Shown here in pieces: positions 1 through 64,000 of a stretch of DNA of 64,000 bases. The DNA lies in contig NC_063156.1 of the NCBI RefSeq assembly GCF_020921035.1, positions 21,438,283-21,502,282 on the forward strand, in the 5' to 3' direction. Every line of letters starts with the position of its first letter. Position 1 is the stretch's first letter. This DNA comes from Rhodamnia argentea (Eukaryota > Streptophyta > Magnoliopsida > Myrtales > Myrtaceae). The notes under the pieces are model-generated. The model saw only the letters and a program-made list of their open reading frames with translations. It was not told where the DNA came from and did no database searches. Made by a program: the position numbers and the translations under genes.

Positions 1-462
1 ATCAGGAAAACAAAAATATTCTGTAATTTCAGTTCTATTAGGGAATTTGTTATGAGAAATCTGAACAACCACAACCCCTCACCCCCCCCAAAAAAAAAAA
101 CACCTTCCAAGCGCCAAGTCTGAACAATGTCGATGTCAGGAAAAAAAAAAGAAAAACTCATCGTCATCTGGGGTCAAAATGCTGTTTAAACACCAGATAG
201 GACTTCATGTATATTTATTGACAAGAACAAGGGCATTCTCCAAGGCATATTGTTTTCTACAACTCTTGCTTTTGAATGCTTGGAATTTTGTATGTTGTAG
301 AACATTGTTATATCACTCTTTTGCTTCAATGAAATGGTAACATGCCATGGAAAAGTGAACAATTTGACGATCCAAAAGGTGCACTTTAAGTGGAGAGGGG
401 ATTCTTTCAGGTCCTGCTTTTTCTGAATATTTCCTAACTGTGGAACTCATATATGACTGCAG
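1..462 (+). other. Intron of the large membrane protein gene
   Basis: No exon is visible here. The stretch is AT-rich with A-runs near 90-100 and 140-150, and it ends in a standard acceptor (ctgcag, 457-462) that leads in phase 0 into the first recognisable exon. It is therefore read as the 3' part of an intron whose upstream exons lie outside the window. Confidence 0.6.
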
Positions 463-2890
463 ATGTCGCTGCAAGAGACTAATAGTAGTTTTTATGGTTC
501 CATGCAGAGAATCGCATGTTACATCCAGGTATTTGCGCTATCTAGATGGTTGGCAGTTACATTGCCAGTCGAGTATTATGAACTTGCAAGGGACCTGCAG
601 TGGAGCATTCCTTACTTTAGTCTCCCGTGGGAAGCCGGGCACGTCCAGCCAGTCATGGTGGGCTCAAGTCCTCCTGTGAATTCAACATCCTACTTTAGCG
701 AAGTTCTTGATTTGGAAACAGTCGGAACACCTAAAGAAGAGAAGTTGAAAGGAGCTGCTGCAGTTTATGGATTGCCACTTTCTCCGGTGGAGTACAAATC
801 CTTTTTCGAGGTTAGGGAAACTTCTGGTCTATAATTCTGTTCTCCAGAGTTGTATCTCCATCATCAGCTCTGTTAACCATAATAACCATGGCATTGGAAA
901 TTAAATGCTTGCAGATGGAAAATAGTAAACCAGAAGCTGAATACATTTTGGATCCTCAACATATGAGTGGGTGAGTCTCTCAGTGTTTTCTATGAGATAT
1001 GAATTGCTAAATAAATTAATCTGAAGAGCTGCAGGAATGAATTGTGTAGTTGTTAAGAAATCAATCCACAATGAGGAGACAATGTTAATAATTCATCTAT
1101 AATTGTTGCTGGAGAATCACTTATCTCCTTTGAACATCTTTTATCAAGTTACTGTATCTGCTACACACACTATCTTGCTAGTTTGCTATGAGTGTTGAGG
1201 CCACTAATTTGTTGATTACAAATTTCCCTTTTGACATCTCAAAATCCTATTCGATATTGGGCTATCTTCAAAGGAAGTATGGTATAAATCTGACCACCTG
1301 CTACTTTTTGTTGATGAAGACTATTTGGTCTTTTGTAGGTGGTGGGATTTCAGTAGAAATATGTTCTGGCTGGCAGTAATCGGCGGCAGTTTGATATTAC
1401 TGCATGCTTTGCTACTATTGATTCTTAAGTTCAAGAAAAAAACAACTGAAAAGCAAGACAGTGACGGAGCACTCATATTCCCAAGATTGGAGATGTTTCT
1501 TTTGATTCTTGCTCTACCTTGTACGTGTCAGGCCTCTTCTGCTCTGATCCAAGGTGTGTGACACGCTCTTCTATCCACTTAACGACCAGAATATTCTGTC
1601 TAAAGTAATGAAATAGCTGTTTGTCTTGCCGCTTTAGCTTCATCGGCTTACTTGTTATTCTCTATGGTAGGTGGAACTCCAGCAGGGGTTGTGGTTGGCA
1701 TTCTGCTGTTGGGTTTTGTGTCTTTCGAACTTCTATCCTTGTTCCTATTCCTCTCAGTTGGTATTACATCTGGGAAACTGCTTCAATACAAGGAAGTCCA
1801 TAAAGTAGGCCGACGTTTTCACTGGTATCAAGAGCTTATTAGAGTGACCCTGGGTCCAGGTAAAAGAGGCCAATGGACGTGGAAAAAACAGTCTAACTCC
1901 ATTTACCTAACAAAATTTGGCCCGCTGTTTGAGGACCTGAGAGGTCCCCCAGAGTACATGCTCTCGCAGATATCTGGAGGCCACCCGAGGAAAGGTGACC
2001 GCATAATTGCACCAGAAGATGAAACGGAAGATGCCGAAGCGCCCTTCATACAAAAGATATTTGGAATCCTCAGGATATTCTACACATTGCTCGAATGTAT
2101 CAAAAGGGTCACTCTGGGAATCTTGGCCGGCACTTATATGAACAACTGGTCTTCTAGAACCCCGACGATCACTCTATTGTGTCTGACTTCTTTCCAGCTC
2201 TTCTTCCTTGTGCTGAAGAAGCCTTTCATAAAGAAGAAAGTTCAACTGGTCGAGATCATATCGGTTTCAACTGAAGTAGGCATATTCGCATCATGCGCAG
2301 TTCTCTTGAGGAAGGAATTCTCGGAGCAGGACGAAACTTGTGTGGGAATTTTCATGGTTGCACTGTTTTTGATTGGATTTGTGGCTCAAATGGTCAATGA
2401 GTGGTATGCACTGTATAAACAAACCAAGCGGCTTGACCCTGATGATAAATCCTTCTTGTCGGGTTTGAAGGTAGCTTTACTTGGAGTCCTAATTATTTGT
2501 GTCCCTCGGAAATTTAGTCAAGGCCTGGAAAGCAAGTTCCCTAACACTGGACCAGGTGGCAGAGAAACTGGAGACACAGGATCATCTGCTGATAGGAATA
2601 GGAGCTCCGGAAGCCGGAGTTCAGGTACGACAGATAAACCATGGCTAAGGCAACTGAGGGAGTTGGCCAAGGCAAGCTTTAGCAGAGAAGGAAGTAGTGC
2701 TGTGCCAACCGACCCGTCGAGCAGTCGTCCAAAGTGGAGCGGCTTCTGGGGGACCAAAAAGAGCGGGGGCACGTCCGCGAGTTCGTCTGCAGACTTCAAC
2801 TCAAAGCCAACAGAGTTGCAAAAAGAGTTGGAAGCCATTTTCGCATACAAGGAGGTAACAAATGATGAAAAAACTCGACACTTGAAATGA
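463..2890 (+). CDS. C-terminal part of a large plant multipass membrane protein (glycine-rich / ephrin-receptor-like family), 5' end outside window
   Basis: Four exons, 463-810, 915-970, 1339-1553 and 1671-2890, keep phase and give 612 residues ending in TGA. The product matches from memory the C-terminus of the roughly 1,400-residue Arabidopsis proteins AT5G11700, AT5G47020 and AT4G32920, whose biochemical role is unknown. The visible part has a conserved lumenal or extracellular block (YGSMQRIA, QWSIPYFSLPWE), then about six hydrophobic segments, beginning with FWLAVIGGSLILLHALLLLI and ending with VALLGVLIICV. Between them are the conserved GPGKRGQWTWK and LFEDLRGPPEYMLSQISGG segments. The tail after about residue 480 is hydrophilic and rich in Ser and Gly. 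The ATG at 1652 seen in a simple ORF scan lies in the last intron and is not a start. N-terminal exons lie upstream of base 1, so the record is partial. The family assignment is strong, the function is not known. Confidence 0.88.
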
Positions 2891-3757
2891 TCATGATCAG
2901 TTCATTTATCCTCCAGAAGTTGCTTGGAGCTGAAGCTATCTGCTCCACAGTAAATCTTGTGGGACCTTCAAGTTGGTGGATTAGGGGGGTGGGGCTATAA
3001 TCCCTTTTTGGGTATTCATAGGAAAAAAAAATCATGAAATTTTTGTGATTAATTAGGGATTAAACATTTGAGCCTGTTTTTATTGCAGTAATGTGTAAAG
3101 TGATTGAGGCCTATGCAGCCTCTAACTTACTCAGAGTAAGCATCAGATATCTGCAACACACGTGAATCCGGGAACTCAGTTGCTTGCACAACAAGCTATA
3201 GCATTTCTCTGCATTGAGTAAATAGCTATCTCGACATGTTCGTAATTACGTGTCATGCCCCAAATCTATGTCCGAAATTCAGGGAACAACCAATATAAAT
3301 CATTTCACGAAAATGTACTAACCAGAATAAAACCTTGCAGTTGTCGGAAATAATCATAAGATCCAAACTATCATAGATGTACCAAAAACCAGAAGTTCTT
3401 TAAGCTCAGTCTAGTAGTAATTGGAGACCAGAGGAAAGAACCCGCCCCCAAGAGTTCCACCGAGGACAAGATTTTATGTATCCTCATGGTGTTGATCGGT
3501 TGATCACGAACTTTCCTTTTTCCTTCTCTGCGCTTAACGCAATGTAACGTCTACACCAGGCAGATCCATGCAAATTACCCTGTTTTTAACAAGGGACACC
3601 TGGTTGCTCTGCTTTCGGCTCCACACTCTCTCTCTCTCTCTCTCTCTCTTGCGTATGTCGTCGTGCATAATCGATCTTATCAAATTCTGTAGCTCGTACT
3701 AAAATCCATAAAAGCCGGGGTTGGCGATGAGTTTCATCAAGAGACAGAGATGCTCAG
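2891..3757. other. 3' UTR / intergenic spacer and glutaredoxin promoter
   Basis: No coding sequence is seen between the membrane protein stop and the glutaredoxin start. A CT dinucleotide run lies at 3626-3649 and a TATA-like cataaaag at about 3706, some 50 bases ahead of the glutaredoxin ATG. I see no other feature. Confidence 0.45.
3626..3649. repeat. (CT)12 microsatellite upstream of glutaredoxin
   Basis: A perfect dinucleotide run, about 110 bases ahead of the glutaredoxin start codon. It lies in the promoter or near the transcription start. Confidence 0.9.
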
Positions 3758-4480
<723 letters not shown>

Positions 4481-4700
4481 CTCGAGAAGTCTCTCCTCTA
4501 TTGCCACTCCGTCCCCGGCTGTCACAGGATACACAGAGACTCGACTATTGGTTCTTGTTCTTGCTCTTGTTCTTGTTTCTGCATAATGTAATAATGCCTG
4601 ATGGAGACTGGTCGAGTTTGAGTTGCATGTCGTGTGGCGCCATGATGATGTGAAATGCTTATAGACAACGTAAAGACCTCTCTTTTTAAGCACGACAAAA

Positions 4701-4731
<31 letters not shown>

Positions 4732-5164
4732 GGGCAAACAAAAATCTCTCTTCCAAGCAAAGCAGGATTGTCAAGAATCCTCATTTATCCTTCACATTCT
4801 TGCGGGTGAGTATAGATCTTTAGTTACTTGTGGGATGTTATCCAGGTCGATGCACATATCATGAAACCTACGAACATGATGAGATGTGAATCAGAACTAA
4901 GCATCCTCAAGAACAAGAGAGGAGAAACTCATTGTGGGTTTTGATCTGTGTCTTCAGCTTGTTCAGAGAATCACTGATAAAATGCTAAATGTTACTGAAC
5001 CGACAACAATTCGATTTCGAGGGTAAAGATCAACTATTAAGAAAAGAAAAGTACCTGCTAAGATGTTCAATGGAGACCATGTTCCTTTATTTGATGATGA
5101 CCCACCTGCACGTTCATCATACCTAGGACTGTCACATAACTAAGACCCTTTATCGTCTTAAATT
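4481..5164. other. Intergenic, glutaredoxin 3' UTR
   Basis: No gene is visible. An (acaaa)n run lies at about 4705-4731. The short ORFs on both strands here are low-complexity and have no recognisable domain. Confidence 0.4.
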
Positions 5165-5554
5165 GGAAAAGTTACCAAAAAATAGTCTTAAACCTATTGG
5201 AAGTTACCAAAAAAGTCTCGAACCTATTGCAATCGTGTCAATTCAATTCTGAACTTTTTTTTTTGTCAATTCAATCTTAAACTTTTTGTATTTGTGTTAA
5301 TTCGGTCATTCCGATTAATTTTGACCGGAAATCACCAGCGTGGCGCTATCAAAGCCGACGTGGTAATTTGTAATAATACTTTAATTTAATTTTGATGCCG
5401 ATCGCACCACGTCATAGCAATATCCTGTCAAAATTGGCCAAAATGACTGAATTAACACAAATGCAAAAGATTTAGGACTAAATTAGCTAAAAAAAGTTTA
5501 AGATTGAATTGACACAATTACAATTGGTTTATAATTTTTTTGGTAACTTTCCTT
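5165..5554. mobile_element. Mutator-like MITE (inverted-repeat element), 390 bp
   Basis: The two ends are inverted copies: the left end reads ggaaaagttaccaaaaaa with a following attgcaatcgtgtcaatt block, and the right end read in reverse has ggaaagttaccaaaaaa followed by attgtaattgtgtcaatt. A direct repeat gtcttaaatt flanks it at 5155-5164 and 5555-5564, which fits a 9-10 bp target duplication of the Mutator type. No transposase is present. Related degenerate copies occur elsewhere in the window (18921-19497, about 20690-20929 and about 33420-33870). Confidence 0.75.
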
Positions 5555-5618
5555 GTCTTAAATTTGCTGAACTTATAGGGACGTGTGACAGATTAAAACC
5601 GCAACTCTTGAAAGGGAT

Positions 5619-6854
5619 TCAGTTAACGAATTTGCACTGGACAAGGATAGTTTTAACCAAGACTTTGACCAAAATTTGATCACCTGAATCGCAATTGGAG
5701 GTGGAATTGGAGCCCCCGCACATGCATAACTGCTTGACCCCATCGTCGTTATGATCGTCCACGTCGCTGTACCCGCACGTGCCGCCGGTGGCCTCGCACG
5801 CTCCGCAAAACTCGTCGCCCCCTTGCACCGAGTAGGTCGCGCGTATGCCGTACGCCCACTCGTGCGGGCCGTCGACCCTCAACGGGGCAAGAGCGTATGC
5901 GCTGCTATAGCCTTCACATTGAAGCTTGGTTAAGTTGATGGCCTTGATCGCCTCGAACGACACCGCGCAGCACTCTGGTGGGCCCGATCCGAACCTCGAC
6001 CCGGCCTTGCCCCGGCCGACCCAGTCCCACGCTGGGCAGTCGTAGTACTCCTCGCAGCCCATCCCCGAGACGTTCCGGCACGGCAAGTGGCGGTCGGCAA
6101 AGCCCTGAAAGAAGAGAAGCTATCTTGTGCATTAATGACAGAATATAACACCACGTACTAACAAACCCATAAAGAAACAAATCAATCAAAGAAGGGAGGT
6201 TTTTTAAAGTTGTAATGCACAGGTAGTTAATCGAGTTATGGTTAAAGCGGTACGCAACATCCAATTTACAATCACTCATGAATCTATGTTAATGTGATAT
6301 CAAATCAAATTCTAGTCATATCCTACTACAAATCTTTAATCACATCACATTTGGATTAGTAAAAACATGATCTATGTAAAGCAATTCAATTGCAGTAGGA
6401 TTCCAGCCATACCATATGGAGTCTAAATTACCTGGAAGAGTGGGGAGACAGCGGAGCAGCCGAGGAGCATGAAGACGTTGTCGGGGGAGGCGGAGATGTA
6501 GGGGCTGCGCCAGGGCTCGACAGAGAAGCCGTTGCCTCGGCGGCCTAGGACGATGGAGTCACAGGTGGACAGGTGAGGGTCGTGGAGGGAGAGGGAACGG
6601 TAGGCGTAGTCGATGTCAAGGACGCGGTAGGACCCCGAGGAGATGTGGAACATGAGGACATCATTGATGCAAAAGAGGAGGTCCCGGAATCCCGGGTGGC
6701 CGCAGCCCTGCTGTAGCGAGAAGGGGTAGTCGACGGTGATGTTGCCGCAGTAGGATCGGCACGTGGGGACGTGGAGGGTGGCCGAGTTCGGCGGCATTAC
6801 TAGGACTGTGATGAGGAACATGGTGGTGGTGACCAGCAATTTGAGCTCAGCCAT
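5619..6854 (-). CDS. GUB_WAK domain extracellular protein (wall-associated kinase-like, no kinase)
   Basis: Exon 1 (6854-6432) and exon 2 (6104-5619) join in phase 0 to 302 residues. A hydrophobic N-terminal signal peptide (LLVTTTMFLITVLVM) is followed by a cysteine-rich galacturonan-binding GUB_WAK_bind region (CRSYCGNITVDYPF, GCGHPGF, NDVL) and by a WAK_assoc-like cysteine pattern (CEEYYDCPAW, ECCAVSF, EWAYGIRATYS, FCGACEATGGTCGY, LCMCGG). Proteins with this layout usually go on into a membrane segment and often a kinase domain; here the frame stops soon after the CMCGG block with an unrelated tail. A good donor (CAG/GTGATC, near 5685) sits just after SNCDSG, so the stop may lie in what was once an intron. 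The Mutator-like MITE at 5165-5554 lies 65 bases past the stop. Exon 2 is much more GC-rich than its surroundings. The product is probably a secreted cell wall binding protein or a truncated receptor gene. Confidence 0.8.
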
Positions 6855-8149
6855 GTCAGTGTGAGAGTCAGCAGCAGGAAGAGGGTGAAGAAGATTTGGC
6901 GATGGGGTATACTTTGCTTGTGCAGTTGGAAATCACTTTGAAAGAGGAAGAGTGAAGGTAAGCCGGATTGGAGATTTTGATAATATTGAGGGTTGTGGGT
7001 TTCCCTTTTTGCTTTATGGTAGCAGGAAATGAGTGCAACTTCGAATCCTTTTGCTTTGCTTTTTCTACAGGTGCTTGTTCTTGCTTTTTAGCTTTGCCTC
7101 TTTCTACTTTTTGAGTTTCCAGCAAGATTTAATTAACGAACCTTAATCTAATTACTTGAGTTTGTTTGTTTATTCAATGCTTTGGTGCATCAGTGGCCAA
7201 GAAAAACTTTTCTTTATTGATTACTTAACAAGCTCTATGGTTCATTAAACAAAATCTGTGTTAAGCATTGGTTTCTTGACTTTGGCTAGGAGAAGTTCCC
7301 CTCCGACGAAACTCCACAGGGACTGAGAATCTGCAACAAGGGGGACAGCACCTTATAGTTGAGCACAAACATACCATGATCAACCACATATTACATCCCC
7401 ATGCACACTCTGCTTGGCAGCCTATTTCTTAATTATATCGGCCTCGGCAGATCAGATGTAAAACATCAGCAGCAAGCAACCACTTGTCTACCCGTTCGCA
7501 AAAAAGAATATGCAATGTAAAGGACAGCCCAAGGCAATTCCCAAAAATACTTGCAACTATGGCCTCATGGGCTGCTAAGATAATGGTTCCTTCCTGGACC
7601 GATAAATGCCGATCTTTGATTCAGTAGACTGAGTTCGATATTCAATGGCAGGTGCTCGTAAATTAATGACAGAGCATTCTTAACAATTTGCTACATATGG
7701 TCCACTTTAGCACGTCCCATACCGAGCCCCACGGTTTTGTCCTTTGGCGCACGAATGAGTAAGGGAGCACTCTCACCTAAGCATGCTTAACATGGGCTTA
7801 TTACGTTAGTCGATTACGTAACGACATCCATGAGTTAAGATATTACTGCAAAATTTTCTCCTTTCAATCACAAAACTAACATGAAGTAGAGTGGCTTACA
7901 TAATCACGCCACGTAACTTTCCCCCAAAGATCTTCCATCTATTTTCAATGTCTCTCTGTACTTCAGGCCCAAACCAATCAAAACTTCGTGGACCTTGGCA
8001 TCGACCTGGGTCAATGAGGAGCTAAAAGAGCCCGCCCATTCTCTTCTTCCCCTCTCGTTCTTTTGACGCTCATTATATGACAATTATACCCAACTCTCGT
8101 TTCAGAGGAACACGGAAACCCTCGACAGAAAATGGAACCTCCGCAATAT
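6855..8149. other. Intergenic: promoter of GUB_WAK gene and 3' region of MPP10
   Basis: No supported gene. Short ORFs here lack recognisable domains. The region should hold the GUB_WAK promoter next to 6855 and the MPP10 3' UTR next to 8149. Confidence 0.4.
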
Positions 8150-11100
8150 CTATTCCTCTTTGCCTGCATTTATAGAACATTTCAACGCGGAATTCTAATA
8201 CCACCGCAATATAGGTCAATGCAAAAATGATAAAGTGTACCTTCGCTGCGATTTGCTGCCGTTTCTCTACCCTTCTTTGCCATCCTTTTTGTTGCCGCAG
8301 CTGTAATCAAGTTGACACCAAACAAAAGATAAATCTTTAGAGCAAAAGCAAAATGGAGCAGAAATAGAATACAATACAGAGCATTGGAAGAACAAGGACA
8401 ATTTTGCATGAAAAAGCTGTATATACTTTTATGTATCCTTTTCTTCTTAGCTCTTCTCCTCTTCCTTTCTGCCTGTGTTAGCTCTGTTTCATCCTTTAAG
8501 TCACCTTTGCCGGCAAATACCTCCTCAGGTGCCAACATGGCTGCATCAGAGACTGCCAATGGTGCAATCTACTCCCAGAAACATGAAGAAATAAAGTCAA
8601 CGACGGTAAACCAAATGCAACCGATATACATCCATATTGCCCAAAAACAAATCAGTTACCTCTTCCATGGCAAGAGCAGGGACATTAGCTTGTATGGACA
8701 TGTCTTCAATTATCTGCCAAGTCATTGGAAAATAGTTAATAACCAAAAGCTCAGCCATCACCAATGAACTGTTTGATTGTGTGTTCCTGCACTTACAGGT
8801 TTAGGAGCAAAATGAAAGTGAGAAAGAGCATCCAACTTCAAAGACACCTTCTTGAATAGCAAGCTAGCCTGATCAGAACAGAAGTGTAAGACTAACCTTA
8901 AATTAATTTTATATGGTCAAAGCTTATTATATTTTAGGAGCCATTAAATCGCATGAAGTTTCAAATGGGGAACATAAAGAGCAGAGGTGATCACGAAAGC
9001 AGAGGCATCTAGTATTCTGTGTAAGGAACAGGAATGGAACGAAAAGGAAGGGAACATGCCTCTTTTTTCAGCTCATCAGAAAAAGACAGAGGCGCAGAAG
9101 CCAAACTTGTTCTCTGTGCATACTCTTCCTGCAAGGGATTAAATTCTCATGTAAGAATCAATGTATTGCATCAAGCAGAAAGAGTCCCCGCAGTTTAGAA
9201 TGACGTGAGAGAGGATATAGATGGGGAAAAAGTAGCGAACCACATGCTAACCTCATAAATTTCAGCGAGCCCTCTCTTGCTTTTGTTCTCGTCCTGAAAA
9301 AGGTAAGAAAATTAAGTTGCATAATGCCCACCGCTACAAATTACATAGCGATAAAAAACAATTCTTACCAGTTGTTTAATTTCTCTTGGTCCTTTCGTTG
9401 GTAGACTAGGAGGCTTTTCCACATCATCAAAATGCCCCTACAGAAGATCATACAATAGCTTCTCAGGGTTAATTTGCTACAAACGTAGAACTTTAAGTGC
9501 ATGATGGCACTAATTCAGATTTTTTAAAGGGATTTTGCAAATTATAAGACACATTATTTTGTCAACTAAAAATGTGTTATCAATTATTTTCTATTTCTAA
9601 AAAAAAATCTCTAAGTTGGTGTTGCCATCTTTGTTAAAGAACGTGAGAGTAAACATTCTTCCAGTTTTGCATTCCGTCACCATAAATTGCAAAGCCAAGT
9701 ATAAACTTTACCTCGCGAATCCTGCTCCGGATCAACTCTTCAAGAGAAGCTGTAACCTCTTCAGTGATTACAGGTGCAGGCCTAGCGTTGTGTTCAAAAT
9801 CTAAATCCACTTCAAGGGCACTGTTCTTAGGTCTCTTTGCAGCAGTCACCTGTCATCATAACCATTATATAATTCAGATGCGAGTATTGCGTAATTTTTT
9901 CCAAACCAATACAGAATGCCAATTCGCCAAAATTAAACGAATAAAATACAAACATCACCTCTCCTTGCATCGTCCATGTTTTTGGCTCCAAATTGGACTT
10001 CTCCATCTGCTCAATTTTGGCTTTAAGGTCCAAAAGTTCCTTCTCATGGGTAGAAAGATTATGGTTTCCCTGCACAGAAGGGGATTTAGGTCTTCAGTTG
10101 TTTCAACTGACACATGAGCATCCAGAAGACAGTCCATCACACAAGACACACATATCTGAATACCTATGCAAATGCACTCAGTCAGTGATTACCTTGTTTC
10201 CATCTGCTCCGTTTTCTTCTTCTTCATCATCATCTGTAGAATATCCTAATTCATCGCTCGACTTAGGTTTCCTTTGAGTGACTTTCTTCTTTTTAGCTCC
10301 AAAAAAGTCTTCATATCTAAATAATATCATATTACGCAAAAGAGGTCAATAAGAAAATGCTGCATAAAAGTTGATTGCCAGCCAAAGAACTCCAAGAAAA
10401 AGATATTACGTCCGTAAGCATGGTGGAAGTCAGTTTTTAAACAGATTAAGCAATCATGGCATTCATGACTTCAAGAGAAAAAAGAGCCAGATGCAACTTG
10501 GATAGCAGATAGGAAGGAAAGTCTTTTGTAATCTCTTTTGCTACTTGTGAAGAACATGAGGGAATGAGGATGCCCATAAGGTAGTACAAAATTCAAACGA
10601 TGCTCATGCATTTGTTATTGCAACAAAAATTAGAAGACTTACATTCTTTGAAAGAAAGAAAGAAAGATGCTAAAAGTCTGCCTTCTGTCAAAATTCCATC
10701 AACATAATCAACCGTAAAGAAGTGATTGGGAACGTAAAAATCAATACCTAATTCCCAGCTTGTCCTTGCCTTCATCATCCTCATCATCAACATCAAATTC
10801 GCCGAGCTGCAAAAGATGTGTTTGCTAATATAAATATTCAATCATGAGAAAATAAATCTAAATTACTGACAGGAGTTAGATGAACTCGCATTTCAGGATT
10901 TCTAAAAAGTAACTACACACTAAAAAATGCATGTAAAATTTTCACAAACAAAAAAGGAGGGTCGTGATTTTCGAACTCCTCAGACAAAATTTGATTTTTA
11001 TGTAATCACAATATTAACACCTATCAGCCCATTCTCACCTCATCATCATCACCTTCTTCTTCCTCCTCCTCCTCCTCTTCCTCCTCGTCCGAGTCACTTG

Positions 11101-11764
11101 TCACCACCTTCTTCTCCTTCTTATTCTTCTTGGTGGCATCTTCCAAACCATATTCTCTAGCCTCGTCTTCCCGCAAATATTCCTCCAATTCCTTAATCTT
11201 CAAGAATTTATCCTCAATCCCACCATCATTCCTTTCTTCTTCCCCCTCCTCACTCTCCCCACCCTCAACCCCTCTGTCTTCAACACCTTCTTCTTCACCG
11301 TCCTCCTCTTCATCACTATCACCATCCTCATCAATTTCATCAAACCCATCCACCTCCATGCCCACACCACCCAAATCATCAATATTCCCACGTTGACTCT
11401 CTTTAACATCCCCACCTCCTCCTCCACGACCCTTCCCTTTCCCCTCCGAAGCCTCGCCGTCCCCAAAGAGATTCGAAATTTCACCTGGGTCCTTCTCGAA
11501 CCGCCTCAACTCGCGCCGCAAACTCGACAGCAGGGGCTGCGATTGGAGATCGATCTGCTGCCAGATTTGCTCGGCGTCGAAGCCGTCGACCAGGAGGTGG
11601 TCGAACGGCGACTTGGGGGAGAAGGGTTTCAGAGAGGAGAAGAGGTGGAGGGAGGCGGCCCGCGTTTCTTGAGAAAGGGAGGGATTGGGGGCGAGCCATA
11701 TCGGAGGGTCGGTCGATTTCAGGCGATGCAAGACTTGAAGGCCGGCTTCCTCTGGGTTCACCAT
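8150..11764 (-). CDS. MPP10: U3 snoRNP component MPP10 (M phase phosphoprotein 10)
   Basis: Thirteen exons are read on the - strand: 11764-11039, 10806-10748, 10316-10193, 10069-9959, 9849-9712, 9437-9369, 9293-9252, 9128-9060, 8868-8797, 8713-8660, 8568-8427, 8300-8241 and a tentative 14-base last exon 8163-8150. Phase is kept throughout, giving 559 residues. MPP10 joins IMP3 and IMP4 in the nucleolar SSU processome for 18S pre-rRNA processing. Visible landmarks are the N-terminal FDAEQIWQQIDLQ segment, a long Asp/Glu-rich middle (about residues 130-240), RYEDFFGAKKKK, the DENKSKRGLAEIYEEEY block, LSHFHFAPKP and the basic ERKRRRAKKKR tail. I start at MVNPEE; the 55 residues that could extend upstream in frame are a translated GA-repeat leader. 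Intron 8 uses a GC donor. The last exon is weak, because the C-terminus is poorly conserved. Confidence 0.92.
10650..10666. repeat. (GAAA)n microsatellite in MPP10 intron 2
   Basis: Short tetranucleotide run inside the intron between exons 2 and 3 of MPP10. Confidence 0.7.
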
Positions 11765-13079
11765 CACTTTCACTTTCTTTTCTCTCTCTCTCTCCCTCTC
11801 TCTCTCTCTTTCCTTCCTTCCTCTCCCAGAAAGTGATGGAAAAGAAGCCGAGAAAATTTTGGCGAAGGCGCGCAGAGTGGGATGAAGACAACGAGTGTTG
11901 TGGTAGGGGTTTTGGGTTTTAGAGGGCAACGTCTGAAGAAAGCGAAGCGGCGCCCCGGTGAAATTGCGCTCGCTTCTTGGTCTGGTGCGCTGCCCTTTTG
12001 GAGCATCGGTAGTCAGGAAAGAAAAATAACGACATTCTTATAAACATGAATTGTTAAACCTCCATTGATATTTTTATAAGTAAATAAAAAAAATTTGAAA
12101 ATAACTTTTTTAATAAATTGCAATTTTATTTTTTTATTTCGAAAAATAGAAATTTTGTGCGACTACCAAGTACATTCTTCTGCTCAAAAACTCGTCCGGA
12201 AAACAGAAATAGAAAATACTGTTTCTGAACAGAAATTATTTCCGTTAAAAATGTTACCATGACAATCGAAAAAAAAAAAAATCAAATGAAATTATCCTAA
12301 AAGTTTCTAGCGTTCAAAAGCCAAGAGAGCTTTTCTTTGTAATGTAAGCTAGATAGTTTTTTCTTTGTAACGTAAGCCGCATAGTTTAAAAGACACAATT
12401 AACTGTGTTTAGTTTTAGCGCACTCAAAGACGAGTTCCTTTTCTTTCCCTTCCAAATGTGAGAAAGAAATTATACGTAAGATCTATTTCACTTAAAAGAA
12501 GATCTTAGCCAATTTCATGCTTTGGAAATTAAATGACTTTATTATAATGGACAGTTCTTCCATTATAAAAACTAGTGCCCTAGAGGCACTTTTACGTCAC
12601 TAGTTAACACGACATGTGATGCAATGTGACCAATGAAGTCTCGTTCACCAAGATAGGCATGATATAAAGGCGACATATTCTAGGATTAAAATGGTGTCCG
12701 GTACATGTTACATTGTATCCTCGTGTCTGTTACAGCGAAATAGAGACAGAATGAATATTGCAGGGAAATATGAGATGAGTGTGTGCACACTGCACAGAAG
12801 GAGAGAAAGACAATTTCTTTCTCTCGATTTCTTTCAGACAGCTGCAAGTCCTAGACCATTTGACATGTTACCGGGGATTACAGAAAGCTATGTCGAGCAA
12901 ATTTTTCCTGCTTATTTTCTACATCCAAAACTGCATGTATTGAGTAATTCTGCTGTAGCCTGTGTGTATTATCTCAGAAGAAATTGTCGCTGTAGTCTCC
13001 CGCGCCGCTGCTCCCTTCCATGGAGAAACGCCGGACAGCGTGAAATAGGTCTGCCTCGCGTACAAGCGTTCCATCCATG
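11765..13079. other. MPP10 5' leader/promoter and 3' region of the membrane protein gene
   Basis: CT-rich tracts at 11779-11812 make a GA-rich leader on the - strand just ahead of the MPP10 ATG. Beyond about 12000 the DNA is AT-rich and no gene is seen. The ORF at 12691-13095 overlaps the end of the next gene and has no domain. Confidence 0.45.
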
Positions 13080-15709
13080 TCACCTCAAACCTTGATAGGA
13101 CTGAGGGAACCATCTCGCCAACAGACAGTGTTTCAGCTTTACCACCAAGGCGAAAAAGCCATAGCATGGGAAGTGCATTAGCGCCACGGAGAAGTACCTT
13201 CAAATGCCACAAAGAAGTCAAGACGAGAAAGCCAAACTACTTGGAAACCTGCTTTGCTTTCTTAACTGCTAACAATACAAATTCTGTCAGGAGCATCCAG
13301 TGTTGGGTGCATCGTGGTGGGTCGTGGCAATAATAGCTTTCAATGTGAATTGAGCCTTACAATCATTTTATGGAATCGACTAAGGCTGTTCGATACTACC
13401 AGATACACATTAAAGTATTGCAAATTCGAAAATAAAGCCGGGTCTCCAACTGAACCATCCAGGTGTCCAAATCCGTCTCAGTTTGCAAGTGTAGTTAAAT
13501 AGAAAGTAATTCGAGTGGGAAAGATTAATGGGGAAGTTGCATTGTTCATTTCTAGTGCATAGTAAACGTCAAAAGGATGAGCTGTCCAACATGATGTCAT
13601 AAGGTCGACATACCATAAAGGAGCATATGGAGATGACAAGTCAAGAAATGGATACGGCCACCTGTTAAGCAGTATGCAATTCAGTGTCATGATAAGCATA
13701 GATCATAATGAACGGATGATGCAGTAGAAAAAATACAGATGGTTTACCAGATGGTGAAGCAAGCATGGACAACCCACTGGAAAATGACGTAAATGGTCGT
13801 CCACAAGAAGAAGTACGCAATCCGAAAGAGAGGAAACCGCTGCAAGGGAAGAACTCCAGCAATCAGAACATATCGTCTGACCTTAAAAGAGAGGGAAAGT
13901 AATGCCAGCGAGCTACTTGCTTACTAAGCAATTCAAAGCTGTATCTCCAAGAAGTAAAACAACGTTGATGGTATGCATGTTTATGTCCAACTGCAAGTAA
14001 ATGGTCAGACAAGTAGGTTAGATGAGCAGCACAAACCAGACAGGTCATTGGGAAGCACTCAAAATTTTTCGAGCAATTTTGTAGTAACTTGTAAATACAA
14101 GCTTAAGACTGACTGAACTTCCATCAGACAATTCTGCCAATTATAAAGAACTGCGCTTCTGTGCTGAGTTCACATGGAAGAGAGTAGTGGTACATTCTCC
14201 CATTTGTATGAAAAGACTTATCTATCAAGGAAAAAGAGATGGATTTTATGTGCTAAAGAAGAACTAGGCAATGTTCTGTTACTTACAAATCTCAGTCTAT
14301 AATTGTTGACAGCAAGAAACGGGACAATTATGAACCAGAAGACGCTATCTGTGAGCACGACTGCACCGGCATTCATCTGTCATTTACAGGGGGAGAGCAA
14401 TGTCAATGTCCTGACCTCTCATTAAAGCTTAAGAGATAATGATCACATATTCAATACATACCTGGAAAATTATTTGGAAGGCATAGCCAAAAATGCCCGC
14501 AGTTTCACGAACGGCTTGACTAGGTGGAGCACAGCTTTTGTTGGTGCTAGTCATGCCAGAAGAATTCCTCAGTCTTGGATCAGCAAAGTTTGCTTTCTCT
14601 GAATCTATCTCCGCGCTGTCAAATTTGTGGCCATACCTGTAACATCCGTACGCAGAGAGCAACGAACCAACCTGGTGCAGGCCCACAAAATATTCATGTT
14701 ATATACATAAAGGAAAATGAGAGGGTAAAGACTAGTGGAAACATAGAAGGAAAGAAGCAAAATGAAGGACTTGATCGTAATGGGTCAGCAGAGCTGCGTA
14801 AGACATACCCCGAAATAGATGCTGACTAACGTAGAAGTCCACCTGTTCAGAGAGAAATTTTATTCTGTCAACCTCAGACCAAGTGATGAAAAAGTCCAGA
14901 CCTTTCATGTAGCAAGTATCAACGAAGTGCTTCCAGGGAAATTAAGTAAGAAAGCCTCATTTTCAGGCAAGAGCAACTTGCTAAAGGAAGGAAAAAAAAC
15001 CAGCATCTGCTCGCTATCATCGAGTTAATGTTGTCGGCACTTCAATCAGGACGCCCTTATCCGTGTCCAACCAAAAAAATCCACCCAATAGCTCCATAAT
15101 TAAACTTTCCAAGTGATCCCGTGTAATGCAAATGCAGTTTTCCAATGTAGGCCAATCTAGGAAATTCAGTAAATGAAATTGACACTCAATTGCAACAAAA
15201 TTCCATGAACTGCTAAATGACATGCTTGGATAGCAAAATATTATCTGAACCTCGAATCTATAAACACTCTAACTGAGATGATAATGGAACGAGAAAAACT
15301 AACTATGCAAAGAGGGGAAACGGAGGACTTACTGAGTGTAATAGTAGTATATGCTCGCGCCGTCCACGAGAGCCGTCACACATGACATTCCCAAGAGCAA
15401 GAAGAAGGCAATAACTCTGAAAGCCAGAAGCCAAGCCGGGTGGATTCCTTTCAGACATGGAGTCCAGGTCTCGTCGTTATACAAAACACCTGGAGCGTCT
15501 CGATTGGTTTCTCGGCCGCCATTGCCACTACTACGACTGCAAAAAGCTTCATACTTCCTCACAAGCATCAATGCAAAACACGAGGATGCTAATACCCAGA
15601 TCGCACAGAGCAAGACCCTCCAGTTGAACCAGTAACCTATGGCGGTCGTGGGACCACCTGGCATGGCTGGCTTCCAGGAATTATCTGAGGATCCTGGTAG
15701 GAAACCCAT
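13080..15709 (-). CDS. Uncharacterised plant multipass membrane protein (AT1G10660-like family)
   Basis: Eight exons are read on the - strand: 15709-15333, 14842-14809, 14671-14462, 14376-14287, 13990-13925, 13839-13748, 13661-13614 and 13197-13080, giving 344 residues ending in TGA. The protein matches from memory the AT1G10660/AT5G62960 family of unknown function, which distantly resembles the Rolling stone group. It begins MGFLPGSSDNSW, then GYWFNWRVLLCAIWVLASSCFALML (first membrane segment). Further hydrophobic segments include AFRVIAFFLLLGMSCVTALV, WTSTLVSIYFGVGSLLSAYG, VLTDSVFWFIIVPFLAV, INVVLLLGDTAL, the conserved RIAYFFLWTTIYVIFQWVVH, and YFSVALMHFPCYGFFALVV. The end, HCLLARWFPQSYQ, is also typical. 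About seven segments are expected. The longer ORF upstream of 15709 begins with TTG and is probably leader. A 5' UTR may reach into the GA-rich DNA near 17.9-18.2 kb. Confidence 0.88.
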
Positions 15710-18700
15710 TTCATTATTCTTGATTTCCCGAATGTTTGCTTGACGCAGTGACCTCAAAAATGTACCGTTTCACCTCCAAATTCTCAATCTCGACAGGGAA
15801 ATAGAAGGGTAAAGAAGACGACAAGACAGGGAGAAATGGAAAAGCACCAATGGTCGCTTAATAAATGCTGGATAAGAGAACGACCCAACTATGATTTCAT
15901 TGAAGCAATCATAGCAAACTTTTCAAGTTCCTTTTCCTTATTCGCTTTCCAGGATGAAAAGTACGAACAATCCTACCGCATGAGGTCCATTGATAAAACG
16001 GATTTACATCCAAAGACTGGAACGAGATGAGGGCTCGCAGAGAAGTTCAATATTCATATTCGTCAAGCTTGGGTTGATGTTTTGGTGCAGAAAAGATGGA
16101 ACATACTATGAGATTGAAAAGGCAGAAGCTAAATTCGAAGCTAAGGAAAGGATGATACTCGCAAGGACAAGCAAGACAAATGTGGTGATGGGTGAGAGGA
16201 GAGGCTACGCGTCTGAGGGAAAGGCGGTGACTCGTGAACTTAGAGCGCAAGCTTCCTCTTTTCTTACCAGGTAAGATCTCCTAAAGTTATGACATTATGC
16301 TGCTCCTCAGTCGCAATCTTAGGACAACCATGCAAATATGAAATCCTCCCTTTTCCCAACATGCATTCTGCATCAGCTTTCATTTTGCTTTCTCATGTTT
16401 CTTTTCAAGTTCGCCTCTTTTGTCCTCCCTCCTTTTCTGAAGAGAAGCCCCGAGATCGAGGGAGAAGGGCAAGAGACAGAGATGGAACGCTCGCCGTGCA
16501 AATGCTTTTCACCGAAAGAAAAATTTTCAGCCTTTTTCCTCCGAGGGGAGTGGCTAATCAACAAGCTAGTGTTAAAAGGCAGGGACAAAATCCTGTCGAC
16601 CTGCGGCGGATGCCATAATTTGTCAATCAAGCACCTAGGGACTGTACCAGCTTAGGTCGGCTGGCAGAGAAGCTCAAATCTTTCGTCTTCTACTACTCTC
16701 CCTAGATTCTCTCGAGGCAGCACCAACTGCGTTGAAACGAAGAGTTCATGACCCTGATGTCCAGCTTTCCTATGTGATGGACGATTTTCTTGCGCCAGAC
16801 GCGTTAGAAAAAGAAATTGAGGATGCTTTTCTCCGTGGGCTTGAACTATGGAAGCTTGAGCCTTTAACCTCCCGGCCCAACCTAAAGATGACGCAGTATC
16901 CGATGGATACCCACACGATGCAATGTTCAATTTCACGTAGGACTTGAATCTTGAATTTTGAACATATTTTCACCACCCATCTTCTGGATCGAGTCGGTCG
17001 ACGAGCTGAATGTATCGGGGCGATGCATTTGGCGGGTCCTTCCGTGAGATCTGCGTGATTCGGTGGCTCGCATGCATGTAATCGGCTAATATCAATTCGA
17101 TGCGTGGGAGCATGGACATCCATAGAATTCTCGGGTATAGAAAGTGGGAACTTCGCTTGACTGTGACAAAGGGCCTTCATTCATTTATGGGGACTAAATT
17201 TTGAGCCGGAAAACCAACCGCCATTCTAGACAAAGCGTGATCGCACTTTTAAGGTTGAAACTAACGTGAGCTCGAAGCATATTTCGAGCCCACAAAGTCA
17301 AAGCGGAGAAACGGTTTGCTTTTTGGAAAAATTTGGGCAACCGAAATCAGCTCGGCTGTCTACATAACACGGTTGAATCAGAAGGCCACAATTTTTTTTT
17401 CAAGATTAGAGTTAGAGAGAGACTATCTATACCTCCTATTGCATTTCGATTCGAAAACCAAACGTATTTTCCGGGCACTTGCTGACCATACTCAACAAGA
17501 GATTGTTCCGATTTTCAAAATACCAATTTCACAAAATTCGCAACTGTTGCGATCTCAGAAAACCAGGGATGGACAGAAACCGTTCTCGAACACGGACGCT
17601 AGGAGAAGCGAGGACGCGAAAGGAGCTGAGTAGTTTTCTCCTCGCATTGCCCGTGGATGCTCCGGAGTGAAGATGCGAAGACGTGGATTCGATTTTCAAA
17701 TGGAAAGGAGCAGTTCCCGAGCATAACTGCGAATCCGAAGCGCCCGCATTCCTTAATGGGTATCGACGGCGCCAGAAGCTTACGACGTCCGCACTTCACC
17801 GTTCGCTCGTGCATCATCTCCACATCTAATCGCATCAAAGGGCTGACTCGAAAGCACACGCGCACGGAGACGGAGAAGAGACAGAGACACAGAGACACAG
17901 AGAGAGAGAGAGAGAGAGGGACTCACCGGCCATGTTGTTCGATCTCCGATACGGTCGGTCCGATCGTCGCGGCAACTCGGGTTCAGCTCATCGACTGATG
18001 GAGCACAAGATCGACTGATGAAGAATTTCCGAAGCTCGAAGCTCCAAATTATAGGTGGGCATGAGAATGAGGCCAGACCTTTTCAGCTGGAATTCGGAGA
18101 GACTCCGTTGCGGGAGAGAGAAAGAGAGAGAGGCGCCAGCGAGCGAGCGAGCGAGCGAGGCGGGGGGACAAGCTCTTTTGTCTTTCCGGGTGCGGACCGC
18201 ATGACGTGGTTACGTACATTCAAGTCGTTGGCGCTCACGCTTTTGGTGATGGATGTGGGGGCTCAAAATCGCAAATTTTTACGTGCGTGCGATGCAACCA
18301 CATGATGACGTGCCGTCATCGGAAATTTCAGCCTCCGCGAGTTGATCGAGAGGGGGCGAAAGATTTCGAAATTCCAATGCGAAGCCGACGGTGGGTTGCG
18401 CATCGCTCGAGCTGCGCCGTCGGTCGATCGGTTACGCCACGTCGGTCATGTGACCGGTACATTAGACCGATTTCTCGTGGAGGACGAAAGCGCGCTTCGA
18501 CGACAGAGGTAGTTGAATAGAGTTTCGCTTTTTTTTTTGTTTTTGTTTTTGGCTCCCCATTTAATTGGTTTTAAGACAGAACAGTAATTGTGTATGAGGA
18601 GGTGGTTCGTTCTGACAGAGATGGTTTATGCAGGAAGATGGGCGGAAGTTGGCCAATTCCCATTTTTACGGCTTCGAGTCTTCGTGTTTAACTGAAGGCT

Positions 18701-18920
18701 GCCTATGTTCCTGTCAAATTTCAAGTCTTTCAAGATTGTACTTAACCGAATTGAATCTCTATTCGGAACACCACCTTCGAGCCACAAATCGCCGTGTACG
18801 AGTATAATATGTATACCCTCCGAATCCGATCGGATCGGCACCACCTCGATAGTAATCAGATGATAGCAACGAGAACTGGTGCAACTTCGTGTCCACACGC
18901 CTCGCGGTACCATCATTTTC
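15710..18920. other. 5' flanking region of the membrane protein gene
   Basis: No recognisable coding exon. The segment from about 16.9 to 18.5 kb is richer in GC, with GA runs at 17878-17920 and 18112-18160. On the - strand these would be CT-rich and could belong to a leader or promoter of the gene ending at 13080. The ORF at 16732-16947 has no family match that I know. Confidence 0.35.
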
Positions 18921-19497
18921 GGGAAAAGTTTCAGAAAAATCCTAAATTTATTTCATTGGTACCAATTCGATCCTAAACCTTTTTATATTTGTATTTCCTC
19001 TCTCTTTCCTTTTTGGATTTATTGGAAAGGTTACGAATAGGGGTGAAGATTTTTGGATCGTCTTCATTGTTTCCTCATCCACCAAAACAGGGAATAGAAG
19101 CAAAAGACCGTGGTCAGGAGAGGGCCGTGCCCCTCCCTAGCTACCAGCGAGGTCCGGCCCTTGCCTAGTGGTTCGCAAGCTCCGGCGAGGGTTGTCGGAG
19201 CTCACGGAGAAAAAAAAAAGAAAAGAAAACAAGTACAATAGAAAAAGAGAAAAAAGGAAATAAAAATTTTAAAAATTGAAAAAAATAAAAAAATGTTATT
19301 AAAAAATGACTATGTCATCGTTGGCTATGCCACGTAGGATGGTCGGCATCCGTGTCAGCAATTTCTAATCTAAATCGACCGGATGGATTTAATTGGTACC
19401 AATGTAAAAAGATTTAGGGCTAAATCGATCCAATTAAAAAGCTTAAGGCAAATTGGTACTAATGCAATATGTTTCAGATTTTTTTGGTACTTTTCCC
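18921..19497. mobile_element. Mutator-like inverted-repeat element with a GC-rich insert, 577 bp
   Basis: The left end starts gggaaaagtttcagaaaaat and the right end in reverse reads gggaaaagtaccaaaaaaat; inside both come attggtaccaatt-type blocks. The flanks share a near-repeat (atcattttc and atcaattttc) that may be a damaged target duplication. A GC-rich piece at about 19108-19207 (clustered gag/ccgg words) is unlike the AT-rich arms. No transposase is encoded. Confidence 0.6.
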
Positions 19498-21692
19498 TAT
19501 CAATTTTCGCGTGGTATACTTTTGCATCTACGGGTGCCGGTTTCACGATTTTACCCCCTTTGGAATCTAGGCCATGTCAGGAATTATTACATGAATAAGA
19601 GTTCTGAATGATCTACCCCGTGCTCAATCTAGCTTTAGAGATTTTACAGAAGCCTGAACTTTCATCATACGTTTCCGTCGCATCTTTCGGGCTGCCTAGC
19701 GATGCCTATGTCCATTTCTCACTTTCCTAAACTCTAGCATTGTGCTGGCGCTCGTACCCAGCCATCCATGCAGCCCCAACTAGACAATAATGCAGAAGAT
19801 GAATGATCAAACCCGTGCAGAAACTGAGGAGAGCAATACCAGAAGTAACAAAAGTTGTGTGCAGCGCTCGCTTTAATGCCGAAAGTTTAAGTGCTAAATC
19901 GGAGAAAAAACTATCACTTGAATGCTTCCGGCGAGATATTCTGGCCCAAACTAATACATGACATTTATACTTAATTTTTTAGTATAAGATGGCTTTTTTT
20001 AAAAAATAATTAAGTCCACATGGACTTCTAAACTTTTAAAAATTAAAATAAATTAAAATTAGATTTAAAAATAATCTAAAAACTAAAATTTTCCAAAATA
20101 CAAGTTTTTAAGATAAGCTTAAAAATTTATAATAAAAAAAAGATACAAAAAAATTAAAGAGGGGGCAGGAGGTGATGGAGAACCAGGCGGCAAGGGTAGG
20201 GCAGGGTCGGCAAAGGTCGTCGAACCCCGGCAGCAGGTAAGGGTCTATTTTTTTATTTATAATTTTGAGCTCATTTAAATTTTATTTTAAGTTAAATTTG
20301 TATTAAAAATCGGATTTGAACAAACACGACGCCGTCTTGGCCACGTCATTACCACATAGAAGAGAGAAAATATTTAAAAAGTCAATATTTTCCTTTAGTC
20401 CAAATTGACAAAGTTAAAGGAAAAACTCAATTGCTTCAATTTGACAAGTTTTACAACTTGAATGCATTTTTTGTCGGTTTTAAAACTCAAATGCACTTTC
20501 GTAACGAGTTTTAGGACCTCTAGTACACATGTCCTTTTTTTTGGAATTTTTATCTTTTTTTATTTTTTTAATCTAATTAAGTTTGTATTTTTTATTTTAT
20601 TTTTTCAACTTTTATCTTTTTTTATTATTGACTGGATCTCCGGTGAGCCGCGTCAGTATCAAATATTCATAAGAAAAAAAATACAAAGTCGTGTGATTGT
20701 GCAAAAAAGTTCTAAACCTATTATAATTATGAAAATTTAGATCCGGGCTAGCAAGGCCAATCTCGACTCTAGTCGGTTGCCAGCCAAAGGAAGGAGATGA
20801 AAGTAAAAAAAGTAAAAAATAATAATAATATTAAAATATCAAATGGATTGGATTGACACAGTTACAAAAGGTTTAAGATTAAATTTGCACAATTACAATA
20901 AGTTTGGGACTTTTTTGATAATTTTCCCGAAAATTTGAGAGGGGTAATAATTCCAAGGATTTCAACGGCTCAAATCAATTCCGCTGTGAGCAACCGAACA
21001 CAACCAAGTCACGACCTAAAATGAATATGAACCGAACCTCAATTTGGGTTTTCAATTTTCGAAATGGAGAAAGATAAACGGATGTTATGTTTCAAAGCAA
21101 TTTTGAGAGGAATGAAAAAAAAAAAAAAAAGATTTTGAGTTGCGTATTCAGTTTTTCTTGAGAATTTCGATTGCAATTCAATTAACCAAATCGAAATAAC
21201 CCGAACCGGAAAAAATAATAGTTATTTTTTCACTATCCGACCCGAACAGAAGATGTACAAAATTTCAATTTGGTTTGATTCCAGTTTGATTTTTCCATTC
21301 GATAATGACACCTCCAAGCGAAAGTTAGTGTGTGAGTTGCGAAGACGGCTCGATCTGACTGGTGGGGCCTGTCAATTTCAATAGAAATTGACAATGAAAA
21401 GACACGTAAATAAACGGTTAGGAAATTGAATAACGTGATAAGCACAAATCTAGTGATATTCATCACCCAACCTTATTCCGTCCCTATATGCTTTGAACAG
21501 GACAGAGATGGTTGTTATGAATAAGCAAAGGAAAGGTAACACGTGAGGCCGCTCCACGCTGCCGAGCCGGCGGGGCAGCAGCGCCGTGCAATTTTTGGTA
21601 GAATGTCGTGTCGTCTTGCCCCCGCTGCACCGAGCCATGATGATGCTGTGTACTCTTCCGGTTGAATCGCGAGGCTGGTCAGAGCTTACGCT
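19498..21692. other. Intergenic with degenerate inverted-repeat remnants
   Basis: No gene. About 19850-20530 holds words related to the 42805-43233 element (gcgctcgctttaatgcc), and about 20690-20929 ends in a right terminus (aagtttgggacttttttgataattttcccg-like) related to the 5165-5554 family. Both are too decayed to bound exactly. The rest is AT-rich. Confidence 0.4.
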
Positions 21693-24600
21693 CTAGAGAG
21701 AACTCAGATAATCTCTTATCATGGTCAAGATAGGATTTGCGAACGAAGCGCCCTCTAGCCTCTCGTATAATATACCGTCCATCCGGACCTGAACGCCTTC
21801 GGAAAATGTCAATTCTCGAAGCATTTCCTTCAACGCGGTGTCGACCCCAACAAGAGAGCCTCCTATCCCACTCAATATTTCCGGTAGCGAAGGAGATGGC
21901 CTCGACAGCTCGACAAGGGTGACCTGCCCCAAGATAAATGATCAAACCTAGCAGCTACTCTGTTGCGAAACAAATTTCCAATAGTTCTTTTTCCGAGAGC
22001 TCTTTAGGTTTCCGTAATTAATCAGAGATGCTCAAAACAGATACTTTCAAGACCAAGAGGAAACCTATTTTAAGATCAATAGGAAACAATCACGAAGATC
22101 AACCTACCTTATTGGTTTGGGGTATATTGGCCCTCTCTTTCGCAATCGCAACAGCCCGAGAAAATCCACCGATTGCATCAACCAGACCTCGTGAAGCAGC
22201 ATCATTGCCTGTCCATACTCTCCCTTGCGCAACCTCCTCCATCTTATCAACCTGTGGGAAGATATAACAATTACAATACCATGAAGTAGCAGGGGTTTAT
22301 GAGGCGGGTTCTATAGATTAACACCAAATGTTGCTTCCTACCGGCATCGATCGCGAGAAAGCCGCCTTATCGCGAAACATTTTGTATGCATTATTTGCCA
22401 TCTTGGCAAATAGCTCTGCCTCATCTGGCCTGCACTCATTTACAAACAATCCAGAAAAAGTGCAGGAGAAATGGTTACACTGGAACGTGTCATCACATAA
22501 AATCCAAGAGCAGCACTCAAAAGTAGCAATACAATTATCGAGATATCTTCCTTCATTTACACTTCAAAGTACCAGGCGAAAATGCCTCTCACCTAAAAGG
22601 TCGCTGCTCAGCCGCAAGGAGCTCAGCATATTTTCCCCTTGATACGATCTCCTTATTGAAGCCTATTTTCTCGTACAGATTCCCCAGGTTAAGCTTCCCT
22701 GAAGGGAGAAAAATGGCACACCCGACCCCTTTTAGAATCTCCATGAAGCTATGAAAAACCAAACGAAAAGCGGTAGCATAACAACTATTGCAAGGCGTGA
22801 GACTACAAAGAGATACTAGGTTCACCTGTAACAACTCCAATAGAGCCAGTTAAGGTAAGACTTTCTGCAACAATGGTTGGTGTTCCCATTGCCATGTAAT
22901 ACCCTCCACTGGCTGCTACATCAACCATTGATGCAATAACAGGCTTTGATGCAGCCAATAGCCTAATCTCCCTCCACATTCTGCTCATCATAAGCATCAT
23001 GAAACACCCAATTAAGCTACGATTAGAAAAGAAAGCAGAAGGAAAGAGTAAAACATTCAATATGACAGTTAAAGATGAAATTTTTCACTGCATGGAAATG
23101 ACGGGCAAATCACTTTGGACAAGACTTTACTACTGCCAAATGCATCTCATGAACTATCCCCGCCACCTTCAAATTTCAACTATGTAAGTAGAGTCACTAG
23201 AGAGAGATAAGCAGTTTCTTAACCTTATGGCGCAACATCGATGATGTCAAAAGTGCATGACTTTGCATTGACAATTACTCTGATTCCAGATAGAGAAGAA
23301 GAGGTTTTACATGCCACAACTATAGAACTTTCTTGGGAAAACATTATTTTGAAATGGCCTATTGAAATGGATAAGTGCAGAAACTAGAGTTTATTTTGAC
23401 CGGTAGTCATTGAGGACTTTAGATTTTAAAAATGCTTTTCAATCAGGTCATAAACTCACTGTTGATGGAATCAAGGCGTTGGATATCATACATGCCAAAT
23501 GACCCAAGTATTCCATGTTGGAACCACGTTGGAATTTTGGCAGTACAAATGAACTGACAACAAGCTCAAGACCAGATTTGGGCATTTTGTAAGAACTTTT
23601 AAGTCCTCAATTGATCGAAAAGAAAGATTAAGTACTTAATTGACCAGGGTTTAAGTCTTATTTATCCCCCTACTAAACTATAAACACCACAGTGAAAGCA
23701 AGATATTATGATGATTGATTACAACCATATCCGTAGAAAACTAACACATTCGAATAGCTTGATTTCTCACTAATATATGCTTTTATGTTCAAGTATCAAA
23801 CGCGGCTCGCCAGAAAAGACAGTTGAACAATGTTCAAGTGATATATAGCAGCACTTACAAGTCCGAGGCTAGAGCATCACCACCAGGGCTGTCAATTCGG
23901 ATGATAGCAGCTTTAAATCTTTTTGACTCTACAGAAAGGAAAGATATAATGCAGGACACATGAGATGAAAAAGAAGATGCAATAAATGATAAATCTATAT
24001 GTGCCATAAACGAAAAGGAAATAAAAACAATAGGGGAACACTTTGAGATGAGCTATCAGCCTACACCTTGGAGGGAGAACTTTTGAATTGGCTTTTCATC
24101 TAAAAGATTTACCATTTCTTATTTTCTAAATGCATGTGGAGTAACAAAGGGAACAATACAGTTCGCCCCTCCATTTGCTTGCATCCATCTCCACTTACTC
24201 AAACTTTACTAGAATTATTGAAGCAGAAAAAAATGAAAAGCCAAAATTATATAATCAGCTGACCCATGAAGATATTTTTCGAAAGAATCCTTTTACCTGG
24301 GGTTGTATAATAATAAAACATTTCAACAGTATAATTAGTAATCTGATAATGGTTCCACAGATGCTAAAACTTCAATGATACATCATTTGTTGCACTTCAG
24401 CATCAGGACAGATTTGGCCACTCTTTGCAGGAAAACTGCCAAACATTGCAGGAGATGGCAATACCAGAGATTCCAGTAAAGAAATACAGTGACTACACTA
24501 GACATTTGTATCTTTTTTATAAGTTGGTCCAGCTTCTTATTAAAACACCCCTTCATAACCAAGCAACAGAATGCCACCTCATAACCATAACTATAGAAGT

Positions 24601-25984
24601 GACAACCACAGAACTTTGGCAATACTGCACCGAAGAAACAAATGCCACCCAGTATGCTTATTACTGTATTCTGAGCTAGCAAAGAAATCTTACCTCTGAC
24701 AACCTGAATCTTTTCAATGATTTGCTCTGCTATTACACCAGAAGAACTAGGAAGGCTCGTTGGACTTTTCACACGAGTTATAGCACCAGAGGCTCGTATT
24801 ACAGCTATTAAGTCCTTACCACCGGATAAACCAAGGGTCCACTTGCGAGCTCTTGAGTACCTCCTGTAGAACCACAAGAAAAGAACCATTAACACGAGAT
24901 GGTAACATTTAATTTCTGAATTATTTATTCTTTTGTTCCCAGTTTGGGGGAGGGGAGAAAACTTGTTTCTGAAACATGACATTCCATTTAAAACCATAGT
25001 TGCTCACATGCTAGAAAACTTCAGATCACATGTGACCCTTAACAACGGGAACATGCTTCTAACTACAAACTCAACGAGATTTCCTTGAACCAAATGTGGA
25101 CTACCTATAGTCAACCAACGGAAGATTCTTATCCGGCTGCACTCCAAGTTTTTCTTTCAGCATTGTTATCACCTGCAACGTACACATTAATGGAAAATAA
25201 GTGTTATTGCAAAAGTAATCTACGATGAGACAGGAATTTTGCCCTACCACAGAATGAGATAAGAGCAGGCAGGGACAATGAAGACAAACACTAGGACGCC
25301 GAGTAGCTCCGTATTAGTAAGATTTGTAGGCCAGCATGTTGCTTGTGATTACATAAAACTATTTTATCGAAGCAAAAGTAAGAAGAATGAGATTATTAAG
25401 AGCATTTTTTACACCATTTCTTCTGATAAACCAGAGGCATCTGACTGCCACGAGTAATAATAGAAACTCACATTCACAGGCGCAAGCGTGGAATAATAAT
25501 AGAAACTCGCATTCACAGACGCAAGCGTGGAATAATAATAGAAACTCATTAACAGTGAATATGCCTTGGCAGATTTTACTAAATGCTTTGTTCTCAGCAA
25601 TTCAGCACATTAAGAGTAGAGTTAAACACCTCATCATCATAGCATATGTCAGTTATGAAGCCCTCCTTTTTTAGCCGTTCTACTTGAAAAACTCCTTCAT
25701 TTATGAATTTCTCAATATCTTCTCTTTTCTTCCCTGTTCAAAACAGAAGAGCCTCAGAAATTTTTCACAAGTACAAATAGGAAGATCAAGCCCATACGAT
25801 GTTAAAGCTACAACACCTTTCGTTGAGGAAACTTCATCTATCCAACTGCCGTATACATTATCCAGTATGGTCGTCAACATCTCACAATTTTCTTCAGACA
25901 TGGATTTTCGAGTGAGTTGATCCCCAGCACTTTTATATTTACCAATCCTTTCAACTTGCGGTTCAATTCCCACTTTCTCCAATA

Positions 25985-26032
<48 letters not shown>

Positions 26033-28867
26033 TAAGCTACCAGAAGAAAGCACGATCCATGCCAATTGTCAACAGCTGAGCGTTTAAAGAAAGAACCAGG
26101 CAAAGTCACTTTTAGGTTCCTATTTATTTTTTTTGTTCCCAGCATGCTCAAGATATGCATTACAGCTGCAAGTCATCCACTGATTACAATCATATAAAGG
26201 GAAAATTTGCATGCCACATGCTTCTTGATGTATGCTTGTTTTCTCAAGATTCCAAGACAAAACAACCAAAAGACAGAATTGACAAAAGGATTTTGCTAAG
26301 AACTTCAAACATCTAAGGAAGTACGGCAAATATTCACAGGTAATTCATCCCCCTACCCACTTCCCCCAACCCCATCAAAAGAACAGAAAGAACAACATCT
26401 ACAATAACAAGTACCAAGGAACTTGCAAAATTCTGAGCATGTCATGACCCTCCCCTTTCAAAAAAAGCAATGAAAAAAAAATTGGCAACTGGAGGAAAAG
26501 AAAAAATACAGGAATCCTAATAGCATTGAAGCATCCAAGCTACAATTGTCAGTCAGCAGTAAGATAAAGCACAGTAAAGTTTAAAGGTCTAGGAGAATCA
26601 ATTTACCACTAAAGAAGGAAGCTTGAACAGTCAGACCATACAAAGAAAAATAAGCACTTGGAGGGGCATATAACTCTTCACAGGCACAAGCAAGGTAATA
26701 CTCTTTTTCTTGACATGTAGGAACGTACCCCACTATGAACTTTCCTGTAATATCAGAATAATGCTATATCATAAACAAAGTAAAGAACAACAGTTAGTAT
26801 ATGACCGACAGTAGGAGAAATCTTAAAGGCAAAAACCATAAGGGTCAGTATAGCGAACAAACCACCAGTTGCTATCCCAGTGTTGCTACTATCCCCTCAT
26901 ATTCTGTGAAAGTAAATTCTGACTGCAGGAACAAACCCAGTGTTGCTATCCCAAAGACTCCCTCATTTTCAAAGTGTAACAATATATTAAAGTAAACTCA
27001 TACCATTAAGTGACTTTTAATAAGTTTACACCACCAGTTGCAAAGTCACATTATTAAGCAACTCTTCATAAGCTTGTCAAAATGTTTCTTGGAGAAATAC
27101 CATAGAATAAACCATGGCGGCGGCTTAATCAAAGTTAAGCACTTCGATTTACTGAGTTTAAGGAGAAAACACCAAAATCACATGGTAACCAGGTTATTTT
27201 GTATGGCATATTGCCTGCATGCACATACCATCTGTCTAACAAGCAGGGGGGTTCTAGCAGCAGCAAGCCACTTTATAAAATGTGTGTCTACCGAAATTCA
27301 AGAAGCACATTCTTTACCTGATTTCTTGAAATTCAGGATGTGTCTACGAATTTCTTGGACTTTACCCCATCCGCAGTTCAATGAGTCAATATGGAGGTAA
27401 ATACCAGAGATACGAGGATCGTAAGCTGCTTTTACAAAATTCTCGCATATTTGAGGAAGGGAGAGTCCTGAAGAGAAACGGCTCTTTAGCTGATCAGATA
27501 TCTGAACATTAAAGAAAACACGAGAAGTTTCAACTCCAATGAGAGGTAAACATGATGAGTCAGATAATGAACTCACATAACATGATCTTAAGCAATTTTG
27601 TGGAGATACTATATATGCGTTTTTACTTTGACATAATGTTACGGGCAGTGCCAGAGGTATCAAATGCACAGGCTTTTTCACTGCAGTTGGATGCCATTGT
27701 TAATTAATATAATCTACCCTCTTGCAAGACAAATAACAAACACAACATCAATATAAGCCAAGGGTTTTTATTCGCACTCTCAGTAGTGTACTCTCAAGCA
27801 ATTGACATTACATTGAAAAACACAAGTAAAATTAGAGACTAAAAACTTTTAGCTTGTGCAAATGAAAGAACCATCTCATTATCAGAAAACCACTTCTCAC
27901 TGGTCTTCTATCAAGCATCTAGTGGGCAGATCTCGTTAACATGTCTCACTCCTCTTCCTGTATCGGTAAGTAGTTGTCAAAATTTGAAGATGAAACTACC
28001 ATATTGAGAGGACCGAGGAGGAAGCAGCGTTTTCGATGCCATTCCAAAGATATTGGAACATTGCAAATCACCTTCATAAATCATGAGAGCAATACCACAA
28101 AACTCGAAACTGACATCTGAATTACCGTAAAGCCAACCTCTAACATGGCAAAACACCCAGTTTTTTGTTCTTTTTTCAACGACGAGGAAGCTACGCCTAT
28201 GTATCCTGCTACACCCAATATGTAATATGCCAGAGCCCGCATGTACGGCAAGATCCTCATGTGACCTTTTTTGTGCTGACAGGGGTTACGTACTCTAACC
28301 CAAATGCATAATAGAGAGATGAAGTACTCTTCTCAAACTTGAAAAGTATTGTTCGTCAAATGATCGAACCTGGCCACGCAATTTCATAGTCAAGACACTG
28401 CCTTTTTTCACACGCTCCCACGGGAAAGCAACGAGCATTTTGAGCTTGACCCCGAATTTCTTCCACACCCCAAACTCCTCAAACTCGAACTCCCCACTGG
28501 GGTAGTCCCCGCCTTTCTTGGCGTGCGATTCTTGTTCTTTCGTTTCTTGCTCTCGTTCCTGTTTCTGGGTCTCGGTCTCCGACCCGGAATCATCGAACGC
28601 TCTAATGGAGAAGCTCTTGTGATGGGTGGCCGGGGCAATGAAATTCAAACAATGGGTGAAAGAAAGATTGGTTCTTGAGAGTGAAGGAGTGGTGTGGAGG
28701 AGAGAGACGGATTTCGTATGGAGAGGGAAGAGAAGGGGGGAGAGATGGAGGTGATTGTGAAGAGGAAGACATGGAGCGTCTGTTTTGGATAGGTGGAGGA
28801 TTGCAGAGAAGCTCTTGCCGTGGGTTTGGACCGTGGAGGTTATTTGCGACGTCTGAAGAAGCTTTGA

Positions 28868-28870
<3 letters not shown>
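21693..28870 (-). CDS. SPPA: Chloroplast serine protease SPPA (signal peptide peptidase A / protease IV)
   Basis: Thirteen exons are read on the - strand: 28870-28370, 27501-27318, 26744-26607, 25987-25817, 25733-25630, 25172-25105, 24863-24694, 23928-23859, 22980-22826, 22698-22593, 22429-22342, 22251-22108 and 21923-21693. Phase holds at each junction and gives 709 residues, near the 677 of Arabidopsis SPPA. SppA is a membrane-linked ATP-independent protease of thylakoids, linked to light acclimation, using a Ser-Lys dyad. The first about 80 residues are Ser/Thr-rich and look like a transit peptide, followed by an acidic/Gln-rich linker. The N-terminal S49 repeat holds the probable catalytic Lys in GKYKSAGD; the C-terminal repeat holds [14 protein letters not shown] and the nucleophile Ser in [11 protein letters not shown]. 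The catalytic residues are intact. Intron 3 ends in a CT/CA microsatellite on this strand, and the start codon directly follows a GA run. Confidence 0.95.
25455..25548. repeat. 39-bp tandem repeat in SPPA intron 5
   Basis: Units beginning taataatagaaactc start at 25455, 25494 and 25533, a period of 39 bases with about 2.4 copies and few mismatches. It lies inside the intron between exons 5 and 6 of SPPA and makes a spurious NNRNSHSQ repeat in a + strand ORF. Confidence 0.85.
25989..26032. repeat. (TG)n(AG)n compound microsatellite at an SPPA splice acceptor
   Basis: About 14 TG units run into about eight AG units. On the coding (-) strand this reads (CT)n(CA)n and ends in the CAG acceptor of SPPA intron 3, directly next to exon 4 at 25987. 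Confidence 0.92.

Positions 28871-28906
<36 letters not shown>
28871..28906. repeat. (CT)18 microsatellite = GA-run leader of SPPA
   Basis: On the - strand this is a GA dinucleotide run that ends directly at the SPPA ATG (28870-28868), so it is in the 5' UTR. Confidence 0.9.
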
Positions 28907-28910
<4 letters not shown>

Positions 28911-29511
28911 GAGTCCTCTCTGTTCTGTTCTGTTTTCGGTCGTCGAAATCACTAAGGATGGCGGAGGGATAGGCAAGAGGCAAGAGGAAGGGGGAGCGAC
29001 AAGGTGGACTTAGCGCCACGTCATCCTTAAAAGGTGACTGACGTGTCATATCCACATGCTTGCGTGCAAGGACGGCGCCAAATAAAAGCAAAAGTCATGA
29101 ATAAATAATCGTAAAAATTGGAGTCGCAAGCTTCTAATGACTCTCTTTCGCTGACTTTCCTTCGCTTACCATTGTTCTTATAAAAGTATATACGAGTTGG
29201 AACCCCAGGCTAAACCAACCATCTTTCCATGTAAACAAAGTGATCCAAGAGCATCAATGCACCGTCAAATCTTCTTCCTTATTGAAAAAAACTATGCGTA
29301 TCTTTGACCATGTCCGTCCAAGCACGGGAAAAAAAGAAACAGAGGAAAAGGAAACGAGAGCTCATATTCCACTAGAGGAAGTTGATCTGTACAACTGGAC
29401 GTTGCTACTTCGCTATACAGTTCCTACCATGAGAATAGTTTACAAGAAATTCGATCGGAGCAAAGAGCCGCTTCAATGTCGGGTCTGTCTCGAGCAGAAA
29501 CCTCTGGGATA
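28907..29511. other. SPPA promoter / 3' region of the ApaG gene
   Basis: No coding sequence supported. It should hold the SPPA promoter (SPPA is transcribed leftwards) and the 3' UTR of the next gene, which ends at 29512. Confidence 0.4.
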
Positions 29512-32500
29512 TCAGAAAGCATCGGAGTCATCCCCAAAAGCGGAGAGCAAGAACGGTGCGATAGCCACGTTGAACGTCGGCGACTTCACCTTGTCAACGT
29601 GTTTCATCTCAAAGTCGCCTTCCTGCAGTACGGACAAGGAAAAAAGCAGATGAGAAGTTCAAGCTTTTGTGCCTCGGACCGACTAAATGTATACGATGTT
29701 ACACAAATGCCCACAAACCACAACACGGATTGGAGACAATAGTGACCCCGACCACCTTAAGGGAAAACTCTTTCTGATAAAACCATGGATCGTTATATAA
29801 ATGTCATTTCCACCAGTAAACATCTCATTTGAATCACTTACTTCTGGACCAATTTTTCTACATCCAACGTCACTCATAGTATTTACATGGTGCAGCTGCA
29901 CATCGTTCCACAAACGAAGACAACACCCGTGCACACACGCAGTATGTATATGCCTCAATTCCAATCAGAACATAAGGTCAATTGTTCGAAGTGAGAAAGT
30001 CTTACCATTCTTCCACTGGGCGTGAAGAGTGGGCATGCAGATGAGTACTCAAAACTAGTCCCGGGTAGCATAACGGGTTGTTCGCCTATAACTCCAATTC
30101 CCCTGAAATAAAAGGACACAATAAGTCCTACTCATGCTTCCTTGATCGAGAAAAGTAATGCAAATGATTCAATACCGCACAGGACAAAAGAACTTGTTGC
30201 AAGAAATTAAAATAACAATTCACAGTCTCACATTTCCTGCCTCAATAATAAAGGACGAAATATTAAAAGCATGGAGAGAGACAGAAAGAGAGAGCAAGGA
30301 GGATCACCATAAGTTCTCAACTTTGCCATTGGCATCAGTTATGATCCAGTGTCTTCTAAGAAGTTGAACTGGTCGATCTGAATTGTTGGTAATTCTGATC
30401 CTATAAGCAAAAAAGTACTGCCCTTTGGAAGGCTGACTCCGCCCCTCGATGTAGACACTCCTCACTTGAATCCTGATACCCTGAAATATTAAGGACTTTG
30501 CTTTAGATCAGTGAACCATTAGGCATGGAAAGAAGGGCAGGGCAATGATGGCGACGATGAACAATAGGCTGCAAAAATCTTCCTAATGAGAACTCCCGCC
30601 ACTTCGATGGCTACCATTCTGAGGATCTTGAACATAACATTTCAGTAATTTCTACAAATTGGTTGCTAAAAGGGCTGTATTATGAGACTGACTGGCGACT
30701 CATACAAGCATTTCGAAGTGCTCATCATGTAACTGTAGGTAATTGCCAATTTCCAAAAGATGTCTCAGAAAATTTAAATCGCGAGAGACAAGCTGTTCAT
30801 AATATCATACATAATATATGACTGATGGCACACTGATGAAGTTTTAGATTAAACTATGCATACAAAACAGATTAATGAACCAGACTAGAAGCATCAATTA
30901 ACTCACAGTAACATTGACTTTGGAAAAGCCTATCTAATTGTAGCCGCAAATGCGCATAAACTGCATACCAAGGTTGTTGCATCGCTTGAACATTTCAAGA
31001 GCGAATGGGGAGCAATTTCTTTCAGCTCGTTGCGATATTTAGCTGCATCCTGAAAGTAAAGACATATCAGAGGTTAGGTGAGATAGTTGGCACAAATCCA
31101 ACATCAATTGCCAAAGTCAGCAACCAGAGAAAACAAGGTCAGGACAACACTATCATCATCAACAAAGTCAGCTTGAACCTCTCACAGAGATACAAAATAA
31201 GTGTGGGACAGTCCTTTGACAAAAGCTAACAAAATAATGCTCCAATCTGTATATATACACTTACGTATTATTGAGGTCTACTTCTGAAGAAAAGCAGCTG
31301 GAGTTTAGGCATTTAAACTGGGGTTGTCACTGACGAATGGCTATGATAAGGAGGATTATGATGGAGCTCGCATGAGGCAGTAACCATGGTCATATCAAAA
31401 CTTTACTAATTTTTTTATCACATGTTTTTCTCACTAAGCATTTTCACGTCTTGCAGATCTTGTTTGCTTCATATACGTAACAAGGATGAATGTGTAAACT
31501 ACTGTAAAATATGAATGTATCCAACTCCATCAGAAGGAAAAGAATAGGGAAAAAGGAAATAGAAGATTCAAGTATAAAGGGCACAGAATTCGAACTCTGC
31601 ACCTCAAAAGACATTATATGTGGGCAACTAAATGAGGTAAACATGGAGATTTGTGCACTTATCTCCCAAGCATAGCACAAGAGAAGTTAGGCTAACCATG
31701 ATGGAAACAAACATACTGAACCTCCTGAGACAAAGTTATGCCTACCTTAACAGGTGACATTTACCACTAGCAGCTGACCCAAAAGAAATTTCCAATTAGA
31801 GGCAGGAGACCATGGTAAAGATCAACATGGGGTAGTTTGTGGTCACAGTGATTGTTTTAGACAGAAGGAATTGAAGATTCGCATAATACAAACTGAAGCC
31901 TGATCTGGTGACATAGAATGCAGCAGCAGAAAGATTAAGCTTGGGAAATAGAATCCAAGTACCTCAAACCTCTGATCAGTGACTGCGTCCTTGATTAACA
32001 TTCTCAGGCGAAGAACCGGCTCCTCTTCCTCAAACAGCTTCAATGAATCACGAATTCGAGCAGCTTCCTTATAGTCCTAAAACATATAAACATAGTTAAT
32101 CTATCTGCCAATACTTACCACCTTATCGAACGATATGAAGCACACAACCATCCGAAATGAGACCAACGTCATTAGAATCCCCGTAGCTTCGAATCCAGAT
32201 TAACCATCACAAGATACCAATACATACCCATTCTTTTATACCCGAATTCACTGACTCCTATAAACGACAAAAAAAAATGGCGTGGCGAAGCAAATGCATA
32301 TCTACCCACCGTCCCTCGAAACAGGGCTACAAACGGTACGAATTCACACATTGACCAAACTAACGGATGAGAGGATCGAACCATCACCTCAGATTTGGCG
32401 GCGACCTCCATTTGCTGCTTCAGCAGAGCATAAGTCTGGCTCCGTATGAGGAACGAACTGGCGCTGGAGCTGGAGCTCAAGCTCGAACTCTTGCTCTCCC

Positions 32501-32675
32501 CGCCCCCTCCCCCCGCACCGCCACCGCCCCTCTCCGAGGAAGAAGCGAAAATCCTGCAATTCCTCTGGGTCTCTCTGCAATTCAGCCACTCTCTCCTCCG
32601 GCTCGCCTCGGACGACAAACACCTCCTCGCCCCCGCATTGACGTCGCCGAAAGCCTTCAGACTCAGCGAATGCAT
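29512..32675 (-). CDS. UVR and ApaG (DUF525) domain protein, probably plastidial
   Basis: Six exons are read on the - strand: 32675-32388, 32076-31963, 31049-30969, 30480-30308, 30102-30006 and 29622-29512, giving 287 residues. The N-terminus is rich in Ser, Arg and Gly with few acidic residues, consistent with a transit peptide. A UVR-type coiled motif follows across the exon 1/2 junction ([23 protein letters not shown]). The C-terminal half is an ApaG domain: [17 protein letters not shown], the [12 protein letters not shown] strand, [32 protein letters not shown] and [11 protein letters not shown]. ApaG is a small Fn3-like beta fold of poorly known function in bacteria and is also found in plant and animal F-box proteins. 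The pairing with UVR suggests protein-protein contact, but the role is unknown. The usual VRG before IGVIGEQ reads LWG here. Confidence 0.9.
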
Positions 32676-33420
32676 ACTCGCTGACTTGGTTCTAGCTCGG
32701 AATCACGGAGGAGAAGGACCCGAGAGGATGAAGGAGAATCTCAGGAAATCATTCTCCGAGAAAATTGCACGCGCTTATCGCGATTGAACAGAGGCATTTC
32801 CGGGAATCGAGAGAGCGTGCTGCTCCGATTTTCTTCTTGTCACGGATTTAGCGGAATTTCGATAAAGTTAATATGTCCGCCACAGCATTCAGGGGTCATC
32901 CGTAGGAGGTGGTGGAATTACCAGAAAGCCCTTGCGAGATGCTGGAGGAAACAGAAATGGGGATGGACCGGGGGGTACTTTGGGGATTTAGGATTAATGG
33001 GAATTTTTCCGCTTTTCGTGATTTTCCCTCGTGTCTGCGTACGAGGCCGCACAGGCGATTCCTGCTTCTTATGGAAGAGGAATGCGCCACGTGTCGTGGC
33101 ACTGTTCGAGGATGACGTGGCTTAATTTTTGCGTCCATTAAATAGCTAATTGAAATCTTGCACGTAGTCACGGCCGGTTCCGGTTCAGGAATCGGCGTTC
33201 CTCTCTTCATGGAAATCTTCGCTTTAGTGTGATCTGCCAAACTTTCCAATTGCCTAATATTAGCGGTAATTCCTTCCTTTATCTGAAATTAAGCAAACAG
33301 ATAAAACAATTTCCCCGGCTGCGGTTGTCATGACCGACTCACCAACGGGCAACGTAACTAGTGTACATTTTATTGCCCTTCGGAAAACGCGGGCCGATCC
33401 TTACTAGACCTTTCATATTT
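32676..33420. other. Promoter/leader of the ApaG gene and intergenic DNA
   Basis: The ORFs at 32784-33125 and on the other strand at 32896-33249 have no family match and are probably chance frames in GC-richer promoter DNA. Confidence 0.4.
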
Positions 33421-33870
33421 GTTGGAAAATTACTTAAAAAAAAGGTCATAAATATATTGTAATTATGTCAATTCAATTTTAAATATTTGTTTTGTCAATT
33501 CATTCATAAATCTTTTGCAATCGTGCCAATTCGGTCCATTTGGCTCGCCAGCACCTAAGTGGCAAACTTTTAATAATATTTTGATATTTTGGGTTTTTTT
33601 ATTTTTAATAAAATTCGCTACTTTTTTTTGTTCCTTTTTGGTTAGGGCTGGCCATGGGCTCAAAAAGATGTTTCCTTTAATTCTTTTTGGGAAGTAAGTG
33701 AATTTTTAAGTAATGTTGTTTTTAACTTAATTGAGGGAAAAAATATAATAAAAAAAATCCTAAAACCTATTGCATTGCATTAATACCAATTTTATCTAAA
33801 CCTTTCAGTGGAATCAATTTAATTCTAAATCTTTTGACGATTTGCCAATATTATTAAAAGTTTCCCTCAA
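33421..33870. mobile_element. Degenerate Mutator-like MITE remnants
   Basis: Words shared with the 5165-5554 element are seen (attgtaattatgtcaattcaatttt, then gcaatcgtgccaattcggtccatttgg), and a second block at about 33755-33860 has cctaaaacctattgcattgc. Two related elements may be nested. Borders are uncertain. Confidence 0.5.
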
Positions 33871-35568
33871 TTTTACGAATATTGATTTAGTTAATGTCAA
33901 ACCACATTATCATTGCCATATAAAATTCTTTAATTCTATATAATCAAGTGTGATTCTTGTGGCGTATATGTCGCAGCAGTCGATGTCATAAATGTTTGGC
34001 GTATCTAATGGTACGCATTTTTAGACAATTAAATAAAATTGAAAAAAGAGATTAGAATAGTTGAGAGAAGAAACAAAATAGAATGAAACGGTTGAGAGTA
34101 TGATTGGAATTGGTAAGTCGAGAGTAAAATTACAATCATTCTCATTTGCGAGTTTAATTGTAAAGTTAACATACAGATTTGTAATTTAATGAATCGGTTT
34201 CTTCGTTTTAAACAATATGTTTGGGAATCACACTATATTGTTCGGGATTTCAATAAATAAATAAAGGAAACTTCGTTTTGAGGTTAATTTCACCCCCTAT
34301 ATTTTTTTTCTTTTGGTTAGGTCTACTGGCCGAGACTCAACGACCCCCGCTGACCAACCCCACCCAAGCCCTCGCCGCTGCAAGTCCTTTTTCTTCTTCT
34401 TTTTTTTTTTTTTTCAGTTTTTAAGCTTATTTTTTCAATCTTTTATTTTTTCAATATATTTTTTAACTTTTAGCTTTTCTATTGCTGACTGGATTCTCCA
34501 ACAAGCCATGTAGGATTTTCGGCCAAGTAGACTAGAGTTGGCACTCAAATAATCATTTTTCAAAAGAATTAGCAGTTAAATGATCCGGGAAAAAAATTTG
34601 ACATTAAAGTCGGCGCCGTACATAAATTTTGACACTTCTGATATCCTTTTGCCCATATTTATACATAAATTTGGGCATTCAATTTGATTCTTGTTGTTTT
34701 TTCCTTTATATTATTTCGATGCAACAAACTTATCACTGCTTGTGCTATTACTTAAGCATGTTGAAGGACTTGTCTATAACTAGTTTACAGAATAACAAAA
34801 GCAAAGACATATATCTCTGCATGATATTTGAATGAAAGGCCAAAATATTTCTCTTGTTTAGCAAGAAAGAGAACAATAAGGCGAAGAAAATGATAAAAAT
34901 GGAAAGTAACAATTTCGCAAGTTTCTTCCTCCGTGACGGGTTTCCATCCTTGCTCAATTCCTTTGGGATATTACAGTGTACTCACGCCAAGTTGGCCTCC
35001 TCATTTTCTTTACCTAGTTAAATGAAATAGAAGGATGCATTTTAGACCATAAAAAAAAATAGTTGAATATTACAATCACATATTTATTATTAAGCCGTCG
35101 TTAATTTTAAAAAAAAAATTCAAATAAGCGCGTGAAGTTGAGGTGTTTTCTCAAAAGAGGGCCCAAAGTGAATCTTGTCTCAATCAAGGCCCGAGCTAAC
35201 AAACTCAGTCTCAAATAAGATCATCAACTAGCCAAATCATAATATGGTCATAGGCATTTTCATCCAATATCCTTTCTTGCTTTTTGCGTTTTCTTTCTCT
35301 TCTTCTTTTCTCTCCTTTTCGTTTTGTTTTATTTTCTCCCTTTCCTTTTTCTTTAGCATTGTGGTGTTGGCCGAAGCCGCTGATCACCATCATCTTGACG
35401 ACGCACACGGCTTTGTTGAGGCGGGGTGAGATGACAAAAGTGAGTAACGAGCGCGTCAAAGATGCTCTTTTGAGGGGAAGCCGCAGTCGAGACTTGGGAG
35501 GGTGTAGAGAATGCCTTCCAGGGTAGAGAGGGGAGGTCTCGGAGGAGAGGATATGAACTACGTCGACG
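33871..35568. other. Intergenic, repeat-rich
   Basis: No supported gene. At about 34520-34650 there is a right-end remnant (gcgccgtacataaattttgacac) related to the 42805-43233 element. A T-run lies at 34396-34415. The Lys/Arg-rich open frame on the - strand at 35211-35780 is low complexity and runs into the minisatellite. Confidence 0.35.
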
Positions 35569-36222
35569 GTAAATTTTCCATCATTCCCTGCTCTAGTCTT
35601 CTCCGTGGCCACCTCTCTTCTTCTTACATTTTGGATATTGGTAAAGGCCATGTGAGTATTATAACATGAACTGTATGGTCTTAACGTTTTCTTCAGTAAA
35701 TTTTTCAGCATTCCCTGCTCCGTTCTTCTTTCTGTGGCCACCTCTCTTCTTCTTACTTTTTGGATGTTGGTAAAGGCCATGTGAGTACTATAGCATGAAC
35801 TGTGCCGACTAGATGTTTTCTTCAGTAAATTTTCTGGTATTCCCTACTCCATTCTTCTCTCTGTGGCCACCTCTCTTCTTCTTACATTTTGGATGATGGT
35901 AAAGGCCATGTGAGTATTATAACATGAACTGTATAACATGAACTGTACGGGCTTAATGTTTTCTTCAGTAAATTTTCCAGCATTCCCTGCTCCGCTCTTC
36001 TTTCTGTGGCCACCTCTCTTCTTCTTACTTTTTGCATGTTGGTAAAGGCCATGTGAGTACTATAGCATGAACTATGCCGACTAGATGTTTTCTTCAGTAA
36101 ATTTTCTGGTATTCCCTACTCCATTCTTCTCTCTGTGGCCACCTCTCTTCTTCTTACATTTTGGATGATGGTAAAGGCCATGTAGTACTATAACATGAAG
36201 TGTGTCGAATCGATGTTGCAGG
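35569..36222. repeat. Minisatellite, five ~127-bp units with higher-order duplication
   Basis: Units beginning gtaaattttc start at 35569, 35696, 35825, 35968 and 36097. Each contains gtggccacctctcttcttctta and ggtaaaggccatgtgagta. Unit 4 resembles unit 2 and unit 5 resembles unit 3, so a two-unit block was duplicated. Unit 3 carries an extra 14-base local duplication (ataacatgaactgt). The copia element begins about 30 bases after it. Confidence 0.9.
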
Positions 36223-36251
36223 GTGCAAGGGATGAAAGGCAAAAAGCAGAT

Positions 36252-36534
36252 TGTTGGTTATGCCTTAAGGATCATTCTTGGTCATTTTTTGTTTTGGTCT
36301 GTTAGCTGTTTGTTTTGTTTTACTTAGTCAACAAGAGAGTAGGAGTTTGTTGTTCAGTTCCTATTTTGTTGCTAGTTAGTGCAATTCAATTTTTCTTTAT
36401 TTTTTTAAAATGCTATGTACTCTTCTCGGAATTTTTTTAGAGTGTGACAAGTGCATTTCCAGATTAATCTTCTCTTGTTCTTCTAAATTGAGAGCACATT
36501 CTTCGTAACAACAGAGAGCACATTCTGTGCAACA
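36252..36534 (+). repeat. 5' LTR of the copia element
   Basis: 283 bases, TG...CA ends, followed by a degenerate initiator-Met-type primer-binding site. Confidence 0.93.
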
Positions 36535-36606
36535 AATTAGTATCAGAGTCCTATTGATCTTAAGGGAGTTGTGAGAGAGTGCTAAATTCAAAGTAGAACA
36601 AGAAAG

Positions 36607-38091
36607 ATGGAACAAATTGGTGTTCCTACTGCCTCATTCTCAACAATCACAGCTCCAATCTTCGATGGAGACAACTACCGGGCATGGGCAGTGAAGATGC
36701 AAGCTTTCATGGAGGGTGCGGATCTATGGGAAGCTGTGGAAGAGGACTACGAGGTTCTTGATCTACCCAACAATCCAACTATCAATCAAATCGGGTACCA
36801 TAAAGAGAGAGTAACCAGAAAAGCAAAGGCAAAATCTTGCTTGTTTTTCGCCGTCTCCTCAACCATATTTACTAGAATCATGAAAAAGGATTCAGCACAT
36901 GATATATGGAATTATTTGAAGGAAGAGTATGAAGGGGATGAGAGAGTGAAAGGGATGAAGGTGCTGAACTTGTTAAGGGAGTTTGAGAGGCAGCAAATGA
37001 AGGAGAATGAGTCTGTGAAAGAGTTTGTTGATAGGCTAGTTGATATAACCAATAAGATAAGGGTCCTAGGGACAGATATAGATGATAAAAGGCTGGTTCA
37101 AAAGATTTTGGTTGCAGTGTTCGAAAGGTTTGAAGCAACCATTGCTTCTCTTGAGAACACTAAGGACATTTCGGACATTAAACTTGCTGAAGTCCTAAGT
37201 GCTCTACTGGCTCGGGAGCAAAGAAGGCTTATGAGGAAGAATGAGCCTATCGAAAGTGCTCTGCAAGCCAAGCTGAAATTGCATACTCGCGAAAAGGGAA
37301 GAGGATGGAACCGGAATAGAAGACATGTTGAGGCCGGTCATAGTCATAGCCGGGGAGGTTCAAGTAGTGGTGGACACGATAGGAAGTGGAATGCGGTTCT
37401 ATGCAAGCATTACGGAAAGAGAAACCACCCTCATTTCAAGTGTTGGAAGAGACCGGATGTGAAGTGCGGGAGGTGTCACAAAATGGGCCATGTTGAGGCC
37501 ATTTGCAGGGAAAAGCATCGGCAACAACAAGCTGAAGGTCAAACTGCAGTAGCCGGTGAAGTGGAGCACCTGTTTGTTGCCTCCCGCTTCATCTCAAATG
37601 CATCTAGAGATGGATGGCTCGTGGACGGTGGATGCACCAACCATATGACAGGTAGTGAAGGATTATTTAGCAATTTAGACAAATCTGTGAAGTCTAAAGT
37701 CGGGATTGGCAATAGAGAATGCATAGAAGTAGAAGGCAAAGGTGATGTAGTGCTTGAAGGTCCTGGTAGTGTTAAGCTTATCACGGAGGTTTTGTTTGTG
37801 CTAAAGATAGATCAGAACCCGCTGAGTGTGGGTCAGTTAGTAGAGAAGGGGTTGAAGGTCGTGTTTGAGAAGAGTGAGTGTGCCATAGGAGATGAGAATG
37901 GTCACATTTTTTTTAGGATTCCTATGAGGAACAAGTGTTTTACATTTGATCCAGTTGATGAGAATTATGAAGCCATGAAAAGTATACAAGATGAGGAGGA
38001 GTTATGGCATAGAAGACTGGGTCATTTCCATAGCAAGGGGCTGCAATACTTGCAGCAAAATGAAATGGCAGTGGGGCTACCTATGTTGTAA
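36607..38091 (+). CDS. Copia Gag-protease and start of integrase, open frame ended by TAA
   Basis: 494 residues. The N-terminal part is a copia Gag (UBN2/DUF4219-like: APIFDGDNYRAWAVKMQAF, then LLREFERQQMKENESVKEF). A CX2CX4HX4C zinc knuckle is at residues 287-300 (CGRCHKMGHVEAIC). The aspartic protease motif at about residue 339 reads VDGGCTNHMTG, with DGG in place of the usual DSG or DTG. The integrase zinc region begins with LWHRRLGHFHSKGL near the end. The frame stops at 38089-38091 within integrase; copia polyproteins normally continue through pol. Confidence 0.9.
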   Translation: MEQIGVPTASFSTITAPIFDGDNYRAWAVKMQAFMEGADLWEAVEEDYEVLDLPNNPTINQIGYHKERVTRKAKAKSCLFFAVSSTIFTRIMKKDSAHDIWNYLKEEYEGDERVKGMKVLNLLREFERQQMKENESVKEFVDRLVDITNKIRVLGTDIDDKRLVQKILVAVFERFEATIASLENTKDISDIKLAEVLSALLAREQRRLMRKNEPIESALQAKLKLHTREKGRGWNRNRRHVEAGHSHSRGGSSSGGHDRKWNAVLCKHYGKRNHPHFKCWKRPDVKCGRCHKMGHVEAICREKHRQQQAEGQTAVAGEVEHLFVASRFISNASRDGWLVDGGCTNHMTGSEGLFSNLDKSVKSKVGIGNRECIEVEGKGDVVLEGPGSVKLITEVLFVLKIDQNPLSVGQLVEKGLKVVFEKSECAIGDENGHIFFRIPMRNKCFTFDPVDENYEAMKSIQDEEELWHRRLGHFHSKGLQYLQQNEMAVGLPML

Positions 38092-40550
38092 AAGGAAGTA
38101 ACCGGCTGTAGAGCATGTTTACAAGGCAAGCAAGTGAGGATTCCTTTCAAAAGGTCAAATTGGAGGGCCAGTGAGAAGCTGCAACTAATTCACACCGATG
38201 TGTGTGGTCCAATGCCGGAGGAATCACCGAATGGCAGCAAATACCTCATCACTTTCATAGATGACTGCACTAGAATGTGTTGGGTGTACTTCATAAAGAC
38301 TAAGGCTGAAGTTAATGAGATTTTTTTGCGATTCAAAAGAGAAGTGGAGAAGGAGAGTGGCTGCAATATCAAGACAATTAGATCGGACAATGGAGGAGAA
38401 TACACCTCGGGCGGTTTCAATGATATATGTGATAATGCGGGGATCAAGCACCAACTCATTGTGCCATACACTCCACAGTAAAATGGAGTGAGTGAAAGGA
38501 AGAACAGAAGTATCATGGAGATGGCTAGATGTATGCTACATGAGAAAGAACTCCCTAAGAAGTTCGAGGTTGAGGCTACCAACACTGCAGTCTTTCTTCT
38601 GAACGGATCGCCCACTAAAGCTCTCAACAAGCAGACACCATTTGAAGCATGGCATGGTTACAAGCCTAAGGTGAGCAACTTGAAAGTGTTTGGTTGCATT
38701 TGCTATTCATTGATTCCTTCTGTTAAGAGAGATAAGCTTGATCCAAGAGGAAAAGCATGTATCTTTGTGGGATATAGTTTGCAATCTAAGGCTTATAGAG
38801 TTTATAATCCCGCTAGCAACCAAGTTGTGGTGTGTAGAGATGTGAGTTTTATGGAAGATAAGAAGTGGGACGGGTGTGTAGAAGGTGGCAAGGCTGAAGA
38901 GGAGGTAGTGCCATTGCGGGTTGAACCAAATGAAGTGGAAGTCGAGGATCTAATTGATCATGTTCTTGTGAGAGGCACTAGATCTCTTGCTGAAATTTAT
39001 GAGAGATGCAATATAGCTATGATTAAACCAGCTAGCTATAAGGAAGCAAGTGAAGATGTGAAATGGTGTGCTGCAATGGAAGAAGAAATCGGAATGATTG
39101 AGAAAAACCGGACATGGGATCCGGTTGAGAGGCCCAGAAACGTAAAGGTGATTGGAGTGAAGTGGGTATTCGGGACAAAGTTGAATCCCGATGGCTCAGT
39201 ACATAAGCACAAAGCAAGACTTGTTGTCAAAGGCTATGCGCAGGTATGGGGAGTAGACTATTCCGAGACCTTTGCTCCAGTGGCAAGGTTAGATACCATA
39301 AGGATCTTTGCGCTCTTGTTGCACAAAAGGGCTGGAAAGTATTTCATTGGATGTGAAGTCGACTTTCCCGAATGGAGAGCTAGTGGAGGAGATATATGTT
39401 GAGCACGGCTGATGGCTTTGTAGTGAGAGATAAGGAAGATCATGTGTATAAGTTGAGAAAAGCCTTGTATGGGTTGGAAGCGGGCTCCAAGAGCTTGGTA
39501 TAGTAAGATTGATAAGCATCTGCGGGAACTTGGGTTTAAAAGAAGTTTGAGTGAAGTGACCCTATATGTGAAGAAAGGTATGGAAGGTGTAGCTATTGTC
39601 TCTCTTTATGTTGATGATCTTTTGGTCACTGGTGATTGCGAAGAGCAGATTGCGGAACCGAAGAGAGGACCCGATGAAGCGGTTTGAAATGACCGATCTT
39701 GGACTAATGTCCTTCTTTCCGGGTATGGAGGTGCAGCGAGAGGAAAGGCGAGGTATTCATCTGTCAAAGGAAATACCTAAGAGAGATCTTAAAGAGATTT
39801 GAGATGGAGGAATGTAGAAGTGTGAACACTCCTATGAATCTAAAGGAGAAGCGTAAGATCGAAGGAGCCGAGCCCTCGATGAAGGAGTATACGGGAGTTT
39901 AGTTGGTTGCTTGATGTATCTAATCGCAACAAGACCCGGATATCTTGTATGCGTAGGTGTGCTTTCAAGATTCCTAAGTTGTGCTGGTGAAGAACACTTG
40001 GTAGCCGCAAAAGAGTGATTAGATACTTGAAAGGCACTCGGTCATTTGGTGTCAAGTTTACTAAAGTGGACAATTGCGGGTTGCAAGGCTTTCTTGATAG
40101 TGATTGGGCTGGTTCGATCGAGGATATGAGGAGTACAAGTGGTTTTTGTTTTACTTTGGGATCGGATGTTTCACCTGGAGCTCAAAGAAGCAAGAAGTGG
40201 TTGCTCGCCCATCTTGCAGGCTGAGTTTCTAGCAGCTCTTTGCAAGCAGCCAATCATGCAATATGGTTGAGAAAGGCGATGCAGGATCCGGAAATAGAAG
40301 TTGAAGGACCAACCGAGATACTTGTGGACAACCAAGCTGCACTAGCCATATCTCAAAATCCTGTCTTTCACGGGAGAACCAAGAATTTCAAGATCAAGTT
40401 CTACTATTTGAGGGAAGTGCAACAAGAAGGTGAAGTGAAGCTACTCTATTGCAAGACGTAAGATCGGGTGGCTGATGTGTTTGCTAAGCCACCGCAAGCA
40501 AGCGGACTTGAGTTACTGAAGAAGAAGGCTGGAATGTGTTCTGCTCCTTA
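38092..40550 (+). pseudogene. Broken copia pol (integrase, reverse transcriptase, RNase H)
   Basis: After the TAA at 38089 the same frame continues with CRACLQGKQ and the integrase core (HTDVCGPM, SDNGGEYT). A second TAA at 38479 falls just after the YTPQ motif. Integrase and the first part of reverse transcriptase continue at 38488-39402 (KWVFGTKLNPDG, ARLVVKGYAQ). A frameshift near 39345 and another near 39475 follow; the YVDDLLVTG catalytic motif is at about 39606. RNase H keeps LDSDWAG at about 40095 but is shifted after about 40200. The breaks are only described here, not repaired. Confidence 0.9.
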
Positions 40551-40565
40551 AGCCAAAGAGGAGTA

Positions 40566-40848
40566 TGTTGGTTATGCCTTAAGGATCATTCTTGGTCATT
40601 TTTTGTTCTGGTCCGTTAGCTGTTTGTTTTGTTTTACTTAGTCAACAAGAGAGTAGGAGTTTGTTGTTCGGTTCCTATTTTGTTGCTAGTTAGTGCAATT
40701 CAATTTTTCTTTATTTTTTTAAAATGCTATGTACTCTTCTCGGAATTTTTTTAGAGTGTGACAAGTGCATTTCCAGATTAATCTTCTCTTGTTCTTCTAA
40801 ATTGAGAGCACATTCTCTGTAACAACAGAGAGCACATTCTGTGCAACA
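40566..40848 (+). repeat. 3' LTR of the copia element
   Basis: 283 bases, almost the same as the 5' LTR, and followed by cggat. Confidence 0.93.
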
Positions 40849-41291
40849 CGGATAACGATGGGTTGAAAAAGAGAGAGACGAAGAAGACAAAAGAAGAGAA
40901 ACCAAGGCTCATAGAGAGAGACGAGCAGACCGAGGTAAATTTAAGGGTAGAAAATAGCTCTCTTTTAACGACAAAGAGATGTGTGCATCGCGTTCACATA
41001 GGAAGAAAAAAACAAGAAATAGCTTTTCTTGTCTAATGGTCTTCGCCTCTCCCCGTATAAAACATAAACCGACATCTATAGACATATAGATTTTCTTGTT
41101 CTTTTAAGTCTTTGCCTCCTTCATGCATCATCTCTGTTTAAAACTTCATACATGCAAATTTAACGCCGGAACACGGTATCCCGCAATGTCACCGAAAAGC
41201 CATGTTCACAGATAGAGAATGTTGCATGAAACTATTGCAACAAAATGGAAATGACCTTTTACACACACATACATAGAGAGAGGGGGTATAT
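40849..41291. other. Intergenic DNA after the copia element
   Basis: No gene seen. It would be continuous with the DNA before 36252 in a chromosome without the insertion. Confidence 0.4.
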
Positions 41292-41410
41292 ATGATTTTG
41301 GTGGTGATGTTCATGTTCAATTTGGTAGCTTTCGCCCTTGCCGTCGAGGCGGATCAGCGGAGGAACACTATAAGTGGTCTCTGTTCAGTGTACTCGACCA
41401 AAGCACTAAG
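41292..41410 (+). pseudogene. Possible first-exon fragment of a DUF1218 membrane protein gene
   Basis: The frame starts MILVVMFMFNLVAFALAVEADQ, close to the N-terminal signal-anchor and AEQRR motif of plant DUF1218 proteins (modifying-wall-lignin family). After EADQRRN the reading loses similarity, and the downstream frame to 41624 is low complexity. The other three membrane segments and the conserved cysteines of the family are not found within the next 1.5 kb. It is either a relic or exon 1 of a gene I could not follow. The similarity is short and hydrophobic, so confidence is low. Confidence 0.35.
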
Positions 41411-41515
41411 GTTCTTTTCTTTTTTGTTTTTTTTTTTTGTGTTGTTTCTGTGCATTCCTCTCTTCAAGACAAGTCGCTCTCTGTTTCAAGAAGAGAGAAA
41501 GAATGTAGAGCAACC

Positions 41516-41654
41516 GAAGATCTCACCTCATCGGACAGTGAAATCTCAAAAAGTGATATTGCAAATCCGTAGGGACAAGCATACGCAACACATAGTGTTC
41601 ACGGTCCGCAAGATCACATTTTGAGATTTCACTGCCCGATGAGGTGAGATCTTC
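41516..41654. repeat. 139-bp foldback: two 42-base arms, 55-base loop
   Basis: Arm 41516-41557 (gaagatctcacctcatcgg...) pairs with arm 41613-41654 with two mismatches by my count. The structure is compact and there is no clear target duplication next to the arms. Confidence 0.85.
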
Positions 41655-42804
41655 AGCGATGCGTTCATGGGCAAACTGTTCCTTCAACTCTCTTCTAATT
41701 TCTCGGCAGCGAAAACTTTTTCAAAGTTATCTTCGATCACTCTAATCTTTCTTTTCCTTCTCGGACGAGAGGCATCGGATTCTCTTCTCGGCATCTAGGG
41801 TTGAGGCCATCTGGAGAAGTTTATGTTTTCTAGAATAACACATGGTGGCACATCATACGGAGGCACATCAATTGCTATATCCGTCGAACGAAAACAAAGT
41901 CCCATAGATCCCGAGAAAGAGGGCCTCCCCAAGGATTTGGTTCTTTTCTTGTTGTGGATAATTTGCATTGAAATTTGCAAGAGATTGTTGGATGCTGTCT
42001 TTGGTAGGTTTATGGGCCTAGGAGTAATCCCATGGCACTTCTTTATCATAAACACTTTGGCGGATCTCTTTTGGAATTACTTGGTTCTTTTCGCAAAGGA
42101 TCTTCCGTATAGCTCCGTATTTTCCATCGAGGTTTGCAATACCATGTGAAATAAAAGCTACTGCTTTATGAATTACATGGGACATAAAGAAGAATAAAAA
42201 TTGGAGGAGGAACTCCATTGGGTTTATTTGTCTTTTTTATGTTTCTTTAATGTTATTTGCGTTTGAACCAAATTATTTGAATCGTACACAATTTGCGTTG
42301 ATCGCTCGTGTTCGTATTAGTGTAACAAAAATTTGTGTTGATTTACAACAAAATTAAAGTGGCCTAACTTATGAACGACATAAAAAGTGATCAAATTGTT
42401 CCATAAGCATGTCAAGTAGCGTCCTCTTCATCCTCCTCAAAGTCCCCGAATTCCAAACGCTTGTACTGCTTGTTTGTCGGGAATGAAGCAACCTTTATGC
42501 TTGGAAAATGTGTTGCTTCCATGCTTGACATTAGTTAGCAAAAGCAAGTACCGATTTCGTGCGAACCATCATTTTCTAAAGTTTCTCCCTCTCTGTAATT
42601 GGCTTCTCTCATCTTATTTTTATTTGAAAGAGAGATTTCAATAAAACCATGTCATGGAAGGTGCTATGTTAATCAACAAATTCATGAAAAAACTATGACA
42701 AACAACATAAGTTAGATGCTGATGATGAGCAGGTGGTTTACGGAAAATGATTTATGCTTTTTCTCCCGAAGAATCAATTCCGAGCTAGCCAGTTAGATAT
42801 TCAA
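41655..42804. other. Intergenic; one unidentified open frame
   Basis: The + strand frame 41823-42149 (108 codons) has hydrophobic stretches (VLFLLWIICIEIC) but no family I recognise, and I see no splice-supported extension. No other gene is visible. Confidence 0.3.
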
Positions 42805-43233
42805 GGCTTAAGTATACCCCAAGTGCCATAAGTTGTGTACGCGCTCACTTTAGTGCCAAAACTTTCAAATCGATCACTTTAGTGCTAAGTTTTTGTAACT
42901 TCGATCATTTCAGTGCTAAAAGTTTTAAAACGATCACTTAAGTGCCAACTTTTTTTTAAAACGATCATTTAAGTGTCAATGTTTTTAAAAAACGATCACT
43001 TTAGTGTCAAATTCACCGAGCTCCGTCATCTCAAATATTAATAAAAAAAATACCACGTGTCGAATTTTCAGCAAGCCACGTTAGCTCTGGCACTAAAGTG
43101 ATCGTTTTTAAAAGAAGTTGGCACTTAAGTGATCGAAGTTACAAAAACTTAGCACTAAAGTGATCGATTTGAAAGTTTTGGCACTAAAGTGAGCGCCGTA
43201 CACAACTTATGGTACTTGGGGTGTACTTAAGCC
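42805..43233. mobile_element. Mutator-like MITE, 429 bp, with perfect 9-bp target duplication
   Basis: The ends are long inverted repeats (ggcttaagtataccccaagt on the left, the reverse ending acttggggtgtacttaagcc on the right). The 9-base word gatattcaa is found at 42796-42804 and again at 43234-43242. Inside, each arm is built from iterated words of about 34 bases (cgatcactttagtgcca type). No protein is encoded. The 9-base duplication and long arms point to the Mutator superfamily. Confidence 0.92.
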
Positions 43234-43242
43234 GATATTCAA

Positions 43243-43898
43243 TGACAAACTAGTTGGATGTATTTTCAATGTTGAGCTAGTTGAGCAGATATTATTCGTT
43301 TTTCTACTTTTATTATGCATGTTTAGGCTAAGTGTAAATATGTGAGCTCAAGCTATATTTCTCAATACACCAATATTGGACTATTATGGTCTTTAGAAGG
43401 GAAATATTTATTTCCTTCTTTGAATTTTCAATTCTGTGGTGTAGGTGGGGATAGACATTCTTTAGTTATTTGCAATTCCGTATACGTCACGTACGTATAG
43501 TATAACGTCGTCAACATGTTTGATTAATTCCTAAAAAACTTATGGTAGGTTGTTAAGGAATGAAGAATGAAGAGACACGAGGTATTTGTGTGGATCATGT
43601 TACATAATTATAATCACATTTGGATTATGTCAAAAAAAAATATCTCCCTTTAACGTGATGTTTTCTGTTTCGATTGATTCCTTTTACGGTGTCTGGTGAA
43701 ATCACGGTCCTATGTCACTAGTTCATATTTGTGATTGAGTCATTTTGGTGATATAAAATGTGCATTTGCCTAACATTATTCCAACGCTTGGACTTCTTTA
43801 GTGGTTCTTTATTATTCAAACTTTGAAACATACTCTTTTCTTACATGAATTCTAGTGTTCCCTTTGTTGCTTGTTCATAAATTATAATAGAGAAAAAG
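43243..43898. other. Intergenic, AT-rich
   Basis: No gene or clear repeat is seen between the MITE and the gypsy-type element. Confidence 0.4.
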
Positions 43899-44182
43899 TG
43901 ATGCCGAATCGCAAACGGAAATTGGCTAAACAGGAGAATTGGAATTGATAATGAGGAACAATATGTTCTCTTAGATATGATTATCAAATCGATAGAATAA
44001 TATCAAAAAGTCTAAAGTCCCTTTCACTCAAAACCATAAACACCCTTATATATGGTGCTAACCCTAATTAACCTAGGAAACACACTATTACGAAAATATC
44101 ACTAAAATCACGAAATTATCTAAAATCTAAAATTATGTAATATTACGCAATATTACAGAGATTGCCAATTTTATTTGCATCA
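43899..44182 (-). repeat. 3' LTR (on - strand) of the gypsy-type element
   Basis: 284 bases, flanked outside by aaaag. Confidence 0.9.
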
Positions 44183-44446
44183 TTCTCCTCTGCTAGGAAA
44201 AAGATTTGTCCACAAATCCGGTTCGTCTTCGTTGACTTCAATCTCTTCAAATTCAATCCCATCTCCAAGATTGCGAAATCTGCTTAGTTTGGGACAGCCT
44301 CTCCAACGAATCAAGTAATACATCAGCTTGAGCCCCAAGAAATTCTCTGAAAACACATCTTCAAGTTTATTCATTAAAAGACACAGTGCAAAGTGTACAA
44401 AACTTCCTTTCTTGCTTAATTCACTTTCATCTGCGGGAACTTCCAC
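44180..44446 (-). pseudogene. 3' remnant frame: HSP90-like start joined to an element tail
   Basis: The frame starts VPADESELS, which continues the HSP90-like stretch of the upstream frame across an in-frame TAG at about 44456. After this the similarity is lost. The end (EDEPDLWTNLFPSRGE, just before the 3' LTR) looks like the usual gypsy polyprotein terminus. It is 88 residues in all and not a normal protein. Confidence 0.55.
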
Positions 44447-44452
44447 ATCGAC

Positions 44453-45190
44453 CTATTTGCTTGCCCACAAATAGATGGGAAAGTTAATAAATTTCCAGTA
44501 CTTCTTCACTAAATCTTTCCCATAATCAAATATAACTTCTGCAAGCGGGATCCCCTGATGCATAATTGATGGCATCATATACATGGCCTTGTGCACCGTG
44601 ATATGACACTGGGCAACGACTTTGAGAATCTGGCATATAAAAACTGCTGCATCTTTCTCAGTATAACCGATGTCTTTCTTGGACAATATCCGATCGAGTA
44701 ATTCATCACCATTATATATTCCACAAATAACATACAAATTTGTGTGGAAGCCCCTACCAAATTCAACAATACCTTCATGAATATTAACAATATCCAATAG
44801 TCCAGGCACACGCACCTTCAAAGAACTCGATGTGCCCATCACGTTCATAGTATCCATACAAACTTCCACGGACAACGGACCCAATGCGCAGTCGCGCGAT
44901 TCTTGCACGTAGCACGGACTTGTGATCGCGCCCTCCTTGAGCGCATCCACCTCCCATGCTGGCATCCGCGCCGTCGCTTGGGGGACGTTAGCCTTCGTCG
45001 ACACGATGGCTTCTATTGTCGTGCCTGGATCCGCATCTTCTTGTCCTCCATCGAATTCATCATAAACTGGATCTTCATTAAAGATTGGATCTTCAACAAA
45101 TATTAGATCTTCGTCAAAGATTGCATCTTCGTCAAATATTGGATCTTCGTCAAAGATTGGATCTTGAAGCTCGGGAATCTCGATCTTCAT
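44453..45190 (-). pseudogene. Chimeric frame with CDPK-like and GRP94-like fragments
   Basis: 245 codons inside the gypsy-type element. The first 50 residues repeat a DPIFDED unit and may derive from the acidic protease-reverse transcriptase linker of gypsy pol. Residues about 130-200 resemble the kinase N-lobe hinge of group IV calcium-dependent kinases (CPK16/18/28): GDELLDRILSKKD, YTEKDAAVFICQILKVVAQCH, with the G-rich loop lost and the catalytic HRD absent. The last 25 residues (LVKKYWKFINFPIYLWASK) match the middle domain of ER HSP90 (GRP94). The kinase part lacks every catalytic motif, so no activity is expected. The assignments are from memory of the families. Confidence 0.65.
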
Positions 45191-45244
45191 CCCGAAATTG
45201 AGAAAAGTGGACTGACTTTCGGGTCGTACTCCTCGATTCCGTCC

Positions 45245-45553
45245 CTAGTTCAAATCCTCGAAAGGATTATCATCCTCCTCTTCATCATCGGATGGATCTT
45301 TAGATTCCGCTCCTTCTTCAGATTGAACGTCCAAACTCGCCTCTGCAAGTTGTCGCTCCAAATCCTGGATTCGCCTTCTCTGTTCTTCAATTTCTATGTC
45401 TCGCGGGTCTCTTAGATGCGGTTGTTCGTCCGCTTCGAGAACGACTCCACGTCCCCGACCACCACGAGCTCGCCGTCCACGACCTCCTCGATTCTGTTCA
45501 GCCATCGGTCCAAGGCAACTTGTGCTCCGATACCAATTGATGTCGAATCGCAA
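45245..45553 (-). CDS. Gypsy Gag N-terminal fragment
   Basis: On the - strand the likely start is MAEQNRGGRGRRARGG, within the longer frame whose first codons overlap the LTR and primer-binding site. An RG-rich head is followed by RDPRDIEIEEQRRRIQDLERQLAEA, a typical gypsy Gag opening with a coiled-coil heptad. It ends at a stop after an acidic stretch, about 86 residues from that Met, against several hundred in a complete Gag. The remainder of gag is deleted. Confidence 0.7.
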   Translation of the reverse strand: MRFDINWYRSTSCLGPMAEQNRGGRGRRARGGRGRGVVLEADEQPHLRDPRDIEIEEQRRRIQDLERQLAEASLDVQSEEGAESKDPSDDEEEDDNPFEDLN

Positions 45554-45822
45554 ACGAAAATTGGCTAAACAGGAGAATTGGAATTGATAATGAGGAATAA
45601 TATGTTCTCTCGGATACGATTATCAAATCGATAGAATAATATCAAAAAGTCTAAAGTCCCTTTCACTCGAAACCATAAACACCTTTATATATGGTGCTAA
45701 CACTAATAAACCTAGGAAACACAATATTACGAAAATATCACTAAAATCACAAAATTACCTAAAATCCTAAAATTATGTCAAATTACGCAATATTACAGAG
45801 ATTGCCAATTTTATTTGCATCA
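45538..45822 (-). repeat. 5' LTR (on - strand) of the gypsy-type element
   Basis: 285 bases; on the - strand it is followed by the primer-binding site. Confidence 0.9.
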
Positions 45823-48800
45823 AAAAGTCTATTCCATAGAAGAGCTATCAGAAACTCTGTATAAGGCGATATAAAAGCTATTATTTGATAGACACAGTTG
45901 TTGATCATGCTACACTTTTGGTATAACGCTGGCGATGGTGGTGATCGGTGGGTGGTTACTAACCATCACTCAATTTTGAACTCTTTTTCTTCTAAGTTTT
46001 CATTTATGTGCTTCTCTCTCTCTCTCTCTCTCTCTTAGTGCCCAAGATGTTGCTGCAACATCTTGCAATGCATGGAGGATCAAGACAGCAGTGAGCGCAA
46101 CTTCACCTCACCAAAGCTAGAAGAACCTCCTTCCACCGCCGCGTTAGTTATGCGTTACCCAAGTCCTCATATTTCATCGCCTTAGCTCCAGCGGGCCCTC
46201 CATAGCGGTGTATGTGGTATGCTATTCCAGCGTACCCAAGCCCGAGCTCTATGGGGACGATGAGACGCTCGGCACGTATATTCCATTCAAATATAGAAAA
46301 AAAATATTCGAAAAACATAATAACCAACTCAAAAAAAATTGAAAAAATTTTGGTTTGATTGCTTCTAAATGTTGATGCATGTTACCGTAAATGTTGATTT
46401 CGCATAATTATAATGATTGATAATGGTTTGGTGCATGATTTACATGTTTTACATTCGAGTTTGTAGCTCGATTTTGCGTGTCTAGATGATGGAATCTTCT
46501 GACTTTCTTCAAGAGATTCATAGATCACTTCAAGAGCTTCGATTTCATATATAGATCATCCAAAATGGGCATCGTTTGATCTGTCTAATGCATTCATGAA
46601 TTTCACGATTTAAATTTGTAATATGCTATTCATTCATTTTTCTGTTTTCTAACATATTTTCATGTTTGGACTAAACTGTACCGAGCTAGCATGAATGTAA
46701 AACAAAAAATTCATAAAACAATTTTCGTAGCTTAGATCCATATTTTTTCAACAGCATTTTTTGTGTGCAAAACCGAGATCGTTTGCTATGTCAAAAATAT
46801 CTCATAGTATGAAGTCAAAATTTGAAATTTTTGCTTGAATCTCGGAGGTTGTTCTGTTTCGATTTGACCTTTGTTGCTTCTCGATTTTTTATGATTTTTT
46901 GGAATTTAATTGATAAAACTCTCTCGATAAAAGTTGTTCGTAACATCCAAATCTATCACATAAAAAATTTTCATTGCAATCAAAATCATCTTGATCAGTG
47001 CGATCGTCCCATTAAGAGAATAAAATTCTTTGAAAATTCCTTTTTTGTCCTCACATTTGCATATCATTTGATTTTTATGATTTTTTCTGTGTAGAATCTA
47101 TGGATATGTTCTTCATGAAAATTTCTCGTAATATCTTGAAGCTTGACATATCAAAATTTTAGAAAATTACATGCACATTTAGTATGCACAAAATATGCTA
47201 GAGATTCATAAAATCTACTAAAATTTCTTTAAAAATATTTTTAAATATTTTTAAATATATTTTTATTTTATTTTTCCTTTCATTTTTCTCCTGCTACCGG
47301 CGGCAAGCGGCGGAGGGACTGCGGCGAACAGCAGCAACCGGCTATGGTCGACAACGGACAACGATGTCGGTGGTGGTGAGCAAGAACCGGGGGCTGCGGC
47401 GGACAGCGATGGAAGATAGAAGGAAGCGGTTGTTGGCTACGGCCGGCGGTAGCGACTACGGGCGATGACGGATGGCGGCGGACAGCTATGGACAAGAACA
47501 GATAGCGGTGGTCAACAACAAAGGGTAGCGGTCGAGGCGGCGGCGAGCGGTGGGCGATCGGCCAACAGCTTTTATATTTTTTATTATATTTTTCTTTTAT
47601 GATTTCTTTCATTCACTTATAATAAAAAAATAATAACCAAGTTGAGCCTTTGAAGCCCTGTGCCAATGTGTAACTTGTGGGAGTTGCCCTCATGAGTTGA
47701 AAATGGGTTTAAGTGTGTGATTTATTTTTGACCCATCTGATTCAACTTAAATTTTTTGGATCCCATTTCATTCAGCCCTTTAAAAACTTAAAATCCATAA
47801 CAACCCATTTGTGCACCCATATTGACGGCTCTAACCTCGTCCGAACCTGAATGATTGTGACATAGACTTTAAGAACAATGTGTGGGGCCTTCGCTCTTAC
47901 TCGTGGAATTGAAAGCGAAAGAGCGAAAAGAGTAAATGAAAGTCATTAAGTGCAGTGAATGAGTGGGGACCTCACTGCCTTTTATAGAGAATTCTTCCGC
48001 AATCGACAAGTATGAAGGATGAAGGAGACTCAACCATAGTTCATGCATTAATTGCCATAAGGTTAAACTAATGATTAAGGTGGGTATGTAGTATTCAAGT
48101 GTCCCTAAGTTTATAGATAGGGTGCATGTGGTGTAATGTGATTGACTATAAGAATAGACATTTGGGTGAAGGAAGGAAAGAAATGTTGTCTATAGGCCAG
48201 TTAATCATTATGCACGTTAAATGACTAAGACCATTTGTTGAGGCAGTGTATGACTTCATCTTTACCAATCTTCATCTGCTAGCAAAGGAATAAAGGCTCC
48301 ATCCGCTGGCAAAAGAAGAAATCATTAAATGTATTAAATGCTCTAGGCGATGCAAGTTGTGAAATCAATAACAACATGGGAGGTGAATCCGTCAAGAAGA
48401 AATTAAAAGAGGTGGCATACTTAAAAGAAAGACAAATGGCTCAATTGTAAGATTTCAAAAATAGATATTAATAAATCGTCAAGATATCAAGTAAATCATG
48501 ATGGAATTGAAGAAATTGTTATTCGTTTTAAACATTGATAATATAAAAAAAACATATTGAAATCGTCAAAACGTTTCACAAGATTTTCTGAATGAAATGA
48601 AATATTCAACTCATAGAATTTCAAATATACGACTAGTTTCGATATGTAAACTCGGTGCATATCGGTCTCTGTTGATAACTAACATGGTGTTACGTGATTC
48701 ACCACCACTTTATAAAATCAATATGAAAACAAATATCTAATAAACCGAATATATTTCTCAAAAATTACGAACACGAAAATATATTTCACATTTTCGCTAA

Positions 48801-48879
48801 ATTACGTAAATCACCCAACTAGAATATCTTGAGTGCGATGTTTATCGTCCATGAACTCCCATATAATATATACTAGCGT
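45823..48879. other. Intergenic, AT-rich with a CT run and a GGC-rich patch
   Basis: A CT run lies at about 46013-46035. At 47285-47570 there is a patch of GCGGC words that gives a His/Pro/Arg-rich spurious frame on the - strand. I found no gene; LTRs for the copia fragment that follows were not found. Confidence 0.35.
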
Positions 48880-51010
48880 AGGAATTTTCAGGATGTCACA
48901 TATTTCCTCCGATTTTCAATTATTTCTTATATCTCATGGGATTTTGCATCGGACATCTAGTTCTTTTACCCCCAGCAAAATGGGGGGGTGGAATGAAAAA
49001 ATCGCCATCTTTTGGATGTTGTTCGTCATCTACTTTGTCATATGAACCTCACCAAAATGTTATGGGCCATGTTATTCTTGCAACATGCTATATCACAAAT
49101 TGTCTTTCATTCTCTATACTTCATGGGGGCATACCTTTTTCTACTCTCCATCCTACGAGCCCACTTTTTTCTTTACCACTCCGTATGTTTGGGTGTGTTT
49201 GTTTTGTGGATCGTCTTGGTCCTAGTCATGATAAGCTCAACCCACGGGCTGACAAATGTGTGTTTCTTGGGTACTTTCAAACTCAAAAAGGGTACAAGTG
49301 TTATAGCCCAATTAGTCGGCAATTCTTTCTCTCCACGGTTGTGGCCTTTTTCGAGGACCGGTTATATTACTCCTCCGTTGACCGACCGGTGACTTCTTCC
49401 GAAGATACTTTGTCCTCGATCACGGCTCCACAACCGCCCGTCCCCTTGATGGGGGTGCCCGTGCGATCGCTCGATTTTCAGTTCTTCGACAAGACCTATC
49501 AACGATACCGTTCTGTTCAATGTGAGGAAGTACCGTCGCCACGCACGTTAGACATACATGCTTCTCCACCAATTCATGTCCCGCCCTCAAATCCGTCTGT
49601 TTCTTCCGAGCCCGAATCTACTATTGATATTCCCATCACATTGCGCAAAGGTATGCGTTCTTGCATCGATCAACCGAATTCTCAATTTACTCCCTCTATT
49701 GGTTTATTTTGTCATACTCATACTCCTCACTCTCTTTCTTAGTATTTATCTTACGATTGTCTTTCTTCTACATACTTCTCATTTGTTGCTTCTTTATCTA
49801 CTATGTTTGTGCCAAATACCGTTGTAGAAGCTCTTGCCCATTTAGGTTGGCGGCGGGCTATAGAGGATGAAATACATGCTACATGATAATGGGATATGGC
49901 AAATTACACCATTACCCGATGGTAAACAAGGCGTGTGGTGTCATTGGGTTTTCATAGTGAAGTTTCAACCAAATGGCTCCGTTGACCGTTTGAAGGCACT
50001 TCTGGTTGCCAATGGTTATACTCGGACCTATGGAGTTGATTATGATGATACATTCTCTCCTATTACAAAGATATCTTATGTTCGTGTTTTCATATCTCTT
50101 GTTGTCCGATATGGTTGGACTCTCCATCAGCTTAATGTCAAGAATGTCTTTCTTCATAGTGACTTGGCAGCGAAGGTGTACATGGAGCAACCCTCGGGTT
50201 TGTTACTCGGGGGGAGCCTACTGATGTTAATTGCCTGCACAAGGTGTCATATAGGTTGAAATAGTCTCCTTGTACTTGGTTTAGCCATTTTCGTGATGCG
50301 ATTATTCTATTTGGTTTGAGGCGCTGTGCCGTCGACAATTTTATATTTAGCTCTACTTCTCCTAGGGATGTGTGCTCCTTGTTGTGTATGTGGATGATAT
50401 TATCATCATTGGAAGTGATTATGTGGGCATACAAAAGTTGAAACAGTTTTGACAAACATATATGAGTTGTCTGCGATATTTCTTGGGCATTTAGGTGGCC
50501 TACTCACGTGATGATATCTCGTTATCATAAGACAATATGTTATGAATATTCTTAGTGAGGTTGGTTTCCTTAGAGCGAAGCCTGTCAATACTCCAATGGA
50601 TCCTACTGTGAAGCTTAATGCAGAACATGTCGACTCAATTCATGATCCGAGTAAGTATCAAAGGCTAGTGAGTAAGTTTAACTATTTAACTATCGCTCGA
50701 CCATATATTTCTTTTGCTATTAGTATGGTTAGCCGGTTTATGAGTGCCCATCACATTACACATTGAAATGCAGTGGTACGTGTTATTAAGTACTTAAAGG
50801 GAACACTTGGTGAAAGGCTTCTATTCAAGCATCATGGACATCTTAGTATCATTGGCTACTCCGATGCTAATTGGGTTGGATGTTCTATTGATAGGAGATC
50901 GACTTCCGACTACCGTGTATGCTTGGGAGGCAATCTTGTGAGTTGGAAAAGTAAGAAACAACATGTTGTGTGTCAATCTAGTGCTTAGGCGTAATAACGG
51001 ATCATGGCTC
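48880..51010 (+). pseudogene. Old copia pol fragment (integrase end to RNase H)
   Basis: Broken frames carry copia motifs in the right order: ISHGILHRTS (integrase), the FGCVCFVDRLGPSHDKLNPRA block, VFLGYFQTQKGYKCY, then reverse transcriptase (LVANGYTRTYGVDYDDTFSP, MEQPSG), NTPMDPTVKLN, and RNase H (GYSDANWVGC, RRSTSDY, WKSKKQ). Stops and shifts are many. Gag, protease and LTRs are not seen. It is a different and older lineage than the element at 36252. Confidence 0.85.
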
Positions 51011-51373
51011 ATGTAACTAGTAAGTTGCTTTGATTGAGAATATTGTTATCTAAACTCAGTATACCATCTTCTGCTCCCTCGGTTTTGTGTTGTTATAATT
51101 AGTTTGCTATGCATATTGCTTCAAATTTAGTTTTAATAAATGCATGAAGCATATTGAAGTAAATTGTCATTTTATGTGAGAAAAGATTCAGAATAAGAAA
51201 ATAAATCACTTGATCAACCATGATCATGCTCACCCCATTGTCTATTGTGTGTCCGATCCCACTTCTTTTTCTCGTCCGCTAAGCCAATCTCATGGGCTTT
51301 TCCAAATATTGTCCACGTCGTCTAATCGTCGGCAATGCATGTGCATCTTTTTGAACGGGACAAAGCTAGAAAC

Positions 51374-52663
51374 TAGACATGGCCGGTTCCTCAAAACCGC
51401 CCGATTCGGGCCCATTCCCAAGCCGATTCCGATTCCATTTTTTAATTTTAATTTTTAAAATAATAAATAATAAAATAAACATAATAAATTATAAATTATA
51501 ATCAAATTGTACATTGTAATAAAATGTGGGAAAAAAAAAAAGAGGAGGAATGGACTTGAACTTAATGAATTATCATTAAGCGCCTACATATCTTCTTGGG
51601 GATAGAAGAATCAAAGCCAATGTAGTACTTTTTACTTTTGATAATCCCAACTTACCTCATCGTCAATCATCACTACCCGTTGTGGTACCCGTGGCGGTAG
51701 TATCTCCACAATCCTCACTAAAAAATTCACGTTCTCGATCCAGCTCTTGGTGTTGAAATTTAACCTTTGTCCAATCGTCGACACAAGCTTGAGCTTCCAC
51801 GGACTCCAGGCTTAATCTTCAACGGCGATAGTCCAAAACTAATCCTCCGGCGCTAAATGTTTGTTCAACTGCAATTGTTAAAGAATGGGTTGCTAATATC
51901 TAGCGAGCGATGAGGGCAAGAACTGGGTAATCGATTGAGTGACTCTTCCACCACTTTAGGATTTGGAAATCCGTACCATGTTCTGCATCACGAAACTCAA
52001 ATTGAGTGGTTAAATATTTTTCTAATTCGTAAATACTACTTGTTGCCCATTTTTATTTTTTATTTTTTGCCTACTCTTAAGCATATTGTATCAACTACTA
52101 AGTAAACTACCAGCTTCGCTACGTGAGGCGATAGATTGTAAAGATCCACAATCACTTAAACCATATCTATTACAAAATTTTTCATATAATACTACTAGAG
52201 ATTCTTTAACATCTTCTTGTATATTTGAAATATCTATTGAATCTTCCAAATGTAAACAATCATGATAATACACATTCAAATAATCTAGTAAACCGTCTAA
52301 TTTAATACGTTGATAAAAAACAATACCAACTAAATAGACAAGAGGAATTTGAAAATAATAATGTAACCATTTTCCTCGCATTACTAAAATAATCCGATTT
52401 AATTCAGTATCTTTTTCATATTTACTAAAAACACTACCAATATCAACACACTTTATTAAAAATAAATGCGTAATAGGATAATAAATACCAGATAAAGTAT
52501 TAATAGTATCATTAAAAATTTTCAAAAGAACCGTTCCTCTTTGGGGCGAGGTTGGGCTCTTTCCCCACCGGGCCCATCCCTTTTTTTTTAAATAAATGGG
52601 TCAGAATCGTGGGCCCGGTCAACGGGCTGATTCCGGGCCTCGGTTCCACTTTGGCCACGTCTA
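51374..52663 (-). mobile_element. Deleted hAT transposon, 1.29 kb, with transposase C-terminal remnant
   Basis: Terminal words tagacatggcc (51374) and ggccacgtcta (ending 52663) are inverted with one mismatch. They are flanked by ctagaaac (51366-51373) and ctagaaat (52664-52671), an 8-base target duplication with one mismatch, as hAT elements make. On the - strand the interior encodes a RICESLEEPER-type transposase tail: 52525-52091 (FNDTINTLSGIYYP, GKWLHYYFQIPLVY) and then, after a gap and frame breaks, the dimerisation region at about 52060-51800 (FQILKWWKSHS, YPVLALIAR, EQTFSAGG). The N-terminal BED and catalytic parts are missing. Confidence 0.82.
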
Positions 52664-55240
52664 CTAGAAATGGAAGCGTGGGACGTTTTGCTGGACGTTG
52701 CTATAGAAACACCAGACGTTGTGATTCTATTATAAAAATAGGCTAAGCTAGAAAGAATAAAATCGTGTCGACAGTTGTCTGACAATTTCGAGTTTTACAC
52801 CTCACACGTGGCGCTCATTTAGCCCATGCCACGTGTCCTGCGTTACCTACTGGGAAGTCGAACGCCATCGGTTCAGGATATTATAATCAAGGTTTGATGT
52901 GCGCGGGGCTTGGATCGAATGACGTGTCCCCTAGACGTTGCGGATCCAGCACGCGACCCGGCCCGAGCCGAGACATGGGGAAACAAAGAGAACAGGAAAA
53001 TGGCGGGAAATAGGTGCGTGTCCTGTCCGTGGATTGCGGTGGCGGGACTCGGTTAAAGCTGTCGTGTGCGGAGTGGGGCCCCCAACCGGAAGAGCCTGGT
53101 CAGCACAACAGCAGGGAATTTCTTGGCTGTGGACGGGCCCACACACGCCGCCGTGTCCATCGCTCTATTGACCCTTTCTTCCCTTCCCCACCGCGCATAT
53201 CTTGGCTTGTCCTTTTTTGACGGTTGGATACTCGTACGCCTACGCTTTGTTTCACAGCCGCGGTGGATCGAGCGATGTGAAACTTTGATTCGCAAGTCGA
53301 CCGTCGCAAGTCCGGTCTCTCAATTTTATCATCAGTATTGAAAAGTTCTGATTGATGCGCGAATTATTGGCACAAATTCAGATATAGGGCTGATCTAAGA
53401 TTTCTCAATTGCATCGGGAATAGGCCAATTTTGCAGCCTTAAACCGAATATTTTCCCGCGGGGACATACATTTGGCCGACCCTTTCGTTCTTTATTTCAA
53501 AGTTTGCACTTGAGCAATCGGGGTTATTCTCTTTCAGGACTTGAAAAAAGAAATCGAGTTTTCGAACGTCAAAGAGTTTTAATTACAAATGTTTTGAAAA
53601 TGTTGTAGACAGAAGATTGAGAATGAATGGGAAGAGCAAAGAGAAATTCTTCTATTTTGGTTCGTGATTTCTCTCCCCAGAGGTCGATTGGACACGATGT
53701 TCTAAAACAAAAAGAGACGATGCGGAGAAAGGAAATGGATAATCGTATTTAATAAGTGAACTAGTTAGGAGTAGAGAGAAAAAAATCACTCAAAGAAATT
53801 CGTACCGAATAAATTTCAAGCTTATCCTCTTTAGTTCGGTGTCCATAAAAGACTTCCCAAATGATTTCTTATTTAGATTAAGAGAAATCGAAGTAATCAA
53901 ATGTATCAAGTTCTTAAAGTCCCTCTTAATCTGTCCGAAAATGGTGGGATTTGCAAAGGATTGTGTAATAACACACGCTCGTGCTGTTGCTCCATCTTGA
54001 GTTTATAAATACATAGAACAATTCTTAGGTCTTGAGGCATTCATCGCTAGTGTTCAAGCAACGTTCGATCTCTCTATTTTAATTTTATATTCTTCTCCAA
54101 TTAGTTGAATCCCTTTCTTTTCTTCGTATTGCTCATATGATCAAATCGAGCTCAATATTTGACGAGCTTAACGTCTAGAATAAACGAAATTTTCAATGCA
54201 TTGAATTGTCTCGAGACACATGCAATTAATATTCGAAAGTTGAACTTATATTTAATAATCATGCACGCTCGTATTAATTTCGAAGACGATATCCGCTCGT
54301 TCCGTGGATATGGAGCTTTATCCAATACACGTGGGCGGGTCGGATTGCGTGTGTCAAAACAAAAAAAATTCGGGTCATAAAAGTCCCGTGCCGTCGACCG
54401 TAACCTTATTAAATATCCGAGAAATTAATTCCCTCATAATGAAAAAGATTAAGGATGAAATAAATTATGAGAGACCAGTTTCATGGTCAATTCATGCTTC
54501 ATTTGGAACTTGAAATTTATCCGTTGGAATCGGTTCTCGAAGTTTTGAAACCCGAAACCTACTCATCACAAGTTTCAAGATCTACCGAGATTCCACTCAT
54601 AATCCTAATTGAATTATTGCAGCGAATCGTCGCCTCTGATGATTATCATTTACCGCTACAATCCACCAACCACAACTCATATTCAAACAACACCATAGAC
54701 TAGAAACATCAACAAAATATAAAAATTTCAGTCGTGGATATCGCCGAAAATAGAAACTTGAATTAGTATGTCCATATTAGACACTCATTGGCGAACACCA
54801 TGAAATAAGGTAGGATCGCGCGAAAAAATACCGAGCAAGAAAAACACGAAAACTCGATCCGAGCTCCCAAACCTACCCCGTCGAAGTTGGTTTACTTAGA
54901 TTTTTGAACCTGAAATTCCTAACCCACGTACCTTGGAACCACGTCGATCCATCCCTCGTATAAATTTCGTCGTGTTGGTGCGGAACGGTGAAGTCAAATA
55001 AAGAAAGCCAACGAGTATCATGATGACTGGTGAGCAGACACGGAAATCGAAAAATGGAAATGAAAATTGGGAAGCTGGTGAAGGCGATGAAGATTTTACA
55101 ACAACGACAACACCCAAATGGAATCATCCGTTTCCTTCTCCCCCTCGTTAACCGAAACCACCTCCTCCCACCCACTTTCTCTCCCTTCATTTCCTCCCAC
55201 CACCTTCCTTCTCCACTCCTCTTGAAGCGTCCCACCGATC
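52664..55240. other. Intergenic DNA and promoter of the BOI-like gene
   Basis: A GC-richer part at about 52780-53300 has several G-box-like cacgtg words and chance ORFs on both strands. The remainder is AT-rich. CT-rich DNA at about 55120-55260 probably marks the 5' leader of the next gene. No coding gene supported. Confidence 0.35.
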
Positions 55241-56078
55241 CCCGATCAGATCGCTACTCCTCTCTCCGCCGCGGTTTCCGGATCCGTCGCCCGCTTCAGA
55301 TCGATCCGAGATTCGATCGGGGCTCTGAGAGGTAGTGGTTTCTGATCGATCTCGACATGGGTTCTCGTTTTGGGGTTCGACGGGTTTTCGAGAAAGTAGT
55401 CGAGGGTTCGATCGGTCCGCAGGTTTCTTTTCGGTGACTGGTGTTGCCGGGCGCTTGAATCGACCGATCGGTTTCTGGGTACTGTGGTTAAGCGCTGATC
55501 GAGAGTAGGTGTCGGCGTTTTCCTTTCCGAAAACGCTGTGTAATTTGTTCTCTGATCTTTGGTTTCTTTCTTTCTTTCTTTCTTTCTTTCTTTCGGTTTG
55601 TTGACAGTGAGTGAGTTTCTTGAATTTGCGTTGAACTCGAGGATGCGGGATTGAGCCGCTTTATCTGAGCCCCTTCGATTTCTTGATTAATCAGGAACTA
55701 AGAGACTTGCTTCAATAATTTTTTGAACTCCACAAATTGACCATCTTTTGTTCCTCTGAAGATGAACCCAAATGATAGAATCTTGACTATGTGTTTCCAT
55801 GTAAATTTGGCGATCTTCATGGGTCATTTACTATTTTGCTGCGGCTGAACTACAAATTTGAGATGCTAGATTTTTCACCGACCTCCTTTTTTGAACTTTA
55901 AGCTCGAGTGCTCTTGACATTTTGCTGTGTTTTTCTTTCCTCATCTCGTATAATTAACTGATTTTTGCTTCTAGTTTCATTAGGTCTATCACTGAGCACG
56001 TATAGTTTCTGTACTCGGGTGGTCATTCTTCATCATCCTCGTTTTTTGATGTTTATATTCTTGTTTTCAGCAGGAAAA
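55241..56078 (+). other. Probable 5' UTR with intron of the BOI-like gene
   Basis: A leader exon may end at about 55332 (gag/gtagtgg) and resume after ttttcag at 56070. The putative intron holds a (TTTC)8 run at 55563-55594. BOI-type genes often have a 5' UTR intron; the borders are inferred. Confidence 0.45.
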
Positions 56079-59000
56079 ATGTTCGGAGGTGATCCCAACA
56101 ATTGTGGGTTTCCAGTGTTCCTTGGAGATAATGGGTTTCAATATGATACTAATGCATTGCCTCAGCTGCAGTTATTTGGAGATTGTAAGTTCAAGCAAGA
56201 ATCCATCGTTGATAGCTTGTCCTATTTTTTGGCTTGTGAAAATTAGTGATCTTCTGCCGTTTTTAGTCCCTTTACACTATCCTGCTGCTGCTGCTGTTCT
56301 CATCATCATCATCATCATCAAAATTTAGCAGCAGCCAATGTATTGTTATTATGCAGCATTATCATCAAAAGCCAGGTAAGAAGATAGCCTTTGCATCATC
56401 ACCATCATCGTCAGTATTTAGCAGCAGCCAATGTTTTTTTATTGTACAGCATTATCATCAAAAGCCAGGCAACTCATAAGATAGCCTTTGCATTAATAGC
56501 AGCTATTCTCGTGGAGTCATGGTATACGTGCAATTGGCAAACCTGTACTTGTGCAAATTTATGTCATGCTCATAGATGAGGAGACTAGTATTTTCCTAGC
56601 CATGTCTGATCAGATTCGAGATAATTGAAGTTGAGTAACTTTGGTTTTGGTTTGCCATGCCAGAGAAATAATGTAAGTAACTCCTGGATGCACATTGGTT
56701 GTGTTCTGGATTATTCATGCTAGAGAAATTGGAATCATCTTTTTATTCGAGAATTTGGTGCTACTTTTGGGTTTTTCTTGGACAATGGCAGTCAGATGCT
56801 AATTTCCAATTGATTTGTCGTCGAAATTTCAGGAGCAGGGCTAGTGACTAACTGTGACACTGGTGCTTTGAAAGTCACCGCTAGTTTTGACTAGATGCAT
56901 ATTAATTGGCTGGTGATACTTTCCACATTTATATTGTTCTCGTCAACTTTTCTTTCCTATGCCGTTATACTTCTTCCTTTTAATTGGAGCACGGCGTGTA
57001 CTGCCTCTCAGTCATATGTTTGAAGCTTGCCTAGGGCGTGTTCTGTAACCTGTACCTGTCGAATTGCTATGATGTTTCAAGCATGGCATACTTAGTTTGG
57101 CTTTCTAGCTAGTGGCAGTTACATTATGCCAAATATCACTCATTCCCTTGAGACTTCCTCTTTAAGAATTGAGTATCAGATGGAACTCCAAGGCTACCTT
57201 CTTTCTTCAGAATTGTTAGGAGCACTTCTTTTTCCTGTTGCTTCTTTGCTTTCATATCAATCAAGGATGTTCGCTTTTTAGCTTTAACCTTTTTTTTTCC
57301 CTGCATTACATGTTTTCTAATGTCGTAATGTAATGCATTCTGTCGCAGATCCAGTTGGAAATAGTATCAGTCCATTAAACTACACCAGAAAGGATCACAC
57401 TACCAATATGGATCGATCAACTAAAAGATTTAGGGAAGCTGAATCTTTTTCCAGAGAGCAAAAGCATCTGATAACCCTCAGTGATAAAATCTATCCAGAT
57501 GAAGCAGGTCATTCTGGGAGCATTTTCAATCCCAATCCTGTGTCAACTGGTTTGAAACTTTCATATGAAGAGGATGAACATAACTCCTCTGTAACATCTG
57601 CAAGTGAAAGCATGACAGCTGCACTGCCTCTGATTCTGTCGCTTGGCGATAATTTCAAGGTGGAGTTTGAGCGACAGAAAGAAGAATTTGATCACTATAC
57701 CAGAATACAGGTAATCTTATGTGAAAGGTTCTACCTTTGTCCAGAAATTTTGGGATTTTTATAGTAATGTTCAAAGAACACAAGAAATGTGTTGTCTTGT
57801 TTTGGTTGTAGAACTATCTACAACTATTTTGGTTTAATATCCATTTGGCGCTGTTTGATGACGCCTAATATTTACGCCAGGGTCATTGGCAAACTCATGT
57901 ATTAGCAGCATGAATTGAATATGTTTGTTTAAACTCGTGACTGTAATTTCTGGTCATTTTGTTATTGACAGTTAGAGATATTATTTCGTGTCGTCCACGG
58001 ATGAACAATCTTAGCTTTAGCTTAGACTTTGATATTTAATTATCTAAGTTTAAGAACAAGCCTATGCTTAGTCATTAAGATTGTCATTAAATGGGAAACC
58101 ACTCCCCCCCAAGAAAAAAAGAACTGATGTCTTAAAAGAGATGATCTCCTGCGTGATGCTGACCAAAAGCAAAAATAGTTAAGTCTTTGGAGATCCATTT
58201 TCATGTTCAAGTGCATTGTGTCTGGTACACGTTCAGAGAATGTATCTGCGTTTGTTAACTGTTTTCCAAACAAAAAAGATGGATGCTATAATCTCAACCA
58301 TATATTGTGACTAGGATATAGTCAATACATCCATTTCCCCCTGTTTTAATCAATGTTGAACTCCTATGTACGCTGGTTTCTATGAATGTTATGCGCATGT
58401 TGTCCACTTAATGAGATGAGAGGACATCTATGATGCGGTGGGAGAGACATGCAAACTAATAAAGTACTAAGATGTCAATTTGTGGTTTATGGTAAAAACT
58501 TTCTTCACAACTCACTTTGAATCTGATTGCCTTATGTTTGCAATCCCCTATATTGTCCTTGTTTATATAGATTTGCCACCTCAATTGGTGCTGTGCCATC
58601 TTAATGACCTCTTTGCTTAAATCAGGAAGAAAACATTACGAAGGGTGTAAGAGAACTAAGGCAAAGACATACAGCTGCTTTTCTGAGTGCTGTAGAGAAA
58701 GGAGTAGGCAAGAAGTTACACGAGAAGGACCTTGAACTAGAAAACATGAACCGCAAGAACAAGGAACTAGAGGAAAGAATTAAGCAGGTGACAGCAGAAG
58801 TTCAATCCTGGCACTACCGAGCTAAATACAACGAGTCTGTTGTGAATGTACTGAAGAGCAATTTACAGCAAGTCATGGCTCAAGGCGCCATGCAAGGGAA
58901 GGAAGGCTGCGGGGACAGTGAGGTGGATGATGCAGCCTCTTACACGAACCAGAACCATCTCAGCTTGGTGGACGGTTTGAGGACATCAGGAGTCATGAGG

Positions 59001-59159
59001 AACCAGATGACCTGCAAATCATGTAAGATTAAAGAAGTCTCCATCTTGTTGTTGCCTTGCAAACATTTGTGTCTATGTAAAGATTGTGCAGCGTTTACTG
59101 ATGTGTGCCCCCTCTGCAATATGATGAGAACTGGCCTAGTTCAAGTGTACATGTGTTGA
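56079..59159 (+). CDS. BOI-related RING E3 ubiquitin ligase
   Basis: Exons 56079-56184, 57349-57710 and 58626-59159 join in phase to 333 residues. BOI and the BRG proteins of Arabidopsis are RING E3 ligases that limit cell death and interact with MYB and DELLA proteins. The N-terminus MFGGDPNNCGFPVF and ALPQLQLFGD is typical. A long coiled-coil with the WRD-like region is in exon 3 (LEERIKQVTAEVQSWHYRAKYNE). The C-terminal RING is complete: CKSC, LLPCKHLCLCKDC, CPLC, and the end VQVYMC. The ATG at 56079 follows an acceptor nine bases before, so the start codon is in the second transcribed exon. No transit or signal peptide is seen. The ubiquitin-ligase role is from family knowledge. Confidence 0.94.
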
Positions 59160-60255
59160 GATTTTCCCTTGGTTTGTGCAAGGCATAGATAAGCACTTGC
59201 TGTTGTCAAAATGGTGATATTTACTGGGTGAATTATTATGATATGGAAAGTGGATTGCCCCTCTTTATAATCAAGAGTTGTCTGATAATGGTGTCTTGGT
59301 CATGGATAGTTAATCAACCGGATGAATGGTGTCTCTAAGAATAAATATAGGGAAAGATAGTGCTATTTTGTGTTGGCCTTGGCTTCTTTTGCAGTACATA
59401 CTGAATTGGAAAGGCAGATTAGTAGATGATGTTTGTGATTGGGTCGTTCTGGCAGTGCAAAGTCATGATTCAGGCACCATTCCAGTTCAAGATCTGCGGG
59501 GAGTACTAGGGCGATCTGGGTGTCGGAATCATGTCTTTGGTACTAGGACGGCTCGTCGACAAACTATACGTTATTTATGCCTCAGTTAATAGTGAACTTC
59601 CTTTGTACTATTGTTAGTAAATTACCCAATGGGTCGTAAATGTCCTAATTGTCTTCGCTAATAATAATTGACTGCGAAGTATGTTTTGCTAACATTTCTT
59701 TGAAGGACGCTTTCTCCCTTTTTGTGGTTTGAACATTTTGTAGGTCCTATGGTTCATACATAATTTATCTAAGTTAAAGTTTCTTGTTCAATTGTTTGCA
59801 AAATACTTGAATCATTGTAACGTTTTCTTCGCACTCATAAATTTTCGCAACTGGTGATTCGGTGATTTGCCTTACTCATCGCAACTTTTCTTAATCAAAT
59901 GTGAGCTTCATCACCTTTGAGTCCGTAACTTTTCTTTAACGTCTGTAACTCACGGGAGGAAATCGATTTCACGTGTTGCATTTTTCAAAAGCAGATCCGA
60001 CGGACTACCACTGAAGACGCATAGGGGGACCATAGAATTTACTAGGTAAGTGGGAATGGTGGGGTGTTTCCGTGTTCCACTTTGAACTATCGTATCGAAC
60101 GGGTCTCAGATATTATCATGAAACGATAAATTGACTTTTAGTTCTTTTGCTCTAACTCACATCCATATAGACAAATCTAGCAACCATTTAATCCATCATG
60201 CAATACAAAATCTAACGACGCATACGCGATCCGACCCCACCGATATTGCTAATAC
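59160..60255. other. 3' UTR of the BOI-like gene and intergenic DNA
   Basis: The + strand frame at 59326-59589 lies just after the gene and has no domain; it is probably in the 3' flank. Nothing else is seen. Confidence 0.4.
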
Positions 60256-61020
60256 ACTAATATATCTAATCCAATTTAAAAAAAACTTATTTATTATTGT
60301 TGACAACTGATTTTTAGACATTTCAATTTTTGAAGGATGATTATAAATACAAATAAAAAAAATGTTATAAAACCAAAATGGAACCCTTGGCCAAGCGAAC
60401 CAATTTTGAAAGAAAAATATTTTTAGAATTTTTCGGACTTTTTGGAACTTCCTTGCATTTGAAAATTGCTGAAAATTAAGAAAAATAACTAATAAGGTTA
60501 TAAAAAACCGAAAAAATAGTCATTTGTCTTCTTTAATTTTCAATTTCATTCTGGACACATTAGTTTTACAAAAATTCAATTAGAAACTAAGAGACTAATA
60601 TATCTAATCCAATTTAAAAAAAACTTATTTATTATTGTTGACAACTGATTTTTAGACATTTCAATTTTTGAAGGATGATTATAAATACAAATAAAAAAAA
60701 TGTTATAAAACCAAAATGGAACCCTTGGACAAGCGAACCGATTTTGAAAGAAAAATATTTTTCGAATTTTTCGGACTTTTTGGAACTTCCTTGCATTTGA
60801 AAATTGCTGAAAATTAAGAAAAATAACTAATAAGGTTATAAAAAAAACCAAAAAAATAGTCATTTGTCTTCTTTAATTTTCAATTTCATTTTGGACACAT
60901 TAGTTTTACAAAAATTCAATTAGAAAAATAACTAATAAGGTTATAAAAAACTGAAAAAATAGTCATTTGTCTTCTTTAATTTTCAATTTCATTTTGGCCA
61001 CATTAGTTTTAATTTTCAAT
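60256..61020. repeat. 338-bp tandem repeat, about 2.3 copies
   Basis: The block from actaatatatctaatcc at 60256 recurs at 60594, so the period is 338 bases, with only a few differences. A third, partial copy of the right-hand part (aataactaataaggttataaaaaa through the tttcattttgg words) follows at about 60926-61020. The block is AT-rich and non-coding. Confidence 0.88.
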
Positions 61021-64000
61021 TTCATGTTATTCCCAACTCATGGGATTTTTTACCTTAATCAAGCAAAATATACAAATTGGGCCCTTTCTAGGCATTATCT
61101 TCCTTTGAGTCAGTTATTACATTTGATCTAGATATATTTAATTGTGTTTTAGTCAAAGCAATTTCGCAATTTGATCATATTCGAATTTTGAACTAATTGT
61201 GGGACATTTTGGACCTAATTTGGGGTTTTTGGTCAATTTATTGTTTTCATGAGGAACTGAACCCTTACCCAAGTGTAATTGACCCTAACAGACACATTGG
61301 TGGAATCATATTTGCAAAATTCAGTCATTAAGGTCTTCAGTTGGTCAATTTACGCTTAATTTGGCACAAAATTTTGGGGTTTTTATGGATAATCAAACCA
61401 ATTGGATCAAACGTTACCACGACTAGGTCTTAAGCATGTTCTGGGATTCAATTTTGAGTTTAAATTTGCAAAAAATGTTGAATTGGGGGTTTAATTGAGT
61501 TGAAATATCAGGATCGGGTCAACGGCCCGGTCGACCCGTTGACCAGGTTGTTTTTGCAGAACTAATTTGGTTCGTTCCCTTGGATCGAGAGAGAGACCGA
61601 GAAAGGAACCGCCAAATTGGTACCCAAATCACAACACCCAAGCCGCAATCCAGCGCCGATCATCCACCCAAACGGCTTCGGCGCCAGCTAACTGACCAAA
61701 ACGTGTGGGGCACTTGCGGGGACAGGTGGCAAAATAAAATTAAAAAAAAAAAAGAGCGGGGAGAGTTTGTTGGAGGGGGGAATTAATCTGCCCAAGCTCC
61801 ATTCCGCGTGAGAGGCACGTGGGTGCACCGGGGAAACTCTTAACAGAACTAGAGAGTGAAGTGAGAGAAAAACTAGAGAGAGAGGGGATCGAGAGCTCGT
61901 TTGGTCGCCATTTCTAGCTGCGATCGGGAGAGAGATCTCTCGAGCTCCAATCGGCCATCCGCGAGCAAATCAAGCTCGCCTGAGCTACGTCTGACCTCCA
62001 TTCGAGCTTGACGAAGGCTTCAGACGCCGCCCTTGCCGCTGTCATTGCCGCTTAATAGGTCGGTTTCTCCCTCGCTTGACTATGCTCTGTTTTCGGTCTG
62101 ATCCTGTGCTTGAGTTCAATCGAGCGATTTAGGACTTGTTTTCGTGTTTTTGAGTTTCGATTCGCATCTAGAGTGTCCTCTAAGCATATCCTATGGCTTT
62201 CCTTGCATCGATTTGCCTGAAACCGCCATAATCGAGCTTCGCAAGCTCTCCAGTCTGGTGGCGAGCTCGCTACCTCAAACTAGATATGGCCGAAGCTTAA
62301 GGACCTCGAGGTAAGTTTCTGAGCTTCCTTATATGCTTGTTGATTCATTAATTTTAAGATTGAACCCCGAAAGTTTGGAGAAACGATGTCGCCGGAAAAT
62401 CGCGACTGTTAGTTGCTGGTTAGGTAGTTTTTAGGCTTCCTCGAAGGCTAAATCTGTTATATGTCGATCCTAGGTTGTTGACTAGTCGATCTAGATAAAA
62501 AAAATCGGAGAGGAATTCATGTGTTTTGGCTGTTGTTTGGGACTTCCGGCGAGGTTCCGACAGTTTTGGCCAGACTTCGCAGACTCCGATCGTCTTCCCC
62601 GGCGAACCAGTTGACCAGTCAACAATGCCTATGTGGCGCCACGTCGCGCACAGCTGGCATCCACATGGCGCACAGGTGGCGCCCCGGCAGCTTTTAAAAA
62701 AAATTAAAAATTGATAATCTTAGGTCAGTCGGGCGAGCGGATTGGGTTTGGACCGGGCAGGATCTGGTCACTGACCCCCCCCCGCAAACCCGACACGTGT
62801 CAGCCTCTGGATTAATCTAGATTAAAAAATCTAATAAAAATTAGAAAAATAAAAAAATATAAATAAAAAAATTTTGGCAATACTGTGTCATTTTGGATTG
62901 ACCCATCGGGTCAACAGTTCCGAAAAAACAAAATTAAAGAAAATAAAAAATATTTTTAATTAAAAAATAAAAAAATCAGAAAAATTATAAAAATCCATAG
63001 AAGTAGAAAAATGACTAGTTTTACCTTGTTTGACCTAATTTTCTTAGTTTTGGATTTAAATTCTATGAACATTGTAAAATTTATCCCTTTTGGAAAGTTG
63101 CCAACTCGCTTCAAATCAAATCCAAATCTAATCCTTTACTAAGACCTTAGACTGCGTTTGGTTGCCTGGATTTCTAGTTAGGATATGACTGAACATGATA
63201 GAATAAGAAATCTAAGGATTTTGTCATATACTATTTAGTGCTTGGTGAGTTACGGATTTAAAGTCGAATAATCATAAGCAAAGAACAGTTGAGATCGACT
63301 CTATTTTGCTAAAACATATAAATGCTTTAGAAATTATTCATTTATGAATTCTAATGAGTAAATTATTCTTGAGCAGAAGTTTGTGCAATATCGACGGAGC
63401 ATACACCGCAGAATCGATGGTCTCAATTTGGAGTTAAATTCTTTGAGAATGACTCGTTGTTTTGTTGAGTGAGTAAATAAGTGCTGAACAATCAATTATT
63501 CAATCTCTTTTAGCAAGTTGAAGTTGCACTCGTGCAGGTCATCCAAGAGAGCCTTTTCGAATGTCGAGACTCATTTTGAAAGTTGATGATCAACATCGAG
63601 TTCTTCATAATATGTCGAGATCCATTTAGAATATTGAAAAGGTTCATACTATTAAAAAATGAGGAACGCGATCTCATATAACGCCAAACAATCAATTGAT
63701 GAACAAGGTAAGAGCTTGAGAGAGTCCAAACCAATTTAGAGCCATCTGGATCCTTAATTGGTAATCACCTCAAAGGGTCGCGACAATTACAAATTTCTAT
63801 TGTTCTAATTTTTTTTTTATTTTTCTTAGGAAATCGCCAGATTTTCTTCTTCCTCCGCCGGCGGCTGGTGAATCAAAGAAACAGTTGTTAAGCAACTCAT
63901 TTATAACTTATTTAAATTTATTCTTAAAACTAAATTTAACCCATTTATAATTCACGTTATTAAATATAAATCAATATATGAGTTTTACCCCCATTTTGCC
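61021..64000. other. Unassigned repeat-like DNA to the window end
   Basis: No gene is supported. A GC-richer stretch at about 61500-62800 holds GA runs and repeated ggtcaac/gttgacc words, and is bordered by AT-rich DNA. It looks like retrotransposon LTR or leader DNA, but no matching second LTR or protein motif is in the window. Confidence 0.3.

Follow-up and report, generated by a model that had tools for sequence, protein, structure and literature searches.

The stretch of DNA analysed here, called the window, comprises 64,000 nucleotides of Rhodamnia argentea (C7:21438283-21502282; C numbers refer to the genome, 346.7 Mb in 74 contigs). Sequence inspection and comparison reveal a real LTR element of 1,924 bp on its minus strand, at 43899-45822. 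The features below lie on this strand unless noted. The preliminary description had recognised an LTR frame, and each of its parts was seen again. The target site duplication AAAAG is perfect and flanks the element on the left (43894-43898) and on the right (45823-45827). Comparison of the LTRs delimits a 5' LTR of 285 bp (45538-45822) and a 3' LTR of 284 bp (43899-44182). By reading, a primer-binding-like site, TGGTATCGGAGC (45524-45535), lies 3' of the 5' LTR, and a purine tract, AGCAGAGGAGAA (44183-44194), lies beside the 3' LTR. We take TGGTATCGGAGC to match the initiator-Met tRNA, with one mismatch in 12. Aligned over 283 sites, the two LTRs show 15 differences (K2P 0.055); the LTR pairs of five relatives examined give K2P values of 0.089 to 0.109. 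At a rate of 1.3e-8 per site per year, the window element is roughly 2 million years old, a figure subject to rates that vary widely between lineages. Elsewhere in the window, remnants of a copia-type element with open frames of 501 and 306 codons lie at 36586-39402 (plus strand) beside a tandem repeat with units of about 129-272 bp (35569-36203), and a further copia-like frame lies at 48882-49742; both copia labels were assigned by reading. Rfam searches at gathering thresholds gave no match within the window.

The interior begins with an 86-codon gag N-terminus (45248-45505), which ends at a TAG codon (45245-45247). This is followed by an open stretch of 263 codons, a second TAG and a last stretch leading to a pol-tail-like end. 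The gag-derived part includes an 18-bp tandem repeat encoding PIFDED repeats (45056-45181). The 3' retroelement part (44183-44426) consists of the pol-tail-like end EIEVNEDEPDLWTNLFPSRGE and the stretch KLEDVFSENFLGLKLMYYLIRWRG, the latter also present in other retroelement copies. The gag N-terminus shares its frame with the host-gene scraps described below and with the 3' part. The interior had previously been described as devoid of pol. This holds insofar as a complete gag or pol is absent; it does not hold for the gag N-terminus and the pol-tail-like end, which remain. Assignment to the gypsy type is based on the gag of one long-gag relative (Pfam Retrotrans_gag 6e-12; Ty3_capsid 6e-4, below the cut-off) and not on a reverse transcriptase. 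Translation of two relatives, L009 and L011, gave a long gag followed by a protease-like stretch.

Between the gag N-terminus and the pol-tail-like end lie scraps of six host genes, here called load A. Only two donors, CPK and GRP94, had been claimed before; both proved correct, and at least six were found. The 616-bp interior at 44331-44946 was used as a genome query and the donors were then mapped. It matches four load-A elements and the donor genes, and its last ~100 bp also match other retroelement copies. The donors follow one another in the order C2:28592998 gene, C6:22849341 gene, AIR9, CPK, TTC38-like gene and GRP94. The first scrap, containing the MPAWEV stretch, is short (44946-44988; 43 bp, 88%), and the second (44803-44936; 134 bp, 84%) comes from a donor with a 398-codon open frame and a paralogue at C10:9748730. 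AIR9 contributed pieces of two exons 5 kb apart, one at 44748-44818 (donor C3:19914855; 71 bp, 83%) and one at 44707-44758 (donor C3:19919924; 52 bp, 90%), joined by a jump inside both exons. CPK is represented by exon A (44673-44718; 46 bp, 83%), which is joined without an intron to exon B (44603-44681; 79 bp, 87%), and by an antisense stretch of about 32 nt (44575-44609, plus strand). A TTC38-like scrap of 29 bp follows (44518-44546; donor C6:25647212), and then a scrap of GRP94, the ER HSP90 (44403-44515), which is interrupted by TAG at 44450-44452. GRP94 thus does not directly follow CPK, as had been stated: the two are separated by the antisense CPK stretch and the TTC38-like scrap. For the respective donors, we presume the names TTC38-like, NPC-like, SKIP22, ARIADNE, CAMTA, callose synthase, germin and group IV CPK.

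The interior could also be read as ordinary degenerate pol that resembles a kinase and HSP90 by chance. The window frame indeed scores weakly against Pfam (HSP90 0.0034 and Pkinase 0.011, neither reaching its curated cut-off), and its best match to PDB Endoplasmin chains has an E value of 5e-4. However, the interior matches donor exons in the same genome at 82-98% nucleotide identity, and ordinary pol decay is rejected for this reason; its probability is negligible. The CPK match lies at C8:4608475-4608553 (87%, E 4e-19), and Pfam recognises a Pkinase domain in the donor exons (4e-16). GRP94 matches C2:4067036-4067124 over 89 bp (93%, E 1e-29), with the tandem paralogue C2:4032094 (113 bp, 86%) as an alternative donor. 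The two GRP94-like genes, C2:4031239-4032202 and C2:4066148-4067124, lie about 35 kb apart and are near-equal as donors. Among the interior's genome matches, no complete gypsy element was found in which it forms normal pol; in L009 and L011, the rest of gag and the protease-like stretch occupy the place of the scraps. Pfam searches with the donors support the kinase, AIR9, RdRP, F-box, BTB/At2g24240 propeller and OSBP assignments. Four queries gave no match: the donors C6:22849341 and C2:28592998, the NPC-like piece and the TTC38-like piece, the last being a weak test in which the start of the query held about seven wrong-frame residues.

Load A is carried by at least four elements, so that the copy count proposed in the preliminary description yields several elements with the same load as well as sister elements with other loads. 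Besides the window element, they are C2:10919930, whose 3' LTR is cut, C4:13538635 and C7:14234650-14237091; the load was thus amplified after its capture. Only the best candidates in the genome searches were scored (the best 40 of 147 in the first search and the best 40 of 57 with the 5' internal part as query, plus loci that were read), and on this basis the family includes at least 12 elements with six different loads, to which about 16 host genes contributed. Many relatives match the window element in the 5' LTR and gag only. Load B consists of an ARIADNE-like RING protein gene (Pfam RING 5e-4, below the curated cut-off) and occurs in at least four elements: C5:16210314, C8:22540369, C3:2590394 and C1:25502361. 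Load C, in C9:24226294, derives from callose synthase (FKS1_dom1 1e-30), and load D, in C11:12058191, from CAMTA (TIG 2e-4) and a BTB/At2g24240-like gene. Load E, in C3:32232000, combines pieces of F-box, RdRP (1e-13), C7:20357019, NPC-like, BTB and OSBP genes; the C7:20357019 piece (67 bp, 91%) has the weakest donor. Load F, in C8:17414353, joins BTB and PPR pieces (PPR_2 1e-23). The C2:28592998 scrap is common to loads A-E. Because its relatives hold other collections of scraps, the family seems to have captured host mRNA pieces on repeated occasions.

Several further loci were noted. One BTB/propeller host gene, C3:31927822-31928445, is the donor to loads D, E and F, with different pieces in each. 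In the C1:25502361 copy of load B (read over C1:25502700-25504200), germin-like coding sequence, together with the sequence after its stop codon, has taken the place of the 5' half. In the ARIADNE-like donor (C11:20459300-20461000), a 91-bp segment of the RING exon is present twice, in nearly identical form. Two loci, C2:10979486 and C2:10993436, were left out of the family count, as they have a gag N-terminus followed by unrelated sequence; the corresponding stretches (C2:10978400-10979600 and C2:10992400-10993500) are 97% alike and represent either a duplication or a seventh load. C5:22216157 is not a member, as its match is confined to the gag-repeat stretch of an ordinary relative.

The preliminary description had suggested looking for missing donor introns, and they are indeed missing. 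The CPK intron is absent from the element and the splice joins are exact. The C7:14234650 copy retains a longer TTC38-like part (91, 87 and 30 bp from three exons) and a longer GRP94 part (43, 139 and 108 bp, also from three exons), from which two TTC38-like and two GRP94 introns are absent. This longer middle is lacking in the window, C2 and C4 copies. The absence of the CPK, TTC38-like and GRP94 introns identifies spliced RNA as the source. The other loads were compared with their donors in the same way. ARIADNE-like exons are joined in load B across donor gaps of 413, 89 and 665 bp. The callose synthase of load C is represented by nine colinear pieces spanning 8 kb of the donor, with one 30-nt step without a match, and a CAMTA intron of 492 bp is absent from load D. 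The donor matches of load E cross no well-supported intron; an OSBP donor intron, supported by a 19-bp match, was not counted. Both donors of load F match uninterrupted, apart from one single-base gap. The window element is thus very probably a non-autonomous LTR retrotransposon copy, of gypsy type by its gag, in which the middle has been replaced by scraps of processed mRNA.

The same observations bear on a capture at the DNA level, in which genomic gene pieces would have been acquired as by Pack-MULEs or Helitrons, or by gene conversion. DNA elements of this kind characteristically contain chimaeras of several genes. That DNA elements capture genes is also described in the accessible part of PMC13317346. 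Yet introns are gone wherever a match spans one (CPK, TTC38-like, GRP94, ARIADNE-like, callose synthase, CAMTA), and all load pieces are in sense orientation, except for the about 32 nt of CPK. This explanation is largely refuted by the missing donor introns and is considered very improbable.

The missing introns would also be accounted for by exon trapping, in which elements in or near genes give read-through transcripts that are spliced and later recombine as RNAs. The joins speak against it. Those read between donors lie inside exons, frequently with microhomology. In the window copy, these within-exon joins include the AIR9 jump, the antisense switch in CPK and the transition from GRP94 to the 3' part. 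At the CPK switch, the element follows the exon as far as GTGTCAT; from there, about 32 nt copy the other strand of that exon, the turn lying at a 4-nt inverted repeat (TCAT/ATGA). This antisense stretch is also found in the C4 and C7 copies; the C2 load-A copy gave no separate match to it. The joins examined do not mostly map to splice sites, and load A is drawn from chromosomes C2, C3, C6 and C8. Exon trapping is accordingly regarded as improbable.

The microhomology at the joins was assessed in 19 host-to-host neighbour pairs, seven each from the window copy and load E, two from load D and one each from loads B, C and F. In 14 of the 19 pairs, the neighbouring donor matches share 4 bp or more, and in eight they share 10 bp or more; the five pairs without overlap are separated by 2 to 31 unmatched bases. 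Among 599 simulated joins, the mean overlap is 0.6 (SD 3.8), with at least 4 bp in 14.2% and at least 10 bp in 2.7%. The window copy has overlaps of 16, 11, 12 and 7 bp and three pairs that are 9, 28 and 2 bases apart. The shortest of these gaps, between the TTC38-like and GRP94 scraps, is a later deletion found in three of the four load-A copies. Load E has overlaps of 4, 16 (containing a gap), 17, 5 and 10 bp and two pairs that are 31 and 28 bases apart; its 10-bp overlap marks a frame-preserving jump within a single OSBP open frame. The remaining overlaps measure 7 bp (B), 6 bp (C), 5 and 12 bp (D) and 16 bp (F).

The reading frame also continues across the joins. The frame of each donor was taken from its protein family or from a long open frame, and for exons of the same gene from mRNA continuity. 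Frames were compared at the joins, and 1- or 2-nt gaps within pieces were counted as later damage. At all 26 joins tested, the frame of the donor continues that of its neighbour: 8/8 in load A, which includes the AIR9 jump, 8/8 in load E, which includes the OSBP jump, 3/3 each in D and F, and 2/2 each in B and C. At the last join of load C, the retroelement side was framed by reading, and the frame of the C7:20357019 piece in load E, which is weakly known, was chosen as the only stop-free one. The 1-2-nt gaps lie inside the TTC38-like piece (A, C7 copy), the NPC-like piece (E), the BTB pieces (D, F), and, for load B, the ARIADNE-like piece (C1) and the C2:28592998 scrap (C8). In the window copy, the gag start, the repeat, the MPAWEV stretch and the YYLIRWR and NLFPSRG motifs share one frame. 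Retroelement and host pieces are thereby linked in a hybrid frame, which is broken today by two TAG codons.

This continuity may instead be an unselected by-product, arising from chance in-frame switching or from shared ancestry that inflates the count. Since the C2:28592998 scrap, the BTB gene and the 3' part (in loads A, D and partly B) are each found in more than one load, the 26 joins cannot all be counted as independent. If all were independent, 26 in-frame joins would arise by chance with a probability of about 4e-13. However, 14 independent joins still give about 2e-7, and the 8/8 joins of loads A and E come mostly from different donors. Comparisons between copies are in line with the by-product explanation: no third-codon-position excess was found in the gag, host or 3' parts (window versus three load-A copies; three load-B copies), so that selection on the frame is not seen directly. 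The gag N-terminus has fewer second-position changes between copies (e.g., 10/3/10). A mere by-product is judged unlikely.

In seven copies, the frame around the MPAWEV stretch stays open for 24 to 263 codons. Together with the lack of a third-position excess, this implies that the frame signal stems from formation and spread and not from today. Frame shifts inside gag, the repeat or the first scrap occur in the E and F copies, the C7 copy of load A and the C8 copy of load B. Two load-A copies deviate further downstream: in C2, GRP94 and the 3' part do not share a frame today, and in C7 the 3' motif was looked for and not found. Judging by their sequences, the present copies look dead and appear to be decaying neutrally.

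We are highly confident that pieces of spliced host mRNAs were captured by template switching onto co-packaged mRNAs and that fusions with a long open frame survived. Host mRNAs would be packaged together with the element RNA, and the reverse transcriptase of related elements would act in trans inside virus-like particles. It would switch templates at short homologies, on one occasion onto the opposite strand. The products that multiplied would be those in which the pieces were kept in the gag frame. The likeliest reason may be that RNAs with a long open frame are protected from nonsense-mediated decay or can undergo translation-coupled packaging. Tentatively, and with more doubt than conviction, the lineage could be seen as living by swapping its middle for host mRNA scraps, its spread tied to translation so that only products open in the gag frame multiply: a frame-checked exon shuffler. 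If so, this repeated shuffling would yield chimeric ORFs of host genes.

The phenomenon as such is already known from Bs1 and GmaRetroS15, with exon-only pieces and three genes; the number of loads, their repetition in one family and the preservation of the frame are unusual. In genome surveys, as far as their accessible texts go, most gene captures by LTR elements are described as isolated events, whereas here at least six loads and about 16 donors occur in one small family. It becomes testable how frequently plant LTR reverse transcriptase switches onto host mRNAs and whether element RNAs need to be translated through in order to spread. The family is a natural source of chimeric ORFs and might also give rise to small RNAs directed at the donors.

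By definition, a TRIM has very short LTRs and lacks gag and any coding remnant. The window element, with its 285-bp LTRs and gag N-terminus, falls outside this definition. Still, it resembles the soybean TRIM GmaRetroS15, a small LTR element for which the available part of PMC4717578 describes a 5-bp duplication, exon-only pieces of three host genes and several copies. The TRIM survey in that text reports 30 elements from seven subfamilies with gene fragments, two of them with exons of more than two genes; frame continuity, as found here, is not given there for TRIMs. LTR elements of maize, rice and sorghum also carry host-gene fragments. In maize, 425 such elements stem from at least 189 captures, and the accessible text of PMC2774510 states that, under the conditions of that survey, none of them held fragments of two or more standard nuclear genes, unlike the several genes per element seen here. 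For rice and sorghum, the part of PMC3726574 at hand lists 672 and 1,343 captured genes in LTR elements, respectively. In the mostly open-access literature considered, including the accessible portions of PMC7264820 and PMC4838847, no published family with many multi-gene loads in frame was recognised, which is no proof of absence.

Pack-MULEs, other Pack-TYPE elements and Helitrons likewise form families that repeatedly carry different host-gene pieces. Pack-MULEs carry exons and introns, according to the available text of PMC4717578. The family described here differs from the Pack-MULE and Helitron DNA transposons in its removed introns and LTR ends, and it belongs to neither. A close parallel in hybrid structure is Bs1 of maize, an LTR retroelement with pieces of three cellular genes, a chimeric ORF and template switching, as described in the accessible part of PMC13317346; its gene pieces consist of exons only (PMC4717578, likewise in part). 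Like Bs1, the window element unites processed segments of several unrelated host genes in a hybrid frame. Unlike Bs1, with three donors in these accounts, the present family combines six donors in load A and seven in a further load, and it comprises six loads.
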